Assembly: GCF_000568255.1 (NCBI RefSeq)
Contig: NZ_KK037166.1
Location: forward strand, 5,571,041-5,619,547
Origin: Kutzneria sp. 744
GTDB lineage: Bacteria > Actinomycetota > Actinomycetes > Mycobacteriales > Pseudonocardiaceae
Direction of reading: 5' to 3'
DNA: 48,507 bases
Shown here piece after piece: positions 1 through 48,507 of this stretch. Under the pieces are notes generated by a model that was not told the origin of the DNA, made no database searches, and saw only the letters and a list, made by a program, of their open reading frames with translations. The position numbers and the translations under genes are program-made. Numbering within the stretch: position 1 is the stretch's first letter; every line of letters starts with the position of its first letter.

Positions 1-911
1 TGCTCGCGCTGGGCCAGTTCCTCGTGCAGCTGACGGAGCAGGTCGCGCTCGACGTCGCTGAGCTTGTCCTCGGCGATCGGCTTGTAGTCCACGAGCCCGA
101 GCGCCGACGGGTCGGCCGAGGGCTCCAGAACCGGCGGCTGGGCGGTCTTGTCGGTGGCCACCGGCTGCACCGGCTCGACCAGTTCGACCTGGGCCACGAC
201 GTCCGGCTTGGCCTCGGCGCGCGCGACCGGCTTGATCGGCACGACCGAGCCGCCGCCCTTGGCCCGACGGCCGCCGCTCGATGTCGGGGCGGCCGCGTGC
301 TGGCCCGATAAGTTGATCGGTTTGGCGTCCGAGGCGGCCAGCCGGTGGTAGTCGCTACGGTCCGCGCCCGTCTTGAGCACCTCGACCACGGCCCGGATGC
401 CGGCGGCCTCCAGGGCCTGCCCGATCCGGTACGCCGTCGCCGGCGCGAAGCCGTCGGGGCCGATCTCGACCAGCACGATCCGTTGCGGCACCGCGCCGGG
501 AGTCGCGCCCGCGGGCGTCACCCGCCACACCGCGTGCACCGACTGCACGCCGATCAGGAAGTCCACCACCGGGGCCAGCGCCGCGCCGATGCCCGCGCCC
601 GCGTCCGGCTCGTAGCTGAACCGGTGCGGCGGGGAGTACCAGGTGTCGCGGACCTTGAGCCGGTCGGCCAGCGCCGGCTCCGAGCGGGACTGGTCCAGCA
701 GCGACCGCAGCTGGCCGTTCTCCGCCGGGGTCACCGGCACGCCGCCGGCGATCAGGCAGCCGACTAGCAGCTCCACGGCGCGATCCGACTCCGCGATGGC
801 CACGAGCTCGCGCGCCGAGGTCAGCGCGTCGTCGTCGACGCGTCCGGCCATCCGCAGCAGGATGTCGTGCAGCCGATCGGGCAGTCCGTCCCCAGTGGCG
901 ACGTCCGACAC
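1..911 (-). CDS. Hypothetical protein, 3' end outside window
   Basis: The gene starts at GTG 911 behind a good GAAAGGAGA ribosome site and runs off the left edge. The first ~75 residues (…DILLRMAGRVDDDALT…) resemble the N-terminus of the next gene upstream, so the two are probably tandem paralogues. After a middle segment with a conserved-looking core (VPQRIVLVEIGPDGFAPATA), the protein becomes a low-complexity Ala/Pro/Val/Lys linker. A DYKPIAEDKLSDVERDLLRQ segment that could be helical follows at the edge. No enzyme motif, signal peptide or TM segment is visible. It sits 13 nt downstream of its paralogue, so they are probably one transcript. Function unknown. Confidence 0.75.
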   Translation of the reverse strand, partial: MSDVATGDGLPDRLHDILLRMAGRVDDDALTSARELVAIAESDRAVELLVGCLIAGGVPVTPAENGQLRSLLDQSRSEPALADRLKVRDTWYSPPHRFSYEPDAGAGIGAALAPVVDFLIGVQSVHAVWRVTPAGATPGAVPQRIVLVEIGPDGFAPATAYRIGQALEAAGIRAVVEVLKTGADRSDYHRLAASDAKPINLSGQHAAAPTSSGGRRAKGGGSVVPIKPVARAEAKPDVVAQVELVEPVQPVATDKTAQPPVLEPSADPSALGLVDYKPIAEDKLSDVERDLLRQLHEELAQRE

Positions 912-924
912 GACGGGTCTCCTT

Positions 925-1527
925 TCAGGCGGTGGCGAGATCGGCAGCGCCGAAGCACAGCAGTTCGGACACGTCCACCGCGGCGCGGTGGTACGGCGGC
1001 AGCTCGAAGTCCGGCGCCACGACCTCGACGCACGGCTCGTGCTCGCCCAGCGCCCGCAGCATGCGCTGGAGCTCGCCGGTCAGCCGGTGCTGGTCGGACA
1101 CGGCCGTCACCAGCACGACGCGGTGCACACGACCGTCGGCGGCGTGCCGCCAGGCGCAGCGGACCTCGCCGAGGCCCTCGCGGCCGCGCAGCGTCGCGCC
1201 GAGCACGACGCCGACCGGGTCGCTGCTGGCGGCCTGGTCGGCGGCCTCGCCGACGAAGGTGAAGGCCGGGTCCGGCACCGCGCCGAGGCCCAGCACGGAG
1301 CTGGTCAGCGCCGGGTCGGCGCCGATGCCGCGCAGCAGCGCGTGCTCGTCGGCGGTCAGGCCGACCCGGTCGTGCAGCAGCGCACGCGGGAGCGCCCGGC
1401 CGAGCACGGGCAGTGCCCCGCTGGCCAGCCAGTCCCGAAACCGCCACAGCTGGGCGTCGGACAGCCGTCCGGCCAGTCTCAGCAGCAGCTCATGCGCGTT
1501 CAGCTCGGCGTTGTCCCGCACGCCCAC
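925..1527 (-). CDS. Hypothetical protein, paralogue of the downstream gene
   Basis: 200 aa from GTG 1527, preceded by GGAAGGGG. It is soluble, with no TM segment or recognised domain. Residues ~10-75 (ELLLRLAGRLSDAQLWRFRDW) align by eye with the N-terminus of the next gene (DILLRMAGRVDDDALTSARE). The C-terminal half alternates hydrophobic strands with a GVVLGATLRGREGLGE segment. It ends 13 nt before the downstream GTG, which suggests co-expression and possibly a hetero-oligomer; that is inference. Function unknown. Confidence 0.75.
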   Translation of the reverse strand: MGVRDNAELNAHELLLRLAGRLSDAQLWRFRDWLASGALPVLGRALPRALLHDRVGLTADEHALLRGIGADPALTSSVLGLGAVPDPAFTFVGEAADQAASSDPVGVVLGATLRGREGLGEVRCAWRHAADGRVHRVVLVTAVSDQHRLTGELQRMLRALGEHEPCVEVVAPDFELPPYHRAAVDVSELLCFGAADLATA

Positions 1528-1611
1528 CGCCCCTTCCAGTGGCGAAGGTGACTCTCGCGGTCTAGCAGACCAGGAGACGCCACCTTAGCGCCACCCGAAC
1601 GGGTTACTGAA

Positions 1612-2067
1612 TTAGCCGATTTCGACGATCAGCTCAACCTCGACGGGTGCGCCGAGTGGCAGTTCGGCCACCCCAACGGCGGAACGGGCGTGCACGCCGG
1701 CCTCGCCGAAGATCTCACCCAGCGCCTCGGACGCGCCGTTGACCACGGCCGGCTGGCCGGTGAAGCCCTCGGCCGAGGCCACGAAGCCGACCACCTTGAC
1801 GATGCGCGTGACCGAGTCCAGGCCGACCAGCGCGTCCACCGCCGCCAGGGCGTTCAGCGCGCAGGTGCGGGCGTAGGCCTTGGCCTCGTCCTGCCCGATC
1901 TCGCCGCCCACCTTGCCCGTCGCGGGCAGCGCGCCCGCGACGAACGGCAGCTGGCCCGACGTGTAGACGAGCGAACCGGTGCGCACCGCCGGCACGTAGG
2001 CCGCGACCGGCGCGGCCACCGCGGGCAGCTCGATGCCCAGTTCCTTGAGCCTGGCCAGCCAGCTCAT
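1612..2067 (-). CDS. RidA/YjgF family enamine/imine deaminase
   Basis: 151 aa starting at ATG 2067 (MSWLARLKELGIELP), whose A overlaps the stop of the upstream DUF4177 gene (ATGA). The frame stays open upstream, but the overlap and family length favour this start. RidA proteins hydrolyse reactive enamine/imine intermediates from PLP enzymes. Family features are GSLVYTSGQLPF near residue 30, the NALAAVDALVGLDSV segment, and the C-terminal LPLGAPVEVELIVEI strand. An Arg of the usual active-site type lies in HARSAVGVAELP. Residues ~33-75 resemble the longer actinobacterial subgroup that includes Rv3678c. The pairing with DUF4177 is the same as in mycobacteria. Confidence 0.9.
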   Translation of the reverse strand: MSWLARLKELGIELPAVAAPVAAYVPAVRTGSLVYTSGQLPFVAGALPATGKVGGEIGQDEAKAYARTCALNALAAVDALVGLDSVTRIVKVVGFVASAEGFTGQPAVVNGASEALGEIFGEAGVHARSAVGVAELPLGAPVEVELIVEIG

Positions 2068-2219
2068 GCCTTCTCCCGCTTCAGATAGGCGACATGCTGC
2101 TCGCCGCTCGGGTTGGGCAACACGGTCACCAGCTCCCAGCCGTCCTGGCCCCACTGGTCCAGGATCTGCTTGGTCGCGTGGATCAGGAGCGGGACCGTGG
2201 CGTACTCCCACTTAGTCAT
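2064..2219 (-). CDS. DUF4177-like small protein
   Basis: 51 aa from ATG 2219 (MTKWEYATVPLLIHATKQIL), ending in a TGA that overlaps the RidA start by 4 nt. The pattern WEY…Q.LDQWGQDGWELV.V….YLKR is typical of the tiny DUF4177 proteins. M. tuberculosis has a similarly placed small gene (Rv3678A) beside its RidA. No membrane segment. The overlap implies translational coupling with RidA; the biochemical role is unknown. Confidence 0.85.
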   Translation of the reverse strand: MTKWEYATVPLLIHATKQILDQWGQDGWELVTVLPNPSGEQHVAYLKREKA

Positions 2220-2254
2220 GCCAGCACCCTATCCGGCGCGCTATTTTCGATCAC

Positions 2255-2506
2255 GTGGAGACGTGGCGGATCATCGCGACCTGCCTCATGGCCTTCGGCG
2301 GCATCATCATGACGCTGCTGATCACCGGCAAGGTCCGTGACGACCGGCACCGCAACGCCGGCGATGTGACCCGCGCCGCCCTCTGGTCGACGCTGGTGTT
2401 CGCGGTCCTGTGCCTGCTCATCGCCACCGTGCTGCCCAGCACCGTGGTCTGGGGCGTTGTCGCCGCTCAGTACATGATCCTCGTCCTCATGCATCACATC
2501 GGGTAA
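2255..2506 (+). CDS. Small membrane protein
   Basis: 83 aa from GTG 2255, divergent from the DUF4177 gene with only 35 nt between starts. Three hydrophobic stretches are visible: residues ~4-24, ~41-60 and ~63-79. A basic loop, GKVRDDRHRNAGD, separates the first two. No catalytic motif. The start has no strong ribosome site, so a later start is possible. Family unrecognised. Confidence 0.6.
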   Translation: METWRIIATCLMAFGGIIMTLLITGKVRDDRHRNAGDVTRAALWSTLVFAVLCLLIATVLPSTVVWGVVAAQYMILVLMHHIG

Positions 2507-2729
2507 CGGTGTTTTTGGCGCCGCCTTCGGCGTCGCGGCTCGGCCGCTCGTGACCGGTGCCTTCCCTAGCCGGATTTAACCCGCCGCATCGGCTCAGGTG
2601 GCGGGCACGTCGGGTGGCGGCGGGTGAAATCCGGCGACGGTCCAGGCACCGGCGCGGCCTCGCGATGGTGGGGGAAGCCTCACAGCCACGGCCAGCGGAG
2701 AGGCAGTGCGGCCACCTAGGCTTGGCGGC

Positions 2730-3746
2730 GTGACCACACCCATAGTTGGCTGGACCGCCGGCTGGACCGAGGAGCTCACCCGGGCCCGGTTGCACGTGGT
2801 CACCGGCAAGGGCGGCACCGGCAAGACCACTGTGGCCGCGGCGCTGGCCATCGCGCTGGCCACCGGTGGCCGTCGCGTGCTGCTCGTCGAGGTCGAGGAG
2901 CGCCAGGGCATCGCCCAGCTGTTCGACCGCGCGCCGCTGCCCTACTCCGAGGAGCGCATCGCCTCCGCGCCCGGCGGCGGCGAAATCCGCGCGCTCGCCG
3001 TGGACGCCGACGCCGCGTTCATGGAGTACCTGGCCATGTTCTACAACCTGGGCTTCGCCGGCCGGACGCTGCGGCGCATGGGCGCGATCGAGTTCGTCAC
3101 CACGCTCGCCCCCGGTCTGCGGGACGTGCTCCAGACCGGCAAGGTCAAGGAGTGCGTCGGCCGCACCGACGACGCCGGCCGGCACATGTACGACCACGTG
3201 GTGTTGGATGCACCGCCGACCGGCCGCGTGGTGAAGTTCCTCGACGTCACCAAGGCCGTGCAGGACGTGGCCAAGGTCGGGCCGATCAAGGGCCAGAGCG
3301 AGGGCGTGGTCCGGCTGATGCACTCGGGCGACACCGCCGTGCACCTGGTCACGCTGCTGGAGGAGATGCCCGTCCGGGAGACCCTGGACGCCGTGGCCGA
3401 ACTGGACGGCGCCGACCTGCGGCCGGGCGCGGTGTTCGTGAACCGGGTGCGGCCGGCGCGGCTGGCCAACCGCTCGCTGCCGGCGGCGGCCGGCGGCCGG
3501 GTGGACGCCGCCCGCGTCCGGACCGGGCTGGCCACCGTGGGCCTGGAGCTGGCCGAGGACGAGCTGGCCGGGCTGGTCGAGGAGACCGTCGACCACGCCG
3601 TGCGCGTGCGGGCCGAGCAGCGGGCCCGCGAGCTGCTGGCCGAGGCCGACCTGCCCGCCCTGGAGCTGCCCGAGCTGGTCGACGGCGTCGATGTCGGCGC
3701 GCTGTACGAGCTGGCCGAGACGCTGGTCGACCAGGGGGTCCGCTGA
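2730..3746 (+). CDS. ArsA/GET3-like anion-transporting ATPase, first of a pair
   Basis: 338 aa from GTG 2730; an upstream GTG at 2706 is in frame but has no better signal. Deviant Walker A ([19 protein letters not shown]) near residue 24, a switch region ([15 protein letters not shown]) near 155, and [16 protein letters not shown] in the C-terminal half place it in the SIMIBI ArsA/GET3 family. No arsenite-binding Cys triad is evident. The next ATPase overlaps it by one base (TGATG), so the pair is translationally coupled and probably forms a heterodimer. This matches Rv3679/Rv3680, which are linked to WhiB4 and PonA2 by position. Substrate unknown; it may act in membrane or envelope protein handling. 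Confidence 0.9.
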
Positions 3747-4912
3747 TGCCGGCCAAGCTTCATGTCGACAAGTTGCTGGACGACCCGGCGACCAAGGTGA
3801 TCGTCTGCTGCGGCTCCGGCGGCGTCGGCAAGACCACCACCGCGGCGGCGCTGGCCGCGCGGGCGGCCGAGCGGGGGCGGCGCACCGTCGTGCTCACGAT
3901 CGACCCGGCCCGGCGGCTGGCGCAGTCGCTCGGCCTGCGGGAACTGGACAACACCCCGCGCCAGGTGACGGTCGAGGGCTTCGACACCGAGGACCGGCTG
4001 CACGCGATGATGCTGGACATGCGCCGCACGTTCGACGACATGGTGCTGGCGCACGCGGGGCCCGACCGTGCCGAGCAGATCCTGGGCAATCCCTTCTACC
4101 AGACCATTTCCTCCTCGTTCTCCGGCACGCAGGAGTACATGGCCATGGAGAAGCTGGGGCAGCTGGCCGCCGACGGATCGTGGGACCTGATCGTGGTCGA
4201 CACCCCGCCCAGCCGGTCGGCCCTGGACTTCCTGGACGCCCCGCAGCGGCTGTCCACCGTGCTCGACGGGCGGATCATCCGGCTGCTCTCGGCCCCGGCG
4301 CGGGCCGGCGGCCGGGGCCTGCTCAAGATCGTCGGCGCCGGTTTCGGCATCTTCACCAAGGCCATCTCGACGATCATCGGCGGGCAGTTGCTGGCCGACG
4401 CGTCGGCGTTCGTGCAGGCCTTCGACAGCATGTTCGGCGGCTTCCGGGAGCGTGCGCAGAAGACCTACCAGCTGCTGCGCTCGCCCGGCACCGCGTTCCT
4501 GGTGGTGGCCGCGCCGGAGCCGGACGCGCTGCGGGAGGCGTCCTACTTCGTGGAGCGGCTGGCCACCGAGTCGATGCCGCTGGCCGGGCTGGTGCTCAAC
4601 CGGACTCATCCGGTGCTGGCCAAGCTGCCAGCGGGCAAGGCGCTGGCCGCCGCCGACGAGCTGGACCGGGGCGGCGAGGCGCCGCTGGCCGCCGCCGACG
4701 AGCTGGACCGGGGCGGCGAGGCGCCGCTGGCCGCCGCTGTGCTGCGGGTGCACGCCGATCGGGTGGCCGTGGCGACCCGCGAGCAGCGGCTGCTGGCCCG
4801 GTTCACCAAGGCGCACCCGTCGGTGGCCGTCACCGGCGTGCCGGCGCTGGCCGAGGACGTGCACGATCTGGCTGGGCTGCGCGAAATCGGCCGCCGGCTG
4901 GCCGGTGAGTGA
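3746..4912 (+). CDS. ArsA/GET3-like anion-transporting ATPase, second of a pair
   Basis: 388 aa, starting at the ATG that overlaps the previous stop. P-loop [20 protein letters not shown] is near residue 20, followed by [13 protein letters not shown], the [16 protein letters not shown] segment and [16 protein letters not shown]. This is the classical ArsA arrangement and corresponds to Rv3680. A hydrophobic, glycine-rich stretch follows at ~190-225. Residues 300-327 hold [14 protein letters not shown] twice, from a perfect 42-bp tandem duplication (4643-4726), and a third partial copy follows. The frame is kept. A near-perfect hairpin lies just after the stop. Confidence 0.9.
4643..4726 (+). 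repeat. Perfect 42-bp tandem duplication inside ATPase gene
   Basis: Units 4643-4684 and 4685-4726 are identical, and the first 11 bases recur again at 4727. Each encodes [14 protein letters not shown]. The length is a multiple of three, so the protein gains 14 residues without a frameshift. Absence of any third-codon drift implies a recent event or an assembly artefact. Confidence 0.95.
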
Positions 4913-4927
4913 AACCGCGCACGCTTG

Positions 4928-4963
4928 TTTCGCCGAGGGCGGCGATTGCCGCCGTCGGCGAAA
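4928..4963. terminator. Bidirectional hairpin terminator
   Basis: Arms TTTCGCCGAGGGCGGC and GCCGCCGTCGGCGAAA pair with a single mismatch around a GATT loop. The hairpin lies between the convergent ATPase and whiB genes and can serve both strands. Confidence 0.75.
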
Positions 4964-5012
4964 TTCGCATGATCACCGTTAATTAATTTGATTGTTCAAC
5001 AAAGGACGTCGA

Positions 5013-5315
5013 TCAACTGACCTTGTACTCGTCAAGATCGGCATGCTCGCGCCGCGCGGACTCCAGCAACTCGAACCACGAGTCCACATCCGGCCGGCGA
5101 CGCAGCAGAGCCCTGCGCTCACGCTCGGTCATTCCGCCCCACACGCCGAACTCGATGCGGTTATCGAGCGCCTCGGACAGGCACTCCGTCCGCACCGGGC
5201 AACTCAGGCAGATGGTTTTGACTTTGCGCTGCTCAGCACCCCTGACGAACAGCTGCTCCGGGTCCTCGTCACGACACGAGGCACTGACACGCCAATCCCC
5301 CTGAACGAACTGCAT
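5013..5315 (-). CDS. whiB4: WhiB-family iron-sulfur transcriptional regulator (WhiB4-like)
   Basis: 100 aa from ATG 5315, preceded by a purine-rich GGGGAGCGGGGG. The four cluster-binding cysteines are C14, C36, C39 and C45 (C-x21-C-x2-C-x5-C), followed by the GVWGG turn at 57-61 and a basic C-terminal RERRALLRRR that contacts DNA. WhiB proteins bind a [4Fe-4S] cluster and sense redox stress. Position between the ATPase pair and a divergent ponA2-like gene matches Rv3681c (whiB4). The ~220-bp gap to the PBP gene should hold both promoters. Confidence 0.9.
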   Translation of the reverse strand: MQFVQGDWRVSASCRDEDPEQLFVRGAEQRKVKTICLSCPVRTECLSEALDNRIEFGVWGGMTERERRALLRRRPDVDSWFELLESARREHADLDEYKVS

Positions 5316-5511
5316 GGCCCCCGCTCCCCTACGTCTCGTCCAAAAACCGATACCCCCCGGTACCGGCTGCCGTAGGCTCCCCGCGGGTGCGGAGTGCCGT
5401 CAGGCGTTGTCATGAGACGTTGACGGACTGTAGAGCCATCTGGTTCCCCTGCCAACACCGGGTTACCCGAATGTGAGCTTCACCCACCCGAAGTGGTGAA
5501 TGAACGTCGCA

Positions 5512-5523
5512 GTGAGCGCTCAC
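5512..5523. promoter_or_regulatory. Perfect palindrome upstream of PBP gene
   Basis: GTGAGCGCTCAC is a perfect 12-bp palindrome ending 13 bp before the GTG start. It is a candidate operator. It resembles a Crp half-site pair, but the spacer is 4 bp rather than 6 bp. No factor is assigned. Confidence 0.35.
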
Positions 5524-5536
5524 ACCGGAGCACCAC

Positions 5537-7933
5537 GTGATGACGCGTAGTGTGACTGTCGTGCGTGTCGGCAACGGTCTTGTGAAGTTGGTCGGTCTGT
5601 GCCTTTTGGCCGGGGTTCTGGTGGCGGGCATGCTGTTCCCCACCGTGGGGGCGCTGGGAGTGGTCTCCAACCGCGCCAGCGACACCGTGGACGCCACCTC
5701 GGCGGACCTGGTGACCACCGACCCGCCGCTGATGTCCGTGATCGAGGACAAGAACGAAAAACCGATCGCGTACCTCTACCAGCAGTACCGGGTCAACACA
5801 CCGGGTGACCAGATCGCGCCCGTGATGAAGGCGGCCATCGTCGCCATCGAGGACCGCCGCTTCTACCAGCACTCCGGCGTCGACTGGCAGGGCACCTTCC
5901 GCGCGCTGCTGAGCAACCAGGTCAACGGCAGCGCCACCCAGGGCGCGTCCACCATCACCCAGCAGTACGTGAAGAACTACCAGGTGCTGGTGGCCGGCCG
6001 GGACGACAAGTCGGCCCAGGAGCAGGCCCAGGCGCAGACCGTCGCCCGCAAGCTCAAGGAGGCGCGGGTCGCCCTCCAGCTGGAGAAGAAGCTGTCCAAG
6101 GACGAGATCCTGACCAGGTACCTCAACCTGGTCACCTTCCTCGGCCGGGTGGACGGCATCGGCACCGCCTCCCAGGTGTTCTTCAACACCACCCCCGACA
6201 AGCTCTCGCTGCCCCAGGCGGCGCTGCTGGCCGGTGTCGTCAACAACCCGGTCAGCTTCGACCCGTGGCAGCACCCGGCGGCGGCCAAGAAGCGCCGCGA
6301 CGTCGTCATCGACGCCATGGTCTCGACCGGCAAGATCACCACCGACCTCGGCGAGGCCGCCAAGAAAACGGACCTGGGCGTCGGCCCCGAGCCGCAGCTG
6401 CCCGGCTCCGGCTGCGTCGGCGTCGCCCCCGAGGACGGCTTCTACTGCGACTACGTGCAGGGCTACCTGTCGCAGGCCGGCTTCACGGCGGACCAGCTGC
6501 AGACCGGCGGCTACGTGATCAGGACCAACCTGGACCCGGACATCTCCAAGGTCGCCAAGCAGGCCGTCGAGCACAACGTGCCCAAGACCGCCAACGGCAT
6601 CGCCAACACCATGGTGATCGTCAAACCGGGCCAGCAGACCCACGACCTCGTCGCCCTGGTGGCCAACCGCGACCTCGGCGTGGACGCCGCGCAGGGGCAG
6701 ACCCTGACCAACCTGCCCGCCGACGTCAGCGACAACTTCGGCGCCGGCTCGATCTACAAGCTGTTCACCACCGCGGCCGCCATGGAAAAGGGCCAGGTCG
6801 GGCTCAACACCGGCATCCCGAACCCGAAGACACAGTGCTTCTTCCCGCCGATCCGGTACCCCGACACCAAGTGCCACACGGTCGCCAACGACGACCAGAC
6901 CAACCCGGACCCGATCACCCTGCACGAGGCGCTGGCCATCTCGCCGAACACCTCGTTCACCAACCTTGAGCTCGGCGCCGGCATGCAGTCCGTGCTGGAC
7001 ATGGCCTCCCGGCTGGGCATGCGCAACACCATGCAGACCAACCAGGCCGGCTCGGCACCCGACCCCAACGGCGCCAACGAGCTGACCACCAAGCCGCAGA
7101 GCCAGTCGTTCCTCAACCAGCCGTCGTTCACTCTCGGCGTGAGCCCGCTGAGCCCACTGGAGCTGGCCAACGTGGGCGCCACCCTGGCCAGCGGCGGCGT
7201 GTGGTGTGAGCCCAACCCGATCGCCAGCGTGGTCGACCACACCGGCAAGCCGGTCCAGATCAACACCCCGCCGTGCGAGCAGGTCGTCAACAAGGCCGTG
7301 GCCGACACGATCATGAACGGCCTCAAGGACGACACCATCAGCGGCACCTCGGCCGCCGCCGCCCGCAACGCGCACTGGACCCGCCCGCTGGCCGGCAAGA
7401 CCGGCACCACCGACACCTCCGAGTCCGTCGGCTTCCTGGGCATCCTGCCCAACTACTCGACCTCCTCGCTGGTGTTCAACGACGGCTCCCAGCCGGAGCC
7501 GATCTGCGGCACGCTGCCCATCCGCACCAGCAAGTCCTGCGGCGGCAACGTCGGCGCCTTCGGTGGCACCATCGCCGCGCCGCCGTTCTTCAACGCCTTC
7601 AACCAGATCCTCGGCAGCTCGCCCCCGCTCCAGCTGCCCAAGGCCGATCCGCAGTACATGGACAAGAACAACCACGGGCCCGCCATCCCGTACGTGGTCG
7701 GCCGCGGCGTCGACGACGCCACCAACGTCCTCAAGTCCGCCGGCTACGCGGGTGTGCAGACCGCCGACTTCAACTCCACCGCCCCCAAGGGCACCGTCGT
7801 CGGCCAGACCCCCATCGGCTCCGCCCCGCACAGCCAGACCGTCACGCTCTACGTGAGCACCGGCTTCGTGCCCCAGGCCCCCGGCGCGACATCACCCGCG
7901 CCCTCATCAGGCGCGGGCACGCCAGGCGGCTGA
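5537..7933 (+). CDS. ponA2: Class A penicillin-binding protein with C-terminal PASTA domain
   Basis: 798 aa from GTG 5537, with ATG 5540 directly behind it; either may be used. Bifunctional peptidoglycan synthase. One N-terminal TM helix (~13-40) anchors it outside the membrane. The transglycosylase domain has catalytic E105 in AIEDRRFYQH, then QGASTITQQYVKN and the KKLSKDEILTRYLN motif. The transpeptidase has nucleophile S405 in SIYK, SPN at 469-471 and KTG at 621-623. A PASTA domain (~715-775, PYVVGRGVDDATNVLKSAGY) may bind muropeptides or beta-lactams. The end is Pro/Ala/Ser-rich. Context and architecture match Rv3682. Confidence 0.93.
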   Translation: MMTRSVTVVRVGNGLVKLVGLCLLAGVLVAGMLFPTVGALGVVSNRASDTVDATSADLVTTDPPLMSVIEDKNEKPIAYLYQQYRVNTPGDQIAPVMKAAIVAIEDRRFYQHSGVDWQGTFRALLSNQVNGSATQGASTITQQYVKNYQVLVAGRDDKSAQEQAQAQTVARKLKEARVALQLEKKLSKDEILTRYLNLVTFLGRVDGIGTASQVFFNTTPDKLSLPQAALLAGVVNNPVSFDPWQHPAAAKKRRDVVIDAMVSTGKITTDLGEAAKKTDLGVGPEPQLPGSGCVGVAPEDGFYCDYVQGYLSQAGFTADQLQTGGYVIRTNLDPDISKVAKQAVEHNVPKTANGIANTMVIVKPGQQTHDLVALVANRDLGVDAAQGQTLTNLPADVSDNFGAGSIYKLFTTAAAMEKGQVGLNTGIPNPKTQCFFPPIRYPDTKCHTVANDDQTNPDPITLHEALAISPNTSFTNLELGAGMQSVLDMASRLGMRNTMQTNQAGSAPDPNGANELTTKPQSQSFLNQPSFTLGVSPLSPLELANVGATLASGGVWCEPNPIASVVDHTGKPVQINTPPCEQVVNKAVADTIMNGLKDDTISGTSAAAARNAHWTRPLAGKTGTTDTSESVGFLGILPNYSTSSLVFNDGSQPEPICGTLPIRTSKSCGGNVGAFGGTIAAPPFFNAFNQILGSSPPLQLPKADPQYMDKNNHGPAIPYVVGRGVDDATNVLKSAGYAGVQTADFNSTAPKGTVVGQTPIGSAPHSQTVTLYVSTGFVPQAPGATSPAPSSGAGTPGG

Positions 7934-7936
7934 GGT

Positions 7937-8142
7937 AGCTGAACACGGTTCGAGGCCGGTGCCCTTGGCGAGTAACCAAGCTTCACGCATTTCGTGAACC
8001 ACTTCAATAACCAAGACAGGTCCATAGAAACACCATCAGCCTGCAACCATTAAAAACTACTCGAGGTTGCATCGACGGGTCGTGGTGTGGCCTTGGCCCT
8101 TGTAATCTCTGTCCCAATTTCAAATGGAAAATGTTGGACATT
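7937..8142. other. Low-GC gap without recognisable gene
   Basis: 206 bp between the PBP stop and the next gene, visibly richer in A/T than its surroundings. No ORF with a ribosome site, tRNA or strong hairpin is seen. The composition break extends slightly into the 3' end of the next minus-strand gene. Confidence 0.5.
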
Positions 8143-8580
8143 TCAACCTAAACAAATTCTTCGCACTGCCGAACCCCGGATGAAGCACACATGGGCCCGC
8201 AACGACGCGCTGGGCTCCCACCGTAGCCGGTCGCCCAGGTAGCGCAGGCGGCCGAGCAGCTCGCCGGTCTGCGGCGCGTTGGCGCGGACATGCCGCCCAG
8301 GGACGACGCCGCCGAACTGCCGCGCGACGGCCAACGGCAGCTGCGCCGACCACGACGGCGGCTCGCCGGCGGCCCGCCGACGCAGTTCCGCCTGCCGATC
8401 ACGCCAGACGATCAGCGTGCCCACGGCGTAGATCAGCACGCACGCGCCGACGGCTGCGGCCAACACGACCCATGGCCCCACCCGCAGTGCCACGAAAACG
8501 CCCATCGCCACCGCGTAGCCCAACCACAGCAAGGAACGTTGCCGGCGTCGACGTTCCCTCTCGCGGCCGTACTCGGTCAT
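8143..8580 (-). CDS. Hypothetical membrane protein, possibly 3'-truncated
   Basis: 145 aa from ATG 8580 (MTEYGRERERRRRQRS). A basic N-terminus precedes two TM helices (~21-40 and ~42-63). A soluble part (QLPLAVARQFGGVVPGRHVRANAP…GRLRYLGDRLRWEPSASLRA) follows. The last ~19 residues (AHVCFIRGSAVRRICLG) fall where base composition turns A/T-rich and read unlike the rest, so the original C-terminus may have been replaced. The next gene upstream on this strand has a related flavour (arginine-rich, WxL motifs). Function unknown. Confidence 0.5.
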   Translation of the reverse strand: MTEYGRERERRRRQRSLLWLGYAVAMGVFVALRVGPWVVLAAAVGACVLIYAVGTLIVWRDRQAELRRRAAGEPPSWSAQLPLAVARQFGGVVPGRHVRANAPQTGELLGRLRYLGDRLRWEPSASLRAHVCFIRGSAVRRICLG

Positions 8581-8653
8581 GGTGGAAATCCGTTTCACTC
8601 AGCGACCGCATCCACGCTTGGCCCCGACCGAGTGTGCGGCCCAAGCCACGTCG

Positions 8654-9070
8654 TCAGACCACACCCAGATACCATTCGTCCGATTCTCGGCGCGGGCCGA
8701 ACAGCGTCCACGGCTGGATCGGCCGGGCGACGGCGACGAAAACGTCGCCGTCGGCCAGCTCGATGCCGTACTCGAAAAAACTCTCCGACGTGGCCCGCCA
8801 CGCCCGCAGCGTGAGACCGTGGCCGCCGGCGGCCAGCCCCCGCGCGACGGACCGACGAGAGTGCCAGTTCGACAGCTCCAGCCTGATCCCGTTGCCCCGC
8901 AGGGAAACAGTCGGGTCGAGCGAAGTCGGCCTGCGCCGGCCCGGCGTCATGATCGCCCCCAGGACGACGCCGGCCCGACCCGACCGTTTCAACCGGCGGA
9001 CCCGACGCCGCACCGCCAACGGCAACCGCAACTCGTCCAACTCGTGCACCGAAAACGGCACTACCGCCAT
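8654..9070 (-). CDS. Hypothetical protein coupled to YqeY-like gene
   Basis: 138 aa from ATG 9070, overlapping the YqeY-like stop by one base (TGATG). A basic segment (RRRVRRLKRSGRAG) near residue 20 is followed by alternating strands (SLRGNGIRLELSNW, LTLRAWRATSESFFEYGIEL, DVFVAVARPIQPWTLF), suggesting a compact beta-rich domain. No catalytic motif or TM helix. Function unknown. Confidence 0.6.
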   Translation of the reverse strand: MAVVPFSVHELDELRLPLAVRRRVRRLKRSGRAGVVLGAIMTPGRRRPTSLDPTVSLRGNGIRLELSNWHSRRSVARGLAAGGHGLTLRAWRATSESFFEYGIELADGDVFVAVARPIQPWTLFGPRRESDEWYLGVV

Positions 9071-9540
9071 CAGCCCAGCAGCTTGGCCTTCACGATGGCG
9101 GCGACCCGGCCACCCTCGGCCCGGCCGGCGACCTTCGCGTTGGCGGCCTTCATGACCTGGCCCATCTGCTTCTGCCCCGGCTGCTCGCCCGCCTGCGCGG
9201 CGACCTCGGCGATCGCCTGCGAGACGAGGTCGGTGAGCTCCTCATCGGACAGCTGGGCCGGCAGGTACGACTTGAGCACCTCGGCCTCGGCCAGCTCGGC
9301 GTCGGCCTGCTCCCGGCGACCAGCGCCCGCGAACGCCTCGGCGGCCTCGTTGCGCTTCTTCACCTCACGGGACAACACCTTGAGGACCTCGTCGTTCGAC
9401 AGCTCCCGCGCGGTCTTGCCGGCCACCTCCTCGACGGTCACAGCCGCCAGGGCCATCCGCAGGGTGGCGACCACAGTGGTCTGCCGCCCCTTCATCGCCG
9501 CGGTCAAGTCGCTCCGCAGCTTCTCCTTCAGCTCCGCCAT
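9070..9540 (-). CDS. GatB/YqeY domain protein
   Basis: 156 aa from ATG 9540 (MAELKEKLRSDLTAAMKGRQ). The frame is open further upstream, but that stretch overlaps the divergent promoter. Typical YqeY features are KEKLRSDLTAAMKGRQ…VATLRMALAA, the charged helix ELSNDEVLKVLSREVKKRNEAAEAF, YLPAQLSDEEL, and the end GRVAAIVKAKLLG. The family is related to the tail domain of GatB and may bind tRNA, but its role is not established. It is translationally coupled to the following hypothetical gene and divergent from the metallophosphoesterase. Confidence 0.88.
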   Translation of the reverse strand: MAELKEKLRSDLTAAMKGRQTTVVATLRMALAAVTVEEVAGKTARELSNDEVLKVLSREVKKRNEAAEAFAGAGRREQADAELAEAEVLKSYLPAQLSDEELTDLVSQAIAEVAAQAGEQPGQKQMGQVMKAANAKVAGRAEGGRVAAIVKAKLLG

Positions 9541-9606
9541 GAGCGCGAACGCTACTCCGACAGGCACCCCGACCCCGATCGAGTAAACCGCCGTACCCTG
9601 GAGCGC

Positions 9607-10569
9607 GTGAAGACGTTCGGTCGGATAGTCCTGGGCACCACGGCCCTCGGAGCAGCCACGGTCGGCTACGCCGCCGCCATCGAGCGGACCAGGTGGACAC
9701 TGCGCGAAGCCACGGTGCCGGTGCTCGCCGAAGGCGCGGCGCCGCTCCGTGTGCTGCACATCTCCGACCTGCACATGATGCCCGGGCAGCGCTCCAAGCA
9801 GCGCTGGGTCGCCGAGCTGGCCAAGCTATCCCCGGACCTCGTCGTCAACACCGGCGACAACCTCGCCCACCGGCACGCCGTGCCCGCCGTCGTACGGGCG
9901 CTGGGCCCGCTGCTCGACCTGCCCGGCGTGTTCGTGTTCGGCAGCAACGACTACTACGCGCCCAAGCCCAAGAACCCCGTGCGCTACCTGCTGCCCAAGG
10001 CCCGCAAGAAGCGCATCCACGGCATCCCCCTGCCCTGGCGGGATCTGCGCGCCGCGTTCGTCGAACACGGCTGGGACGACCTCACCCACAGCCGGCAGAC
10101 CATCACCGTCGCCGGCCAGTCCATCGTCGCCGCCGGCCTCGACGACCCGCACCTCAAGCGCGACCGCTACGAGAACATCGCCGGCCGGCCCGACCCCACG
10201 GCGGCGCTGCGGCTCGGCGTCACCCACTCCCCCGAGCCCCGCGTCCTCGATCTGTTCGCGGCCGACGGCTACGACCTCGTCATGGCCGGCCACACCCACG
10301 GCGGCCAGCTCCGCATCCCCGGCTACGGCGCCGTCGTCACGAACTGTGAGCTGGATCGCACCCGCGCCCGCGGCGTCTCCCGCTGGGGTGCCCACACCTG
10401 GCTCAACGTCTCCGCAGGCCTCGGGACCTCGCCCTATGCGCCGGTCCGCTTCGCCTGCCCGCCGGAAGCCAGCCTGCTCACGCTCGTGCCCCGCAGCAAC
10501 GGCGCAGGTCACGACGGGTCCGGTCGCCAAAGCAGGACCCGATTCGGAGCTGGGGCCGACATCAGCTAG
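9607..10569 (+). CDS. Calcineurin-like metallophosphoesterase
   Basis: 320 aa from GTG 9607. Residues ~5-25 form a hydrophobic segment that likely anchors it to the membrane. Metal-binding motifs appear in order: ISDLHMMP (D54, H56), NTGDN (D84), GSND (N114), a THSPEP histidine, and AGHTHGGQ. This is the layout of membrane-associated YkuE-like phosphoesterases that may act on lipid or nucleotide phosphates. The position after the PBP region matches Rv3683. The last ~25 residues are Gly/Arg/Ser-rich and end just before tRNA-Pro. Confidence 0.9.
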   Translation: MKTFGRIVLGTTALGAATVGYAAAIERTRWTLREATVPVLAEGAAPLRVLHISDLHMMPGQRSKQRWVAELAKLSPDLVVNTGDNLAHRHAVPAVVRALGPLLDLPGVFVFGSNDYYAPKPKNPVRYLLPKARKKRIHGIPLPWRDLRAAFVEHGWDDLTHSRQTITVAGQSIVAAGLDDPHLKRDRYENIAGRPDPTAALRLGVTHSPEPRVLDLFAADGYDLVMAGHTHGGQLRIPGYGAVVTNCELDRTRARGVSRWGAHTWLNVSAGLGTSPYAPVRFACPPEASLLTLVPRSNGAGHDGSGRQSRTRFGAGADIS

Positions 10570-10590
10570 ACTTCTCCTCGTTCGATCAAC

Positions 10591-10668
<78 letters not shown>

Positions 10669-10670
10669 GT

Positions 10671-10704
10671 CAGGGGCTGTCCACTGTGGAGTGGACAGCC
10701 CCTG
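10671..10704. terminator. Hairpin just downstream of tRNA-Pro
   Basis: A perfect 14-bp stem (CAGGGGCTGTCCAC / GTGGACAGCCCCTG) with a 6-nt loop, followed by ATTTGT. It is element DNA that now replaces the original tRNA terminator, found beyond attR. Confidence 0.75.
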
Positions 10705-10714
10705 ATTTGTGTCT

Positions 10715-10738
10715 GAGTGTCTAACTGCGTGACTACCC
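10715..10738 (+). promoter_or_regulatory. att-proximal repeat, left copy
   Basis: A 24-nt sequence centred on AACTGCGTGAC, 50 bp inside attL. It matches 32275-32298 near attR in 21 of 24 positions and in the same orientation. Candidate arm-type binding site for the integrase or Xis. Confidence 0.5.
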
Positions 10739-10793
10739 TCCAGCCCCGACGCTGTCGCACTGACTGACGACGGGGTGAACGGGAAGGCTTGGA

Positions 10794-10838
10794 CAAGAAG
10801 GGATGCTCCGCGCGGCCGCTGCGGAGCATCCCTTCTTG
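10794..10838. terminator. Perfect 18-bp stem terminator
   Basis: Arms CAAGAAGGGATGCTCCGC and GCGGAGCATCCCTTCTTG enclose a 9-nt loop. It lies 10 bp beyond the stop of the minus-strand membrane gene and would end its transcript. Confidence 0.8.
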
Positions 10839-10847
10839 GTCTCCTTG

Positions 10848-11192
10848 TCAGCCGGACAGGCGGCTCGATGAGCCCGGCTTGTTGGTGAAGATGCGCAGAG
10901 TAACCAAGATCACCACGCCGAGCTGAATTGTGATCATTCCGACCACAGCCCAGTTCGGGAGGCCTTCAGGCGCAGCCTTCAGGGTCACCGCCGGCGCGCA
11001 CAGCGCGGCAATGACAAGAAGCGCGGCGACCGCCGCATCGAGCAGATGGGAGGCGTGGTTCGGAGGAACAGAAACAACCACCCTCATCCCCTCCTTCTCG
11101 ATGCGCAACCGCGCGTCAGTCGTCGGGCGTTCGCCCTCAATGGATGCCAACCCAGCGAAGTCGTCCTCGCCGTCCTGCCCCGGATCGTCCAC
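10848..11192 (-). CDS. Small membrane protein at AICE left end
   Basis: 114 aa from GTG 11192, preceded by GAAAGG. An acidic N-terminus (MDDPGQDGEDD) and a short soluble part precede two TM helices (~49-70 and ~80-103). It ends in a basic/serine tail. It is the leftmost gene of the element and has a strong terminator. No known family; a role in surface exclusion or spread would be guesswork. Confidence 0.6.
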   Translation of the reverse strand: MDDPGQDGEDDFAGLASIEGERPTTDARLRIEKEGMRVVVSVPPNHASHLLDAAVAALLVIAALCAPAVTLKAAPEGLPNWAVVGMITIQLGVVILVTLRIFTNKPGSSSRLSG

Positions 11193-11561
11193 ACCCGGCC
11201 TTTCTCTAGCGGCGCACTCAGGTCCCCTTCTGGACTAGAGGCCCCGGACATGGGGGTCGTGACAGCTGGACAGGCCGCCACCCTCGCGTTTAGAGGTTGG
11301 GCCAGCGCCACGAGGACACGCTGGCCCATCGTTGACGCCCGGCCTGACCACGGCCAGACACGGAATTCCGCATCTGAGGACTCCTCATCTCTCGATTTCC
11401 ATTGGGGGCGGTCTGACGCCCCCGTCGAGGCTCGCGGTTCGCGAGGCCCCACGGCGGTGCCAGCTCAGGTGGCCAGCGTAACCCCCGCCCACACATCCCA
11501 GCAACTCATCTCACACATTTTCTGTGTCAAATGATGGCCAGGTCGTGTGGGATCTGCGACG
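11193..11561. other. Non-coding gap between divergent AICE genes
   Basis: 369 bp holding the promoters of the divergent membrane-protein and RHH-like genes. A small dyad (CACA-CATTTTC-TGTG) lies near 11512-11526 upstream of the RHH gene. No convincing ORF or RNA gene is seen. Confidence 0.4.
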
Positions 11562-11876
11562 ATGGGGAGGGGTAGGCGCGCGCCTCGCGTCTGCACGACC
11601 AGAAGGGAGAGGACGATCACTGCCGGGAAGGACCTAGACGCCGTAGACCAGCAGGTGGACGAGCCGGGCGTGGTCGCGCGAGTCAATATCGCGTTGGTCA
11701 AGGAGAGCGCGAAGGCGTTGCTCAAGCTCCAGAAGGACACCGGCCTCAAGAAGGTGGACATCGTGAACCGGGCGATCCAGCTCTACGAGTTCATCGCGAC
11801 CGAGCTCAAGGAAGACCGCCAGGTCGTAGTCCGTGGCGACGACGGACACGAGGTATTGGTCAAGATTTTCATGTGA
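11562..11876 (+). CDS. Ribbon-helix-helix-like small protein
   Basis: The C-terminal ~75 residues carry the signal: VVARVNIALVKESAKALLKL, then LKKVDIVNRAIQLYEFIATELKED and a DDGHEVLVKIF strand. This looks like a CopG/Arc-type DNA-binding or antitoxin-like fold. The start is uncertain. ATG 11562 (shown) has no ribosome site, GTG 11547 is upstream, and the good GGGAGAGG at ~11607 precedes only an ATC. No toxin partner is adjacent. It may regulate int/xis or the element's own copy; that is inference. Confidence 0.6.
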   Translation: MGRGRRAPRVCTTRRERTITAGKDLDAVDQQVDEPGVVARVNIALVKESAKALLKLQKDTGLKKVDIVNRAIQLYEFIATELKEDRQVVVRGDDGHEVLVKIFM

Positions 11877-11906
11877 CCGGACGGAGCCACGATGACGCCG
11901 CCACGC

Positions 11907-11937
11907 AGTGGGCGCCTGGTTGAGCCAGGCGCCCACT
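11907..11937. terminator. Terminator between RHH gene and integrase
   Basis: A perfect 13-bp stem (AGTGGGCGCCTGG / CCAGGCGCCCACT) with a TTGAG loop, placed between convergent genes and usable on both strands. Confidence 0.85.
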
Positions 11938-11964
11938 TCGCTGTCCAACTCAAGACCCTTGGCA

Positions 11965-13131
11965 TCACGCTCCGGCGACCGGAAAGATCTGGTCCATGGC
12001 GGTCGCACCGTCCTGGATCACCGGGCGGATCTGATGCCGGTACACCTCCTCCGTAACTGACGTTCCGCTGTGCCCAACCAGCCGCGAGATCTGCTCAATG
12101 GTCATGCCGCTGTCCGAGAGCAGGGACACGAAGCTGTGCCGCAACTCGCGCGGCGTCCACTCAGCCGCGTGCAGCCCGGCCGCCTTGAGTACCCGCCGAA
12201 ACTGCCGTCGGACGTTGGCCGCGTCCAGCTCGGTGCCGACCTCCGAGGCGAACACCAAGCCGTGTTCCTGCCACCGGTCGCCCGCCCGCTTCTTGTGCAC
12301 CTCCTGACGTGCCTGTTGGGCTTTTAGGGCGGTGATTGCCCTCTGTGGCAAGGCAAGCGTGCGGCGAGACTTTCGGGTCTTCGTGTCACCGCCGGCCCGT
12401 ACGGACCGCCACACGGCGATGTGCGGCGGAACCGGCGGGTTGGCGTCGGGGTTCCCTTTCAGGTCAACGTGTGTCCACGTCAACGGTCGCACCTCCTCAG
12501 TGCGCGGCCCGCCGACCAGGGACACCACGATGTACGCCCCAATCGTCGAATCGTCAGCTTCCGCACGACGTAGAAGGGCGTCCGCCTGATCGAACGTCAG
12601 CGACTTCGACGGCCTGCCTGTCTGCCCCTCCGGGCACTCGCAGAGCAGCACGACGTTGCGCTTCACCTTGTCGCGCGCCTGCGCTCGGTTGACCGCTCGA
12701 CGGAGAACAGACCGGATGTCTCGCAGCGTCCGCGTACTGAGCGTCTTCGCCTTCTCCGCCAACCACTCGTCAACGTCGTCAGCCGACAGCTTGTGCAGTT
12801 TGAGCGCGCCCAGCGACGGGATGACGTGCGCTTCCGCGAGGATTCGGCACGTCGTGACGGTCTGCCCGTCGCGCCCGTTCAGCCCGTACTGCAACCAGTT
12901 GTTGACGGCATCGGCGACCGTGTAATTGTGCGGCTCGATCGCAAGCCCGTCCTTGACGTCACGCATGATGGCGTCAAGCTTGTTCTTGGCCTCAGTTTTC
13001 GTCCGCCCGCTAGCGCGCTTGGTGATTCTCTTACCGCGTCCGTCAAATCCGACGGTTACCGTTGCAATCCAACGCTTGCGATTCTCATCCCAATGCAGAC
13101 CACCATCACCACGACTACGACGCTTGGTCAA
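11965..13131 (-). CDS. int: Tyrosine recombinase integrase
   Basis: 388 aa from TTG 13131 (LTKRRSRGDGG), chosen because GGGGGTGG lies just upstream; TTG 13152 is also in frame. The order is an arm-type N-terminal domain (GGLHWDENRKRWIATV), a SAM-like core-binding domain (~70-160), and a catalytic domain with R210 (GGPRTEE), R331 (TPRELRHS), H354 (VGHSG) and nucleophile Y364 (EEVYRH). The first position of the HxxR box is Arg, as in many actinomycete AICE integrases. It overlaps xis by 17 bp and is read away from it. It catalyses integration and excision at the tRNA-Pro att sites. Confidence 0.95.
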   Translation of the reverse strand: MTKRRSRGDGGLHWDENRKRWIATVTVGFDGRGKRITKRASGRTKTEAKNKLDAIMRDVKDGLAIEPHNYTVADAVNNWLQYGLNGRDGQTVTTCRILAEAHVIPSLGALKLHKLSADDVDEWLAEKAKTLSTRTLRDIRSVLRRAVNRAQARDKVKRNVVLLCECPEGQTGRPSKSLTFDQADALLRRAEADDSTIGAYIVVSLVGGPRTEEVRPLTWTHVDLKGNPDANPPVPPHIAVWRSVRAGGDTKTRKSRRTLALPQRAITALKAQQARQEVHKKRAGDRWQEHGLVFASEVGTELDAANVRRQFRRVLKAAGLHAAEWTPRELRHSFVSLLSDSGMTIEQISRLVGHSGTSVTEEVYRHQIRPVIQDGATAMDQIFPVAGA

Positions 13132-13348
13132 ATTCCACCCCCGATTCCTCAATCAGCAGTTGAACGTAGGCGTTGATAGCTACCGCCGGAACGAGCCGAG
13201 ACCGGCCCTGGACAACGGTCTTGAGTCGACCGGCGCGGATCTGCTCGTAAATGACGGATCGACTCATCGAAAGCAGCAGCATTGCCTCGGGGATCTTGTA
13301 CAGCGCCTTGAGCGGCACCACCGTTGGCACCCGGTCGGGCTGGGTCAC
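13115..13348 (-). CDS. xis: Excisionase / helix-turn-helix directionality factor
   Basis: 77 aa from GTG 13348 (MTQPDRVPTVVPLKALYKIP). The pattern YKIPEAMLLLSMSRSVIYEQIRAGRLKTVVQGRSRLVP is the winged HTH of Xis/BldC-like proteins. Its 3' end overlaps the integrase start, giving the usual xis-int operon. Its start overlaps the stop of the DUF3631 gene by 4 nt, linking excision to replication expression. Confidence 0.9.
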   Translation of the reverse strand: MTQPDRVPTVVPLKALYKIPEAMLLLSMSRSVIYEQIRAGRLKTVVQGRSRLVPAVAINAYVQLLIEESGVEFDQAS

Positions 13349-14616
13349 GCTACCTCCTCGATGCCCCGGTTGAGAGGGGTAGCCGTACCAGCCGTACCAG
13401 CCGTTGCAACGCTGGTCAGAGCGGTACGGCTTGTGTTCGTGGTACGGCTTGACCCGTACCAGGGTTCCGAGCCGTACCGCTCTGACCTGGTCTGCGACGG
13501 CTGGTACGGCTGGTACGGCTCACCCCCGGCGGCGGGGTCGTCGGGCGCCAGGTACCGGCTCCACGCGTCGGCGAAGTCGGTGCTCTGGTACCCCTTGGCC
13601 TGCCCACCTTCCGGAAACCGAAGCGTGGCCGGCCGGATGTCGAACTCGGCCAGCAGCTTCCCGAGCTTGACCGCGCTCAAGCCGTTCGGGCCGATTTCCG
13701 ACCACGGCGCTTCCGGGTCGGCATTGAGCCGTTCCAGCAGCGTCGCAGTACGAATCAACGTGCCGTCGGCGAACGCGGCGCGGCAGTCCTGCAACAGGCG
13801 CGTCCGGAGGGTGTTCTCGCTGTTCTCCTCCGCCTCCGCCGTCAATGCCAGCACGGCGGCGCGGGCACGGTCGGGCCATCGCCCGCCCGCGTGATCGGCT
13901 ACAGCCATCAATGGCTCCCAGGTGTCGGCCGCTCGGTCTTCCACGGGCATGACCGGTTCGGCTTTCTCCAACACGGCAAGGTCAGCTCGCAACCACGAGT
14001 ACAACTGCGACGCCAACTTGTTCAGGCCGGGCCGGTCGCGGCGGTGCCGATACGGCGACACACTTTCCCCCGGCGCACGGCGGCGCATCCGGATGACCAC
14101 CGCCCGGTCCTCAATGGTGTCCGGCATCGCGCCGATACCCGCCAACGCGGCCATAGCGAACGTGGGAATGGTTTCTACGCGGCTATTCGCGGCGTCGTAT
14201 CGAATGGCAGGCCGGTTGCGCTGGTGGCCAGCGTTGAGCAGGCCCCGGAGGTCTTCGTTCGCGGAGGCGTTCGGCCCGAAGATGGTGTCCGCCTCATCCA
14301 CCAGCATCGTCGGTGGGTCCTCGGTGATCGACCGGTAGACCGCCGACGGGCTGGCGTTCACGGTGAGAAGCGGGCTGTAGCAAGTCGCCTCGACCACGTC
14401 CAGTAGCCGCGACTTGCCGCAGCGCTTCTCCGGGGCGCGGATGACCAGCCGCGGGGCGTGCGCCCACGCCGGTTGCGCGTGGCTCGCGGCGATCCACAAC
14501 ACCACGGCATCGGTGGCGTGCTCGCTGGGCAGGATGACGTACTTGGTCATGGCCGCGTGGACGGTGTCCAGCAGTGCGGCCCCGTCGATCGGGACGGACG
14601 TCGTAGGCGTGGCCAT
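13345..14616 (-). CDS. DUF3631 P-loop ATPase, AICE replication protein
   Basis: 423 aa from ATG 14616, preceded by GGGAG; ATG 14640 overlaps the prim-pol stop (ATGA) and could also be used. Walker A APEKRCGKSRLL (~61-72, first Gly replaced by Ala) and Walker B TMLVDEAD (~103-110) lie ahead of a DUF3631 domain ending near residue 360. Such proteins pair with prim-pols on actinobacterial plasmids and AICEs, probably as helicase or origin-opening ATPases. The last ~50 residues (PYQPYQPSQTRSERYGS…) are low complexity because the DNA there is a large nested palindrome (13381-13520), a candidate replication origin. Confidence 0.88.
   Translation of the reverse strand: MATPTTSVPIDGAALLDTVHAAMTKYVILPSEHATDAVVLWIAASHAQPAWAHAPRLVIRAPEKRCGKSRLLDVVEATCYSPLLTVNASPSAVYRSITEDPPTMLVDEADTIFGPNASANEDLRGLLNAGHQRNRPAIRYDAANSRVETIPTFAMAALAGIGAMPDTIEDRAVVIRMRRRAPGESVSPYRHRRDRPGLNKLASQLYSWLRADLAVLEKAEPVMPVEDRAADTWEPLMAVADHAGGRWPDRARAAVLALTAEAEENSENTLRTRLLQDCRAAFADGTLIRTATLLERLNADPEAPWSEIGPNGLSAVKLGKLLAEFDIRPATLRFPEGGQAKGYQSTDFADAWSRYLAPDDPAAGGEPYQPYQPSQTRSERYGSEPWYGSSRTTNTSRTALTSVATAGTAGTATPLNRGIEEVA
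13381..13520. repeat. ~140-bp nested palindrome with GGTACGGCT iterons
   Basis: The outer arms 13381-13404 and 13497-13520 are perfect 24-bp inverted repeats, each built from AGCCGTACC units. The inner arms 13414-13431 and 13470-13487 (GGTCAGAGCGGTACGGCT and its complement) are perfect over 18 bp. At the centre a third hairpin (TGGTACGG-CTTGAC-CCGTACCA, 13440-13461) forms. It lies within the 3' end of the DUF3631 gene, next to xis. Its structure and location suit a replication origin or Rep-binding site. Confidence 0.85.
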
Positions 14617-14636
14617 GGTGTGATCTCCCGTCTGGT

Positions 14637-15653
14637 TCATGCCGCGCCCCGCTGGCCGAACAGCCCGCCCTGATCGGTGGCGGGCTGCTGGTCGGTCGGC
14701 ACGACGCGGGGCTTGAACGCCCCGGCGCGTAGGCCGTTGCGGATGTGGCGGCGGAGGTCGGACTCGGTGCAGTCGCAGTCGGCGGTGAGCATGTGGTGTG
14801 CGGCTGCGTAGAGGGCGGCTTCGGCTTCAACCGGGGGGAGCAGGTTCGCGCCGACGAACTGGCCGAGGTTGCCGGCGGCGGAGAACAGGGTCTTGGCGTG
14901 CTGCCCTGAGAGCGTCTTGGCGACCCGATCGCACTCGCCCCGCACGGCGGCCGCGACGTAGGCGGGAAGCCGCGTAGAGCCGCGCACAGGCGGCGCTGTG
15001 GTGGCCACCACGGGCTTGGGAGCAAGCCGGGTAGCCAACCACCCCGGCAAGTCGAGCGGGGCGCAGTTTTCGGCGAGCTCGTAGCGGCCGTCATCGGTGA
15101 TCGATCCGGGGGCGACGACGTAGCCGCCCCAGGCTCGGGTGTCGACCTTCCAGCCGAGTCCGTTGCCGGTGTCGCCTTCGGTGTTGCGCAGCTGCACCGC
15201 GTGCGGGGCGCGGAAATACAGGTGCGTGCCGCCGCGCGGGGAGGTGACGGCGCGGGTCTCCCACGGCACTGGCTGCCCGGCCTGCTCGCACACGAGGGTG
15301 AACACGTCGTGCCCGTCGACGATCCCCCTCCGGTTCCAGCCGTCCTTGGGCACGTCGGCCGGTGACTTGCGGGTGTCCAGGTCGACCACCACGAGGTTGC
15401 TCGGTCCGGTCGCGATACCGACGTTGCAGCCGGCGTAGCGGGCGCTGGTCCAGTACCAGCGGATCTGGTCGGGGTCGACCATGGCGCGCTGCTCCCACGT
15501 CTGGTGTCCGGCGGTACAGATACCGGTGGCCGGGCAGTGCTGCTGGCTGTGGAAGGCCGGGGGCTTCTTGGAGTTCACCCGGATGGGGAACACGTGGAAG
15601 CCGTGGGCGGCGGCGGCCAGCGCGGCCGCGAGCATGTCTCGGGTGCTGGTCAC
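14637..15653 (-). CDS. Bifunctional DNA primase/polymerase (prim-pol)
   Basis: 338 aa from GTG 15653, with AAAGGG upstream. The N-terminal prim-pol domain (AALAAAAHGFHVFPIRVNSKKPP) has the catalytic acidic pair in NLVVVDLDT (D91, D93), the basic/His motif SPRGGTHLYFRA near 155-166, and GGYVVAPGS. A helical C-terminal part (~235-320) resembles the primase C-terminal region. This is the replication initiator type of many AICEs, making primers and extending them. It is coupled by ATGA overlap to the DUF3631 ATPase. A hairpin and a GGGGACGTGAC element precede it. Confidence 0.92.
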   Translation of the reverse strand: MTSTRDMLAAALAAAAHGFHVFPIRVNSKKPPAFHSQQHCPATGICTAGHQTWEQRAMVDPDQIRWYWTSARYAGCNVGIATGPSNLVVVDLDTRKSPADVPKDGWNRRGIVDGHDVFTLVCEQAGQPVPWETRAVTSPRGGTHLYFRAPHAVQLRNTEGDTGNGLGWKVDTRAWGGYVVAPGSITDDGRYELAENCAPLDLPGWLATRLAPKPVVATTAPPVRGSTRLPAYVAAAVRGECDRVAKTLSGQHAKTLFSAAGNLGQFVGANLLPPVEAEAALYAAAHHMLTADCDCTESDLRRHIRNGLRAGAFKPRVVPTDQQPATDQGGLFGQRGAA

Positions 15654-15687
15654 GGGTGGTGGCCCTTTCGATCGTGCGCGGCCGACG

Positions 15688-15756
15688 TGTCACGTCCCCG
15701 CGTGGATGTGGGCAAACGACAGGCGAGGCAACGTCCGATGTAGACGTTGCCTCGCC
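15688..15756 (-). promoter_or_regulatory. Leader hairpin plus GGGGACGTGACA element, prim-pol
   Basis: On the minus strand a perfect 14-bp stem (GGCGAGGCAACGTC / GACGTTGCCTCGCC, 15722-15756; loop TACATCG) is followed by GGGGACGTGACA (15688-15699), ~35 nt before the start codon. The stem may end the upstream transcript or act as a leader structure. A similar unit precedes the next gene upstream. Confidence 0.6.
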
Positions 15757-15773
15757 GGGAGGTGCTGACGGAC

Positions 15774-16715
15774 TTACCGCCGGTGGAGTTGGGCGTCGGC
15801 GGGCATGGTGGTGGCCGCGGGCTGGCCCAGGACCATGCACCGCAAGTCGACGTCGTGATCGAGGGTCGGGGCCTGATCGAACAGGACCGCGCCGACGGCG
15901 ACCAGGAACGCGCGGGTGACGGCGTCGCTGCCCTTTTTGGTGCGCGGCGACTGGTAGAGCAGGTAGCGGGCGGCCTGCCAAGCGTCGATCCGCCTGTCGT
16001 AGCTCAGCTCGGTGGCCTCGCCGAGTTGGCGCAGGGCCTCGGCGTGCAGAACGTCGGCGTCGTCGTCGGCCGTGGTGATGGCGTAGACGGGGTTGCCGCC
16101 GATCTCGATGCGGCTGGCGTCGTGCCCGCGCATGACGATGCGCCGCACGAGGTAGGTGGCGATTCGGGCGGCGGATTCGCCGCGCACGAGCCGGTTGCCG
16201 TTCACGCGCATCCCGCCGGGTAGCACCACGACGTTCTGCAACAGCTCGCTACCGGGGGCCTCGGCGTTGAACCGGTGCAGCGCGGCGTTGCCGTAGGAGA
16301 GGATGGTCCGGCTGGCCGGGGTGTTCTGCCCGCCCTGGTAGGTCTTGCTGGCCGCGTCCCACCGTGCCCCGGCACGCAGTCGGCCGGTGTAGCCGAGGCG
16401 GTCGAAGTTAGGGCCCGCGTCCCGCATGGACAGGCGGAAGCGGTCGGCATCCAGGGGGATCCCGACACCGATGCGGCCGGGCGCCCGCCGGGCCAGCCCG
16501 TAGCGCCACTGCGTGAGCGTGGCGTGGCCGGCCCGGAGCATGACCATGCGCCGGTGCAGCGGAAGGTGGGGCCAGTCAGCGGCCAGCAACTGTAGCCGCA
16601 GAGCCTCGGCGGCCTCGGCCTGCTCGTGGGCGAAGCTGGTCACGCGGTCGATCTCAACGGGGTCGGCCGACCGCAGCGCCAACGCTGGGGTGGGGAAGTT
16701 GTCGGGGCTGATCAC
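15774..16715 (-). CDS. Unknown AICE protein
   Basis: 313 aa from GTG 16715, ending TAA. It is mostly helical and soluble. An Ala-rich helix (EQAEAAEALRLQLLAADWPHLPLHRRMVM) is followed by RYGLARRAPGRIGVGIP and a conserved-looking core (GSELLQNVVVLPGGMRVNGNRL). It ends with DAWQAARYLLYQSPRTKKGSDAV and RAFLVAVGAVLFDQAP. No nuclease, ATPase or HTH motif is recognised. Its place between Nudix and prim-pol, in the same direction and with a similar leader, suggests a replication or regulatory role. Function unknown. Confidence 0.8.
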   Translation of the reverse strand: MISPDNFPTPALALRSADPVEIDRVTSFAHEQAEAAEALRLQLLAADWPHLPLHRRMVMLRAGHATLTQWRYGLARRAPGRIGVGIPLDADRFRLSMRDAGPNFDRLGYTGRLRAGARWDAASKTYQGGQNTPASRTILSYGNAALHRFNAEAPGSELLQNVVVLPGGMRVNGNRLVRGESAARIATYLVRRIVMRGHDASRIEIGGNPVYAITTADDDADVLHAEALRQLGEATELSYDRRIDAWQAARYLLYQSPRTKKGSDAVTRAFLVAVGAVLFDQAPTLDHDVDLRCMVLGQPAATTMPADAQLHRR

Positions 16716-16746
16716 GTGTGTTCCCTTCGCGTGAGCTTGAGGGATG

Positions 16747-16758
16747 TGTCACGTCCCT
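16747..16758 (-). promoter_or_regulatory. AGGGACGTGACA leader element
   Basis: Minus-strand AGGGACGTGACA, 32 nt before the GTG of the 313-aa gene. ~25 nt further upstream is an imperfect hairpin (16780-16812) whose loop shares GTCCACATCGGA with the prim-pol leader hairpin. Confidence 0.6.
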
Positions 16759-16829
16759 GGGATGACGTCGAGAAACCATGCGCGGCACCCTCCGATGTGG
16801 ACGGTGTCTCGCGTGTGGTGGTGGACGGG

Positions 16830-17273
16830 TCACACGGCGCGGATCAGGCCGAGGGTGGCGGCGGCGTCCAGCACGATCGTGCGGTGGTCGAACGCCATGC
16901 TGTGCAGCTCGGCGCGAATCAGCGGGACGGGCGTCCACTCGGCGGCGGCCGCGTCGTCGGCGGCGATGGGCCTGGGCATGGTGGGCAGCAGTGCGGTGTA
17001 GGCGAACGTGCGGTAGGGGCCGCGCGGGTCACGCCCCGGCGCGGCGTAGACGTCGACCTGGCTCAACTGCGTGGCCGGCAGGATGACGCTGGTCTCCTCG
17101 GCCAGCTCGCGGGCGGCGGCGGCGCGCGTGTCCTCGCCGGGGTCGACGTGGCCCCCTGGCAGCGCCTTGCGGCCCTGGAAGGGGTCCCACCGGCGCAGGA
17201 TGGTCAGCACGCGCAGGGTGCGCTGGTAGTCGTAGGCGAACAGGACGGCGTCGGCGGTGTCGATGTAGTCCAC
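16830..17273 (-). CDS. Nudix hydrolase
   Basis: 147 aa from GTG 17273. The Nudix box is complete at 41-63: G41-x5-E47-x7-R55-E56-L-x-E59-E60, with Thr/Ser after the last Glu. The N-terminal DAVLFAYDYQRTLRVLTILRR and the KALPGGHVDPGE context are typical. Nudix enzymes hydrolyse nucleoside diphosphate derivatives. In pSAM2 the Nudix protein Pif confers transfer immunity, so a comparable exclusion or regulatory role is possible here; that is inference from family and context. A GGGGACGTGAC element with its own inverted copy precedes it. Confidence 0.9.
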   Translation of the reverse strand: MDYIDTADAVLFAYDYQRTLRVLTILRRWDPFQGRKALPGGHVDPGEDTRAAAARELAEETSVILPATQLSQVDVYAAPGRDPRGPYRTFAYTALLPTMPRPIAADDAAAAEWTPVPLIRAELHSMAFDHRTIVLDAAATLGLIRAV

Positions 17274-17313
17274 GGTGGACTGCTCTCTTCCTGTTGGATG
17301 GCACGACGAATCA

Positions 17314-17340
17314 GGGGACGGGTCACGTCCCCTTGCTGTG
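17314..17340 (-). promoter_or_regulatory. CACAGCAAGGGGACGTGACC leader element
   Basis: A minus-strand copy of the repeated element, ~48 nt before the Nudix start. Here GGGGACG-TGACC-CGTCCCC also forms a 7-bp stem, so the element could fold in the RNA. Confidence 0.6.
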
Positions 17341-17365
17341 GTGTGGGAATCTCGCGAGCGGCCCG

Positions 17366-18406
17366 CTAGTCGACGCGCTGGCCGTTCACGTAGAGCACGC
17401 CGCCCTGGTAGATCACGGTGTGGCCGCGACCAGTGCTGGGGGCGGTGTGGGTCGGCGTCAGCGGCTGGCCGGTCGCGGCGTCGGTGACCACGGTTCCGCG
17501 CACGGACACCGAGCGGCCCGGGTGCCGGTAGACGCTGCCGCCCACGACGGTGTAGCCGTTGCCCTGCACGACACCGCCGACGTTGCGGCCGATGATGACG
17601 TCGCCGGACCCGCCGCTGACCTGCCGCTCCTTCTCGACCGCTTTCTTCCGGGCCTTCTTCTCGGCCTTCCTGGCGGCCTTGGCGGCGCGTTCGGCGTCGT
17701 CGCCCGGGCTGGACTGTCCACCCGTGCTGGCCGAGCCGCCGAGGAAGATGCCCCCGGAGTTGCTGCCCATCACGACGCCGGTGTTGTTACTGATCTTGCC
17801 GAACCGGACGTTGTCGTCGTTCCTGCCAGATCCCATGTGGACGCCTCTCCCGGTGTTGTCGTCGGTCACGTCCCCCGCCTGAGCAGCGAGGCGTTCCTGC
17901 CGGGCCTCGTGACGCAGCCGGCGGGCTTCCTTCCGTGCGGCACGGGCAACCTGCCGGGCCTCGCGGTACTCGGCGTCCCGGTCACCGTCGACCTCGCCCC
18001 AGCTACCGCGGTTGATCTGCACGCCGTCGCCGGTGTGGACAGGTCCGAACGATGAGCCGATGACCACGCCAACGCCCGTGACGACGTCGCCTTGGATGCC
18101 GACGGTGCCGCCGTGGTTGGTGTTGACCACGGCGACGCGCTCGGCGGTGTCGTGCTCCACAGTGCGCGGTGGTGTCACGTCCCCTTGCTGTGCAGCGGTT
18201 TCCCGCGCCTGCGTGTCCTGTTCCTTGAGCTTGTTCAACGCCGTCGTGGCCGCCTGGATCCGAGCCTCACCCGCGGCTACGGCGGCGGTGTCGCCGGCCG
18301 CGCGTGCGGTGTTGACGGCGCGGCGGGCGCGGTGGATCTGTTGACGCAGCTTGGCTTTCGCTTTGCCACTGCTGCCGGAGCAGCGGCGGCCTCCTGTTCG
18401 GCACAT
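17366..18406 (-). CDS. Coiled-coil / glycine-valine repeat protein, possibly several modules
   Basis: 346 aa from ATG 18406 (MCRTGGRRCSGSS), well placed behind CAGGAGACACGCC. Basic Ala-rich helices (KAKAKLRQQIHRARRAVNTARAAG; ARQVARAARKEARRLRHEARQ; RAAKAARKAEKKARKKAVEKE) alternate with G/V/I/N-rich stretches (GGTVGIQGDVVTGVGVVIGS; NNTGVVMGSNSGGIFLGG; SGDVIIGRNVGGVVQGNGY). The latter look like short beta-solenoid turns. Two copies of the GGGGACGTGAC element lie inside the ORF, each read in frame as GDVT. A second good start (GGGAGAGG…ATG 17837) follows one, so a shorter protein may also be made. Function unknown. Confidence 0.7.
   Translation of the reverse strand: MCRTGGRRCSGSSGKAKAKLRQQIHRARRAVNTARAAGDTAAVAAGEARIQAATTALNKLKEQDTQARETAAQQGDVTPPRTVEHDTAERVAVVNTNHGGTVGIQGDVVTGVGVVIGSSFGPVHTGDGVQINRGSWGEVDGDRDAEYREARQVARAARKEARRLRHEARQERLAAQAGDVTDDNTGRGVHMGSGRNDDNVRFGKISNNTGVVMGSNSGGIFLGGSASTGGQSSPGDDAERAAKAARKAEKKARKKAVEKERQVSGGSGDVIIGRNVGGVVQGNGYTVVGGSVYRHPGRSVSVRGTVVTDAATGQPLTPTHTAPSTGRGHTVIYQGGVLYVNGQRVD
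17865..17876 (-). promoter_or_regulatory. Intragenic GGGGACGTGACC element
   Basis: Copy inside the repeat protein, 28 nt before internal ATG 17837 with its GGGAGAGG ribosome site. Confidence 0.5.
18173..18202 (-). repeat. 30-nt repeat containing GGGGACGTGACA, intragenic copy
   Basis: Matches 18428-18457 at 28 of 30 positions (minus strand GAAACC…TGCACAGCAAGGGG then ACGTGACA). Both copies are read in the same frame (QQGDVT). Confidence 0.85.
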
Positions 18407-18427
18407 GGCGTGTCTCCTGTGTGGAGT

Positions 18428-18457
18428 TGTCACGTCCCCTTGCTGTGCATGGGTTTC
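18428..18457 (-). repeat. 30-nt repeat containing GGGGACGTGACA, leader copy
   Basis: Lies 22 nt before ATG 18406. Nearly identical to 18173-18202, which suggests that part of the gene arose by duplication of a leader-gene unit. Confidence 0.85.
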
Positions 18458-18483
18458 TGGCTTCTGTGAACGCGGGACGTAGG

Positions 18484-18771
18484 TCAACGGTCCAGTTCGC
18501 GGCGCCGATCCTGAGCGCGGCGGCGGTCGACGCGGATGTCGTGGCGGACGCGGGTGTACGCGTTGTGCAGGCGGCGTCCGAGGCGCAGCACGCGGCCGGT
18601 GCCGTCGCAGCCGTGGCACAGCCGAATGCCGCCCATGCCGCGGTGTCCGCCGGTCCCGCCGCACCGCTTGTGCGGCTTGAACGGGTACAGCCAGCACGCC
18701 AAGATGTAACGTCCTGTAATCGACATGGTGCAGGCGAAGAGGGCAGCGTCGATCAGGCTGGACAGGGTCAC
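18484..18771 (-). CDS. Small TM protein with zinc-finger-like motif
   Basis: 95 aa from GTG 18771, with TTGGAGG 6 nt upstream; the frame is also open to TTG 18783. An N-terminal TM helix (~5-28, LIDAALFACTMSITGRYILACWLY) is followed by KRCGGTGGHRGMGGIRLCHGCDGTGR, which resembles a DnaJ-type CxxCxGxG zinc finger. The tail is strongly basic. Similar small proteins are common between the transfer and replication genes of AICEs. Function unknown. Confidence 0.65.
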   Translation of the reverse strand: MTLSSLIDAALFACTMSITGRYILACWLYPFKPHKRCGGTGGHRGMGGIRLCHGCDGTGRVLRLGRRLHNAYTRVRHDIRVDRRRAQDRRRELDR

Positions 18772-18812
18772 AAGGGCCTCCAACAGGTGTTTTCGGCCGT
18801 GTTCGGCCGGTG

Positions 18813-18947
18813 CCGCTAGGAACTAGGGCACTGATCAGAGGGTGTTGGGGTCGCTAGCGGGGGCGCTAGGTCTAGCGGGGATGCCTGCTAGACCTAGCGC
18901 CCGCCATCGGCCGTCACCGGGCGGTCGTCGACGCCCGGTCTAGTCAC
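18813..18947. promoter_or_regulatory. CTAG-rich cluster beside traB, candidate clt
   Basis: About eight CTAG tetranucleotides within ~135 bp, a motif that is normally scarce in high-GC actinobacterial DNA. Most are embedded in CGCTAG-type units. At 18863-18900 a perfect 14-bp stem forms (GCGCTAGGTCTAGC / GCTAGACCTAGCGC, 10-nt loop). It sits immediately downstream of the traB-like gene. In Streptomyces plasmids the cis-acting transfer locus recognised by TraB is a repeat-bearing non-coding site near traB. It could also simply be a terminator. Confidence 0.55.
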
Positions 18948-21168
18948 TGTCCGTGATGGCGTCGGTGATGTCGTCGCGGGTGATGCCGCGGCGGTTGGCG
19001 CCCTTGCCGGTCGTGGGGTCGGTGCCCCACACCTGTGCGGTGCGCACGCCGTAGGGCTTGAGCGCGGCGGCCAGCTGCACGGCCATGGCCTTGGCCTCCT
19101 GCTCCGCCCACGGCCCGTAGACCGAGGGCCGCAGGTCAGCGAGCCGGGTGACCACGGTCTCCGACCACAGCTTGTCCTCATCGGCACCGAACACGGACGC
19201 GATGTCGGCCAGCAGCGTGGAGCCGTCGACGTCGTCGACCTCGGCGTCCAGACCAGCAGCGAAGCCGGTCAGCCGGCCCTGCGCGGTGCGCACGGCGCGG
19301 GCCCGGGCGGCGATGGCGTCGGCGGCCGGGCCGTCGATGTAGACGGTCTTGGTCAGCTTGGCGTCGTCGCCCTCACCGACCAGGTACCCGATGCCGCGGT
19401 CGTTGCGGGACAACGTGGTCGCACGGACGCCGTTCTTGTGCGCGGAGGTGCCCAACACCATGTCGTTCTCGGTGTGCCCGTTGACCTTGAGGCAGAACCG
19501 CATGATGGCGTTGGCGGAGATCCCGGTCGGGATGGACTTGGCGTCCGGCCGCTGGGTGGCCAGCACGAGCACCATGCCCAGTGCGGGGCCGCGCTTGACG
19601 ATGTCGGTGCAGATTTCCTCGAACTCCCCGCCGTGCTTGGGGTGCTCGAACCACACCTGGCACTCGTCGACCCCGATGACGATCGGGTGCAGGCCCAACG
19701 ACTTGTTGCTGGCCAGCTCTGGGGTGACCTTGTTCTCCGGGCACAGGTCCTTCGGCAACTCCCGGATCACCTTCGCGCGACGCCGCAACTCATCCCGTAG
19801 CGCACGCAGGTCGGCCAGCGCGTAGGTGATGTCCTCATCGTCGTCCCCGGCCCGGTAGCGGTGCGCAACCTGCGCCAACGGCGACAAGTCACCAGTTCCC
19901 TTCAGGTCGTAGGCGTGGACCTCCGCCCGCGGGTCCAGCGCGGCCATGAGCAGGATCTCCCGCAGGGCGAACGTCTTGCCCATGCGGGGAACCGCGCCGA
20001 TGATCATGGACACGAACATCAGGGTGATGTCGACCCAGCGGCCGCGCTGATCGGTGCCGAACGGCACCGACCGGAACAGATCCACCGTGCCCGTCTTCGC
20101 GAGTGGCCACGCAGGTTGACGGGCGGAGGCCATGTCCTGATCCCCCACCCACAACACCAACCGGCCCGGGTGGACCTCAGTGTTGCCGTCCGGCCACACG
20201 CATCCCAGCGGCCGGCCCAACGCGGCGGCGAGGTTCGCGCGGCGGTCGATGACGTCGGTCGCGACAGCGCCGGGCGGGAGGTCGATGTCCGCGCGCCAGC
20301 CGGGCCCGTCGCGGGTGATCGGCGCGGTGAACGCGATCGCCCCCTTGGGGTCCTTGCTCATGGCCTGGTTGATCCGGCCGATGCCCAGCACGGACAAGGC
20401 GTGCACGATGACCTCGGAGGTCAGCGGACGCACCGACGAGCCGACCACAGCGCGGCTGATGATCGGCTTATCCGCCGGGGCACCCAGGAACCCCAGCAGC
20501 ACCACGGCGGTGAAGATGCACACGCCGATCACCCACGTCGGGAGCAGGAACCAGCCGGTGACCGCGGACGCCATGCCCAACGCGGCCGCACCCAGCATGA
20601 TGATCGTGCGCAGTCGTACCCGGGCGTCACGCTGCCGCGACAGCTTCAGGTACTGGTCAGCGTCCTCGGCGCGGGCCATGGCGGAGCGGACCGGGCGGCC
20701 TTCGGCGTCGGTGACCCAGTGGTTGATGCCGCGCAGCATCCGGCCGGCGCCGATCGGGGACCGCAACGCCAGCTTGGACACGTACCAGGGTGCGCGCACG
20801 GCGTGAAACGCCGTGGTGTGTCCCAGGTGGGTGAGCATCGCTCGCATTGCGGATTCGGTGTCGGCCCATGACTTGGTCCACTCGGGCAGGATCGGACGCC
20901 GTTCCCGCTGGGAGATCCGGTCCAGGTAGGACGGGCGGCCGATGGTCGGGGTGTCGACCAGCGCGGCCGGGATGTCGTCGACGATTTCGGCGTCGACGAT
21001 CTCCCCGGCCTGCTCAACCTCGACCTCAGCGGGCACGGCCACGGTGGCGTGAGGGTCGGTCGTGCCCGGGTCTGCACCACCGGTGACCAGCGGACGCAGC
21101 GGCCGGACGTTGTCGGGGATCTGGGGTTCGTCCGGGGTCGGTGCCCCGGTCACAGTGGTGGTGGACAT
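18940..21168 (-). CDS. traB: TraB/FtsK-SpoIIIE-type DNA translocase
   Basis: 742 aa from ATG 21168 (MSTTTVTGAPTPDEP), which overlaps the previous stop (TGATG); the frame is open 123 bp further upstream. Order: disordered acidic N-terminus; two TM helices (~185-230, TIIMLGAAALGMASAVTGWFL and WVIGVCIFTAVVLLGFLG); FtsK-type motor with Walker A GAVPRMGKT (K398) and Walker B VIGVDECQVW (D501, E502), then LVLATQRPDAKSIP. The C-terminal ~100 residues (…GITRDDITDAITD) could be a winged-helix DNA-recognition domain. A hexameric pump of this type moves double-stranded AICE DNA between mycelial cells. Confidence 0.92.
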   Translation of the reverse strand: MSTTTVTGAPTPDEPQIPDNVRPLRPLVTGGADPGTTDPHATVAVPAEVEVEQAGEIVDAEIVDDIPAALVDTPTIGRPSYLDRISQRERRPILPEWTKSWADTESAMRAMLTHLGHTTAFHAVRAPWYVSKLALRSPIGAGRMLRGINHWVTDAEGRPVRSAMARAEDADQYLKLSRQRDARVRLRTIIMLGAAALGMASAVTGWFLLPTWVIGVCIFTAVVLLGFLGAPADKPIISRAVVGSSVRPLTSEVIVHALSVLGIGRINQAMSKDPKGAIAFTAPITRDGPGWRADIDLPPGAVATDVIDRRANLAAALGRPLGCVWPDGNTEVHPGRLVLWVGDQDMASARQPAWPLAKTGTVDLFRSVPFGTDQRGRWVDITLMFVSMIIGAVPRMGKTFALREILLMAALDPRAEVHAYDLKGTGDLSPLAQVAHRYRAGDDDEDITYALADLRALRDELRRRAKVIRELPKDLCPENKVTPELASNKSLGLHPIVIGVDECQVWFEHPKHGGEFEEICTDIVKRGPALGMVLVLATQRPDAKSIPTGISANAIMRFCLKVNGHTENDMVLGTSAHKNGVRATTLSRNDRGIGYLVGEGDDAKLTKTVYIDGPAADAIAARARAVRTAQGRLTGFAAGLDAEVDDVDGSTLLADIASVFGADEDKLWSETVVTRLADLRPSVYGPWAEQEAKAMAVQLAAALKPYGVRTAQVWGTDPTTGKGANRRGITRDDITDAITDSD

Positions 21169-22523
21169 CAGGCAACCTCCTCCTGCTCGATCGAGTGCGG
21201 TCGGTTCTGGTCGTCGGCCAGCAGCGCGGCCACGCGGTAGGCACGGGCCTTGTCGCCGCTCCGGTTCATGACGTGGGTGTAGATCCGCCACCCGGACGGC
21301 GCCGAGGACAGCTGGCCGTCGGCGATCAGGTCGCGGACCTCGCGGTAGAGCTCCCGATCCGGGTCGGAGGCATCGGCTGCAACCGGGGTGGGGTCGGACT
21401 GTTCGTGCAGGTTGACCGGCCCGGAGCCGGGCAGCGCCACAGGCCGGAACCCGGTCACCGCGGCGGTGCGGTCGATCATGCGGGCGACGTCCTCAGCCAG
21501 GCTGTAGGCCGGGGCCTCCGCCACCCTCCGCCCGAACCGGGTCAAGGCGACCGGCCCGTCCGGGTACCGCAGTTCCACCCGCCCATCGGCGTGCAACAGC
21601 GCGGTGGCGGAGCGGACCGCGGCCCGCTCGAACCGGGCCACCCGACGCCGGGCCGCACGGTCCAACCGCCGCGCCGCCCGGCCGGTCCACCACGCCCGGG
21701 CGGCGGTGATCACGTCGGTGCGCCAGTGCGAGATCTGGTGCACCGCGATGCCGGCCACCGACACCAGCGCCATCACGACGCCGTGCCAGCTGGCGTTCGG
21801 GTCGGCCGCGCCGTGGGTGTAGTTCAGCGCGGCCGACACCGCAGCAACCAACCACACCGCGGCGGTAGTCGCCCCGACCGGCAGCCCAGCGCGGCGCCGG
21901 ATCTCCACGCGCGCCAAGCAAGGCCCACGCGGAGGTCAGTTCAATCCCGGGCATAGTAAAAGAGGTACTTATACTTGAAAGTCGGCACCCGGTGACGAGC
22001 TTATAATGATGTGACACGGTTACGGCTACGGCCGACGTTTTCGCCTGTCAGAATGGAGTCACGCTTGGGCCCGTTAGCTACCACATTACGCCTAGTTACC
22101 CGTTCGTTTGTATACTTATATCCGCTCATGCCACGCGGAGGTCTCCGTGAACAAGGCCAGCAGCCAGCCAAGCCCGGCACCGAACACGGCGTCACCAGAC
22201 GCGGACTGGGCCTGCCAGGCCAACACACCCGGGGCGACGATGACCGGCAGCCACAGCGCCAGCTGCCAGCGCGCGGAGACCCACGCGACCAGCTCGGCCC
22301 GGCGGCGGCGCCGCTCGGCGCGGTCGGTCTCCCGCTCGGTGCGCTTGCGGGCGGAACGCTCGGCGGCCAGCCGTTCGGCGGCCTCGGCCTGCGCGGTCTG
22401 CACCGCGACCAGGGCCAACGCAGCCTCGGCATTGGTCCTCGCGGCTTCAGCCTTGTACTGCTCGGCCATACCGGCGGCGACCGCGCGTTGCGAGCGGGGG
22501 TCGTAGAGACGGGGCGTGGTCAT
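21168..22523 (-). pseudogene. Spd-like / DUF2637-type membrane protein, split
   Basis: The 5' part (22523 down to ~22131; ribosome site AAGGAGGTGA) encodes a charged coiled coil (YKAEAARTNAEAALALVAVQ…RKRTERETDRAERRRRR), then TM helices LALWLPVIVAPGVLAW and LGWLLALFTETSAW. The 3' part (below ~21925) continues in another frame as VEIRRRAGLPVG…AAVWLVAAVSAALNYTHG and GVVMALVSVAGIAVHQI plus a soluble tail to 21168. Together they match the architecture of AICE Spd-like proteins. A 206-bp A/T-rich insertion with a 13-bp flanking repeat separates them, and one extra base is needed to explain the frame. Both halves could still be translated separately: 22116-22523, 135 aa, and 21168-21917, up to 249 aa. 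Confidence 0.7.
21925..22143. other. 206-bp A/T-rich insertion with 13-bp direct repeats
   Basis: CCACGCGGAGGTC occurs at 21925-21937 and 22131-22143. The 193 bp between are visibly lower in GC than the flanks, contain no ORF of note and show no terminal inverted repeats. The repeat looks like a target duplication or a recombination scar. Confidence 0.75.
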
Positions 22524-22545
22524 CGGGTCACCTCCTTGTTGGTGG

Positions 22546-23058
22546 TCACTGGCTGTTTCCGTGGGCGGTCATGCAGCGCTGCCACGCGGCGCGTGCCTGC
22601 TCAGCGAGGGCCTGATCGACGGCCGACCACGAGCCGCAGGGCCCGTCAGGGTCGCCGCCGTTGTAGGGCAACGGTTTGGTGAGCTCGTCGTAGAGCTCGG
22701 GGTACTGCTGGCGCACGGTGGGCAGATGCGGGCCGGCCGGGCAGGGCTGCCCGGTGCGCAGGCTGTACTCGGTGGCCGCGCTGACGACGACCCGGTACTC
22801 GCTGCCGTCGGTGTCGCGGCACTCGGCGTAGTGGGTGCCGGTGGCTGGGTTGTTCGGGTCGCGGGCGTACTCGGTGCCGGTCACCGTGGCCGTGCCGGCG
22901 CGGCCGGTGGCGGTGGGGTCGGGGTGGTGAGTCGTCCCGGCGGCCGGGGCCAGCGGAGGCGTCGGGGTGTGCGTGGTGGTGTGGTCGCCGTTGCGGGCCG
23001 CAGCGACCACGACCAGCACGAGCAGGCCCCCGGTGAGCGCGGTTGTCCCCAGCTTCAC
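22546..23058 (-). CDS. Membrane-anchored or secreted protein of transfer operon
   Basis: 170 aa from GTG 23058, with GGAGG 5 nt upstream and a 4-nt overlap with the previous stop (GTGA). One N-terminal hydrophobic helix (~6-23, TTALTGGLLVLVVVAAA) is followed by a Thr/Pro-rich linker. The exported domain contains four Cys (YAECRDTDGSEY, GQPCPAGP, GPCGSW, WQRCMTA), likely two disulfides. It has no lipobox Cys. It may act at the cell surface during transfer; function unknown. Confidence 0.75.
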   Translation of the reverse strand: MKLGTTALTGGLLVLVVVAAARNGDHTTTHTPTPPLAPAAGTTHHPDPTATGRAGTATVTGTEYARDPNNPATGTHYAECRDTDGSEYRVVVSAATEYSLRTGQPCPAGPHLPTVRQQYPELYDELTKPLPYNGGDPDGPCGSWSAVDQALAEQARAAWQRCMTAHGNSQ

Positions 23059-23216
23059 GTCGTCCTCCGAGAAGTGGTGGTGTGGCAGCGGGCGGTGAAG
23101 GTGCCGCAGTGCACGCGTTCGGCGCCGGTGCCGGTGGTGACCAGCACGGTCGGCTCCTGGCAGGTGCGGCACGGCTGCCGGGTGCCGTCAGGGTTGGGGA
23201 TGGTGGTGAAGCTCAT
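23055..23216 (-). CDS. 53-aa zinc-ribbon-like protein
   Basis: From ATG 23216, overlapping the previous stop (ATGA) and the next start (GTGA). CRTC near residue 16 and VHCGTFTARCH near 36-46 can form one small zinc site. Part of a chain of overlapping mini-genes; function unknown. Confidence 0.65.
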   Translation of the reverse strand: MSFTTIPNPDGTRQPCRTCQEPTVLVTTGTGAERVHCGTFTARCHTTTSRRTT

Positions 23217-23524
23217 GAGGTCACCTCGAATCCGTCCGGGCCGATCGGCCGCAGGTAGCCGCCGCAGGGGCAGGTGCCCAGGGCCTCGGTGTCGTGCCAG
23301 CCGTAGGCGGTGGTGCAGTCGTCGCAGACCCACTCGACCCACGGATCGGTGAGGGCCTGCTCGCACGCGCCGAGGCAGGCGAAGACCTGCCCACCGCCCG
23401 GGGCGTAGCCGACCGGCCGGTGGGCACTGCCGCGGGCGGTCAGGTAGTTGGCGCGGCAGATGACGCAGGCCAACCCATCGGCCTGCATCGGCGTCAGGTC
23501 CGGCCACACCACGGCCGGGTTCAC
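23213..23524 (-). CDS. 103-aa cysteine-rich protein with several zinc knuckles
   Basis: From GTG 23524 with GGAG upstream, overlapping both neighbours by 4 nt. Cysteine pairs: CVICRANY (~19-22), CLGACEQ (~49-53), CDDCTTAYG (~66-69) and CPCGGYL (~85-87). These suggest two zinc ribbons, possibly nucleic-acid or protein binding. The large open frame extending upstream is not used, judging by the overlap. Function unknown. Confidence 0.7.
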   Translation of the reverse strand: MNPAVVWPDLTPMQADGLACVICRANYLTARGSAHRPVGYAPGGGQVFACLGACEQALTDPWVEWVCDDCTTAYGWHDTEALGTCPCGGYLRPIGPDGFEVTS

Positions 23525-23790
23525 GTGGTGCTCCACGCGGCCATGTCGCGGGTGCGGTAGCCGGTGGGCATCGGCGGGGTCGCCACCGTGCCGGCCTCCA
23601 CGACCATGTCGCACAGGACCTTCCCCATGGCGACCAGCCGCTCCCCGAAGTCGACGACCAGGGCGAGCACCAGCGCCAGGACCAGCGTGAGCGCCTGCGA
23701 CAGCAGCGTGAGGATGGTCAAGCCCACGAACGCGGCGGCCGCCACCCACGTCAAGTTCTTGAGGGTGTCTCGGTACTGCATGGCGGTCAC
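23521..23790 (-). CDS. Small membrane protein of transfer operon
   Basis: 89 aa from GTG 23790, with GGAAGG upstream and a GTGA overlap. A long hydrophobic region (~14-48, LTWVAAAAFVGLTILTLLSQALTLVLALVLALVV) may be one long or two short TM helices. The cytosolic tail is FGERLVAMGKVLCDMVVEAG. Function unknown. Confidence 0.7.
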   Translation of the reverse strand: MTAMQYRDTLKNLTWVAAAAFVGLTILTLLSQALTLVLALVLALVVDFGERLVAMGKVLCDMVVEAGTVATPPMPTGYRTRDMAAWSTT

Positions 23791-24083
23791 TGGCCTTCCT
23801 GCTCGGCGGCGTTGGCTTGGGCGATCAGGCGCACGGCGTGCGCGTCGCACAGCCGCGTGGCGTCGTACAACGCCCAGGACGCCAGCGAGCCGGGCTCGGT
23901 GTGCTGGCGGGCGGTGCTGTAGACCTCGGCCAGCACCCGCCGGGCGGCGGCGATACGGCGGCACCAGGCGGGAAAGTCGGCCGGGTCGGCGTTGCGGGCG
24001 ATATCGAGGTCGGCGCGGGCCTGCGCAGCCAGCGTCTCCAGCTCCGCCGGGAACGCCATCGGCGGCGTGTCGGGATTGCTCAT
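23787..24083 (-). CDS. 98-aa helical protein of transfer operon
   Basis: From ATG 24083 (MSNPDTPPMAFPAELETL), overlapping its neighbours by 4 nt on each side. It is predicted all-helical (ELETLAAQARADLDIARNADPADFPAWCRRIAAARRVLAEVYS…LIAQANAAEQEGQ) with no motif. Function unknown. Confidence 0.7.
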   Translation of the reverse strand: MSNPDTPPMAFPAELETLAAQARADLDIARNADPADFPAWCRRIAAARRVLAEVYSTARQHTEPGSLASWALYDATRLCDAHAVRLIAQANAAEQEGQ

Positions 24084-24343
24084 GCCGCCGCTCCCATCTG
24101 CACGACGCCGTAGTTGCCGCTGGCGTTGAAGCAGGTCTGCGCGGGCTCCACGCTGCCGGGCAGCGGCTGCTTGAACGAGCCGCGGCAGGTCGGGCGGCCG
24201 GGGCCGAAGCCGGGCACCGGGTGCTCCGGCATGAGGCCCTCGGTGGTCAGCGTGTAGTGGATCTCCCGGCAGCGGGGGCAGGTGCCCCACAGCAACACGT
24301 CAGGCCGGGTGGTGGTCATGGGCACGGCGAGGATGCGAGACAC
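24080..24343 (-). CDS. 87-aa zinc-ribbon-like protein
   Basis: From GTG 24343. LLWGTCPRCREIHYTLTTEG gives one CxxC. A second Cys pair (PTCRGSF, QTCFNASG) may complete a zinc site. It ends with an ATGA overlap to the next gene. Confidence 0.65.
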   Translation of the reverse strand: MSRILAVPMTTTRPDVLLWGTCPRCREIHYTLTTEGLMPEHPVPGFGPGRPTCRGSFKQPLPGSVEPAQTCFNASGNYGVVQMGAAA

Positions 24344-24430
24344 TGTGGTGTCCCTTCTGGTCGTAGATCAGGTGGGTGGTTGACCCGGTCCGGCAGGTCT
24401 TCTTGGCGGGAGGGCTGCCGGACCGGGGCG

Positions 24431-24574
24431 TCAACGGGACGTGCGCTCGGACCATGCCGGGGAGTTGCCGTCCTCACGGCCGGACGGCCGGTGCTCATCG
24501 GGGCAGCCACTGACGAAGCAATTGCCGGAGCTGTTGGCGGAGTGGCCGTTACGGCAGGTGCTGTTGTTCGACAT
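24431..24574 (-). CDS. 47-aa mini-protein
   Basis: From ATG 24574, behind GGGGATTGAG, which includes the preceding stop. Sequence MSNNSTCRNGHSANSSGNCF continues …SGCPDEHRPSGRED. Three Cys and a His suggest a small metal-binding knuckle. It fills the operon gap exactly, which is the main support. Function unknown. Confidence 0.5.
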   Translation of the reverse strand: MSNNSTCRNGHSANSSGNCFVSGCPDEHRPSGREDGNSPAWSERTSR

Positions 24575-24575
24575 C

Positions 24576-24749
24576 TCAATCCCCGTTTCGGTGGCTGGTC
24601 ACGGACGTGACGGTGTAGCCCTGCTCGATCAGGCGCTCGCGGGTGCTGTCGACCTGGTCGGGGTAGACCCAGGAGGCCGCTTCCGGGGACCCGGGGCGGG
24701 TGGCGCGAATCTCGATCGGCGCGTCCATCGCGCTGCGGTAGTCGCTCAC
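24576..24749 (-). CDS. 57-aa mini-protein
   Basis: From GTG 24749, overlapping the previous stop by 4 nt (GTGA). The sequence (VSDYRSAMDAPIEIRATRPG…STRERLIEQGYTVTSVTSHR) reads as one helix and two strands, without motif. It ends one base before the next start. Function unknown. Confidence 0.55.
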   Translation of the reverse strand: MSDYRSAMDAPIEIRATRPGSPEAASWVYPDQVDSTRERLIEQGYTVTSVTSHRNGD

Positions 24750-25189
24750 GCTGCAACTTCCGAAGGTGTTGCGGGGTCGGTGTTTTCACTGTCTTCCACG
24801 CAGGGGAAGCACATGCCCAGGCTCGGCGCGATGATGTAGCCGCGGTCCCGGCCGCATTCCGGGCAGCAGCGGCGCGCGAGGTTGGCCTTGGCGAGGGCAC
24901 GCCACTTGGCCGGCGTCATCGCCAGCATCGGCTTGGCCGTGCTGATCAGGTAGAGGTTGGCGAACCACTGCGCGCCGCCGGTGCGGCTGTAGCCGTAAAG
25001 CACGGCCACCGGGTCGTGACCGCCCGGACGCAGTCCCAGCGTCTTGAGCTGCCGCACGGTCGCCAACAGCGGTTTGGGCGCCCACCCGACCGGCAGCAGC
25101 GGCAAGCCGCCCTCGGTGCCGTGGGTGAACTCCGGATACGGCGACCACGCCACCGCCATCTGCACGACGGGCCGGACCTTGTTGGCCAT
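24746..25189 (-). CDS. AICE protein with C-terminal zinc ribbon
   Basis: 147 aa from ATG 25189, overlapping the upstream stop (TAATG). The N-terminal part holds LPVGWAPKPLLATVRQLKTLGLRPGGHDPVAVL and RTGGAQWFANLYLISTAKPML. Residues ~115-140 (RRCCPECGRDRGYIIAPSLGMCFPC) form a two-CxxC zinc ribbon. Proteins with this plan (GWxPxPL…zinc ribbon) recur in actinomycete AICE operons. Function unknown. Confidence 0.75.
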   Translation of the reverse strand: MANKVRPVVQMAVAWSPYPEFTHGTEGGLPLLPVGWAPKPLLATVRQLKTLGLRPGGHDPVAVLYGYSRTGGAQWFANLYLISTAKPMLAMTPAKWRALAKANLARRCCPECGRDRGYIIAPSLGMCFPCVEDSENTDPATPSEVAA

Positions 25190-25653
25190 TACAACGGCAC
25201 CACGGAGGCGACCAGCGCGCCGGCCAGCACGAACAGGCCCAGCACGAGCAGGTGCACCGCGCGCCGGATGCGGATGAACTTCCGGCAAGCGATCCGGGCG
25301 AGGCTCTGCACGTCGTACACGACGTCGACCGGATGCGCCGTCCGGTAGTACTTGATCAGCTCGTGCGGCTCGGTGGTCAGCGACGCCAGCCAGCTACCGG
25401 GCGCCGCGCCGTTGAGGTTCGGGCGGATGGCCGAGAGCAGCAGAAGCACGCTCAGTCCGATCGGCACGGCCGAGGTCCACAACGCGACGGTGGCGACCGG
25501 CGGCAGGTTCCTCCCGGTCAAGGCGACGACGCCGGCCAGCGCCGCGCCGACCAGAGACAGCAGCGTAGTGGCCTTGCTGTCCGCGCGGCGCAGTTCGTCA
25601 CGGACGTGATCGCGGGCGGCGAGCAAGCCGGCGGGAACCGGAATCTCGGCCAT
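25189..25653 (-). CDS. Pycsar effector family (PycTM-type) membrane protein
   Basis: 154 aa from ATG 25653, overlapping the previous stop (TGATG). An N-terminal amphipathic part ends in RRADSKATTLLSLVGAALAG, with the D/K-A-T/S signature before the first TM. TM helices lie at ~29-46 and ~52-75; a cytosolic loop (SLTTEPHELIKYYRTAHPVDVVYDVQSLARIACRKFIRIRRA) precedes a last TM at ~132-152. This pattern matches PycTM effectors, which disrupt the membrane when activated by cyclic UMP/CMP. No pyrimidine cyclase gene is visible in the window, so a Pycsar function is not shown. It may serve the conjugative element itself. Confidence 0.65.
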   Translation of the reverse strand: MAEIPVPAGLLAARDHVRDELRRADSKATTLLSLVGAALAGVVALTGRNLPPVATVALWTSAVPIGLSVLLLLSAIRPNLNGAAPGSWLASLTTEPHELIKYYRTAHPVDVVYDVQSLARIACRKFIRIRRAVHLLVLGLFVLAGALVASVVPL

Positions 25654-25976
25654 CAGGCGGCCGCCTCACCGGTCGAGACGGGCGCGGTGGCGATGGCGTC
25701 GAAGTGGACCCGCAGCACCCGCACGGTGCTGCCCAAGGCGCGCTGAGCGATGCGGCGGTCCCGCCGGGCGCGGGCGGAGCCGTCCAGCAGCGAGGCGGAG
25801 GCCGTCGGCCCCTGCTCCCGCATCTTGGCGAACTCGGCCGACAGCCTCGGGTGGCTGATCAGGTAGTGAAACTCCGCGTCCAGCGCGGTCAGGGTGCCGG
25901 CCGCGACGATCGCGTCGAGGTTGGCGGCGGTCGGCTCGGCGATGTCGTCGATACCGGGAAAGTCGTTGGCGTGCAT
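25653..25976 (-). CDS. 107-aa helical protein, first gene of transfer operon
   Basis: From ATG 25976, with AAGGAGC about 9 nt upstream. Helix-rich (DIAEPTAANLDAIVAAGTLTALDAEFHYLISHPRLSAEFAKMREQ) with a basic middle (SARARRDRRIAQRALG). No motif is recognised. Being first in a ~4.8-kb chain of overlapping genes, it sets translation of the PycTM-like gene by overlap. Function unknown. Confidence 0.65.
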   Translation of the reverse strand: MHANDFPGIDDIAEPTAANLDAIVAAGTLTALDAEFHYLISHPRLSAEFAKMREQGPTASASLLDGSARARRDRRIAQRALGSTVRVLRVHFDAIATAPVSTGEAAA

Positions 25977-26234
25977 CGGTGTGGTGCTCCTTGTGTCGGG
26001 AATGGACAGGAACAAGGGCGATGCCGTTGGTTCCCGAACCTCCGCAGTCCCACCGGTAAGCCGGCGGGCGCCCGCGCTTGGCGGGTGGTGCGGAGGAACG
26101 GCACCCAACGGGTGCGGTTGGTGTTGGTGTGCTCTCCGGTGCCGGCGTGGCCGGTCCACGGGAGAGCCAGCCGCAATCGCGACTGGAGCGGCGGCCCGCC
26201 AGCACCTACGAACACGGTGGAGGCTGAACAGCCA

Positions 26235-26270
26235 CCCCCGCAGTGGGGGCGGTTACCCCCACAATGGGGG
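26235..26270. promoter_or_regulatory. Twin palindromes CCCCCnCAnTGGGGG
   Basis: CCCCCGCAGTGGGGG (26235-26249) and CCCCCACAATGGGGG (26256-26270) have centres 21 bp apart, two helical turns. Good candidate for cooperative binding by a dimeric regulator. Confidence 0.6.
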
Positions 26271-26312
26271 TGGCTGGCGGGACTGACGGGCAGGCCGCTT
26301 GAACGCTATGGA

Positions 26313-26611
26313 GTTCTTAAAGAACAGCTGCGATACGTCCACTTCGGACAGGCACACGGGTTGAGGTGTCGCCACGGTTTCCCGTCGGGACCATGCACAC
26401 GCAGCGAGTTGGACAAACGCATGTCGACGCACAGAAAGCTCTGTGCGGAAAGGCTTAAGCACCTTGCGGGACGGCCCGAACGTGTCGGGTGTCCCTCCGG
26501 TTTAGACGGACCTGGCTGCCACGTCGGTCGTGGTCGCCGTGCGGTCCGCCCCCGTTGTCAGCCCCTATGCCCAGTCGCTGAATCCAGGAACGTATGCAGT
26601 TCTCAAAGAAC
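26313..26611 (-). promoter_or_regulatory. Pair of GTTCTTTGAGAAC-like boxes in operon leader
   Basis: On the minus strand GTTCTTTAAGAAC (26313-26325) and GTTCTTTGAGAAC (26599-26611) occur with matching flanks (…ACTCCATAGCGTTC and …ACTGCATACGTTC). The second equals a motif well known in actinobacterial rRNA leaders and spacers near antitermination boxes. A processive antitermination or leader-processing role is inferred. Confidence 0.5.
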
Positions 26612-26664
26612 GGCCGAGTGGTGGATCTCCTCCGGGGAGGTGATCTGGTTCACTTCGGTTCAAC

Positions 26665-26810
26665 GCGAGTCAGAACGTAGCAAGGCGAGTCAACACGAGT
26701 CAACAGGTGTTGTGAAACTCGTCGCATCTCCGCAGGTAAATGCCCATCTACCGGGTGTCAGGTAGTCCGTGCGCGCGGGTCACTGGTACGGTTTGAGCCA
26801 CGTTGACTCG
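26665..26810. promoter_or_regulatory. CGAGTCA operator array upstream of GntR gene
   Basis: GCGAGTCA at 26665-26672 and 26685-26692, CGAGTCA at 26696-26702, and an inverted copy, TTGACTCG, at 26803-26810. The 12-mer GGCGAGTCAACA (from 26684) faces CGTTGACTCGCC (26801-26812). Probable autoregulatory operators of the adjacent GntR protein. Confidence 0.55.
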
Positions 26811-26832
26811 CCAAGGAGAGGCGCTGACTCAG

Positions 26833-27672
26833 ATGGACTCGGAGCTCGGGAACGTCCCCAGTTCGGGCAAGGCGACATCACAGGCCCTGGCGCACCACCT
26901 GCGCACGGAGATCGAAGCCGGCCGGCTCCCCCATCGCGCGCCGCTGCCGACGTCGAAGCAGCTCGCGGAGCAGTACGACACGTCACCGGCGACGGTCAGC
27001 CGGGCGATGGACATCCTCGCGGCGGAAGGGCTGATCATCGGCAAGCCGCGCGCTGGCCGCCTCGTCAACTACCCGCCGCCCACAGAGCGAAGCCTTCCGA
27101 GCAGGCCGAAGGTCCTACTCATCGGCGGTTACGCGGGCAGTGGCAAGACCGAGCTGGGCCGGATCCTTGCGAGGCAGACACATTGGCCGATGCTCGACAA
27201 GGACACGACCACCCGCGCCGTGGTGGAACAGGCGTTGGAGCTGCTCGGCAAGTCGCCCCACGACCGGGAGTCAGAGCTGTATCGGACCTCGATCCGGCCC
27301 GTCGAGTACGAGGCGCTTATCGCCGGCATGATGGAGAACGTCGAGTGCGGCACGAGCACCATCGTCACCGCGCCGTTCGCGCTCGAACTGGCCGACAAGA
27401 CGTGGTGCGACCGCACGGCCGCCAACCTCGCGCGGTTGGGTGCTGACCTGCACGTCATCTGGGTTCGGACCGACGCCGATTCAATGCGCCGGTACATCCG
27501 TCATCGCGGCGCGGCGCGCGACGCCGCCAAGCTCGCGGACTGGGAGAAGTACATCGATGGACTCGATTTGAAGTTCGAGCCGGCGACCGAACACACGATC
27601 ATCAGCAACTCCGCAGATGCTCGGCCATTGCAGGAACAGGCGGAGCAGCTGCTGGCTACCGTGACTGCATGA
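26833..27672 (+). CDS. GntR-type regulator fused to P-loop kinase-like domain
   Basis: 279 aa from ATG 26833, with AAGGAGAG ~12 nt upstream; TTG 26803 is also in frame. The N-terminal winged HTH (~14-80) has LPTSKQLAEQYDTSPATVSRAMDILAAEGLI. It is followed, instead of a UTRA or FadR effector domain, by a P-loop domain: LLIGGYAGSGKTELGRILA (Walker A 99-106), DKDTTTRAVVEQ, and an RRYIRHRGAARD lid-like segment. This resembles AAA_33/zeta-type small-molecule kinases. DNA binding may be tied to ATP or to a phosphorylated ligand. It overlaps the following dehydrogenase (ATGA) and diverges from the transfer operon it may repress. Confidence 0.85.
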   Translation: MDSELGNVPSSGKATSQALAHHLRTEIEAGRLPHRAPLPTSKQLAEQYDTSPATVSRAMDILAAEGLIIGKPRAGRLVNYPPPTERSLPSRPKVLLIGGYAGSGKTELGRILARQTHWPMLDKDTTTRAVVEQALELLGKSPHDRESELYRTSIRPVEYEALIAGMMENVECGTSTIVTAPFALELADKTWCDRTAANLARLGADLHVIWVRTDADSMRRYIRHRGAARDAAKLADWEKYIDGLDLKFEPATEHTIISNSADARPLQEQAEQLLATVTA

Positions 27673-28610
27673 GCAACGTGTTGCGCGTGCTGGTCAGCAA
27701 CGAGGCAGAGGACCAGGTTGGCGTGAGCCTGCTTGGTCAGCTGCCCGGCGTCGAGGTCATCACGTACGACCCGAACGGGGCCAGCTTGTCTGACCAGCAG
27801 CGCACCGCCGAAGTCTTCTTGCCGCCCTACCGCGGGAGTGAGCGCCCATTCGCGCTCGTCAAGCAGCTGCCCGACCTCCGGCTCGTGCAGCTGCTGAGCG
27901 CCGGCGTCGACGAGTGGAACCCTCACGTCCCATCCGGCGTCATGCTGGCGAATGCCCGCGGCGCCCATGCCGGCCCGGTCAGCGAGTGGGTCCTCTCGGC
28001 CATCTTGACCACGTACCGCCGGTGGCCTGCGCTTGTTCGCTACCAGGACAAGCACACCTGGGCTCACCGACTCCCCGGCACCGACTTCGAAACCTTGCAC
28101 GGCAAGCGCGTCCTCATCATCGGGGCCGGCGCGATCGGAACCGCCGTTGCCCGCCTACTCCCGCCGTTCGGCGCGACCCCCACGCTGGTCGGTCGAACCG
28201 CCCGCGCCGACGTTCGCGGGGTCGACGAACTTCCCGACCTGGTAACCGAGCACGACGTCGTGGTCGTCATCTGCCCGCTTACCCCCGACACCGAAGGCCT
28301 GATCAACACCAAGATCTTGGCCGCCATGCCGGAGGGCGCGCTCCTGGTCAACGCCGGCCGGGGTCGCATCGTCGACACCGACGCCCTTGTGCAGGAGTTG
28401 GCCGCTCAGCGCCTACGCGCCGCCCTTGACGTCACCGACCCAGAGCCGTTGCCGGCCGACCATCCACTGTGGTCGTGCCCTGGACTGATCGTCAGTCCGC
28501 ATTCGGCGCGAACGGTGCCGGGGACCAGCCAGCTCTGCTACGAAGTTGCCACCGAACAAGTCTCAGCGCTTGTGCGGGGGGACGTCCTCGTCAACGCCGT
28601 GGCCCGCTAG
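27669..28610 (+). CDS. D-isomer-specific 2-hydroxyacid dehydrogenase
   Basis: 313 aa from ATG 27669, translationally coupled to the GntR-kinase gene. NAD(P)-binding motif GAGAIG (152-157) with TLVGR at the second strand. The catalytic triad is R231 (NAGRG), E259 (TDPEP) and H278 (SPHSA). The family reduces 2-oxoacids to D-2-hydroxyacids; the substrate cannot be read from the sequence. It is not an ordinary AICE gene. Coupling to a regulator with a metabolite-kinase-like domain suggests that the two handle the same small molecule; that is inference. Confidence 0.9.
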   Translation: MSNVLRVLVSNEAEDQVGVSLLGQLPGVEVITYDPNGASLSDQQRTAEVFLPPYRGSERPFALVKQLPDLRLVQLLSAGVDEWNPHVPSGVMLANARGAHAGPVSEWVLSAILTTYRRWPALVRYQDKHTWAHRLPGTDFETLHGKRVLIIGAGAIGTAVARLLPPFGATPTLVGRTARADVRGVDELPDLVTEHDVVVVICPLTPDTEGLINTKILAAMPEGALLVNAGRGRIVDTDALVQELAAQRLRAALDVTDPEPLPADHPLWSCPGLIVSPHSARTVPGTSQLCYEVATEQVSALVRGDVLVNAVAR

Positions 28611-28826
28611 GGCGGGGTTCACGTCGAGCGCGGGATCCTCAACGCATTGCCCGGTGTCGATGACGATCCTCGCGCCGTTGGTCAGCAGGGGAATCAGCAC
28701 GGACAGCACGCCGGCAAGGTCCTCGCGCTTGGCTTGGGTGCAGCGGTCGTGCAGCAGGTCGGCGAACATGTCACCCATGCGCCATTCGGCAGTGCGCAAG
28801 GCCAGCATCAGCTGCTTGTTCATCAT
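28563..28826 (-). CDS. 87-aa helical protein
   Basis: From ATG 28826 (MMNKQLMLALRTAEWRMGDMF), overlapping the upstream stop (ATGA). Its 3' end overlaps the dehydrogenase tail by 48 bp, convergently. A helix-rich core (MFADLLHDRCTQAKREDLAGVLSVLIPLLTNGARIVIDTGQ) and a charged tail (GVDEDVPPHKR). No family recognised. Confidence 0.55.
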   Translation of the reverse strand: MMNKQLMLALRTAEWRMGDMFADLLHDRCTQAKREDLAGVLSVLIPLLTNGARIVIDTGQCVEDPALDVNPALAGHGVDEDVPPHKR

Positions 28827-29044
28827 GCGCGCGCTCGGCTTTCGAGGGGTGCCGCCGACCCGGAGGCGTCCGGGGAGGCGTACCCCGGGTCGACGGCTGC
28901 TGTGGTGGGCGCCGCGCGCCGCTGCTTCACCTCGCTGACCAGGACAGACAGAACCCGCCTGCGTTCGCGACGCCGCCGGCCGAACTCGACCAGCGCGTCG
29001 ACGATCGCAGTCAGGACCGCTACGGCCCCGGTTCGGGCGTCCAT
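28823..29044 (-). CDS. 73-aa small protein with hydrophobic N-terminus
   Basis: From ATG 29044, behind GGGGTGG; a GTG at 29071 is an alternative. Residues ~4-21 (TGAVAVLTAIVDALVEFG) are moderately hydrophobic and are followed by RRRRERRRVLSVLVSEVKQRR. The 3' half is Pro/Ala/Ser-rich. It is coupled to the next gene by a 4-nt overlap. Function unknown. Confidence 0.45.
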   Translation of the reverse strand: MDARTGAVAVLTAIVDALVEFGRRRRERRRVLSVLVSEVKQRRAAPTTAAVDPGYASPDASGSAAPLESRARA

Positions 29045-29199
29045 GTCCACCCCACTTATCAGCACGTCCACTCGTCTTTACAAGTTGAGACCAGCTTGGC
29101 ACCATGCCCCGAAGCTGGTCAAGACGCGTGGACCCGCATGTCGCGGGTAGTCGTAGGCTTGTGAGGACGTCCAGACATGCTGACCAGGGAGGTGCCACC

Positions 29200-29964
29200 G
29201 TGGTCATCGACAAGCGGTCCGGTGTGCCCGTGTACCGGCAGATCGCGGCCGACATCCGCGAGCGGATCACCAGCGGCGAATACGCGCCCGGCGCTCAGCT
29301 GCCCAGCGAGCAGGACCTCACCGCGACCTACGACGTCAGCCGCCCCACCATCCGCGACGCCGTCGGACTCCTGCGCGCCGAAGGCGTCGTGTACTCCCAG
29401 CACGGCCGCGGCGTGTTTGTGACTCCGCCGCGCAAGGTGCAACGCCTATCCCGAAGCCGCCTGTCCAAGGCCGCCCGGCAGGAGAACAAGGGCGCGTTCC
29501 TCGGTGACGCCGCCGCTGGCGGCTTCACGCCGTCCACAACGGTCAAGATTCGGTTCGAGCCGGCCGACGAACGTACTGCGGAACTGCTGGGCATCCAACC
29601 CGGCACGGAGGTCACCGTCCGGGACCGCGTCATGCGCGCCGACGGCCTGGCGGTCCAACTCGCCGTGTCGCGACTTCCACGTGAATTTACGCGCGGCACT
29701 CCGATCGAGGAGACCAACACCGGCCCTGGTGGCGCATACGGCCGTCTTGAAGAGGCGGGCCAGGAGTTCGCGCCGTTCGAGGAGATTGTTCGCGCTCGGA
29801 TGCCCTCGCCCGAGGAAGCCAGCACACTGCAACTGGCCGAGGGCGTTCCAGTGCTGCACGTGACCCGCATCGCCCGCAATACCAACGGCGTCGCATTGGA
29901 AGTCAACGACATGATCCTTGCGGCTGACCGATACGAACTGGGCTACGAAATTCGAACTGACTAA
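29200..29964 (+). CDS. GntR/HutC-family regulator with UTRA domain
   Basis: 254 aa from GTG 29200, behind GGGAGGTG 5 nt away; the ORF upstream of this is unsupported. The winged HTH (GVPVYRQIAADIRERITSGEYAPGAQLPSEQDL…VSRPTIRDAVGLLRAEG) spans ~6-75. The UTRA ligand domain (~95-250) includes TEVTVRDRVMRADGLAVQLAVSRLP and VPVLHVTRIARNTNGVALEVNDMIL. KorSA-type GntR proteins repress transfer and replication in AICEs, so this is a candidate master repressor. It is divergent from the small operon on its left. Confidence 0.88.
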   Translation: MVIDKRSGVPVYRQIAADIRERITSGEYAPGAQLPSEQDLTATYDVSRPTIRDAVGLLRAEGVVYSQHGRGVFVTPPRKVQRLSRSRLSKAARQENKGAFLGDAAAGGFTPSTTVKIRFEPADERTAELLGIQPGTEVTVRDRVMRADGLAVQLAVSRLPREFTRGTPIEETNTGPGGAYGRLEEAGQEFAPFEEIVRARMPSPEEASTLQLAEGVPVLHVTRIARNTNGVALEVNDMILAADRYELGYEIRTD

Positions 29965-29999
29965 TCGGACTCGGTCAGGTATGGGTTGAACGTGATTGT

Positions 30000-31193
30000 T
30001 TACTGCTTATTGGGAAGTTCAAGCTTTGAGATCACCCACTCCTGTACTGGCAGCGCTTTGTTTGATGTGGAAATTTCAAACACTCCCGACTGCCTTCCAT
30101 CTGCATTGGTCGCAGAGGCGGTCCATGTGACGCTTATTGTTGTGCCGGAAGGTTGGTCAGCTAGCACATGAATCGCCTCTAGCTTTACTGCCGAGTGTGG
30201 CCGAATTGTTACGGGTGAGAAAGTAACCTCTGTCGCCTGGTTGGTTGAAATCGATATTGGTCGCAAAAGTCCTGCCTCTTGCGTCGTTGACCTCGCGCGT
30301 GGCGGCACCAGGAGGCCTTGTGTAAGTAGGCTGGGTATCTCCAACCTGGCTGATCGTTGACCGAAAGCTGCTGGTCTTTCGGGTCGTTGGGTTCGCGGGT
30401 TTGCAATAGTACGCCCGTCATAAACAGCTGTTTTCTCGTGTAGCCCGAGCTTTAGTTCGACCTCATTCAAAGTCTTATCTGTAGAGTTAACTATCGTGAC
30501 CTCAATTCTTCCGTAACCTGACTTTGCATAGCTCCATAGCAACCAGTCTTTGGCGTAGATTGCTAGCGACTTAATGTACTTTGAGACCTCATTTCGATAA
30601 GCATCTTCGGTTCTATCTTCGAATTCTTGAAAGATTGAGAAACCTGCACTTGCCCGCAGCATCCCCGAAAAGGCTGCATGCGCTTTTGTCAATGCCTCCT
30701 GCTCCTCCTTGCTTAGCGTTTCCCCCGACTTCTGTCGTTTCTCCAGGGCGATTATCTCTCGACTTGTCGGACTGTTTTGAGGGTCGGCATCCCCAAATCG
30801 CCTTGTTCGCTCCGGATTGTCTAGATCTACAAACCCTCCTTTGGTTCTCGATTTCAACGAACTTAGGCAAATTTCCTGCTCAGATTCAAGCCAGCTCTTA
30901 ATTAGATTTCCGGAGTCAGTATACCTCGGAATCTTGGGGGTCGTGGGACTAATTTCGAGCTTTATGTTGAATCTTGACTGCCTCTGCTCCTGCTTCTGCT
31001 GCACTCGCTGTAGGACAATTCCGATTCCGGCCAAGATTCCACTAGAGATGACGGCGATATAGTAGGCCGGCCCTGTTAGATTCTTTCCGATTGTAGAGAC
31101 TATTACTCCCGCTGCAACGAAAAATGCACTGAGCGTGGTGAAGAGCCATTGGGGAATCTTGGCTAGCGCTTCGAGTAGGCGAACTTTTAGCAT
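30000..31193 (-). CDS. Low-GC two-TM cargo protein, unknown
   Basis: 397 aa from ATG 31193. Codon use is strikingly richer in A/T than every neighbour, a sign of recent acquisition. Two N-terminal TM helices (~15-33, LFTTLSAFFVAAGVIVSTIG; ~42-60, AYYIAVISSGILAGIGIVL) are followed by a Gln/Arg-rich linker, a charged helical region (~100-170, REIIALEKRQKSGETLSKEEQEALTKAH) and a C-terminal beta-rich domain (~230-397, RIEVTIVNSTDKTLNEVELKLGL…VEAIHVLADQPSGTTISVTW). A short membrane anchor plus cytosolic domain recalls anti-phage effectors, but no known domain is recognised. Confidence 0.8.
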   Translation of the reverse strand: MLKVRLLEALAKIPQWLFTTLSAFFVAAGVIVSTIGKNLTGPAYYIAVISSGILAGIGIVLQRVQQKQEQRQSRFNIKLEISPTTPKIPRYTDSGNLIKSWLESEQEICLSSLKSRTKGGFVDLDNPERTRRFGDADPQNSPTSREIIALEKRQKSGETLSKEEQEALTKAHAAFSGMLRASAGFSIFQEFEDRTEDAYRNEVSKYIKSLAIYAKDWLLWSYAKSGYGRIEVTIVNSTDKTLNEVELKLGLHEKTAVYDGRTIANPRTQRPERPAAFGQRSARLEIPSLLTQGLLVPPRARSTTQEAGLLRPISISTNQATEVTFSPVTIRPHSAVKLEAIHVLADQPSGTTISVTWTASATNADGRQSGVFEISTSNKALPVQEWVISKLELPNKQ

Positions 31194-31725
31194 GCTTCGA
31201 TAGTACTTCCTCCGTTGGCTTGGCAGTGTGATTGCTGGACGAAATTCTCGGCGCGCCGCTGTATCTGTTTCGGTCAGTGCAGGTCAACGACGCCACGGGC
31301 TGGTTCGGATGTTCCACCACCTGGCCTGTAGCGGAAGCGTCTCTTTGGAGAAGTGCCCAGGCCCACCTGGCTCCTGGAAGTGCTGCTCGTCGTGTGAAAG
31401 CCACCCACGCGTCTGGGTCGCTTCCCGCCACGGCGGCGGGTGACCCGAGCGAGGGCATGCAGCGTGGCAACTGTGGCAGCCAGCCCAGCGCCGGGGCTGA
31501 GCTGCCCCACGAGTCGTCTCAGTCTTCGTCTCAGTCGACTGGCGTCCGCTGGAGTTTGCTCAGGTTCAATGCGATACGACAACAGCCCTGACCTGCGGCA
31601 GAGCACCCGGGTGGACTCGGGGGAACGGCACCGGACGGTGGTTCGCAGACCTCGAAAGAGTGTGAGTGAAACCCCCTAGCAGCTTCAAATCTCACCGCCA
31701 CGGCTGTCGAGAACCCGCTATCCGA
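31194..31725. other. Non-coding or decayed stretch in AICE
   Basis: About 530 bp between the cargo gene and the next membrane gene. Several ORFs exist in different frames, but none has a ribosome site plus a protein-like sequence. A short repeated GTCTCAGTC(T/G) occurs near 31518-31540. It may be a gene remnant. Confidence 0.4.
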
Positions 31726-32247
31726 TCAGGACGACGGGCTTTCACGGGTCATGGGCGCGCGGTAGTGCATCCGGACCAGATTGGCCAGGCCCGAGACCGA
31801 GTACATGATCAAGGCGAGATCGGCTCCGAGCCTGGTGATCGCGGCGGTCGCGACCAGATAGTCGGACTCGCTCACCACCGTGCGGTCATGGCCATGGTTG
31901 CTCACCACCACATACTCGTCGCCCACCCGTTCCGGGAGAGTGTGACCCATGCCGGCAAGGAACGCGATCAAGCCGAGCAGGGCGAGCACGGCGAACAGGA
32001 GGACCAGCCGCTTCGATGTCGGGCTGAATCTGTGGAAGGTGCGGTAGTGGTTGTCATCGGCGGTCATCACCACACCGACGACGAGGATGACCATGGCCGG
32101 TGCGGTAGCCAGCAGCATGGGTATCACGGTGATCGGCAACGCGGGGCCGAGCGCCAGCGACAACACCAGGACGACGACGCACCCGGTCGCGCCGACGAGC
32201 GACGCCACGATCAGCCACTTCACGTCCAGTGAACGCCGGGCGGACAT
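31726..32247 (-). CDS. Four-TM membrane protein at AICE right end
   Basis: 173 aa from ATG 32247 (MSARRSLDVKWLIVASLVG). TM helices at ~10-32, ~36-60, ~80-100 and, after a polar loop, ~138-158. The loop (GHTLPERVGDEYVVVSNHGHDRTVVSESDY) is probably outside. Last gene before attR. No family recognised. Confidence 0.65.
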   Translation of the reverse strand: MSARRSLDVKWLIVASLVGATGCVVVLVLSLALGPALPITVIPMLLATAPAMVILVVGVVMTADDNHYRTFHRFSPTSKRLVLLFAVLALLGLIAFLAGMGHTLPERVGDEYVVVSNHGHDRTVVSESDYLVATAAITRLGADLALIMYSVSGLANLVRMHYRAPMTRESPSS

Positions 32248-32274
32248 GATCGGTTGCCCTCTGGTTCGGGCAGT

Positions 32275-32298
32275 GAGTGACCAACTGCGTGACAACCC
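32275..32298 (+). promoter_or_regulatory. att-proximal repeat, right copy
   Basis: Matches 10715-10738 in 21 of 24 positions, sharing AACTGCGTGAC. Lies 93 bp inside attR. Candidate integrase/Xis arm site. Confidence 0.5.
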
Positions 32299-32391
32299 CC
32301 TTGATCAGGGGCGTACGCACCTGGACGCACATGGACGCCGTACCACCTTTGACCTGCACGAACAGCGTCGTGAAGCAGACCGGAACTTTGC

Positions 32392-32434
<43 letters not shown>

Positions 32435-32443
32435 GGGAGATCT

Positions 32444-32488
32444 GGGAGATCTCTGTGCGGATTCCACCGCACGGAGATCTCCCTTTTT
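32444..32488 (+). terminator. Original tRNA-Pro rho-independent terminator
   Basis: A 17-bp stem with one mismatch (GGGAGATCTCTGTGCGG / CCGCACGGAGATCTCCC), 6-nt loop and T5 tract. Now stranded downstream of attR by the integration. Confidence 0.85.
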
Positions 32489-32553
32489 GCTTTCTGGGGC
32501 TCTCGCCCCAGACCCCAAGGCAGGGCGGGCTTCGCCCCCCTGCACCCCCCAAA

Positions 32554-32646
32554 GCTCGGCTGCGCCTTCGCAACCCGGGCTTGGCTGCGCCTTCGCGAGA
32601 CCCAGCTTGGCTGCGCCTTTGCGGTGGGCTTTGCTGCGCTCGCCGC
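32554..32646 (+). repeat. Intergenic tandem repeat, GCTTGGCTGCGCCTTCGC units
   Basis: Units at 32554-32571, 32579-32596 and 32605-32622, plus a degenerate fourth at 32628-32646, at ~25-bp period. Between the tRNA terminator and a minus-strand gene. No coding potential seen. Confidence 0.8.
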
Positions 32647-32693
32647 TTAGTTCTCCGTTCGCCCCTCTCGCTCCGTTTTGCTTTGGGGAGGGT

Positions 32694-33170
32694 TTAGGGG
32701 ATGGGGAGGGCTGCGCGGAAATGGTCGCGGAGGGTGCGGATGGTGGCGGTCAGGTGGCGGGAGGCCTGGTCGAGGTCGGCGGTCGCGGGGGAGTTGCGGG
32801 CGGCGGCGGAGGTGGTGAGGAGGTCGTCGACGGCAGAGGTGGCGGCCGTGCGGATGGGGTCGGTGCCGATGAGTTTGAGGATGGCGAGCTGATCGCTCAT
32901 GGCGATGACGGCGGTGTGCAGCTCGGCGAGGGTCTGGTCATCGGCGGGGCCACGCCAGGTGTCGACGGCAAGTTCGCGCCACGCGTTCATGGTGACCAGA
33001 AGGGCGAGGCATGCGTCCAAACGCTTGTCGCGCCAGTAGATCTGGTCGGCGCGGCGGATGGCGGCGGCCTCGCGGGCCCGCTCGCGCCAGGTGGTGACGA
33101 GTTGACCGGACACGACGCCCAGAACGCCGATGAGGCCGACGATGATCGGCACCAGGACTGAGACCGGCAT
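32694..33170 (-). CDS. Hypothetical protein with N-terminal TM helix
   Basis: 158 aa from ATG 33170 (MPVSVLVPIIVGLIGVLGVV). One TM helix (~4-24) and a helical cytosolic domain (TTWRERAREAAAIRRADQIYWRDKRLDACLALLVTMNAW…DQASRHLTATIRTLRDHFRAAL). This plan is common among actinobacterial proteins of unknown role. It lies outside the AICE, next to the S9 peptidase gene. Confidence 0.7.
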   Translation of the reverse strand: MPVSVLVPIIVGLIGVLGVVSGQLVTTWRERAREAAAIRRADQIYWRDKRLDACLALLVTMNAWRELAVDTWRGPADDQTLAELHTAVIAMSDQLAILKLIGTDPIRTAATSAVDDLLTTSAAARNSPATADLDQASRHLTATIRTLRDHFRAALPIP

Positions 33171-33314
33171 GGCCGGCAAGATACTGGACGAAAACGTTTA
33201 CAGGATGGATCGGCGCTGGCACGCTGGGGACCGCGGATCGGGGCCGGCCGCCACCGGGCCGGTCCGCGCCGAACGGCTACGAAAAGCACGGGACTCTCGT
33301 GACAGGATCGAGGG

Positions 33315-35123
33315 GTGACTACTCATCCTGTTGCGCGCGTGCCGGAGCGGCTGTTCGAGGATCCTGAGGCGGAGAAGCGCTGGAGGGACCGGTTCACGGC
33401 GCGCAGGGTGTCGCTGCCGGACTGGGCGTTGAACGCGCCGGAGCGCTCGCTGTACGTCTCCAACGCCAGTGGGGTGTGGGAGGTGTACGCCTGGAACCGG
33501 GAGACGGATGAGCACCGCCAGGTGACGAACCGGCCCAACGGCACGATGCACGCGACGTTGAGCCCGGACGGGGAGCAGATCTGGTGGTTCAACGACACCG
33601 ACGGGGACGAGTTCGGTAGCTGGGTGGTCGAGCCGTACAGCGGGGGCGAGCACAGGCCGGCGCTGGAGGGTGTGCACGACGGGTATCCGGCGGGGCTGGA
33701 GGTTGGCAGTTCGAGGATTGCGGTCGGGGCCTCGACGGATGACGGCACGACGATCTGGGTGACCCGCGATGGCAAGCCCGAGGTCATCTACGTCAACGAG
33801 AACGACGGCGGGGTGGCCAGCCTGTCGCGGGACGAGCGGCTGCTGGCGATCTCGCACTCGGAGCACGGCGACAGCCGGCACCCGGCGCTGCGCGTGGTGA
33901 ACGCGGCCGACGGCGCGGTGGTGGCGGAGAAGTGGGACGGCAAGGGCAAGGGACTGGACGGGATCTCGTTCAGCCCGGTGGAGGGTGATCCCAGGCTGCT
34001 GGTGCTGCACGAGCGCCGTGGCAAGGAAGAGCTGCTGATCTGGGACGTGGAGGCGGACACCGAGACGGAGATCCGCCTCGACCTGCCGGGCGAGGTCGCC
34101 GCCGACTGGTTCACGGATGGCAAGTCGCTGCTGATCGTGCACAGCCACCGGTCGCGGACCACGTTGCACCGCTACGACATCGCCGCCGGACAGCTGTCCA
34201 CATTGAACACTCCACAGGGGACGATCGGCGGCGCGGGCGCGCGGCCGGACGGTGCCGTGGAGTACTCCTGGTCCTCGGCCGAGCACCCGTCCGCGGTGCG
34301 CGTGCTGACGGCCGAGGGCGACCGGGTGCTGCTGCAGCCGCCGGGCGACAAGGCGCCGTCGTCGCAGCCGATGGAAGACGCCTTCGTCGGCGACGTGCAC
34401 GCGCTGATCACCAAGCCGGCGAACGCCGGAGATGGCCCGCTGCCAACGGTTTTCTCCATCCACGGCGGCCCGCACGCCAACGACGAGGACCGGTTCTCGG
34501 CCTACCGCGCGGTGTGGCTGGACGCCGGCTTCGCCGTGGTGCAGGTGAACTACCGCGGCTCCACCGGCTACGGCTCGGCCTGGCGGGACGCCATCGAGGG
34601 CCGCCCGGGCCTGACCGAGCTGGAGGACATCGCCGCGGTGCACGACTGGGCGGTCGAGTCCGGCCTGGCCGACCCGGCGAAGTGCGTGATCAACGGCGCG
34701 TCCTGGGGCGGCTACCTGACGCTGCTGGCGTTGGGCGTGCAGCCGAAGCGCTGGGCGGCGGGCGTCGCGGGCGTGCCGGTCGCGGACTACGTCGCCGCCT
34801 ACGAGGACGAGATGGAACCGTTGCGGGCCTTCGACCGGGCGCTGTTCGGCGGCTCGCCGGAGGAACTGCCCGACCTGTACCGGGAGTGCTCGCCGCTGAC
34901 CTACGTGGACGAGGTGGCCGCGCCGGTGATCGTGCTGGCCGGCGAGAACGACCCGCGCTGCCCGATCCGCCAGATCGACAACTACCTGGATCGCCTGGCG
35001 GCCAGGAAGGCGCCGTACGAGGTGTACCGGTACGAGGCCGGCCACGGATCGCTGGTGGTGGCCGAGACGATCAAGCAGACGGCCATCGAGGTCGACTTCA
35101 CCCGCCGGGCGCTGGGAATGTGA
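33315..35123 (+). CDS. S9-family peptidase (prolyl oligopeptidase-like)
   Basis: 602 aa from GTG 33315. The N-terminal ~340 residues form a beta-propeller (repeated strands such as TMHATLSPDGEQIWWFNDTDGDEFG and SLSRDERLLAISHSEHGD). The C-terminal alpha/beta hydrolase has nucleophile S463 (GASWGGY), D546 (GENDPRCP) and H577 (AGHGS). An HGGPHANDEDRFS oxyanion segment precedes the Ser. No signal peptide, so probably cytosolic; it cleaves short peptides or acyl-peptides. Confidence 0.9.
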   Translation: MTTHPVARVPERLFEDPEAEKRWRDRFTARRVSLPDWALNAPERSLYVSNASGVWEVYAWNRETDEHRQVTNRPNGTMHATLSPDGEQIWWFNDTDGDEFGSWVVEPYSGGEHRPALEGVHDGYPAGLEVGSSRIAVGASTDDGTTIWVTRDGKPEVIYVNENDGGVASLSRDERLLAISHSEHGDSRHPALRVVNAADGAVVAEKWDGKGKGLDGISFSPVEGDPRLLVLHERRGKEELLIWDVEADTETEIRLDLPGEVAADWFTDGKSLLIVHSHRSRTTLHRYDIAAGQLSTLNTPQGTIGGAGARPDGAVEYSWSSAEHPSAVRVLTAEGDRVLLQPPGDKAPSSQPMEDAFVGDVHALITKPANAGDGPLPTVFSIHGGPHANDEDRFSAYRAVWLDAGFAVVQVNYRGSTGYGSAWRDAIEGRPGLTELEDIAAVHDWAVESGLADPAKCVINGASWGGYLTLLALGVQPKRWAAGVAGVPVADYVAAYEDEMEPLRAFDRALFGGSPEELPDLYRECSPLTYVDEVAAPVIVLAGENDPRCPIRQIDNYLDRLAARKAPYEVYRYEAGHGSLVVAETIKQTAIEVDFTRRALGM

Positions 35124-35130
35124 CAGCAAG

Positions 35131-35154
35131 GGGTGGGGCCGCAAGGCCCCACCC
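35131..35154. terminator. Hairpin between S9 peptidase and dps
   Basis: A perfect 10-bp stem (GGGTGGGGCC / GGCCCCACCC) with a GCAA tetraloop between convergent genes. Confidence 0.8.
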
Positions 35155-35162
35155 GCAACGCT

Positions 35163-35639
35163 TCAGGCCAGCTGGGCCTGCCACATCCAGTGGGCTTCCT
35201 CCAGCTTGGCGGTCAGCTCGATGATCAGGTCCTGGGTGACCAGGTCCGTGTCGTCGGTGGTCTTGATCCGGGCCCGCATGCGCTGCACGACCTCGCCCAG
35301 CGTCGTGGTGATGGCCCGCGCCACGGCCTCGTCGTCACGCCAGCCGGTGTCGAAGTCGGGCACCCCGGAGTCCTTGGCCACGGTGGCGGCCCGGCCGTCC
35401 GGGGACACGCCGATGGCCGAGGCGCGCTCGGCGACCTGGTCGGTGTACTGCCGCGCGGCGGCGACCAGCTCGTCGAGCTGGAGGTGCACGCTGCGGAAGT
35501 TGCGGCCGACGACGTTCCAGTGCGCCTGCTTGGCCACCAGCGACAGGTCGATCAGGTCGACCAGCGCCTCCTGAAGGACGCGACCGGTCTCTTCCTTCGC
35601 CCCGGCCTCGAGCGGGCTGGTGATCGGGGCCTTGCCCAT
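35163..35639 (-). CDS. dps: Dps-like ferritin-family DNA-protection protein
   Basis: 158 aa from ATG 35639, with GGAGG upstream. Ferroxidase and helix signatures: VDLIDLSLVAKQAHWNVVGRNFRSVHLQLDELV (His and Asp/Glu ligands), then AERASAIGVSPDGRAATVAKDSG and EEAHWMWQAQLA. Dps dodecamers oxidise iron with peroxide and shield DNA under stress. Ohr and a Fur-family gene nearby support an oxidative-stress neighbourhood. Confidence 0.88.
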   Translation of the reverse strand: MGKAPITSPLEAGAKEETGRVLQEALVDLIDLSLVAKQAHWNVVGRNFRSVHLQLDELVAAARQYTDQVAERASAIGVSPDGRAATVAKDSGVPDFDTGWRDDEAVARAITTTLGEVVQRMRARIKTTDDTDLVTQDLIIELTAKLEEAHWMWQAQLA

Positions 35640-35706
35640 ATCTGCCTCCTCGGGATCACGTGTCGATCGAGTACCCCGAGGAGGCGCGGGCTAACGGCGG
35701 CTCAGG

Positions 35707-36129
35707 TCACACGGTCGCGGTGACCGTGACCTCGATGTTGCCGCGGGTGGCGTTGGAGTAGGGGCAGACCTGGTGCGCGGCGGTCACGAGCTGGTCGGCG
35801 GCGCCCTGCTCGAAGCCGGGCACGTGCGCGGCCAGCTCGACGCCCAGGGTGAAGGCGCCGTTGTCCAGCGAGTACAGGCTCACCTTGGCGGTGATGGAGG
35901 TCTCCGGCAGCGTGATCTTCTGCCGGCGGGCGACCGCCTGCATAGCGCTGTGGAAGCAGGCCGCGTAGCCGGCGGCGAACAGCTGCTCGGGGTTGGTCTT
36001 GTCTCCGCCCGGACCGCCCATCTCCTTCGGCACGGACAGGATCTCGTCGATCACGCCGTCCGAGGACCGGACCTCGCCGTTGCGGCCTTCGCCGATCGCG
36101 ATCGCCTCGGCGGTGTACAGCGCTGCCAT
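35707..36129 (-). CDS. ohr: Organic hydroperoxide resistance protein (Ohr/OsmC)
   Basis: 140 aa from ATG 36129, behind GAGGAGAAG. Redox cysteines C58 (AACFHSA) and C122 (HQVCPYSNA) are spaced as in Ohr, with the NPEQLFAAGYAACF signature and a final NIEVTVTATV strand. It reduces organic hydroperoxides with a lipoylated or dithiol donor. No MarR-type OhrR gene is adjacent. Confidence 0.93.
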   Translation of the reverse strand: MAALYTAEAIAIGEGRNGEVRSSDGVIDEILSVPKEMGGPGGDKTNPEQLFAAGYAACFHSAMQAVARRQKITLPETSITAKVSLYSLDNGAFTLGVELAAHVPGFEQGAADQLVTAAHQVCPYSNATRGNIEVTVTATV

Positions 36130-36181
36130 CGTCTTCTCCTCGCTCACGAAGTTACTGACGGGTACAACGCCACGAACCGGC

Positions 36182-36757
36182 TCAATGTAGCCGGTGGTGA
36201 CCGACTTCACCGAGGGCGAACTCGGCGACCTGACGGCCGACCAGCCGCAGCGAGTCGTACGCGCGCTGATCGGAGCAGGTGCCGTCGGCCTCGAAGCGCA
36301 CCTCCGCAGTGTTCAGCGGGACGCCGAGCGGCGTGGGCCAGCCGCGCAAGGCATGCACGATCGAGCGAAGGGCGGTCAGCGTGCTCACTGCCGCCTGCCA
36401 CCCCATGGCGCTGGTCACGCAGCCGACCGCACGGCCGTCGAGGAACGGGTGCGGGTCGCCGCTGAGGTCCTGGACGTAGTCGAGGGCGTTCTTGACCAGG
36501 CCGGACAGCGAGCCGTGGTAGCCGGGCGAGACCAGGACCACGCCGTCGGCCTCGCGCAGCAGCTCGATCAGCCGCTGCGCGGACTCGGGGCGCTCGGGCA
36601 CGGCCGGGTCGTAGAACGGCAGCACAAGATCGGTTCCGGTGAGCGCGATCGTCTTCGCGCCGGCCTCTTCCGCACCCGACAGCGCCACGTGCAGCGCCCG
36701 CTCGGACTGCGAGTCGGCCCGCAATGAGCCCCCGATCCCCACCACTGTCACCGTCAT
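36182..36757 (-). CDS. NADPH-dependent FMN reductase
   Basis: 191 aa from ATG 36757 (MTVTVVGIGGSLRADSQSERAL). GGSLR near residue 10 binds the FMN phosphate. YDPAVPE, ADGVVLVSPGYHGSLSGLVKNALDY and GRAVGCVTSAMG complete the flavodoxin-like fold of the family. It may supply reduced FMN or reduce quinones. Its 3' end is separate from ohr but lies on the same strand. Confidence 0.9.
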   Translation of the reverse strand: MTVTVVGIGGSLRADSQSERALHVALSGAEEAGAKTIALTGTDLVLPFYDPAVPERPESAQRLIELLREADGVVLVSPGYHGSLSGLVKNALDYVQDLSGDPHPFLDGRAVGCVTSAMGWQAAVSTLTALRSIVHALRGWPTPLGVPLNTAEVRFEADGTCSDQRAYDSLRLVGRQVAEFALGEVGHHRLH

Positions 36758-36837
36758 ACGTCCACCGTACGAGTTACAGCATGCTTGAGGTCAAGATCCC
36801 TCGGCATGGGTCCTACCGACCGGTAGTGTCCTGGGCC

Positions 36838-37959
36838 ATGGCGAGCCTCGCGCAGTCCGTTCCGCTCCGGTGGCAGGCCCGGGTGCTCCAGGCGCTGTTC
36901 GCGCTGCCCACTCCGGTCCGGCGACTACTGGCCGGCAAGCCCGTCCGGCTCGACGGTCAGACCCTCGACCTGGACGCGCAGTTGCTGCTGAAGATGCAGC
37001 AGCTGGCCGGCACCGAGCTGCACGGCACGGACGTCCGCCAGGCCCGTGCGGCGATCCGCGCCGGTCGGGTGCTGGTCGGCGGCGCGCCGATCGAGCCCGT
37101 CACGACCAAGGATCTCCAGCTGCCCAACGACATTCCGGCCCGGCTGTACCGGCCCGGCGACCTGCCGGAAGGCTCGCCGCTGCTGGTTTTCTTCCACGGC
37201 GGCGGTTTTGCCATCGGCGACATCGACAGCCACGACCACCTCTGCCGGTTCCTGGCCCGCAACGCCGGCGTCCGGGTGCTGTCCGTCGGCTACCGGCTCG
37301 CGCCGGAGGACCCGTTCCCGGCCGCAGTGGACGACTGCGTGGCGGCGTTCAAGTGGGCCGCGGCGGAGGCGACGTCGCTGGGCGCGGACCCCAAGCTCAT
37401 CGCCCTCGGCGGCGACAGCGCGGGCGGCAATCTCGCCACCGTGACGGCACTTCAGGTGGGCTCGGGCAATCCCCGCCCAGTGTTCCTGCTGCTGCTCTAC
37501 CCGACGGTTGACGCGACCGTCCGCCGACGGTCGCGGGATCTGTTCGCCAACGGCTACTTCCTGACCGACACCGGCATGGACTGGTTCATGGAGCGCTACG
37601 TCCCGGACCCCGAGACCCGCACCGATCCCCGCGTGTCGCCGCTGCTGGCCGAGGACCTGAGCGCGCTGCCGCCCACGTACATCGCGACGGCCGGCTTCGA
37701 CCCGCTGCGGGACGAGGGCGAGCTGTTCGCCCGCCGGGTCGCCGAGGCCGGCGTGCCGGTGGTGCTGCGCCGGCACGAAGGCCTGTTCCATGGCTTCGCG
37801 AGCATGACGGGCATCGGGCACGCGTTCAAGGAGGCCACCCTGGAGGCGGCCAGCGCGCTGCGGACGGGGCTGGCCATCGGGCGCAACGGGCGGCCGAGGC
37901 GCAAGGCGGTCAACGCCGACGAGCTGAACGGCTACCCGGTCGGCAGCTGGCTGGCCTGA
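36838..37959 (+). CDS. HSL-family alpha/beta hydrolase (esterase/lipase)
   Basis: 373 aa from ATG 36838 ([20 protein letters not shown]). HSL oxyanion motif HGGGFAIGD, nucleophile elbow GDSAGGN, Asp in FDPLRDEG and His in EGLFHGF form the catalytic set. An N-terminal cap of ~90 residues may bind acyl chains. Mycobacterial Lip esterases share this layout. Convergent with the Fur-family gene; the tails overlap by 28 bp. Confidence 0.9.
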
Positions 37960-38390
37960 GCCCGCTTGCAGTCCGGGCAGTAGCCCCAGAACACGACCTC
38001 GGCCTCGACAACGTCGAAGCCCATCGAGTCCGACGGCTCCAGGCAGGGCGCCGGCCCGACGGCGCAGTCCACGTCCTCGGTGCGGCCGCAGCCCCGGCAG
38101 ACCAGGTGGTGATGGTTGTCACCGGTGCGGGTCTCGAACCGGGCCGGCGAGCCGGCGGGCTCGATCCGGCGCACCAGGTCGGCCCGCACACAGGCGTTGA
38201 GCACGTCGTACACGGCCTGCGTCGACACCGAGCCGATGTGGTCGCGGACTCCGGTGGCGACCTGGTCAGCGGTGGTATGAGGGTGACCGGAAAGCCACTC
38301 CAGCACCGCGAGGCGCGGCGCCGTCACCCGTAACCCCGCGGTGCGCAACCTGCGCCTCAGGGTCTCCACGGTGGATCCGTCGGTAGCCAT
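37932..38390 (-). CDS. Fur-family metal-dependent regulator
   Basis: 152 aa from ATG 38390. The winged HTH ([30 protein letters not shown]…[18 protein letters not shown]) precedes the [10 protein letters not shown] metal motif (H93-95, C98, C101) and a second CxxC (C138, C141). These are the structural zinc cysteines. Looks like the FurA group that controls catalase-type genes. No katG follows. Confidence 0.9.
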
Positions 38391-38471
38391 ATCCCGCCCA
38401 GGACACCACGCTTTCTGGAATCAGACAAGAAATCGGTTGCGCCGCGGCCGCAGACCTTGTCACATCGGTGT

Positions 38472-39671
38472 GTGGTCCTGACGTCCTACGGCCGGGTGAC
38501 GGCCCTTCCCGGTGTGCGCATGCTGTTCGTGGTCACCGGGTTGGCCCGCATCCCGGTGGCCGCCGCGGGCGTGACCATCACCCTGCACGTGGTGCTCGGC
38601 TTGGGCATGGGTTACGGCGAGGCCGGCGCGGTGGCGGCGGCCTCGACGCTCGGCATCGCGATCGGCGGCCCGGTGCTCGGCCGGATGCTCGACCGGCGCG
38701 GCCTCCGCCGGGTGCTGCTGCTGACGACCATCGCCGCCGGGGTGTTCTGGGCCGCCGCGCCCTGGCTGTCGTACTGGGGTCTGATGGTGCTGTCGTTCGT
38801 CGGCGGCCTGCTGTCGCTGCCGGTGATGTCCACCGCCCGGCAGGCGATGGTCGCGCTGCTGCCCGAGGACGACAGCTACCGCCGGCCGGCGTTCTCACTG
38901 GACTCGGTGCTCACCGAGCTCTCGTACATGGTCGGGCCGGCCGCTGGGGTGTTCCTGACCACGGCGTTCTCCTCGACCACGGCGATGCTGTGCGTCGGCG
39001 CCGGCACGGTGCTCTCCGGGATCTGGCTGCTCGTGCTGGATCCGCCGGTGAAGTCCGAGGAGGCCGCGCAGCACGAGCACGTGCCGCTGCGGTCGTGGCT
39101 GCGCGGCCCGCTGGTCGCGGTGCTGGTGCTGGCCGGCGCGATGGTGCTGATCATGGCCGGGGCCGAGGTGGCGATCGTCGCGGCACTGCGAGCGAGCGGA
39201 CAGGTGGGCTGGTCCGGGCTGGTCATCGCGGTGTGGTGCCTGGCCTCGGTGATCGGCGGCATCGTGCACGGCGCGATGCGGCGGCCGCTGCCGCTTGTCG
39301 TGCTGATGACGCTGGTCGGCGTGACGATGGTGCCGGTCGGCCTGTTGGCCGGCCAGTGGTGGCTGCTCGCGCTGGCCCTGGTGCCCAACGGCCTGCTGTG
39401 CGCGCCGACGTTCTCGTCGACCTCGGACGCCGTGACCCGACTGGCGCCGGAGTCCGTGCGTGGCACGGTGATGGGCGTCTACAGCTCGGCGTACACCATC
39501 GGGGCGGCCATCGGCGCGCCGCTGATCGGCTTCGTGATGGACAACTCCATGCCGCTCTGGGGTTTCGTCGCGGCCGGCGGGGTCGGGCTGCTGGGCGTGG
39601 CCATCGCGGTCGCGGTGGGCGGACACCAGCTCGGTCGGCCTCAGCTGTCGAGTTCCCTGAGCGCCTCGTAG
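38472..39671 (+). CDS. MFS transporter
   Basis: 399 aa from GTG 38472; TTG 38457 is in frame but less likely. Twelve hydrophobic segments are apparent, with the signature loop GGPVLGRMLDRRGLRRVLLL after TM2 and SVRGTVMGVYSSAYTIGAAIGAPLIG in the C-terminal half. Substrate unknown; drug or sugar efflux is possible. It overlaps the 3' end of the convergent kinase gene by 31 bp. Confidence 0.85.
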   Translation: MVLTSYGRVTALPGVRMLFVVTGLARIPVAAAGVTITLHVVLGLGMGYGEAGAVAAASTLGIAIGGPVLGRMLDRRGLRRVLLLTTIAAGVFWAAAPWLSYWGLMVLSFVGGLLSLPVMSTARQAMVALLPEDDSYRRPAFSLDSVLTELSYMVGPAAGVFLTTAFSSTTAMLCVGAGTVLSGIWLLVLDPPVKSEEAAQHEHVPLRSWLRGPLVAVLVLAGAMVLIMAGAEVAIVAALRASGQVGWSGLVIAVWCLASVIGGIVHGAMRRPLPLVVLMTLVGVTMVPVGLLAGQWWLLALALVPNGLLCAPTFSSTSDAVTRLAPESVRGTVMGVYSSAYTIGAAIGAPLIGFVMDNSMPLWGFVAAGGVGLLGVAIAVAVGGHQLGRPQLSSSLSAS

Positions 39672-41417
39672 ATCCGCTCCAGGGCAGGACGGTTGCGGGC
39701 CATCCGGCGGCTGTCGATCTCTTCCGGCGCGACCGTGCCGACCGGTGTCACCAGGTCCGCGGCCGCGTCGAGGGACGGCAGCTCGCCAAGCGCACGCCAG
39801 CCCAGAAGTGCCGCCCCCACACCGGATCCCTCGTTTCCATCCACGAAGGACAGTTCCTGGCCGAAGGCCGCCGCGATCACCGATGTCCACAGTGGACCAC
39901 GGAAAGCCCCACCCGTGGCCCGGATCTCGTGCACGGCCGCGCCCGCGTCTCGGACGGCATCGAGCACCAGGGCCAACTGCTGGCCGACGCCCTCGACCAT
40001 GGCCCGGGTGATCACGGCCCGGCCGTGCTCGCGGCGCAGCCCGACCAGCACCGCACGCGGGTCCGGATCCCACCACGGCGCTCTTTCGCCCAGCAGGTAA
40101 GGCAAAGCCAGCAGGCCGGCGGCACCCGGCGGCTCGGCTTCGGCCTCCGCCAACAGGTCCGCCACTGGGACCCCGAACACCTCGGACGCCCACTGCGCCA
40201 CCACGCCGCCGTTGCTCACCGAGCCGCCGAGCACCCAGAGCCCGTCGGCCAAGGCGTAGCAGAAAACGCGGCCGCGCTCGTCGACACCGGGCTGGTCGCG
40301 GACGACCCTGAGCGCACCACTCGTGCCCAGCGACAACGCCGCCATGCCCGGCCGCACCGCGCCGACACCGAGGTTGGCCAGCGGACCGTCGCCGCCGCCG
40401 GCGATCACCGGCAAACCGCTGGGCAGGCCGGCGACACCGTCGACCAGCGACAACGCCTTGGTCGGCGCGACCAGCGTCGGCAACTGGTCCGGGTGCACGC
40501 CGGCGATGGCCAGCGCCGGTTCGTGCCAGTCCAGCCGGCGCATGTTGAGCATGCCGGTGCCGGAGGCGTTGGAATGCTCGGTGACCAGCCGTCCGGTGAA
40601 CCTGGAAAGCACGTAGTCCTTGAGGCCGGCCCACTTCACGGCCCGGGCGCACAGCTCCGGCTCGTGTTCGGCGAACCAGGCCAGCTTGGCCAGCGGGAAC
40701 GACGGATGCACCGGGGCGCCGGTCGCCGCGTGCAGTTCGAGCGCCAGTTCCTCGTCCGCCCGCAAGCGTTTGGCGACATCGGCCGCACGGTGATCAGCCC
40801 AGCTCAGGGCCGGGGTGAGCGGCTCGCCGTGGCCGTCGAGGGCGAGCAGCGTGTGCATCGCGGAGCTGAACGACAGCGCCCTGACCTCGCCGTCGACCTT
40901 CTCGACGCACTCGGCCAACGCCTTCGTGGCCGCCGCCAACACCGCCTGCGGATCCTGCACGGCCTCGCCGTGCTCGCCCGTCTCCAGGGCGTAGCCCTGC
41001 TCGGCGGTGTAAAATATCCACTTTCGAAACAGTTTTTGTACTACTTCTAGTGCGCGACTCGTTGGTCCCAGGTGATGCGGACACTGAATTCGGAACTCGA
41101 CATATTTCACTAGAGGGGGCCTTTTTATATTCTGGGCCTGTTGCTATCGCGTAGTACTTGGGTGCCAGTAAGTTTGTTTGACCCTACCAATGGGATACGT
41201 CGCACAGCTCTAGACGCGTCGGTAAAAACGTGAAGGCATACGATGCCTTAACGAGTAGTCATTATCGACCCGTCCGTTCGTGAGGGCGAATATGATTTTA
41301 AAGAGTGCGTTGCTATCCCCCACCGGACCTCCATCGTTTCTGTAGTCGTCCAGCCTGGGTGGCGACCACCTTCGTCGCCGTGGTGCCGAGGTCGACACCC
41401 AACACGACCTCGGTCAT
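39641..41417 (-). pseudogene. FGGY-family carbohydrate kinase (gluconokinase/xylulokinase type), interrupted
   Basis: The true start is ATG 41417 (MTEVVLGVDLGTTATKVVAT), 7 nt after the asd stop, with the ATP-binding DLGTT motif. After ~20 codons the frame enters foreign-looking DNA and stops. The rest resumes near 41008 in another frame (AEQGYALETGEHGEAVQDPQ) and runs to 39641 with the full FGGY body: SFSSAMHTLLALD, GGGDGPLANLG, SLGTSGALR and ATGGAFRGPLW. Removing 352 bp rejoins VVAT and AEQGY. A spurious start at 41110 could give a 489-aa protein lacking the phosphate-binding N-terminus, so it is probably inactive. Confidence 0.8.
41006..41361. other. ~350-bp A/T-rich insertion in kinase gene
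   Basis: Both junctions carry GGTG (41006-41009 and 41358-41361). The segment between has balanced base use quite unlike this genome. It contains no ORF that reads like protein, no terminal inverted repeats and no similarity visible to the other insertion at 21.9-22.1 kb. Its nature is unknown; artefact is possible. Confidence 0.7.
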
Positions 41418-41424
41418 GTCCGCC

Positions 41425-42498
41425 TCAGCCGAACTCGGGGGCCAGGGTCTCGGCGATCTCGTAGGTGTTGAGCGCGGCGCCCTTGCGCAGGTTGTCGCCG
41501 CACACGAAGAAGTCCAGCGTGTTCGGGAAGTCCAGCGCCTGGCGCACCCGGCCGACATAGGTCGGGTCCTCGCCGACCACGTCCGCCGGCGTCGGGAACT
41601 TCTTCTGCTCCGGCTCGTCCATCAGCACGATCGTCGGCTGCGCGGCGAACACCTTGTGCGCCTGCTCCACCGTCACCTCGCGCTCGAAGGTCGCGTGCAC
41701 GGCCAGCGAGTGCGTGGTGATGACCGGGACCCGCACACAGGTCGCCGAGACCTTCAGGTCCGGGATGCCGAGAATCTTGCGGGACTCGTTGCGGACCTTG
41801 AGCTCCTCCGAGGTCCAGCCGTCGCCCTTGTAGGAACCGGCCCACGGCACCACGTTCAGCGCGAGCGGGGCCGGGAACGGCGAGCTCTCGAAGTCCAGCC
41901 CGGCCGCGAGCAGCGCCTCGCGCACGTCGCCGGCCTTCACGCCGAGCTGCTTGCCCGCGACGACCGACAGCTCCTCGTACAGGCGGTCGATGCCGGGCGC
42001 GCCGGCGCCGGAAACCGCCTGGTAGGAGGCGACAACGAGCTCCTTGAGGCCGAACTCGCGGTGCAGGGCGCCCAGGGCGGCCATCATGGACAGCGTCGTG
42101 CAGTTGGGGTTGGCGATGATGCCGCGCGGGCGCTCGGTCGCCTTGTGCGCGTTGACCTCCGGCACCACCAGCGGCACCTCGTCGTCCATGCGGAACGCGC
42201 CGGAGTTGTCGACCGCGATCGCGCCGCGGGCGGCCGCGATCGGCGCCCACTCGGCCGAGATCTCGTCCGGCACGTCGAACATCGCGATGTCCACGCCGTC
42301 GAACACTTCGGGCGCGAGCGCCCGGACGGTGATCTCCTCGCCGCGCACGGTCAGCTTGCGTCCGGCCGAGCGGGCCGAGGCGATCAGGCGGATCTCGCCC
42401 CACGGCACCGTCTCACGGGCGTTGATGATCTCGATCATCACGCTGCCCACGGCGCCGGTGGCGCCCACCAGTGCCAGCACAGGACCGTTGGTGCTCAT
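41425..42498 (-). CDS. asd: Aspartate-semialdehyde dehydrogenase
   Basis: 357 aa from ATG 42498, overlapping the lysC stop by 4 nt. NADP-binding [19 protein letters not shown] is at the N-terminus. Catalytic C133 is in NPNCTT, preceded by [10 protein letters not shown] and followed by [21 protein letters not shown] supplies the active-site His region. It reduces aspartyl phosphate to the semialdehyde for Lys, Met, Thr and diaminopimelate synthesis. Confidence 0.96.
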
Positions 42499-43013
42499 CG
42501 ACCGCTCCCCGCGTAGACGACGGCCTCTTCGTCGCCGCCGAGTTCGAACGCATCGTGCAGGGCACGGACCGCGTCATCCAACTGAGTATCCCGGCAGATG
42601 ACCGAGATCCGGATCTCGGAGGTGGAGATGATCTCGATGTTGACGCCGGCCTCGGACAGCGCCTCGCAGAAGGTCGCCGTGACGCCCGGGTGCGAGCGCA
42701 TGCCGGCGCCGATCAGCGACACCTTGCCCACGTGGTCGTCGTAGAGCACGCCGCTGTGGCCGATCTCGGGCTTGGCCTTCTCCAGCGCGGCCACCGCCCG
42801 CGGGCCGTCGGTCTTGGGCAGCGTGAAGGTGATGTCGGTGCGGCCGGTGGCGACCTGGGAGACGTTCTGCACGACCATGTCGATGTCGACCTCGGCGTCG
42901 GCGACCACGCGGAAGACGCGGGCCGCGATGCCCGGGTGGTCCGGCACCGCCGTCACGGTGACCTTGGCCTCCGACCGGTCGTGCGCGACGCCGGTGATGA
43001 TCGCCTGCTCCAC
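42495..43013 (-). CDS. lysC: Putative aspartate kinase beta subunit (internal start)
   Basis: The in-frame GTG at 43013 has a strong ribosome site (ATGGAGGACCTTCCC). It begins exactly where the C. glutamicum beta subunit does, and gives the same length of 172 aa. It consists of the ACT-domain regulatory part only, for assembly into an alpha2-beta2 enzyme. Confidence 0.55.
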
Positions 43014-43760
43014 GGGAAGGTCCTCCATCGACCCGGTCACCAGCGTGCCGGTCTTGTTGTTGAACGAGGAACGGACGCGCAGCGGCACGTTGTACCGCCG
43101 GGCGTACTCGACCGAGCGCAGGTGCAGCACCTTCGCGCCGGCCGCGGCCATCTCCAGCATCTCCTCGTAGGTGATCTGGAGCAGGTGCTTGGCGTCGCGC
43201 ACGATGCGGGGGTCGGCGCTGAACACGCCGTCCACATCGGTGTAGATCTCGCAGACGTCGGCCTTGAGCGCCGCGGCCAGCGCGACGGCGGTGGTGTCCG
43301 TGCCGCCGCGGCCGATCGTGGTGATCTCCTTGCTGTCCTGACTCACGCCCTGGAAGCCGGCCACGATGCAGATCGCGCCGTCGGCCAGCGCGTCCTGGAT
43401 GCGGCCCGGCGTCACGTCGATGATGCGCGCGTTGCCGTGCACGGCGGTGGTGATCACGCCGGCCTGCGACCCGGTGTACGAGCGTGCCTCGAATCCCAAG
43501 GCGTGGATGGCCATGGCCACCAGCGACATGGAGATCCGCTCGCCCGCGGTGAGCAGCATGTCCAGCTCGCGGGCCGGCGGCACCGGAGCGACCTGGGACG
43601 CGAGGTCCAGCAGCTCGTCGGTGGAGTCGCCCATGGCCGAGACCGCGACGACCACGTCGTTGCCCGCCCGTTTGGTGGCGGCGATCCGCTCGGCCACGCG
43701 TTTGATCCGCTCGGCACTTTCCAGTGAGGAGCCGCCGTACTTCTGCACGACCAGTGCCAC
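42495..43760 (-). CDS. lysC: Aspartate kinase, with probable internal beta-subunit start
   Basis: 421 aa from ATG 43760. KYGGSSLES (7-15) and the [15 protein letters not shown] and [17 protein letters not shown] segments form the kinase domain. Two ACT domains follow from ~265 ([39 protein letters not shown]) and provide Lys/Thr feedback control. GTG 43013 (VEQAIITGV) sits 7 nt after GGAGGA and would yield a 172-aa beta subunit, as in Corynebacterium. Operon lysC-asd-kinase. Confidence 0.96.
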
Positions 43761-43850
43761 TGATCGAACCTCCTCGCAGACCGGGCCAGAGCGTGTCCGG
43801 ACGCAGCGTACCCTCGCCTTCGGACCCGGTGGCCAGACGAAGGGATCGGG

Positions 43851-45020
43851 GTGTCAGCCATCACGACGGCCCGGCCCGAGGCCAGTTCCGCGACGTCGCG
43901 GCAGGTCGCGTACCTGACCGCGCCCGCTCTGGTGTTCCTCGGCGTGCGCGCCATCGGCCTCGTGGTGCTGGCCTGGATGGCCGCCCGCAACGGCCGATCC
44001 ATCACCACTGCTCTCACTTCGTGGGACGGGCACTGGTTCCTGGGGCTCGCGCAGGGCGGCTACGGGGCGGCCGGCCGCGACCTCGTGGACGCCCACTTCC
44101 AGCACGACCAGAGCAACCTGCTGGCCTTCTTCCCCGGCTTTCCGGCACTGACCAGCCTGATCGCCCACGTGCCCGGGGTGACGCTGGTCGACGCCGCCTT
44201 CGCCGTGACCGTGCTGTCCGGCCTGGCCTGCTCCTACGGCGTGGTCCGGCTCGGGGAGTCGGTTCCCGGGGGCTCGCGGCGGCTCGGTCTCGTGCTGGCC
44301 GCGCTGTTCGCCGCCTCGCCGATGGCCGTCGTGCTGTCGATGACCTACTCCGAAGCCCTGTTCTGCGCCTTCGCCGTGTGGTCGCTCGTGTTCACGCTGG
44401 AGCGCCGATGGGCGTGGGCCGGCGTCTTCTGCGCCCTGTCCGGGCTGGTCAGGCCGACCGCCGCCGCCGTCATCGTCGCCGTCGGCCTCGCCGCCGTGAT
44501 CGCCATCGTGCGGCGCGAGGACGGCTGGCGGCCCTGGGTCGGCGCCTTGGTGGCACCCGTCGGCCTCGTCGGCTACCTGGCGTGGGTCGGCGTTCGGACC
44601 GGCAGCTGGGACGGCTGGTTCCAGGTGCAGCAGCGGGGCTGGGGCTCCCAGTTCGACGGCGGCATCGCCACCTTCAAGTTCGCCCTCGACGCCCTCGCCT
44701 CCGGCCGCTCCGTGCTCGAGGTCCTCACCGTCGGGCTCTGCGTCGTCGCCATCGCCCTGGTCGTGCTGTGCATCCGGCGGCGCGTGCCATGGCCACTGAT
44801 CGCCTACGGCATCGCCGTGCTGATCATGGATCTGGGCTCCAACGGCCTGATGAACTCCAAGGCCCGGCTCATGCTGCCGGCGTTCGTGCTGCTCATCCCC
44901 GTCGGCATGGCGTTGGTCCGGCGGCTCCGCAGCACCCAGTGGCTCACCCTGGTCACCGTGTCGGTGATGAGTGCCTGGTTCGGCGCTTACGCCATCACCG
45001 CGTGGCCCTACGCTATTTGA
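43851..45020 (+). CDS. PIG-V-like membrane mannosyltransferase
   Basis: 389 aa from GTG 43851. About ten TM helices. The first exported loop carries [23 protein letters not shown], with the WD…W pattern of GT-C/PIG-V glycosyltransferases. [13 protein letters not shown] and [19 protein letters not shown] follow, and [11 protein letters not shown] is typical too. It probably transfers mannose from polyprenyl-phosphomannose to an envelope glycolipid. Followed after 1 nt by the nitroreductase start. Confidence 0.8.
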
Positions 45021-45021
45021 G

Positions 45022-45582
45022 GTGCATCCCCTCATCAGCGAGCGCTGGAGCCCCCGGGCCCTCGACCCGTCCGCCAAGGTCACCGACGAGCAGCTCGAGT
45101 CCCTGTTCGAGGCCGCCCGCTGGGCCGCCTCCTCCGGCAACACCCAGCCCGCCCGCTGGCTCGTCGGCCGCCGCGGCGACCCTTCGTTCCAGCAGATCTT
45201 CGACGCCCTGCGCCCCGGCAACCAGTCCTGGGCCGGCGCCGCGTCGGCGCTGATCGTCGGCTGTGTCGTCACCGAGGACGAGACCGGCCGCCCCATGCCC
45301 AAGCCCGACTACGTGCTCGGCCTCGCCGGCCAGAACCTCGTGCTCCAGGCCGTCGCCGAGGGCCTCGTCGCCCACCAGATGGGCGGCTTCTCCCCCGAGG
45401 CCATCGCCGCTTCTTTCGGTCTGCCCCCCACCGCCCGCGCCGTTGTGGTGATCGCCGTCGGCGTGCTGGGCTCCCCTTCCCTGCTCCCCGAGGACCTCGC
45501 CGCCCGGGAAGTAGCCCCTCGCGTCCGGAAACCCTTGTCGGAGCTGGTTTTCACCGACACCTGGGGCTCCGCCGCCTTCTAA
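45022..45582 (+). CDS. Nitroreductase-family FMN oxidoreductase
   Basis: 186 aa from GTG 45022, one base after the previous stop, so probably co-translated. Family features: ERWSPRALDPSAKVTDEQLESLFEAARWAASSGNTQPARW (FMN-binding Arg and Ser/Asn), the central LAGQNLVLQAVAEGLVAHQMGGF helix, and the end RKPLSELVF. It reduces nitro compounds or quinones with NAD(P)H. Confidence 0.9.
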   Translation: MHPLISERWSPRALDPSAKVTDEQLESLFEAARWAASSGNTQPARWLVGRRGDPSFQQIFDALRPGNQSWAGAASALIVGCVVTEDETGRPMPKPDYVLGLAGQNLVLQAVAEGLVAHQMGGFSPEAIAASFGLPPTARAVVVIAVGVLGSPSLLPEDLAAREVAPRVRKPLSELVFTDTWGSAAF

Positions 45583-45666
45583 GCGCGGCCCGCCCTTCCC
45601 CGGGGGCCGCCGTCCCCACCCAGCCTACCGGCGCGCACCTCTGGTGGATCTTGAAACCGGGCGGCC

Positions 45667-45693
45667 TGTGGACAACTGGGGCCCTGTGGACAA
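45667..45693 (-). promoter_or_regulatory. Two DnaA-box sequences
   Basis: TTGTCCACA (minus strand) occurs at 45667-45675 and 45685-45693, 18 bp apart, matching the preferred actinobacterial DnaA box. It lies in a short convergent intergenic gap. Could be a DnaA-binding or titration site. Confidence 0.5.
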
Positions 45694-45694
45694 C

Positions 45695-46006
45695 TCAGCC
45701 CAGGCGGCGGACCAAGCGCACCACGATGCTGGTGACGATGAGCCAGAAGATCGCGGCCAGGCCGTAGTTGGCCAGCACGCGGAGCTTGGCGTCGGCCGGC
45801 GTGAACAGGTCGCGGAAGGCCAGGGCCAGCGGGTCGGCCCAGGCGCGGACGAAGGTGGTGATGGGGTTGTCCGGGTTGGCGCCGAAAACGGTGAGCAGCA
45901 CGTGCGCGACAAGGATGACGGCGATGATCGTGCCGACCCAGCGCAGGACGGCGGCGACGATGCCGACAACCCTGCCGCGCGCGTGCGTCTCCGTCTGTTC
46001 GGCCAT
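45695..46006 (-). CDS. Small membrane protein, paralogue 1 of 3
   Basis: 103 aa from ATG 46006. TM1 (~14-42, VVGIVAAVLRWVGTIIAVILVAHVLLTVFG) and TM2 (~78-100, NYGLAAIFWLIVTSIVVRLVRRL) flank an ANPDNPITTFVRAWADPLALAFRDLF loop. It shares the ILVAH…NPxNP…W…NYGLAA pattern with the next two genes. Probably a homo- or hetero-oligomeric membrane protein; function unknown. Confidence 0.8.
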   Translation of the reverse strand: MAEQTETHARGRVVGIVAAVLRWVGTIIAVILVAHVLLTVFGANPDNPITTFVRAWADPLALAFRDLFTPADAKLRVLANYGLAAIFWLIVTSIVVRLVRRLG

Positions 46007-46042
46007 ACGGGGCAGTCTGCCACGCCGGCCGACCGGCGTCGA

Positions 46043-46339
46043 TCAGCCGGCGCGGTAGAGCACTCGGGCGATGAGACCCGTTACGACCAGCCAGAACACC
46101 GCGGCCAGGCCGTAATTCAAGATCACATTAAGCGCCTCGCTGCCGGTGGCGAACAGGTTGCCGAACCACAGCGCCAGCGCGCCGGCCCACTGCGCGACCC
46201 ACACCACGAGCGGGTTGCCCGGGTTGGCGCCCAGCAGCGCGAACAGGATGTGCGCGACCAGGATGACCGCGATGATCGTGCCGATGACGCGGACCACCGT
46301 TCCCGCCGTCGCACGACCGCCACGAACGTAGGTAGCCAT
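46043..46339 (-). CDS. Small membrane protein, paralogue 2 of 3
   Basis: 98 aa from ATG 46339 (MATYVRGGRATAGTVVRVIG). TM1 contains TIIAVILVAHILFALLG, the loop is ANPGNPLVVWVAQWAGALALWFGNLF, and TM2 is NYGLAAVFWLVVTGLIARVLY. About half its residues match paralogue 1 by eye. An ORF extension to 46351 is possible. Confidence 0.8.
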   Translation of the reverse strand: MATYVRGGRATAGTVVRVIGTIIAVILVAHILFALLGANPGNPLVVWVAQWAGALALWFGNLFATGSEALNVILNYGLAAVFWLVVTGLIARVLYRAG

Positions 46340-46427
46340 GACCGACCTCACCTCGCTCGATACAGGTCGCCACCCGATCGGGTGGCGTCGAGCGGTGAAT
46401 ACCCACCCCGAGTGATCGCTACACGGG

Positions 46428-46712
46428 TCAGCGCAGCACCCGGGCGAGGATGCGGGTCACCAGCAGCCAGAACACGGCCGCGAGGGCGTAGGTGATGATC
46501 ACGCTGGCCGGCGCGCCCTGCGGCTGCACGATGTTGCCCCACCACAGAACCAGCAGGTCGGACCACACCTTGACCACCGAGAACAGCACGTTGTCGGCGG
46601 TCGACCCACTCAGCACCAGCAGCATGCGAATGATCATGACCAGGGCGGTGAGCACGCCGAACAGGTTGATCACCGTGGACAGCACGCCCGACTTCTTGCC
46701 CCCTGACGCCAT
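46428..46712 (-). CDS. Small membrane protein, paralogue 3 of 3
   Basis: 94 aa from ATG 46712 (MASGGKKSGVLSTVINLFGV). More diverged: TM1 is LTALVMIIRMLLVLSG, the loop is VLFSVVKVWSDLLVLWWGNI, and TM2 is TYALAAVFWLLVTRILARVL. The conserved tail YxLAAVFWLxVT shows common origin. Confidence 0.78.
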   Translation of the reverse strand: MASGGKKSGVLSTVINLFGVLTALVMIIRMLLVLSGSTADNVLFSVVKVWSDLLVLWWGNIVQPQGAPASVIITYALAAVFWLLVTRILARVLR

Positions 46713-46805
46713 GCGTCCACCTAACCACAGCCCCCAGGTGCCCGATCATGCCCAGCATGTGGGTCCCGGGTTTCACGATCCGGCGATAGCGGTTACGCTC
46801 CGCCC

Positions 46806-48507
<1,702 letters not shown>

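Follow-up and report, generated by a model that had tools for sequence, protein, structure and literature searches.

The palindrome at the end of the RepAM gene of Kutzneria sp. 744 is quite probably the replication origin of an actinobacterial ICE (AICE), lying within the 3' end of the element's initiator gene; this reading is drawn from sequence comparison. We also lean, with some reserve, towards a wider interpretation that has to be taken as a whole: the palindrome would belong to a class of iteron origins that is widespread and has gone undescribed, in which private iterons are set in a helically phased palindrome that may occupy any reading frame, a DUF3631 AAA+ initiator of the helicase type (not a rolling-circle type) follows a one-residue recognition code, and one type of domain serves RepAM and the transfer protein Tra with separate specificities. 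If true, the origin would be located for a large actinobacterial family of mobile elements with a replication mode only predicted (rolling circle), and a base-by-residue rule would be available that can be tested by gel shift.

The window, i.e., the whole 48.5-kb stretch of DNA that was analysed, comes from a genome of 11.65 Mb. The sequence at 10631-10667, the 3' end of a tRNA-Pro gene, recurs at 32400-32436 with 35 of 37 bases (next best match 21), and the region from about 10,630 to 32,435 (~21.8 kb) is therefore considered an integrated AICE. It contains what such elements are known by: an integrase, an FtsK/SpoIIIE-like Tra, RepAM beside Prim-Pol, and tRNA attachment repeats (Table 1). 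The first-pass annotation had placed the palindrome at the 3' end of a DUF3631 gene next to Prim-Pol, xis-like and integrase genes, and Pfam searches (HTH_17 for the xis-like protein) confirm all of these neighbours.

Table 1. Features of the element and of the palindrome in the window
Feature	Position	Strand	Basis
tRNA-Pro (CGG); its 3' end serves as one of the two attachment sites	10591..10667	+	ARAGORN
Tyrosine integrase	11965..13152	-	PF00589, E 6e-18
HTH_17 protein, xis-like	13115..13348	-	PF12728, E 3e-8
RepAM (DUF3631)	13345..14640	-	PF12307, E 1e-67
Whole palindrome, candidate replication origin	13376..13525	.	dyad search, recoding draws, conservation in relatives
Outer iteron array, other arm: CCGTACC x2	13383-13389 and 13392-13398 (array 13383..13398)	+	sequence, repeat family
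Mirror motif CTGGTCA	13412..13418	+	right motif of strict-grammar elements
Inner iterons GGTACGG	13423-13429, 13441-13447 (inner block 13423..13478)	.	sequence
Inner iterons CCGTACC	13454-13460, 13472-13478 (inner block 13423..13478)	.	sequence
Motif CAGGTCA (gene strand)	13483..13489	-	conserved in strict-grammar elements
Outer iteron array, gene-strand left arm: CCGTACC x2	13512-13518 and 13503-13509 (array 13503..13518)	-	9-bp period
Prim-Pol (bifunctional primase/polymerase), overlaps RepAM start	14637..15653	-	PF09250, E 5e-40
FtsK/SpoIIIE-like transfer protein (Tra)	18940..21291	-	PHROG 1358, E 5e-27
Second attachment-site copy	32400..32434	+	repeat of tRNA-Pro 3' end

DUF3631 is the sole Pfam match of RepAM. 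Among its relatives the columns G75-K76 and D115-E116 are invariant and look like the Walker A and Walker B motifs of an AAA+-like core, and the C-terminal region, which carries Thr at residue 339 in the window protein, is presumed to be a DNA-binding domain. Searches for PDB relatives of RepAM yielded none that were significant; the top match of its C-terminal profile, the C-terminus of a DNA primase (7ola, presumably a SaPI5 protein), is likewise not significant (E 0.44). Tra stays under the cut-off for Pfam FtsK (20 vs 24 bits), and its C-terminal residues 686-778 are of the DUF3631 type (PF12307, E 1e-6), such that the replication protein and the transfer protein appear to have a DNA-binding domain in common.

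Several further features of the element are recorded here in their own right. Near tra, at 17322-18447, there are three identical copies and one 79% copy of GTCACGTCCCCTTGCTGTG, which might be a site bound by Tra (clt) or else a start-site module; the core of these repeats, GGGGACGTGAC, is also found in hairpins of two other loci (L080 and L040). An inverted repeat of 19 nt (95%, 4-nt loop) is situated at 18861-18902, directly downstream of the stop of tra on the minus strand, and an 18-bp perfect inverted repeat with a 9-nt loop lies at 10794-10838, near the tRNA-Pro end. At 25189-25653 on the minus strand, the element encodes a PycTM (Pycsar effector-like) membrane protein (E 1e-10), possibly an anti-phage cargo.

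Concerning the palindrome itself, an inverted-repeat search returned two arms of 72 nt (13376-13447 and 13454-13525) with 82% complementarity and a loop of 6 nt. The palindrome is thus larger than the 13381-13520 reported in the first-pass annotation, coordinates that proved exact when the sequence was re-read, as did the perfect nested arms of 24 bp (13381-13404 / 13497-13520) and 18 bp (13414-13431 / 13470-13487); a third nested arm of 8 bp (13440-13447 / 13454-13461) is perfect as well, and all three possess a single common centre. With a score of 39.5 it is the top dyad of the window, the best non-overlapping 300-bp window reaching 18. When the tail peptide was recoded synonymously, this score was attained in none of 1000 permuted and none of 1000 gene-pool draws (maxima 25.5 and 16.5, respectively). 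Folded as single-stranded DNA, the palindrome reaches -76.9 kcal/mol (z -15.8), and none of 200 shuffles was as good. Each outer array continues into a degenerate third iteron (at about 13494-13500 in the left arm and at 13401-13407 in the other), the 6-mers of the inner iterons follow one another at 18-14-18, and CTGGTCA and CAGGTCA span 78 bp from outer end to outer end.

The comparison was based on a first set of 201 loci from among the matches listed, 200 of them with a DUF3631 match, which was reduced to 158 distinct DUF3631 genes with enough downstream sequence (clean proteins from 150). At the gene end, 116 of the 158 exhibit a dyad score of at least 16, compared with 63 of 2292 equal-size control windows of the same loci, and 73 exhibit a score of at least 25, compared with 2 of the control windows. 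Conservation of the dyad across other DUF3631 genes, the comparison called for when the palindrome was first noticed, thus bears out the proposal, whatever the reading frame. An initial iteron parser recognized only 67 of the 158 genes and missed many because the third iteron copy is degenerate; a strict grammar was then scored, which asks for a motif on either side and, at a fixed offset from it, two iterons in each arm; it is found in 96 of the 158 genes and in 1 of 331 control windows.

The layout starts with iterons repeated every 9 bp. C[A/T]GGTCA comes next, followed by two inner iterons in inverted orientation and, in some elements, by a middle block, after which the order returns as a mirror image. 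In 83 of the 96 strict-grammar elements the left motif reads CAGGTCA or CAGCTCA, and in 94 of the 96 the right motif reads CTGGTCA or CAGGTCA. The iteron words vary across elements (CCGTCCC, CCGTACC, CCGCTAC, CGGTAAC, CGGTTAC, CCGCGAC, and others) and are uniform within one. A hybrid is present in L151, with one outer array of CCGTCCC and the remainder mainly CCGTACC, and L156 (G481:C6:481753-496982) possesses tandem palindromes, with CCGTACC in the RepAM tail and CGGTAAC immediately downstream, as if two origins with different specificity had been stacked. Two further loci may be mentioned separately: in L002 (G000:C1:10886676-10887329), a second DUF3631 gene of that genome has a dyad with a different private word, CGGTAAC, and L068 (G239:C1:276949-277125) contains a tail-like palindrome in an 18-kb locus without a DUF3631 match, possibly the remnant of an origin.

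A second set consisted of genes from named genomes (59) and from viral contigs (55); close strains may remain in it, because only exact duplicates of the first set were dropped. A dyad score of at least 16 was found in 44 of the 59 genome genes and in a minority of the viral-contig relatives (18 of 55), compared with 32 of 1421 controls. Two circular Streptomyces plasmids, NZ_CP108973 of S. longwoodensis (14,273 bp) and NZ_CP108827 (13,544 bp), each carry Tra/FtsK, Prim-Pol, DUF3631, HTH, and integrase genes, and in both the top dyad spans the RepAM stop. In NZ_CP108827 this dyad stands out (36.5, the runner-up 17), whereas in NZ_CP108973 its score is marginal (18, the runner-up 17), although the iterons there are plain. 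The two plasmids also give a weak hint of a replication start near the dyad, confounded by gene direction: the detrended GC-skew minimum is 319 bp away from the centre of the dyad in one and 761 bp away in the other.

The first-pass annotation had also suggested that the low-complexity tail of the protein is dictated by the DNA and not by the needs of the protein, and this is sustained by two results. Reading frames 2/0/1 of the motif occur in 52/31/12 of 95 strict-grammar elements (one of the 96 was omitted for a broken frame), and the RepAM stop follows the dyad in 51 of them, falls within it in 26, and precedes it in 18. As the dyad occurs in all three frames and the position of the stop is variable, selection acts on the DNA. 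Furthermore, 49 of the 51 dyads lying wholly in the open reading frame outscore all 30 of their synonymous resamplings. In the course of these comparisons, no homologue was encountered that keeps the tail peptide but breaks the dyad through synonymous codons, the case named in the first-pass annotation as a refutation.

The distance from motif to motif is quantised. In the first set it clusters near 78, 112, 123, 135, 146, 157, 168, 179, and 213 bp. Outside these clusters fall one span of 99 bp, from the second palindrome of L156, one of 222 bp, and two of 71 bp without a canonical motif. Among 46 representatives with less than 80% identity, a period of 11.2 bp fits best (R 0.86; none of 2000 jittered nulls as good), and periods of 10.5, 9, and 3 bp fit far worse; not all of these spacings are independent, because spans are inherited. 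Restriction to spans with canonical motifs on both sides gave a period of 11.2-11.3 bp with R 0.88 in the first set (87 of 96) and R 0.75 in the second (27 of 44), and none of 1000 nulls was as good in either set. Before this filter, all 44 parsed spans of the second set gave R 0.51; of the 17 removed, 12 were spans of 70-71 bp in which the parser had taken GCGGGGA, with CAGGTCA or CAGCTCA 9 bp upstream, and the other 5 were without both motifs. About 11 bp is the helical repeat in vivo in work on repressor loops. A spacing quantised at ~11.2 bp argues for proteins held in a fixed register on duplex DNA rather than for a hairpin alone.

The variable base of the iterons is tracked by a single residue of RepAM. 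Base calls were made for genes at least 60% identical to the window protein; in the first set this concerned 87 of 89 genes (two were without a clean aligned protein), 80 of which were callable, and 7 had too few iterons. In this window-like clade Asn339 goes with CCGTCCC and Thr339 with CCGTACC in all 80 callable genes (52 + 28). Among the 31 genes of the second set, one had too few iterons, and 28 of the remaining 30 are concordant (14 + 14), one being discordant (L249) and one mixed (L246). When RepAM pairs of 70-80% identity are compared, those with different iterons disagree at residue 339 in 93% of cases (511 pairs) and those sharing an iteron in 5% (679 pairs), a contrast made at equal overall divergence of the proteins. 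The tandem locus L156 conforms to the pattern, as the palindrome in its RepAM tail (CCGTACC) fits its Thr339.

On a tree built from RepAM residues up to 290, i.e., with the C-terminus left out, there are 13 base changes and 13 residue changes, and all 76 rows with Asn or Thr are concordant (two further rows have His and Arg). Counted on well-supported branches, there are just 4 independent co-changes, all 4 of which agree (p 0.125), and joint recombination could inflate the concordance at 339, because the codon and the origin lie so close together, although the neighbouring columns 344-346 attain no more than 0.87-0.89. The next best RepAM column reaches 0.89. In the other proteins, the best column attains 0.83 in Prim-Pol, 0.78 in Tra, and 0.77 in the integrase, in sets where RepAM 339 is concordant in 78/78, 76/76, and 59/59 rows, respectively; Prim-Pol and the integrase were consequently rejected as iteron readers, their columns being weaker than RepAM 339. 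An earlier pair-contrast test with few pairs had yielded 0.94 for RepAM 339, 0.84 for Tra (permuted maximum 0.75), and 0.77 for Prim-Pol (permuted maximum 0.76); it was then replaced by direct concordance with more elements. HTH_17, with 7 usable sequences in the pair-contrast set, is still a conceivable reader as far as that test goes.

These co-variations argue strongly that the C-terminal domain of RepAM reads the iterons and that residue 339 picks the base at the variable position, A in the case of Thr and C in the case of Asn, and RepAM, not Prim-Pol, is the likely iteron reader. As a separate observation, the DUF3631 gene of Pseudomonas phage Phipami28 (L091 5001-6263) possesses CGCGAC tail repeats and a weak dyad (score 13), and Asp is found at residue 339 of its protein, as it is in two actinobacterial elements with CCGCGAC iterons.

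After excision of the AICE, RepAM, which resembles an AAA+ helicase, would load onto both arms of the palindrome and form two opposed assemblies kept on one helical face; these might open the DNA lying between them, and Prim-Pol would then prime synthesis on the opened strands. The suggestion of an AICE origin made in the first-pass annotation gains support from comparison, since DUF3631 is the RepAM of pMEA300 and residue 339 tracks the iteron base. What that annotation did not anticipate are the iterons private to each element, the CAGGTCA motif, the phasing at ~11 bp, and RepAM in place of Prim-Pol as the probable reader.

An unlikely alternative is that the palindrome, though bound by RepAM, is no origin and serves in control, as an operator or attenuator silencing either rep or the xis-int genes downstream. 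The palindrome does lie directly upstream of xis-int, its folded strand is very stable, and binding of RepAM to the iterons would look identical in both cases; in our judgement, however, its size, double array, and helical phasing go beyond those of ordinary operators. Attenuation by RNA would leave the iterons, CAGGTCA, and the ~11-bp spacing unexplained, and Rfam families gave no match between 11000 and 22000 of the window.

It is decidedly unlikely that the iterons constitute a clt-like transfer site, bound by the FtsK-like Tra for the transfer of double-stranded DNA. Tra is encoded by the element, TraB is known to have short repeats particular to each element, and Tra and RepAM could bind similar DNA because the C-terminus of Tra matches DUF3631. 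The Tra position aligned with residue 339, however, is Gln in about two thirds of the 60 rows listed, with either iteron base, no Tra column exceeds the concordance given above, and the repeat word does not follow the residues of Tra; L184 and L176 share an identical Tra segment, whereas their iterons and their RepAM residues differ. This reading is accordingly unsupported by residue-iteron concordance. In 100 dyad loci of at least 13 kb, Tra was found by tblastn in 78 and undetectable in 22, and Prim-Pol was found in 64. The dyad therefore does not depend on this Prim-Pol or this Tra. Dyad loci without detectable Tra or Prim-Pol speak for RepAM as the partner of the palindrome, and those without detectable Prim-Pol limit the priming part of the origin model.

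A double-strand origin of the rolling-circle type, nicked by RepAM while the dyad extrudes as a cruciform, appears very improbable. Ghinet 2011, citing te Poele 2008, gives this mode as the prediction for RepAM, together with nick sites like those of pC194, and a long dyad can extrude; against it, the invariant residues of RepAM are Walker-type in look, Prim-Pol adjoins, and phased iterons suit arrays of protein on duplex DNA. Finally, short repeats within a disordered-looking protein tail might be a functionless by-product of low-complexity expansion or of mutational palindrome formation, a notion with hardly any probability left, since the grammar, the motif, the independence of frame, the coupling of residue and base, and the periodic spacing in the comparative data largely refute it.

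The proposed origin is not universal among DUF3631 genes. Scores below 16 are found in 42 of the 158, and 25 of the 158 have neither dyad nor iterons by the cut-offs used. Five genes with open frames and 64-75% identity (L174, L170, L171, L080, and L190) end without such a dyad, and when these loci were searched for a palindrome moved elsewhere, nothing beyond ordinary hairpins turned up and the predicted iteron formed no cluster. The dyad is also absent at the gene end of L234, and half a dyad only is present in L167, L126, L233, and L243.

Among the closest known systems is the replicon of pMEA300, likewise an AICE with a DUF3631 initiator, RepAM, for which autonomous replication was shown (Ghinet 2011, PMC3218068). 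RepAM is treated there as a predicted rolling-circle initiator, and iterons, palindromes, and inverted repeats are unmentioned in the main text of that article. It is also the one article naming DUF3631 in the openly accessible literature that was searched, and no description of a palindromic RepAM origin came up there.

Cch2 and CCPol-MP of SCCmec resemble the scheme proposed here in that an initiator helicase uses its C-terminal domain to bind repeats located shortly after the gene that encodes it, and a partner enzyme primes at these repeats; they differ in the proteins, in having three short direct repeats, and in belonging to a staphylococcal cassette and not to an AICE (PMC7581432). In the rep-ori module of SaPI/PICI elements, the origin lies directly 3' of the initiator helicase gene, with two sets of iterons, and a primase is part of the module; the C-terminal domain of the helicase reads the iterons (PMC6092414, PMC7581432), as we infer for RepAM. 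Despite this similarity, the candidate origin described here in most cases lies within the final part of the coding sequence or straddles its end, consists of a single long palindrome with a constant CAGGTCA, and exhibits no AT-rich centre (mean GC 0.681 between the motifs vs a locus mean of 0.689), and the helicase is a DUF3631 protein with Prim-Pol separate.

The Sulfolobus plasmid pRN1 (ORF904) combines Prim-Pol, helicase, and a winged-helix initiator, and a stem-loop of ~100 nt just downstream of the gene is needed for replication, its structure being kept while its sequence varies (PMC4234260). There the host is archaeal and Prim-Pol and helicase are fused, and, as far as PMC4234260 describes it, iterons and specific binding were not found; here, by contrast, the genes are separate, the long stem-loop also overlaps the gene, the iterons are plain, and one residue tracks them. 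The candidate origin thus seems akin to those of SaPI/PICI and pRN1, whereas its layout grammar, its phasing, and its recognition code look new.
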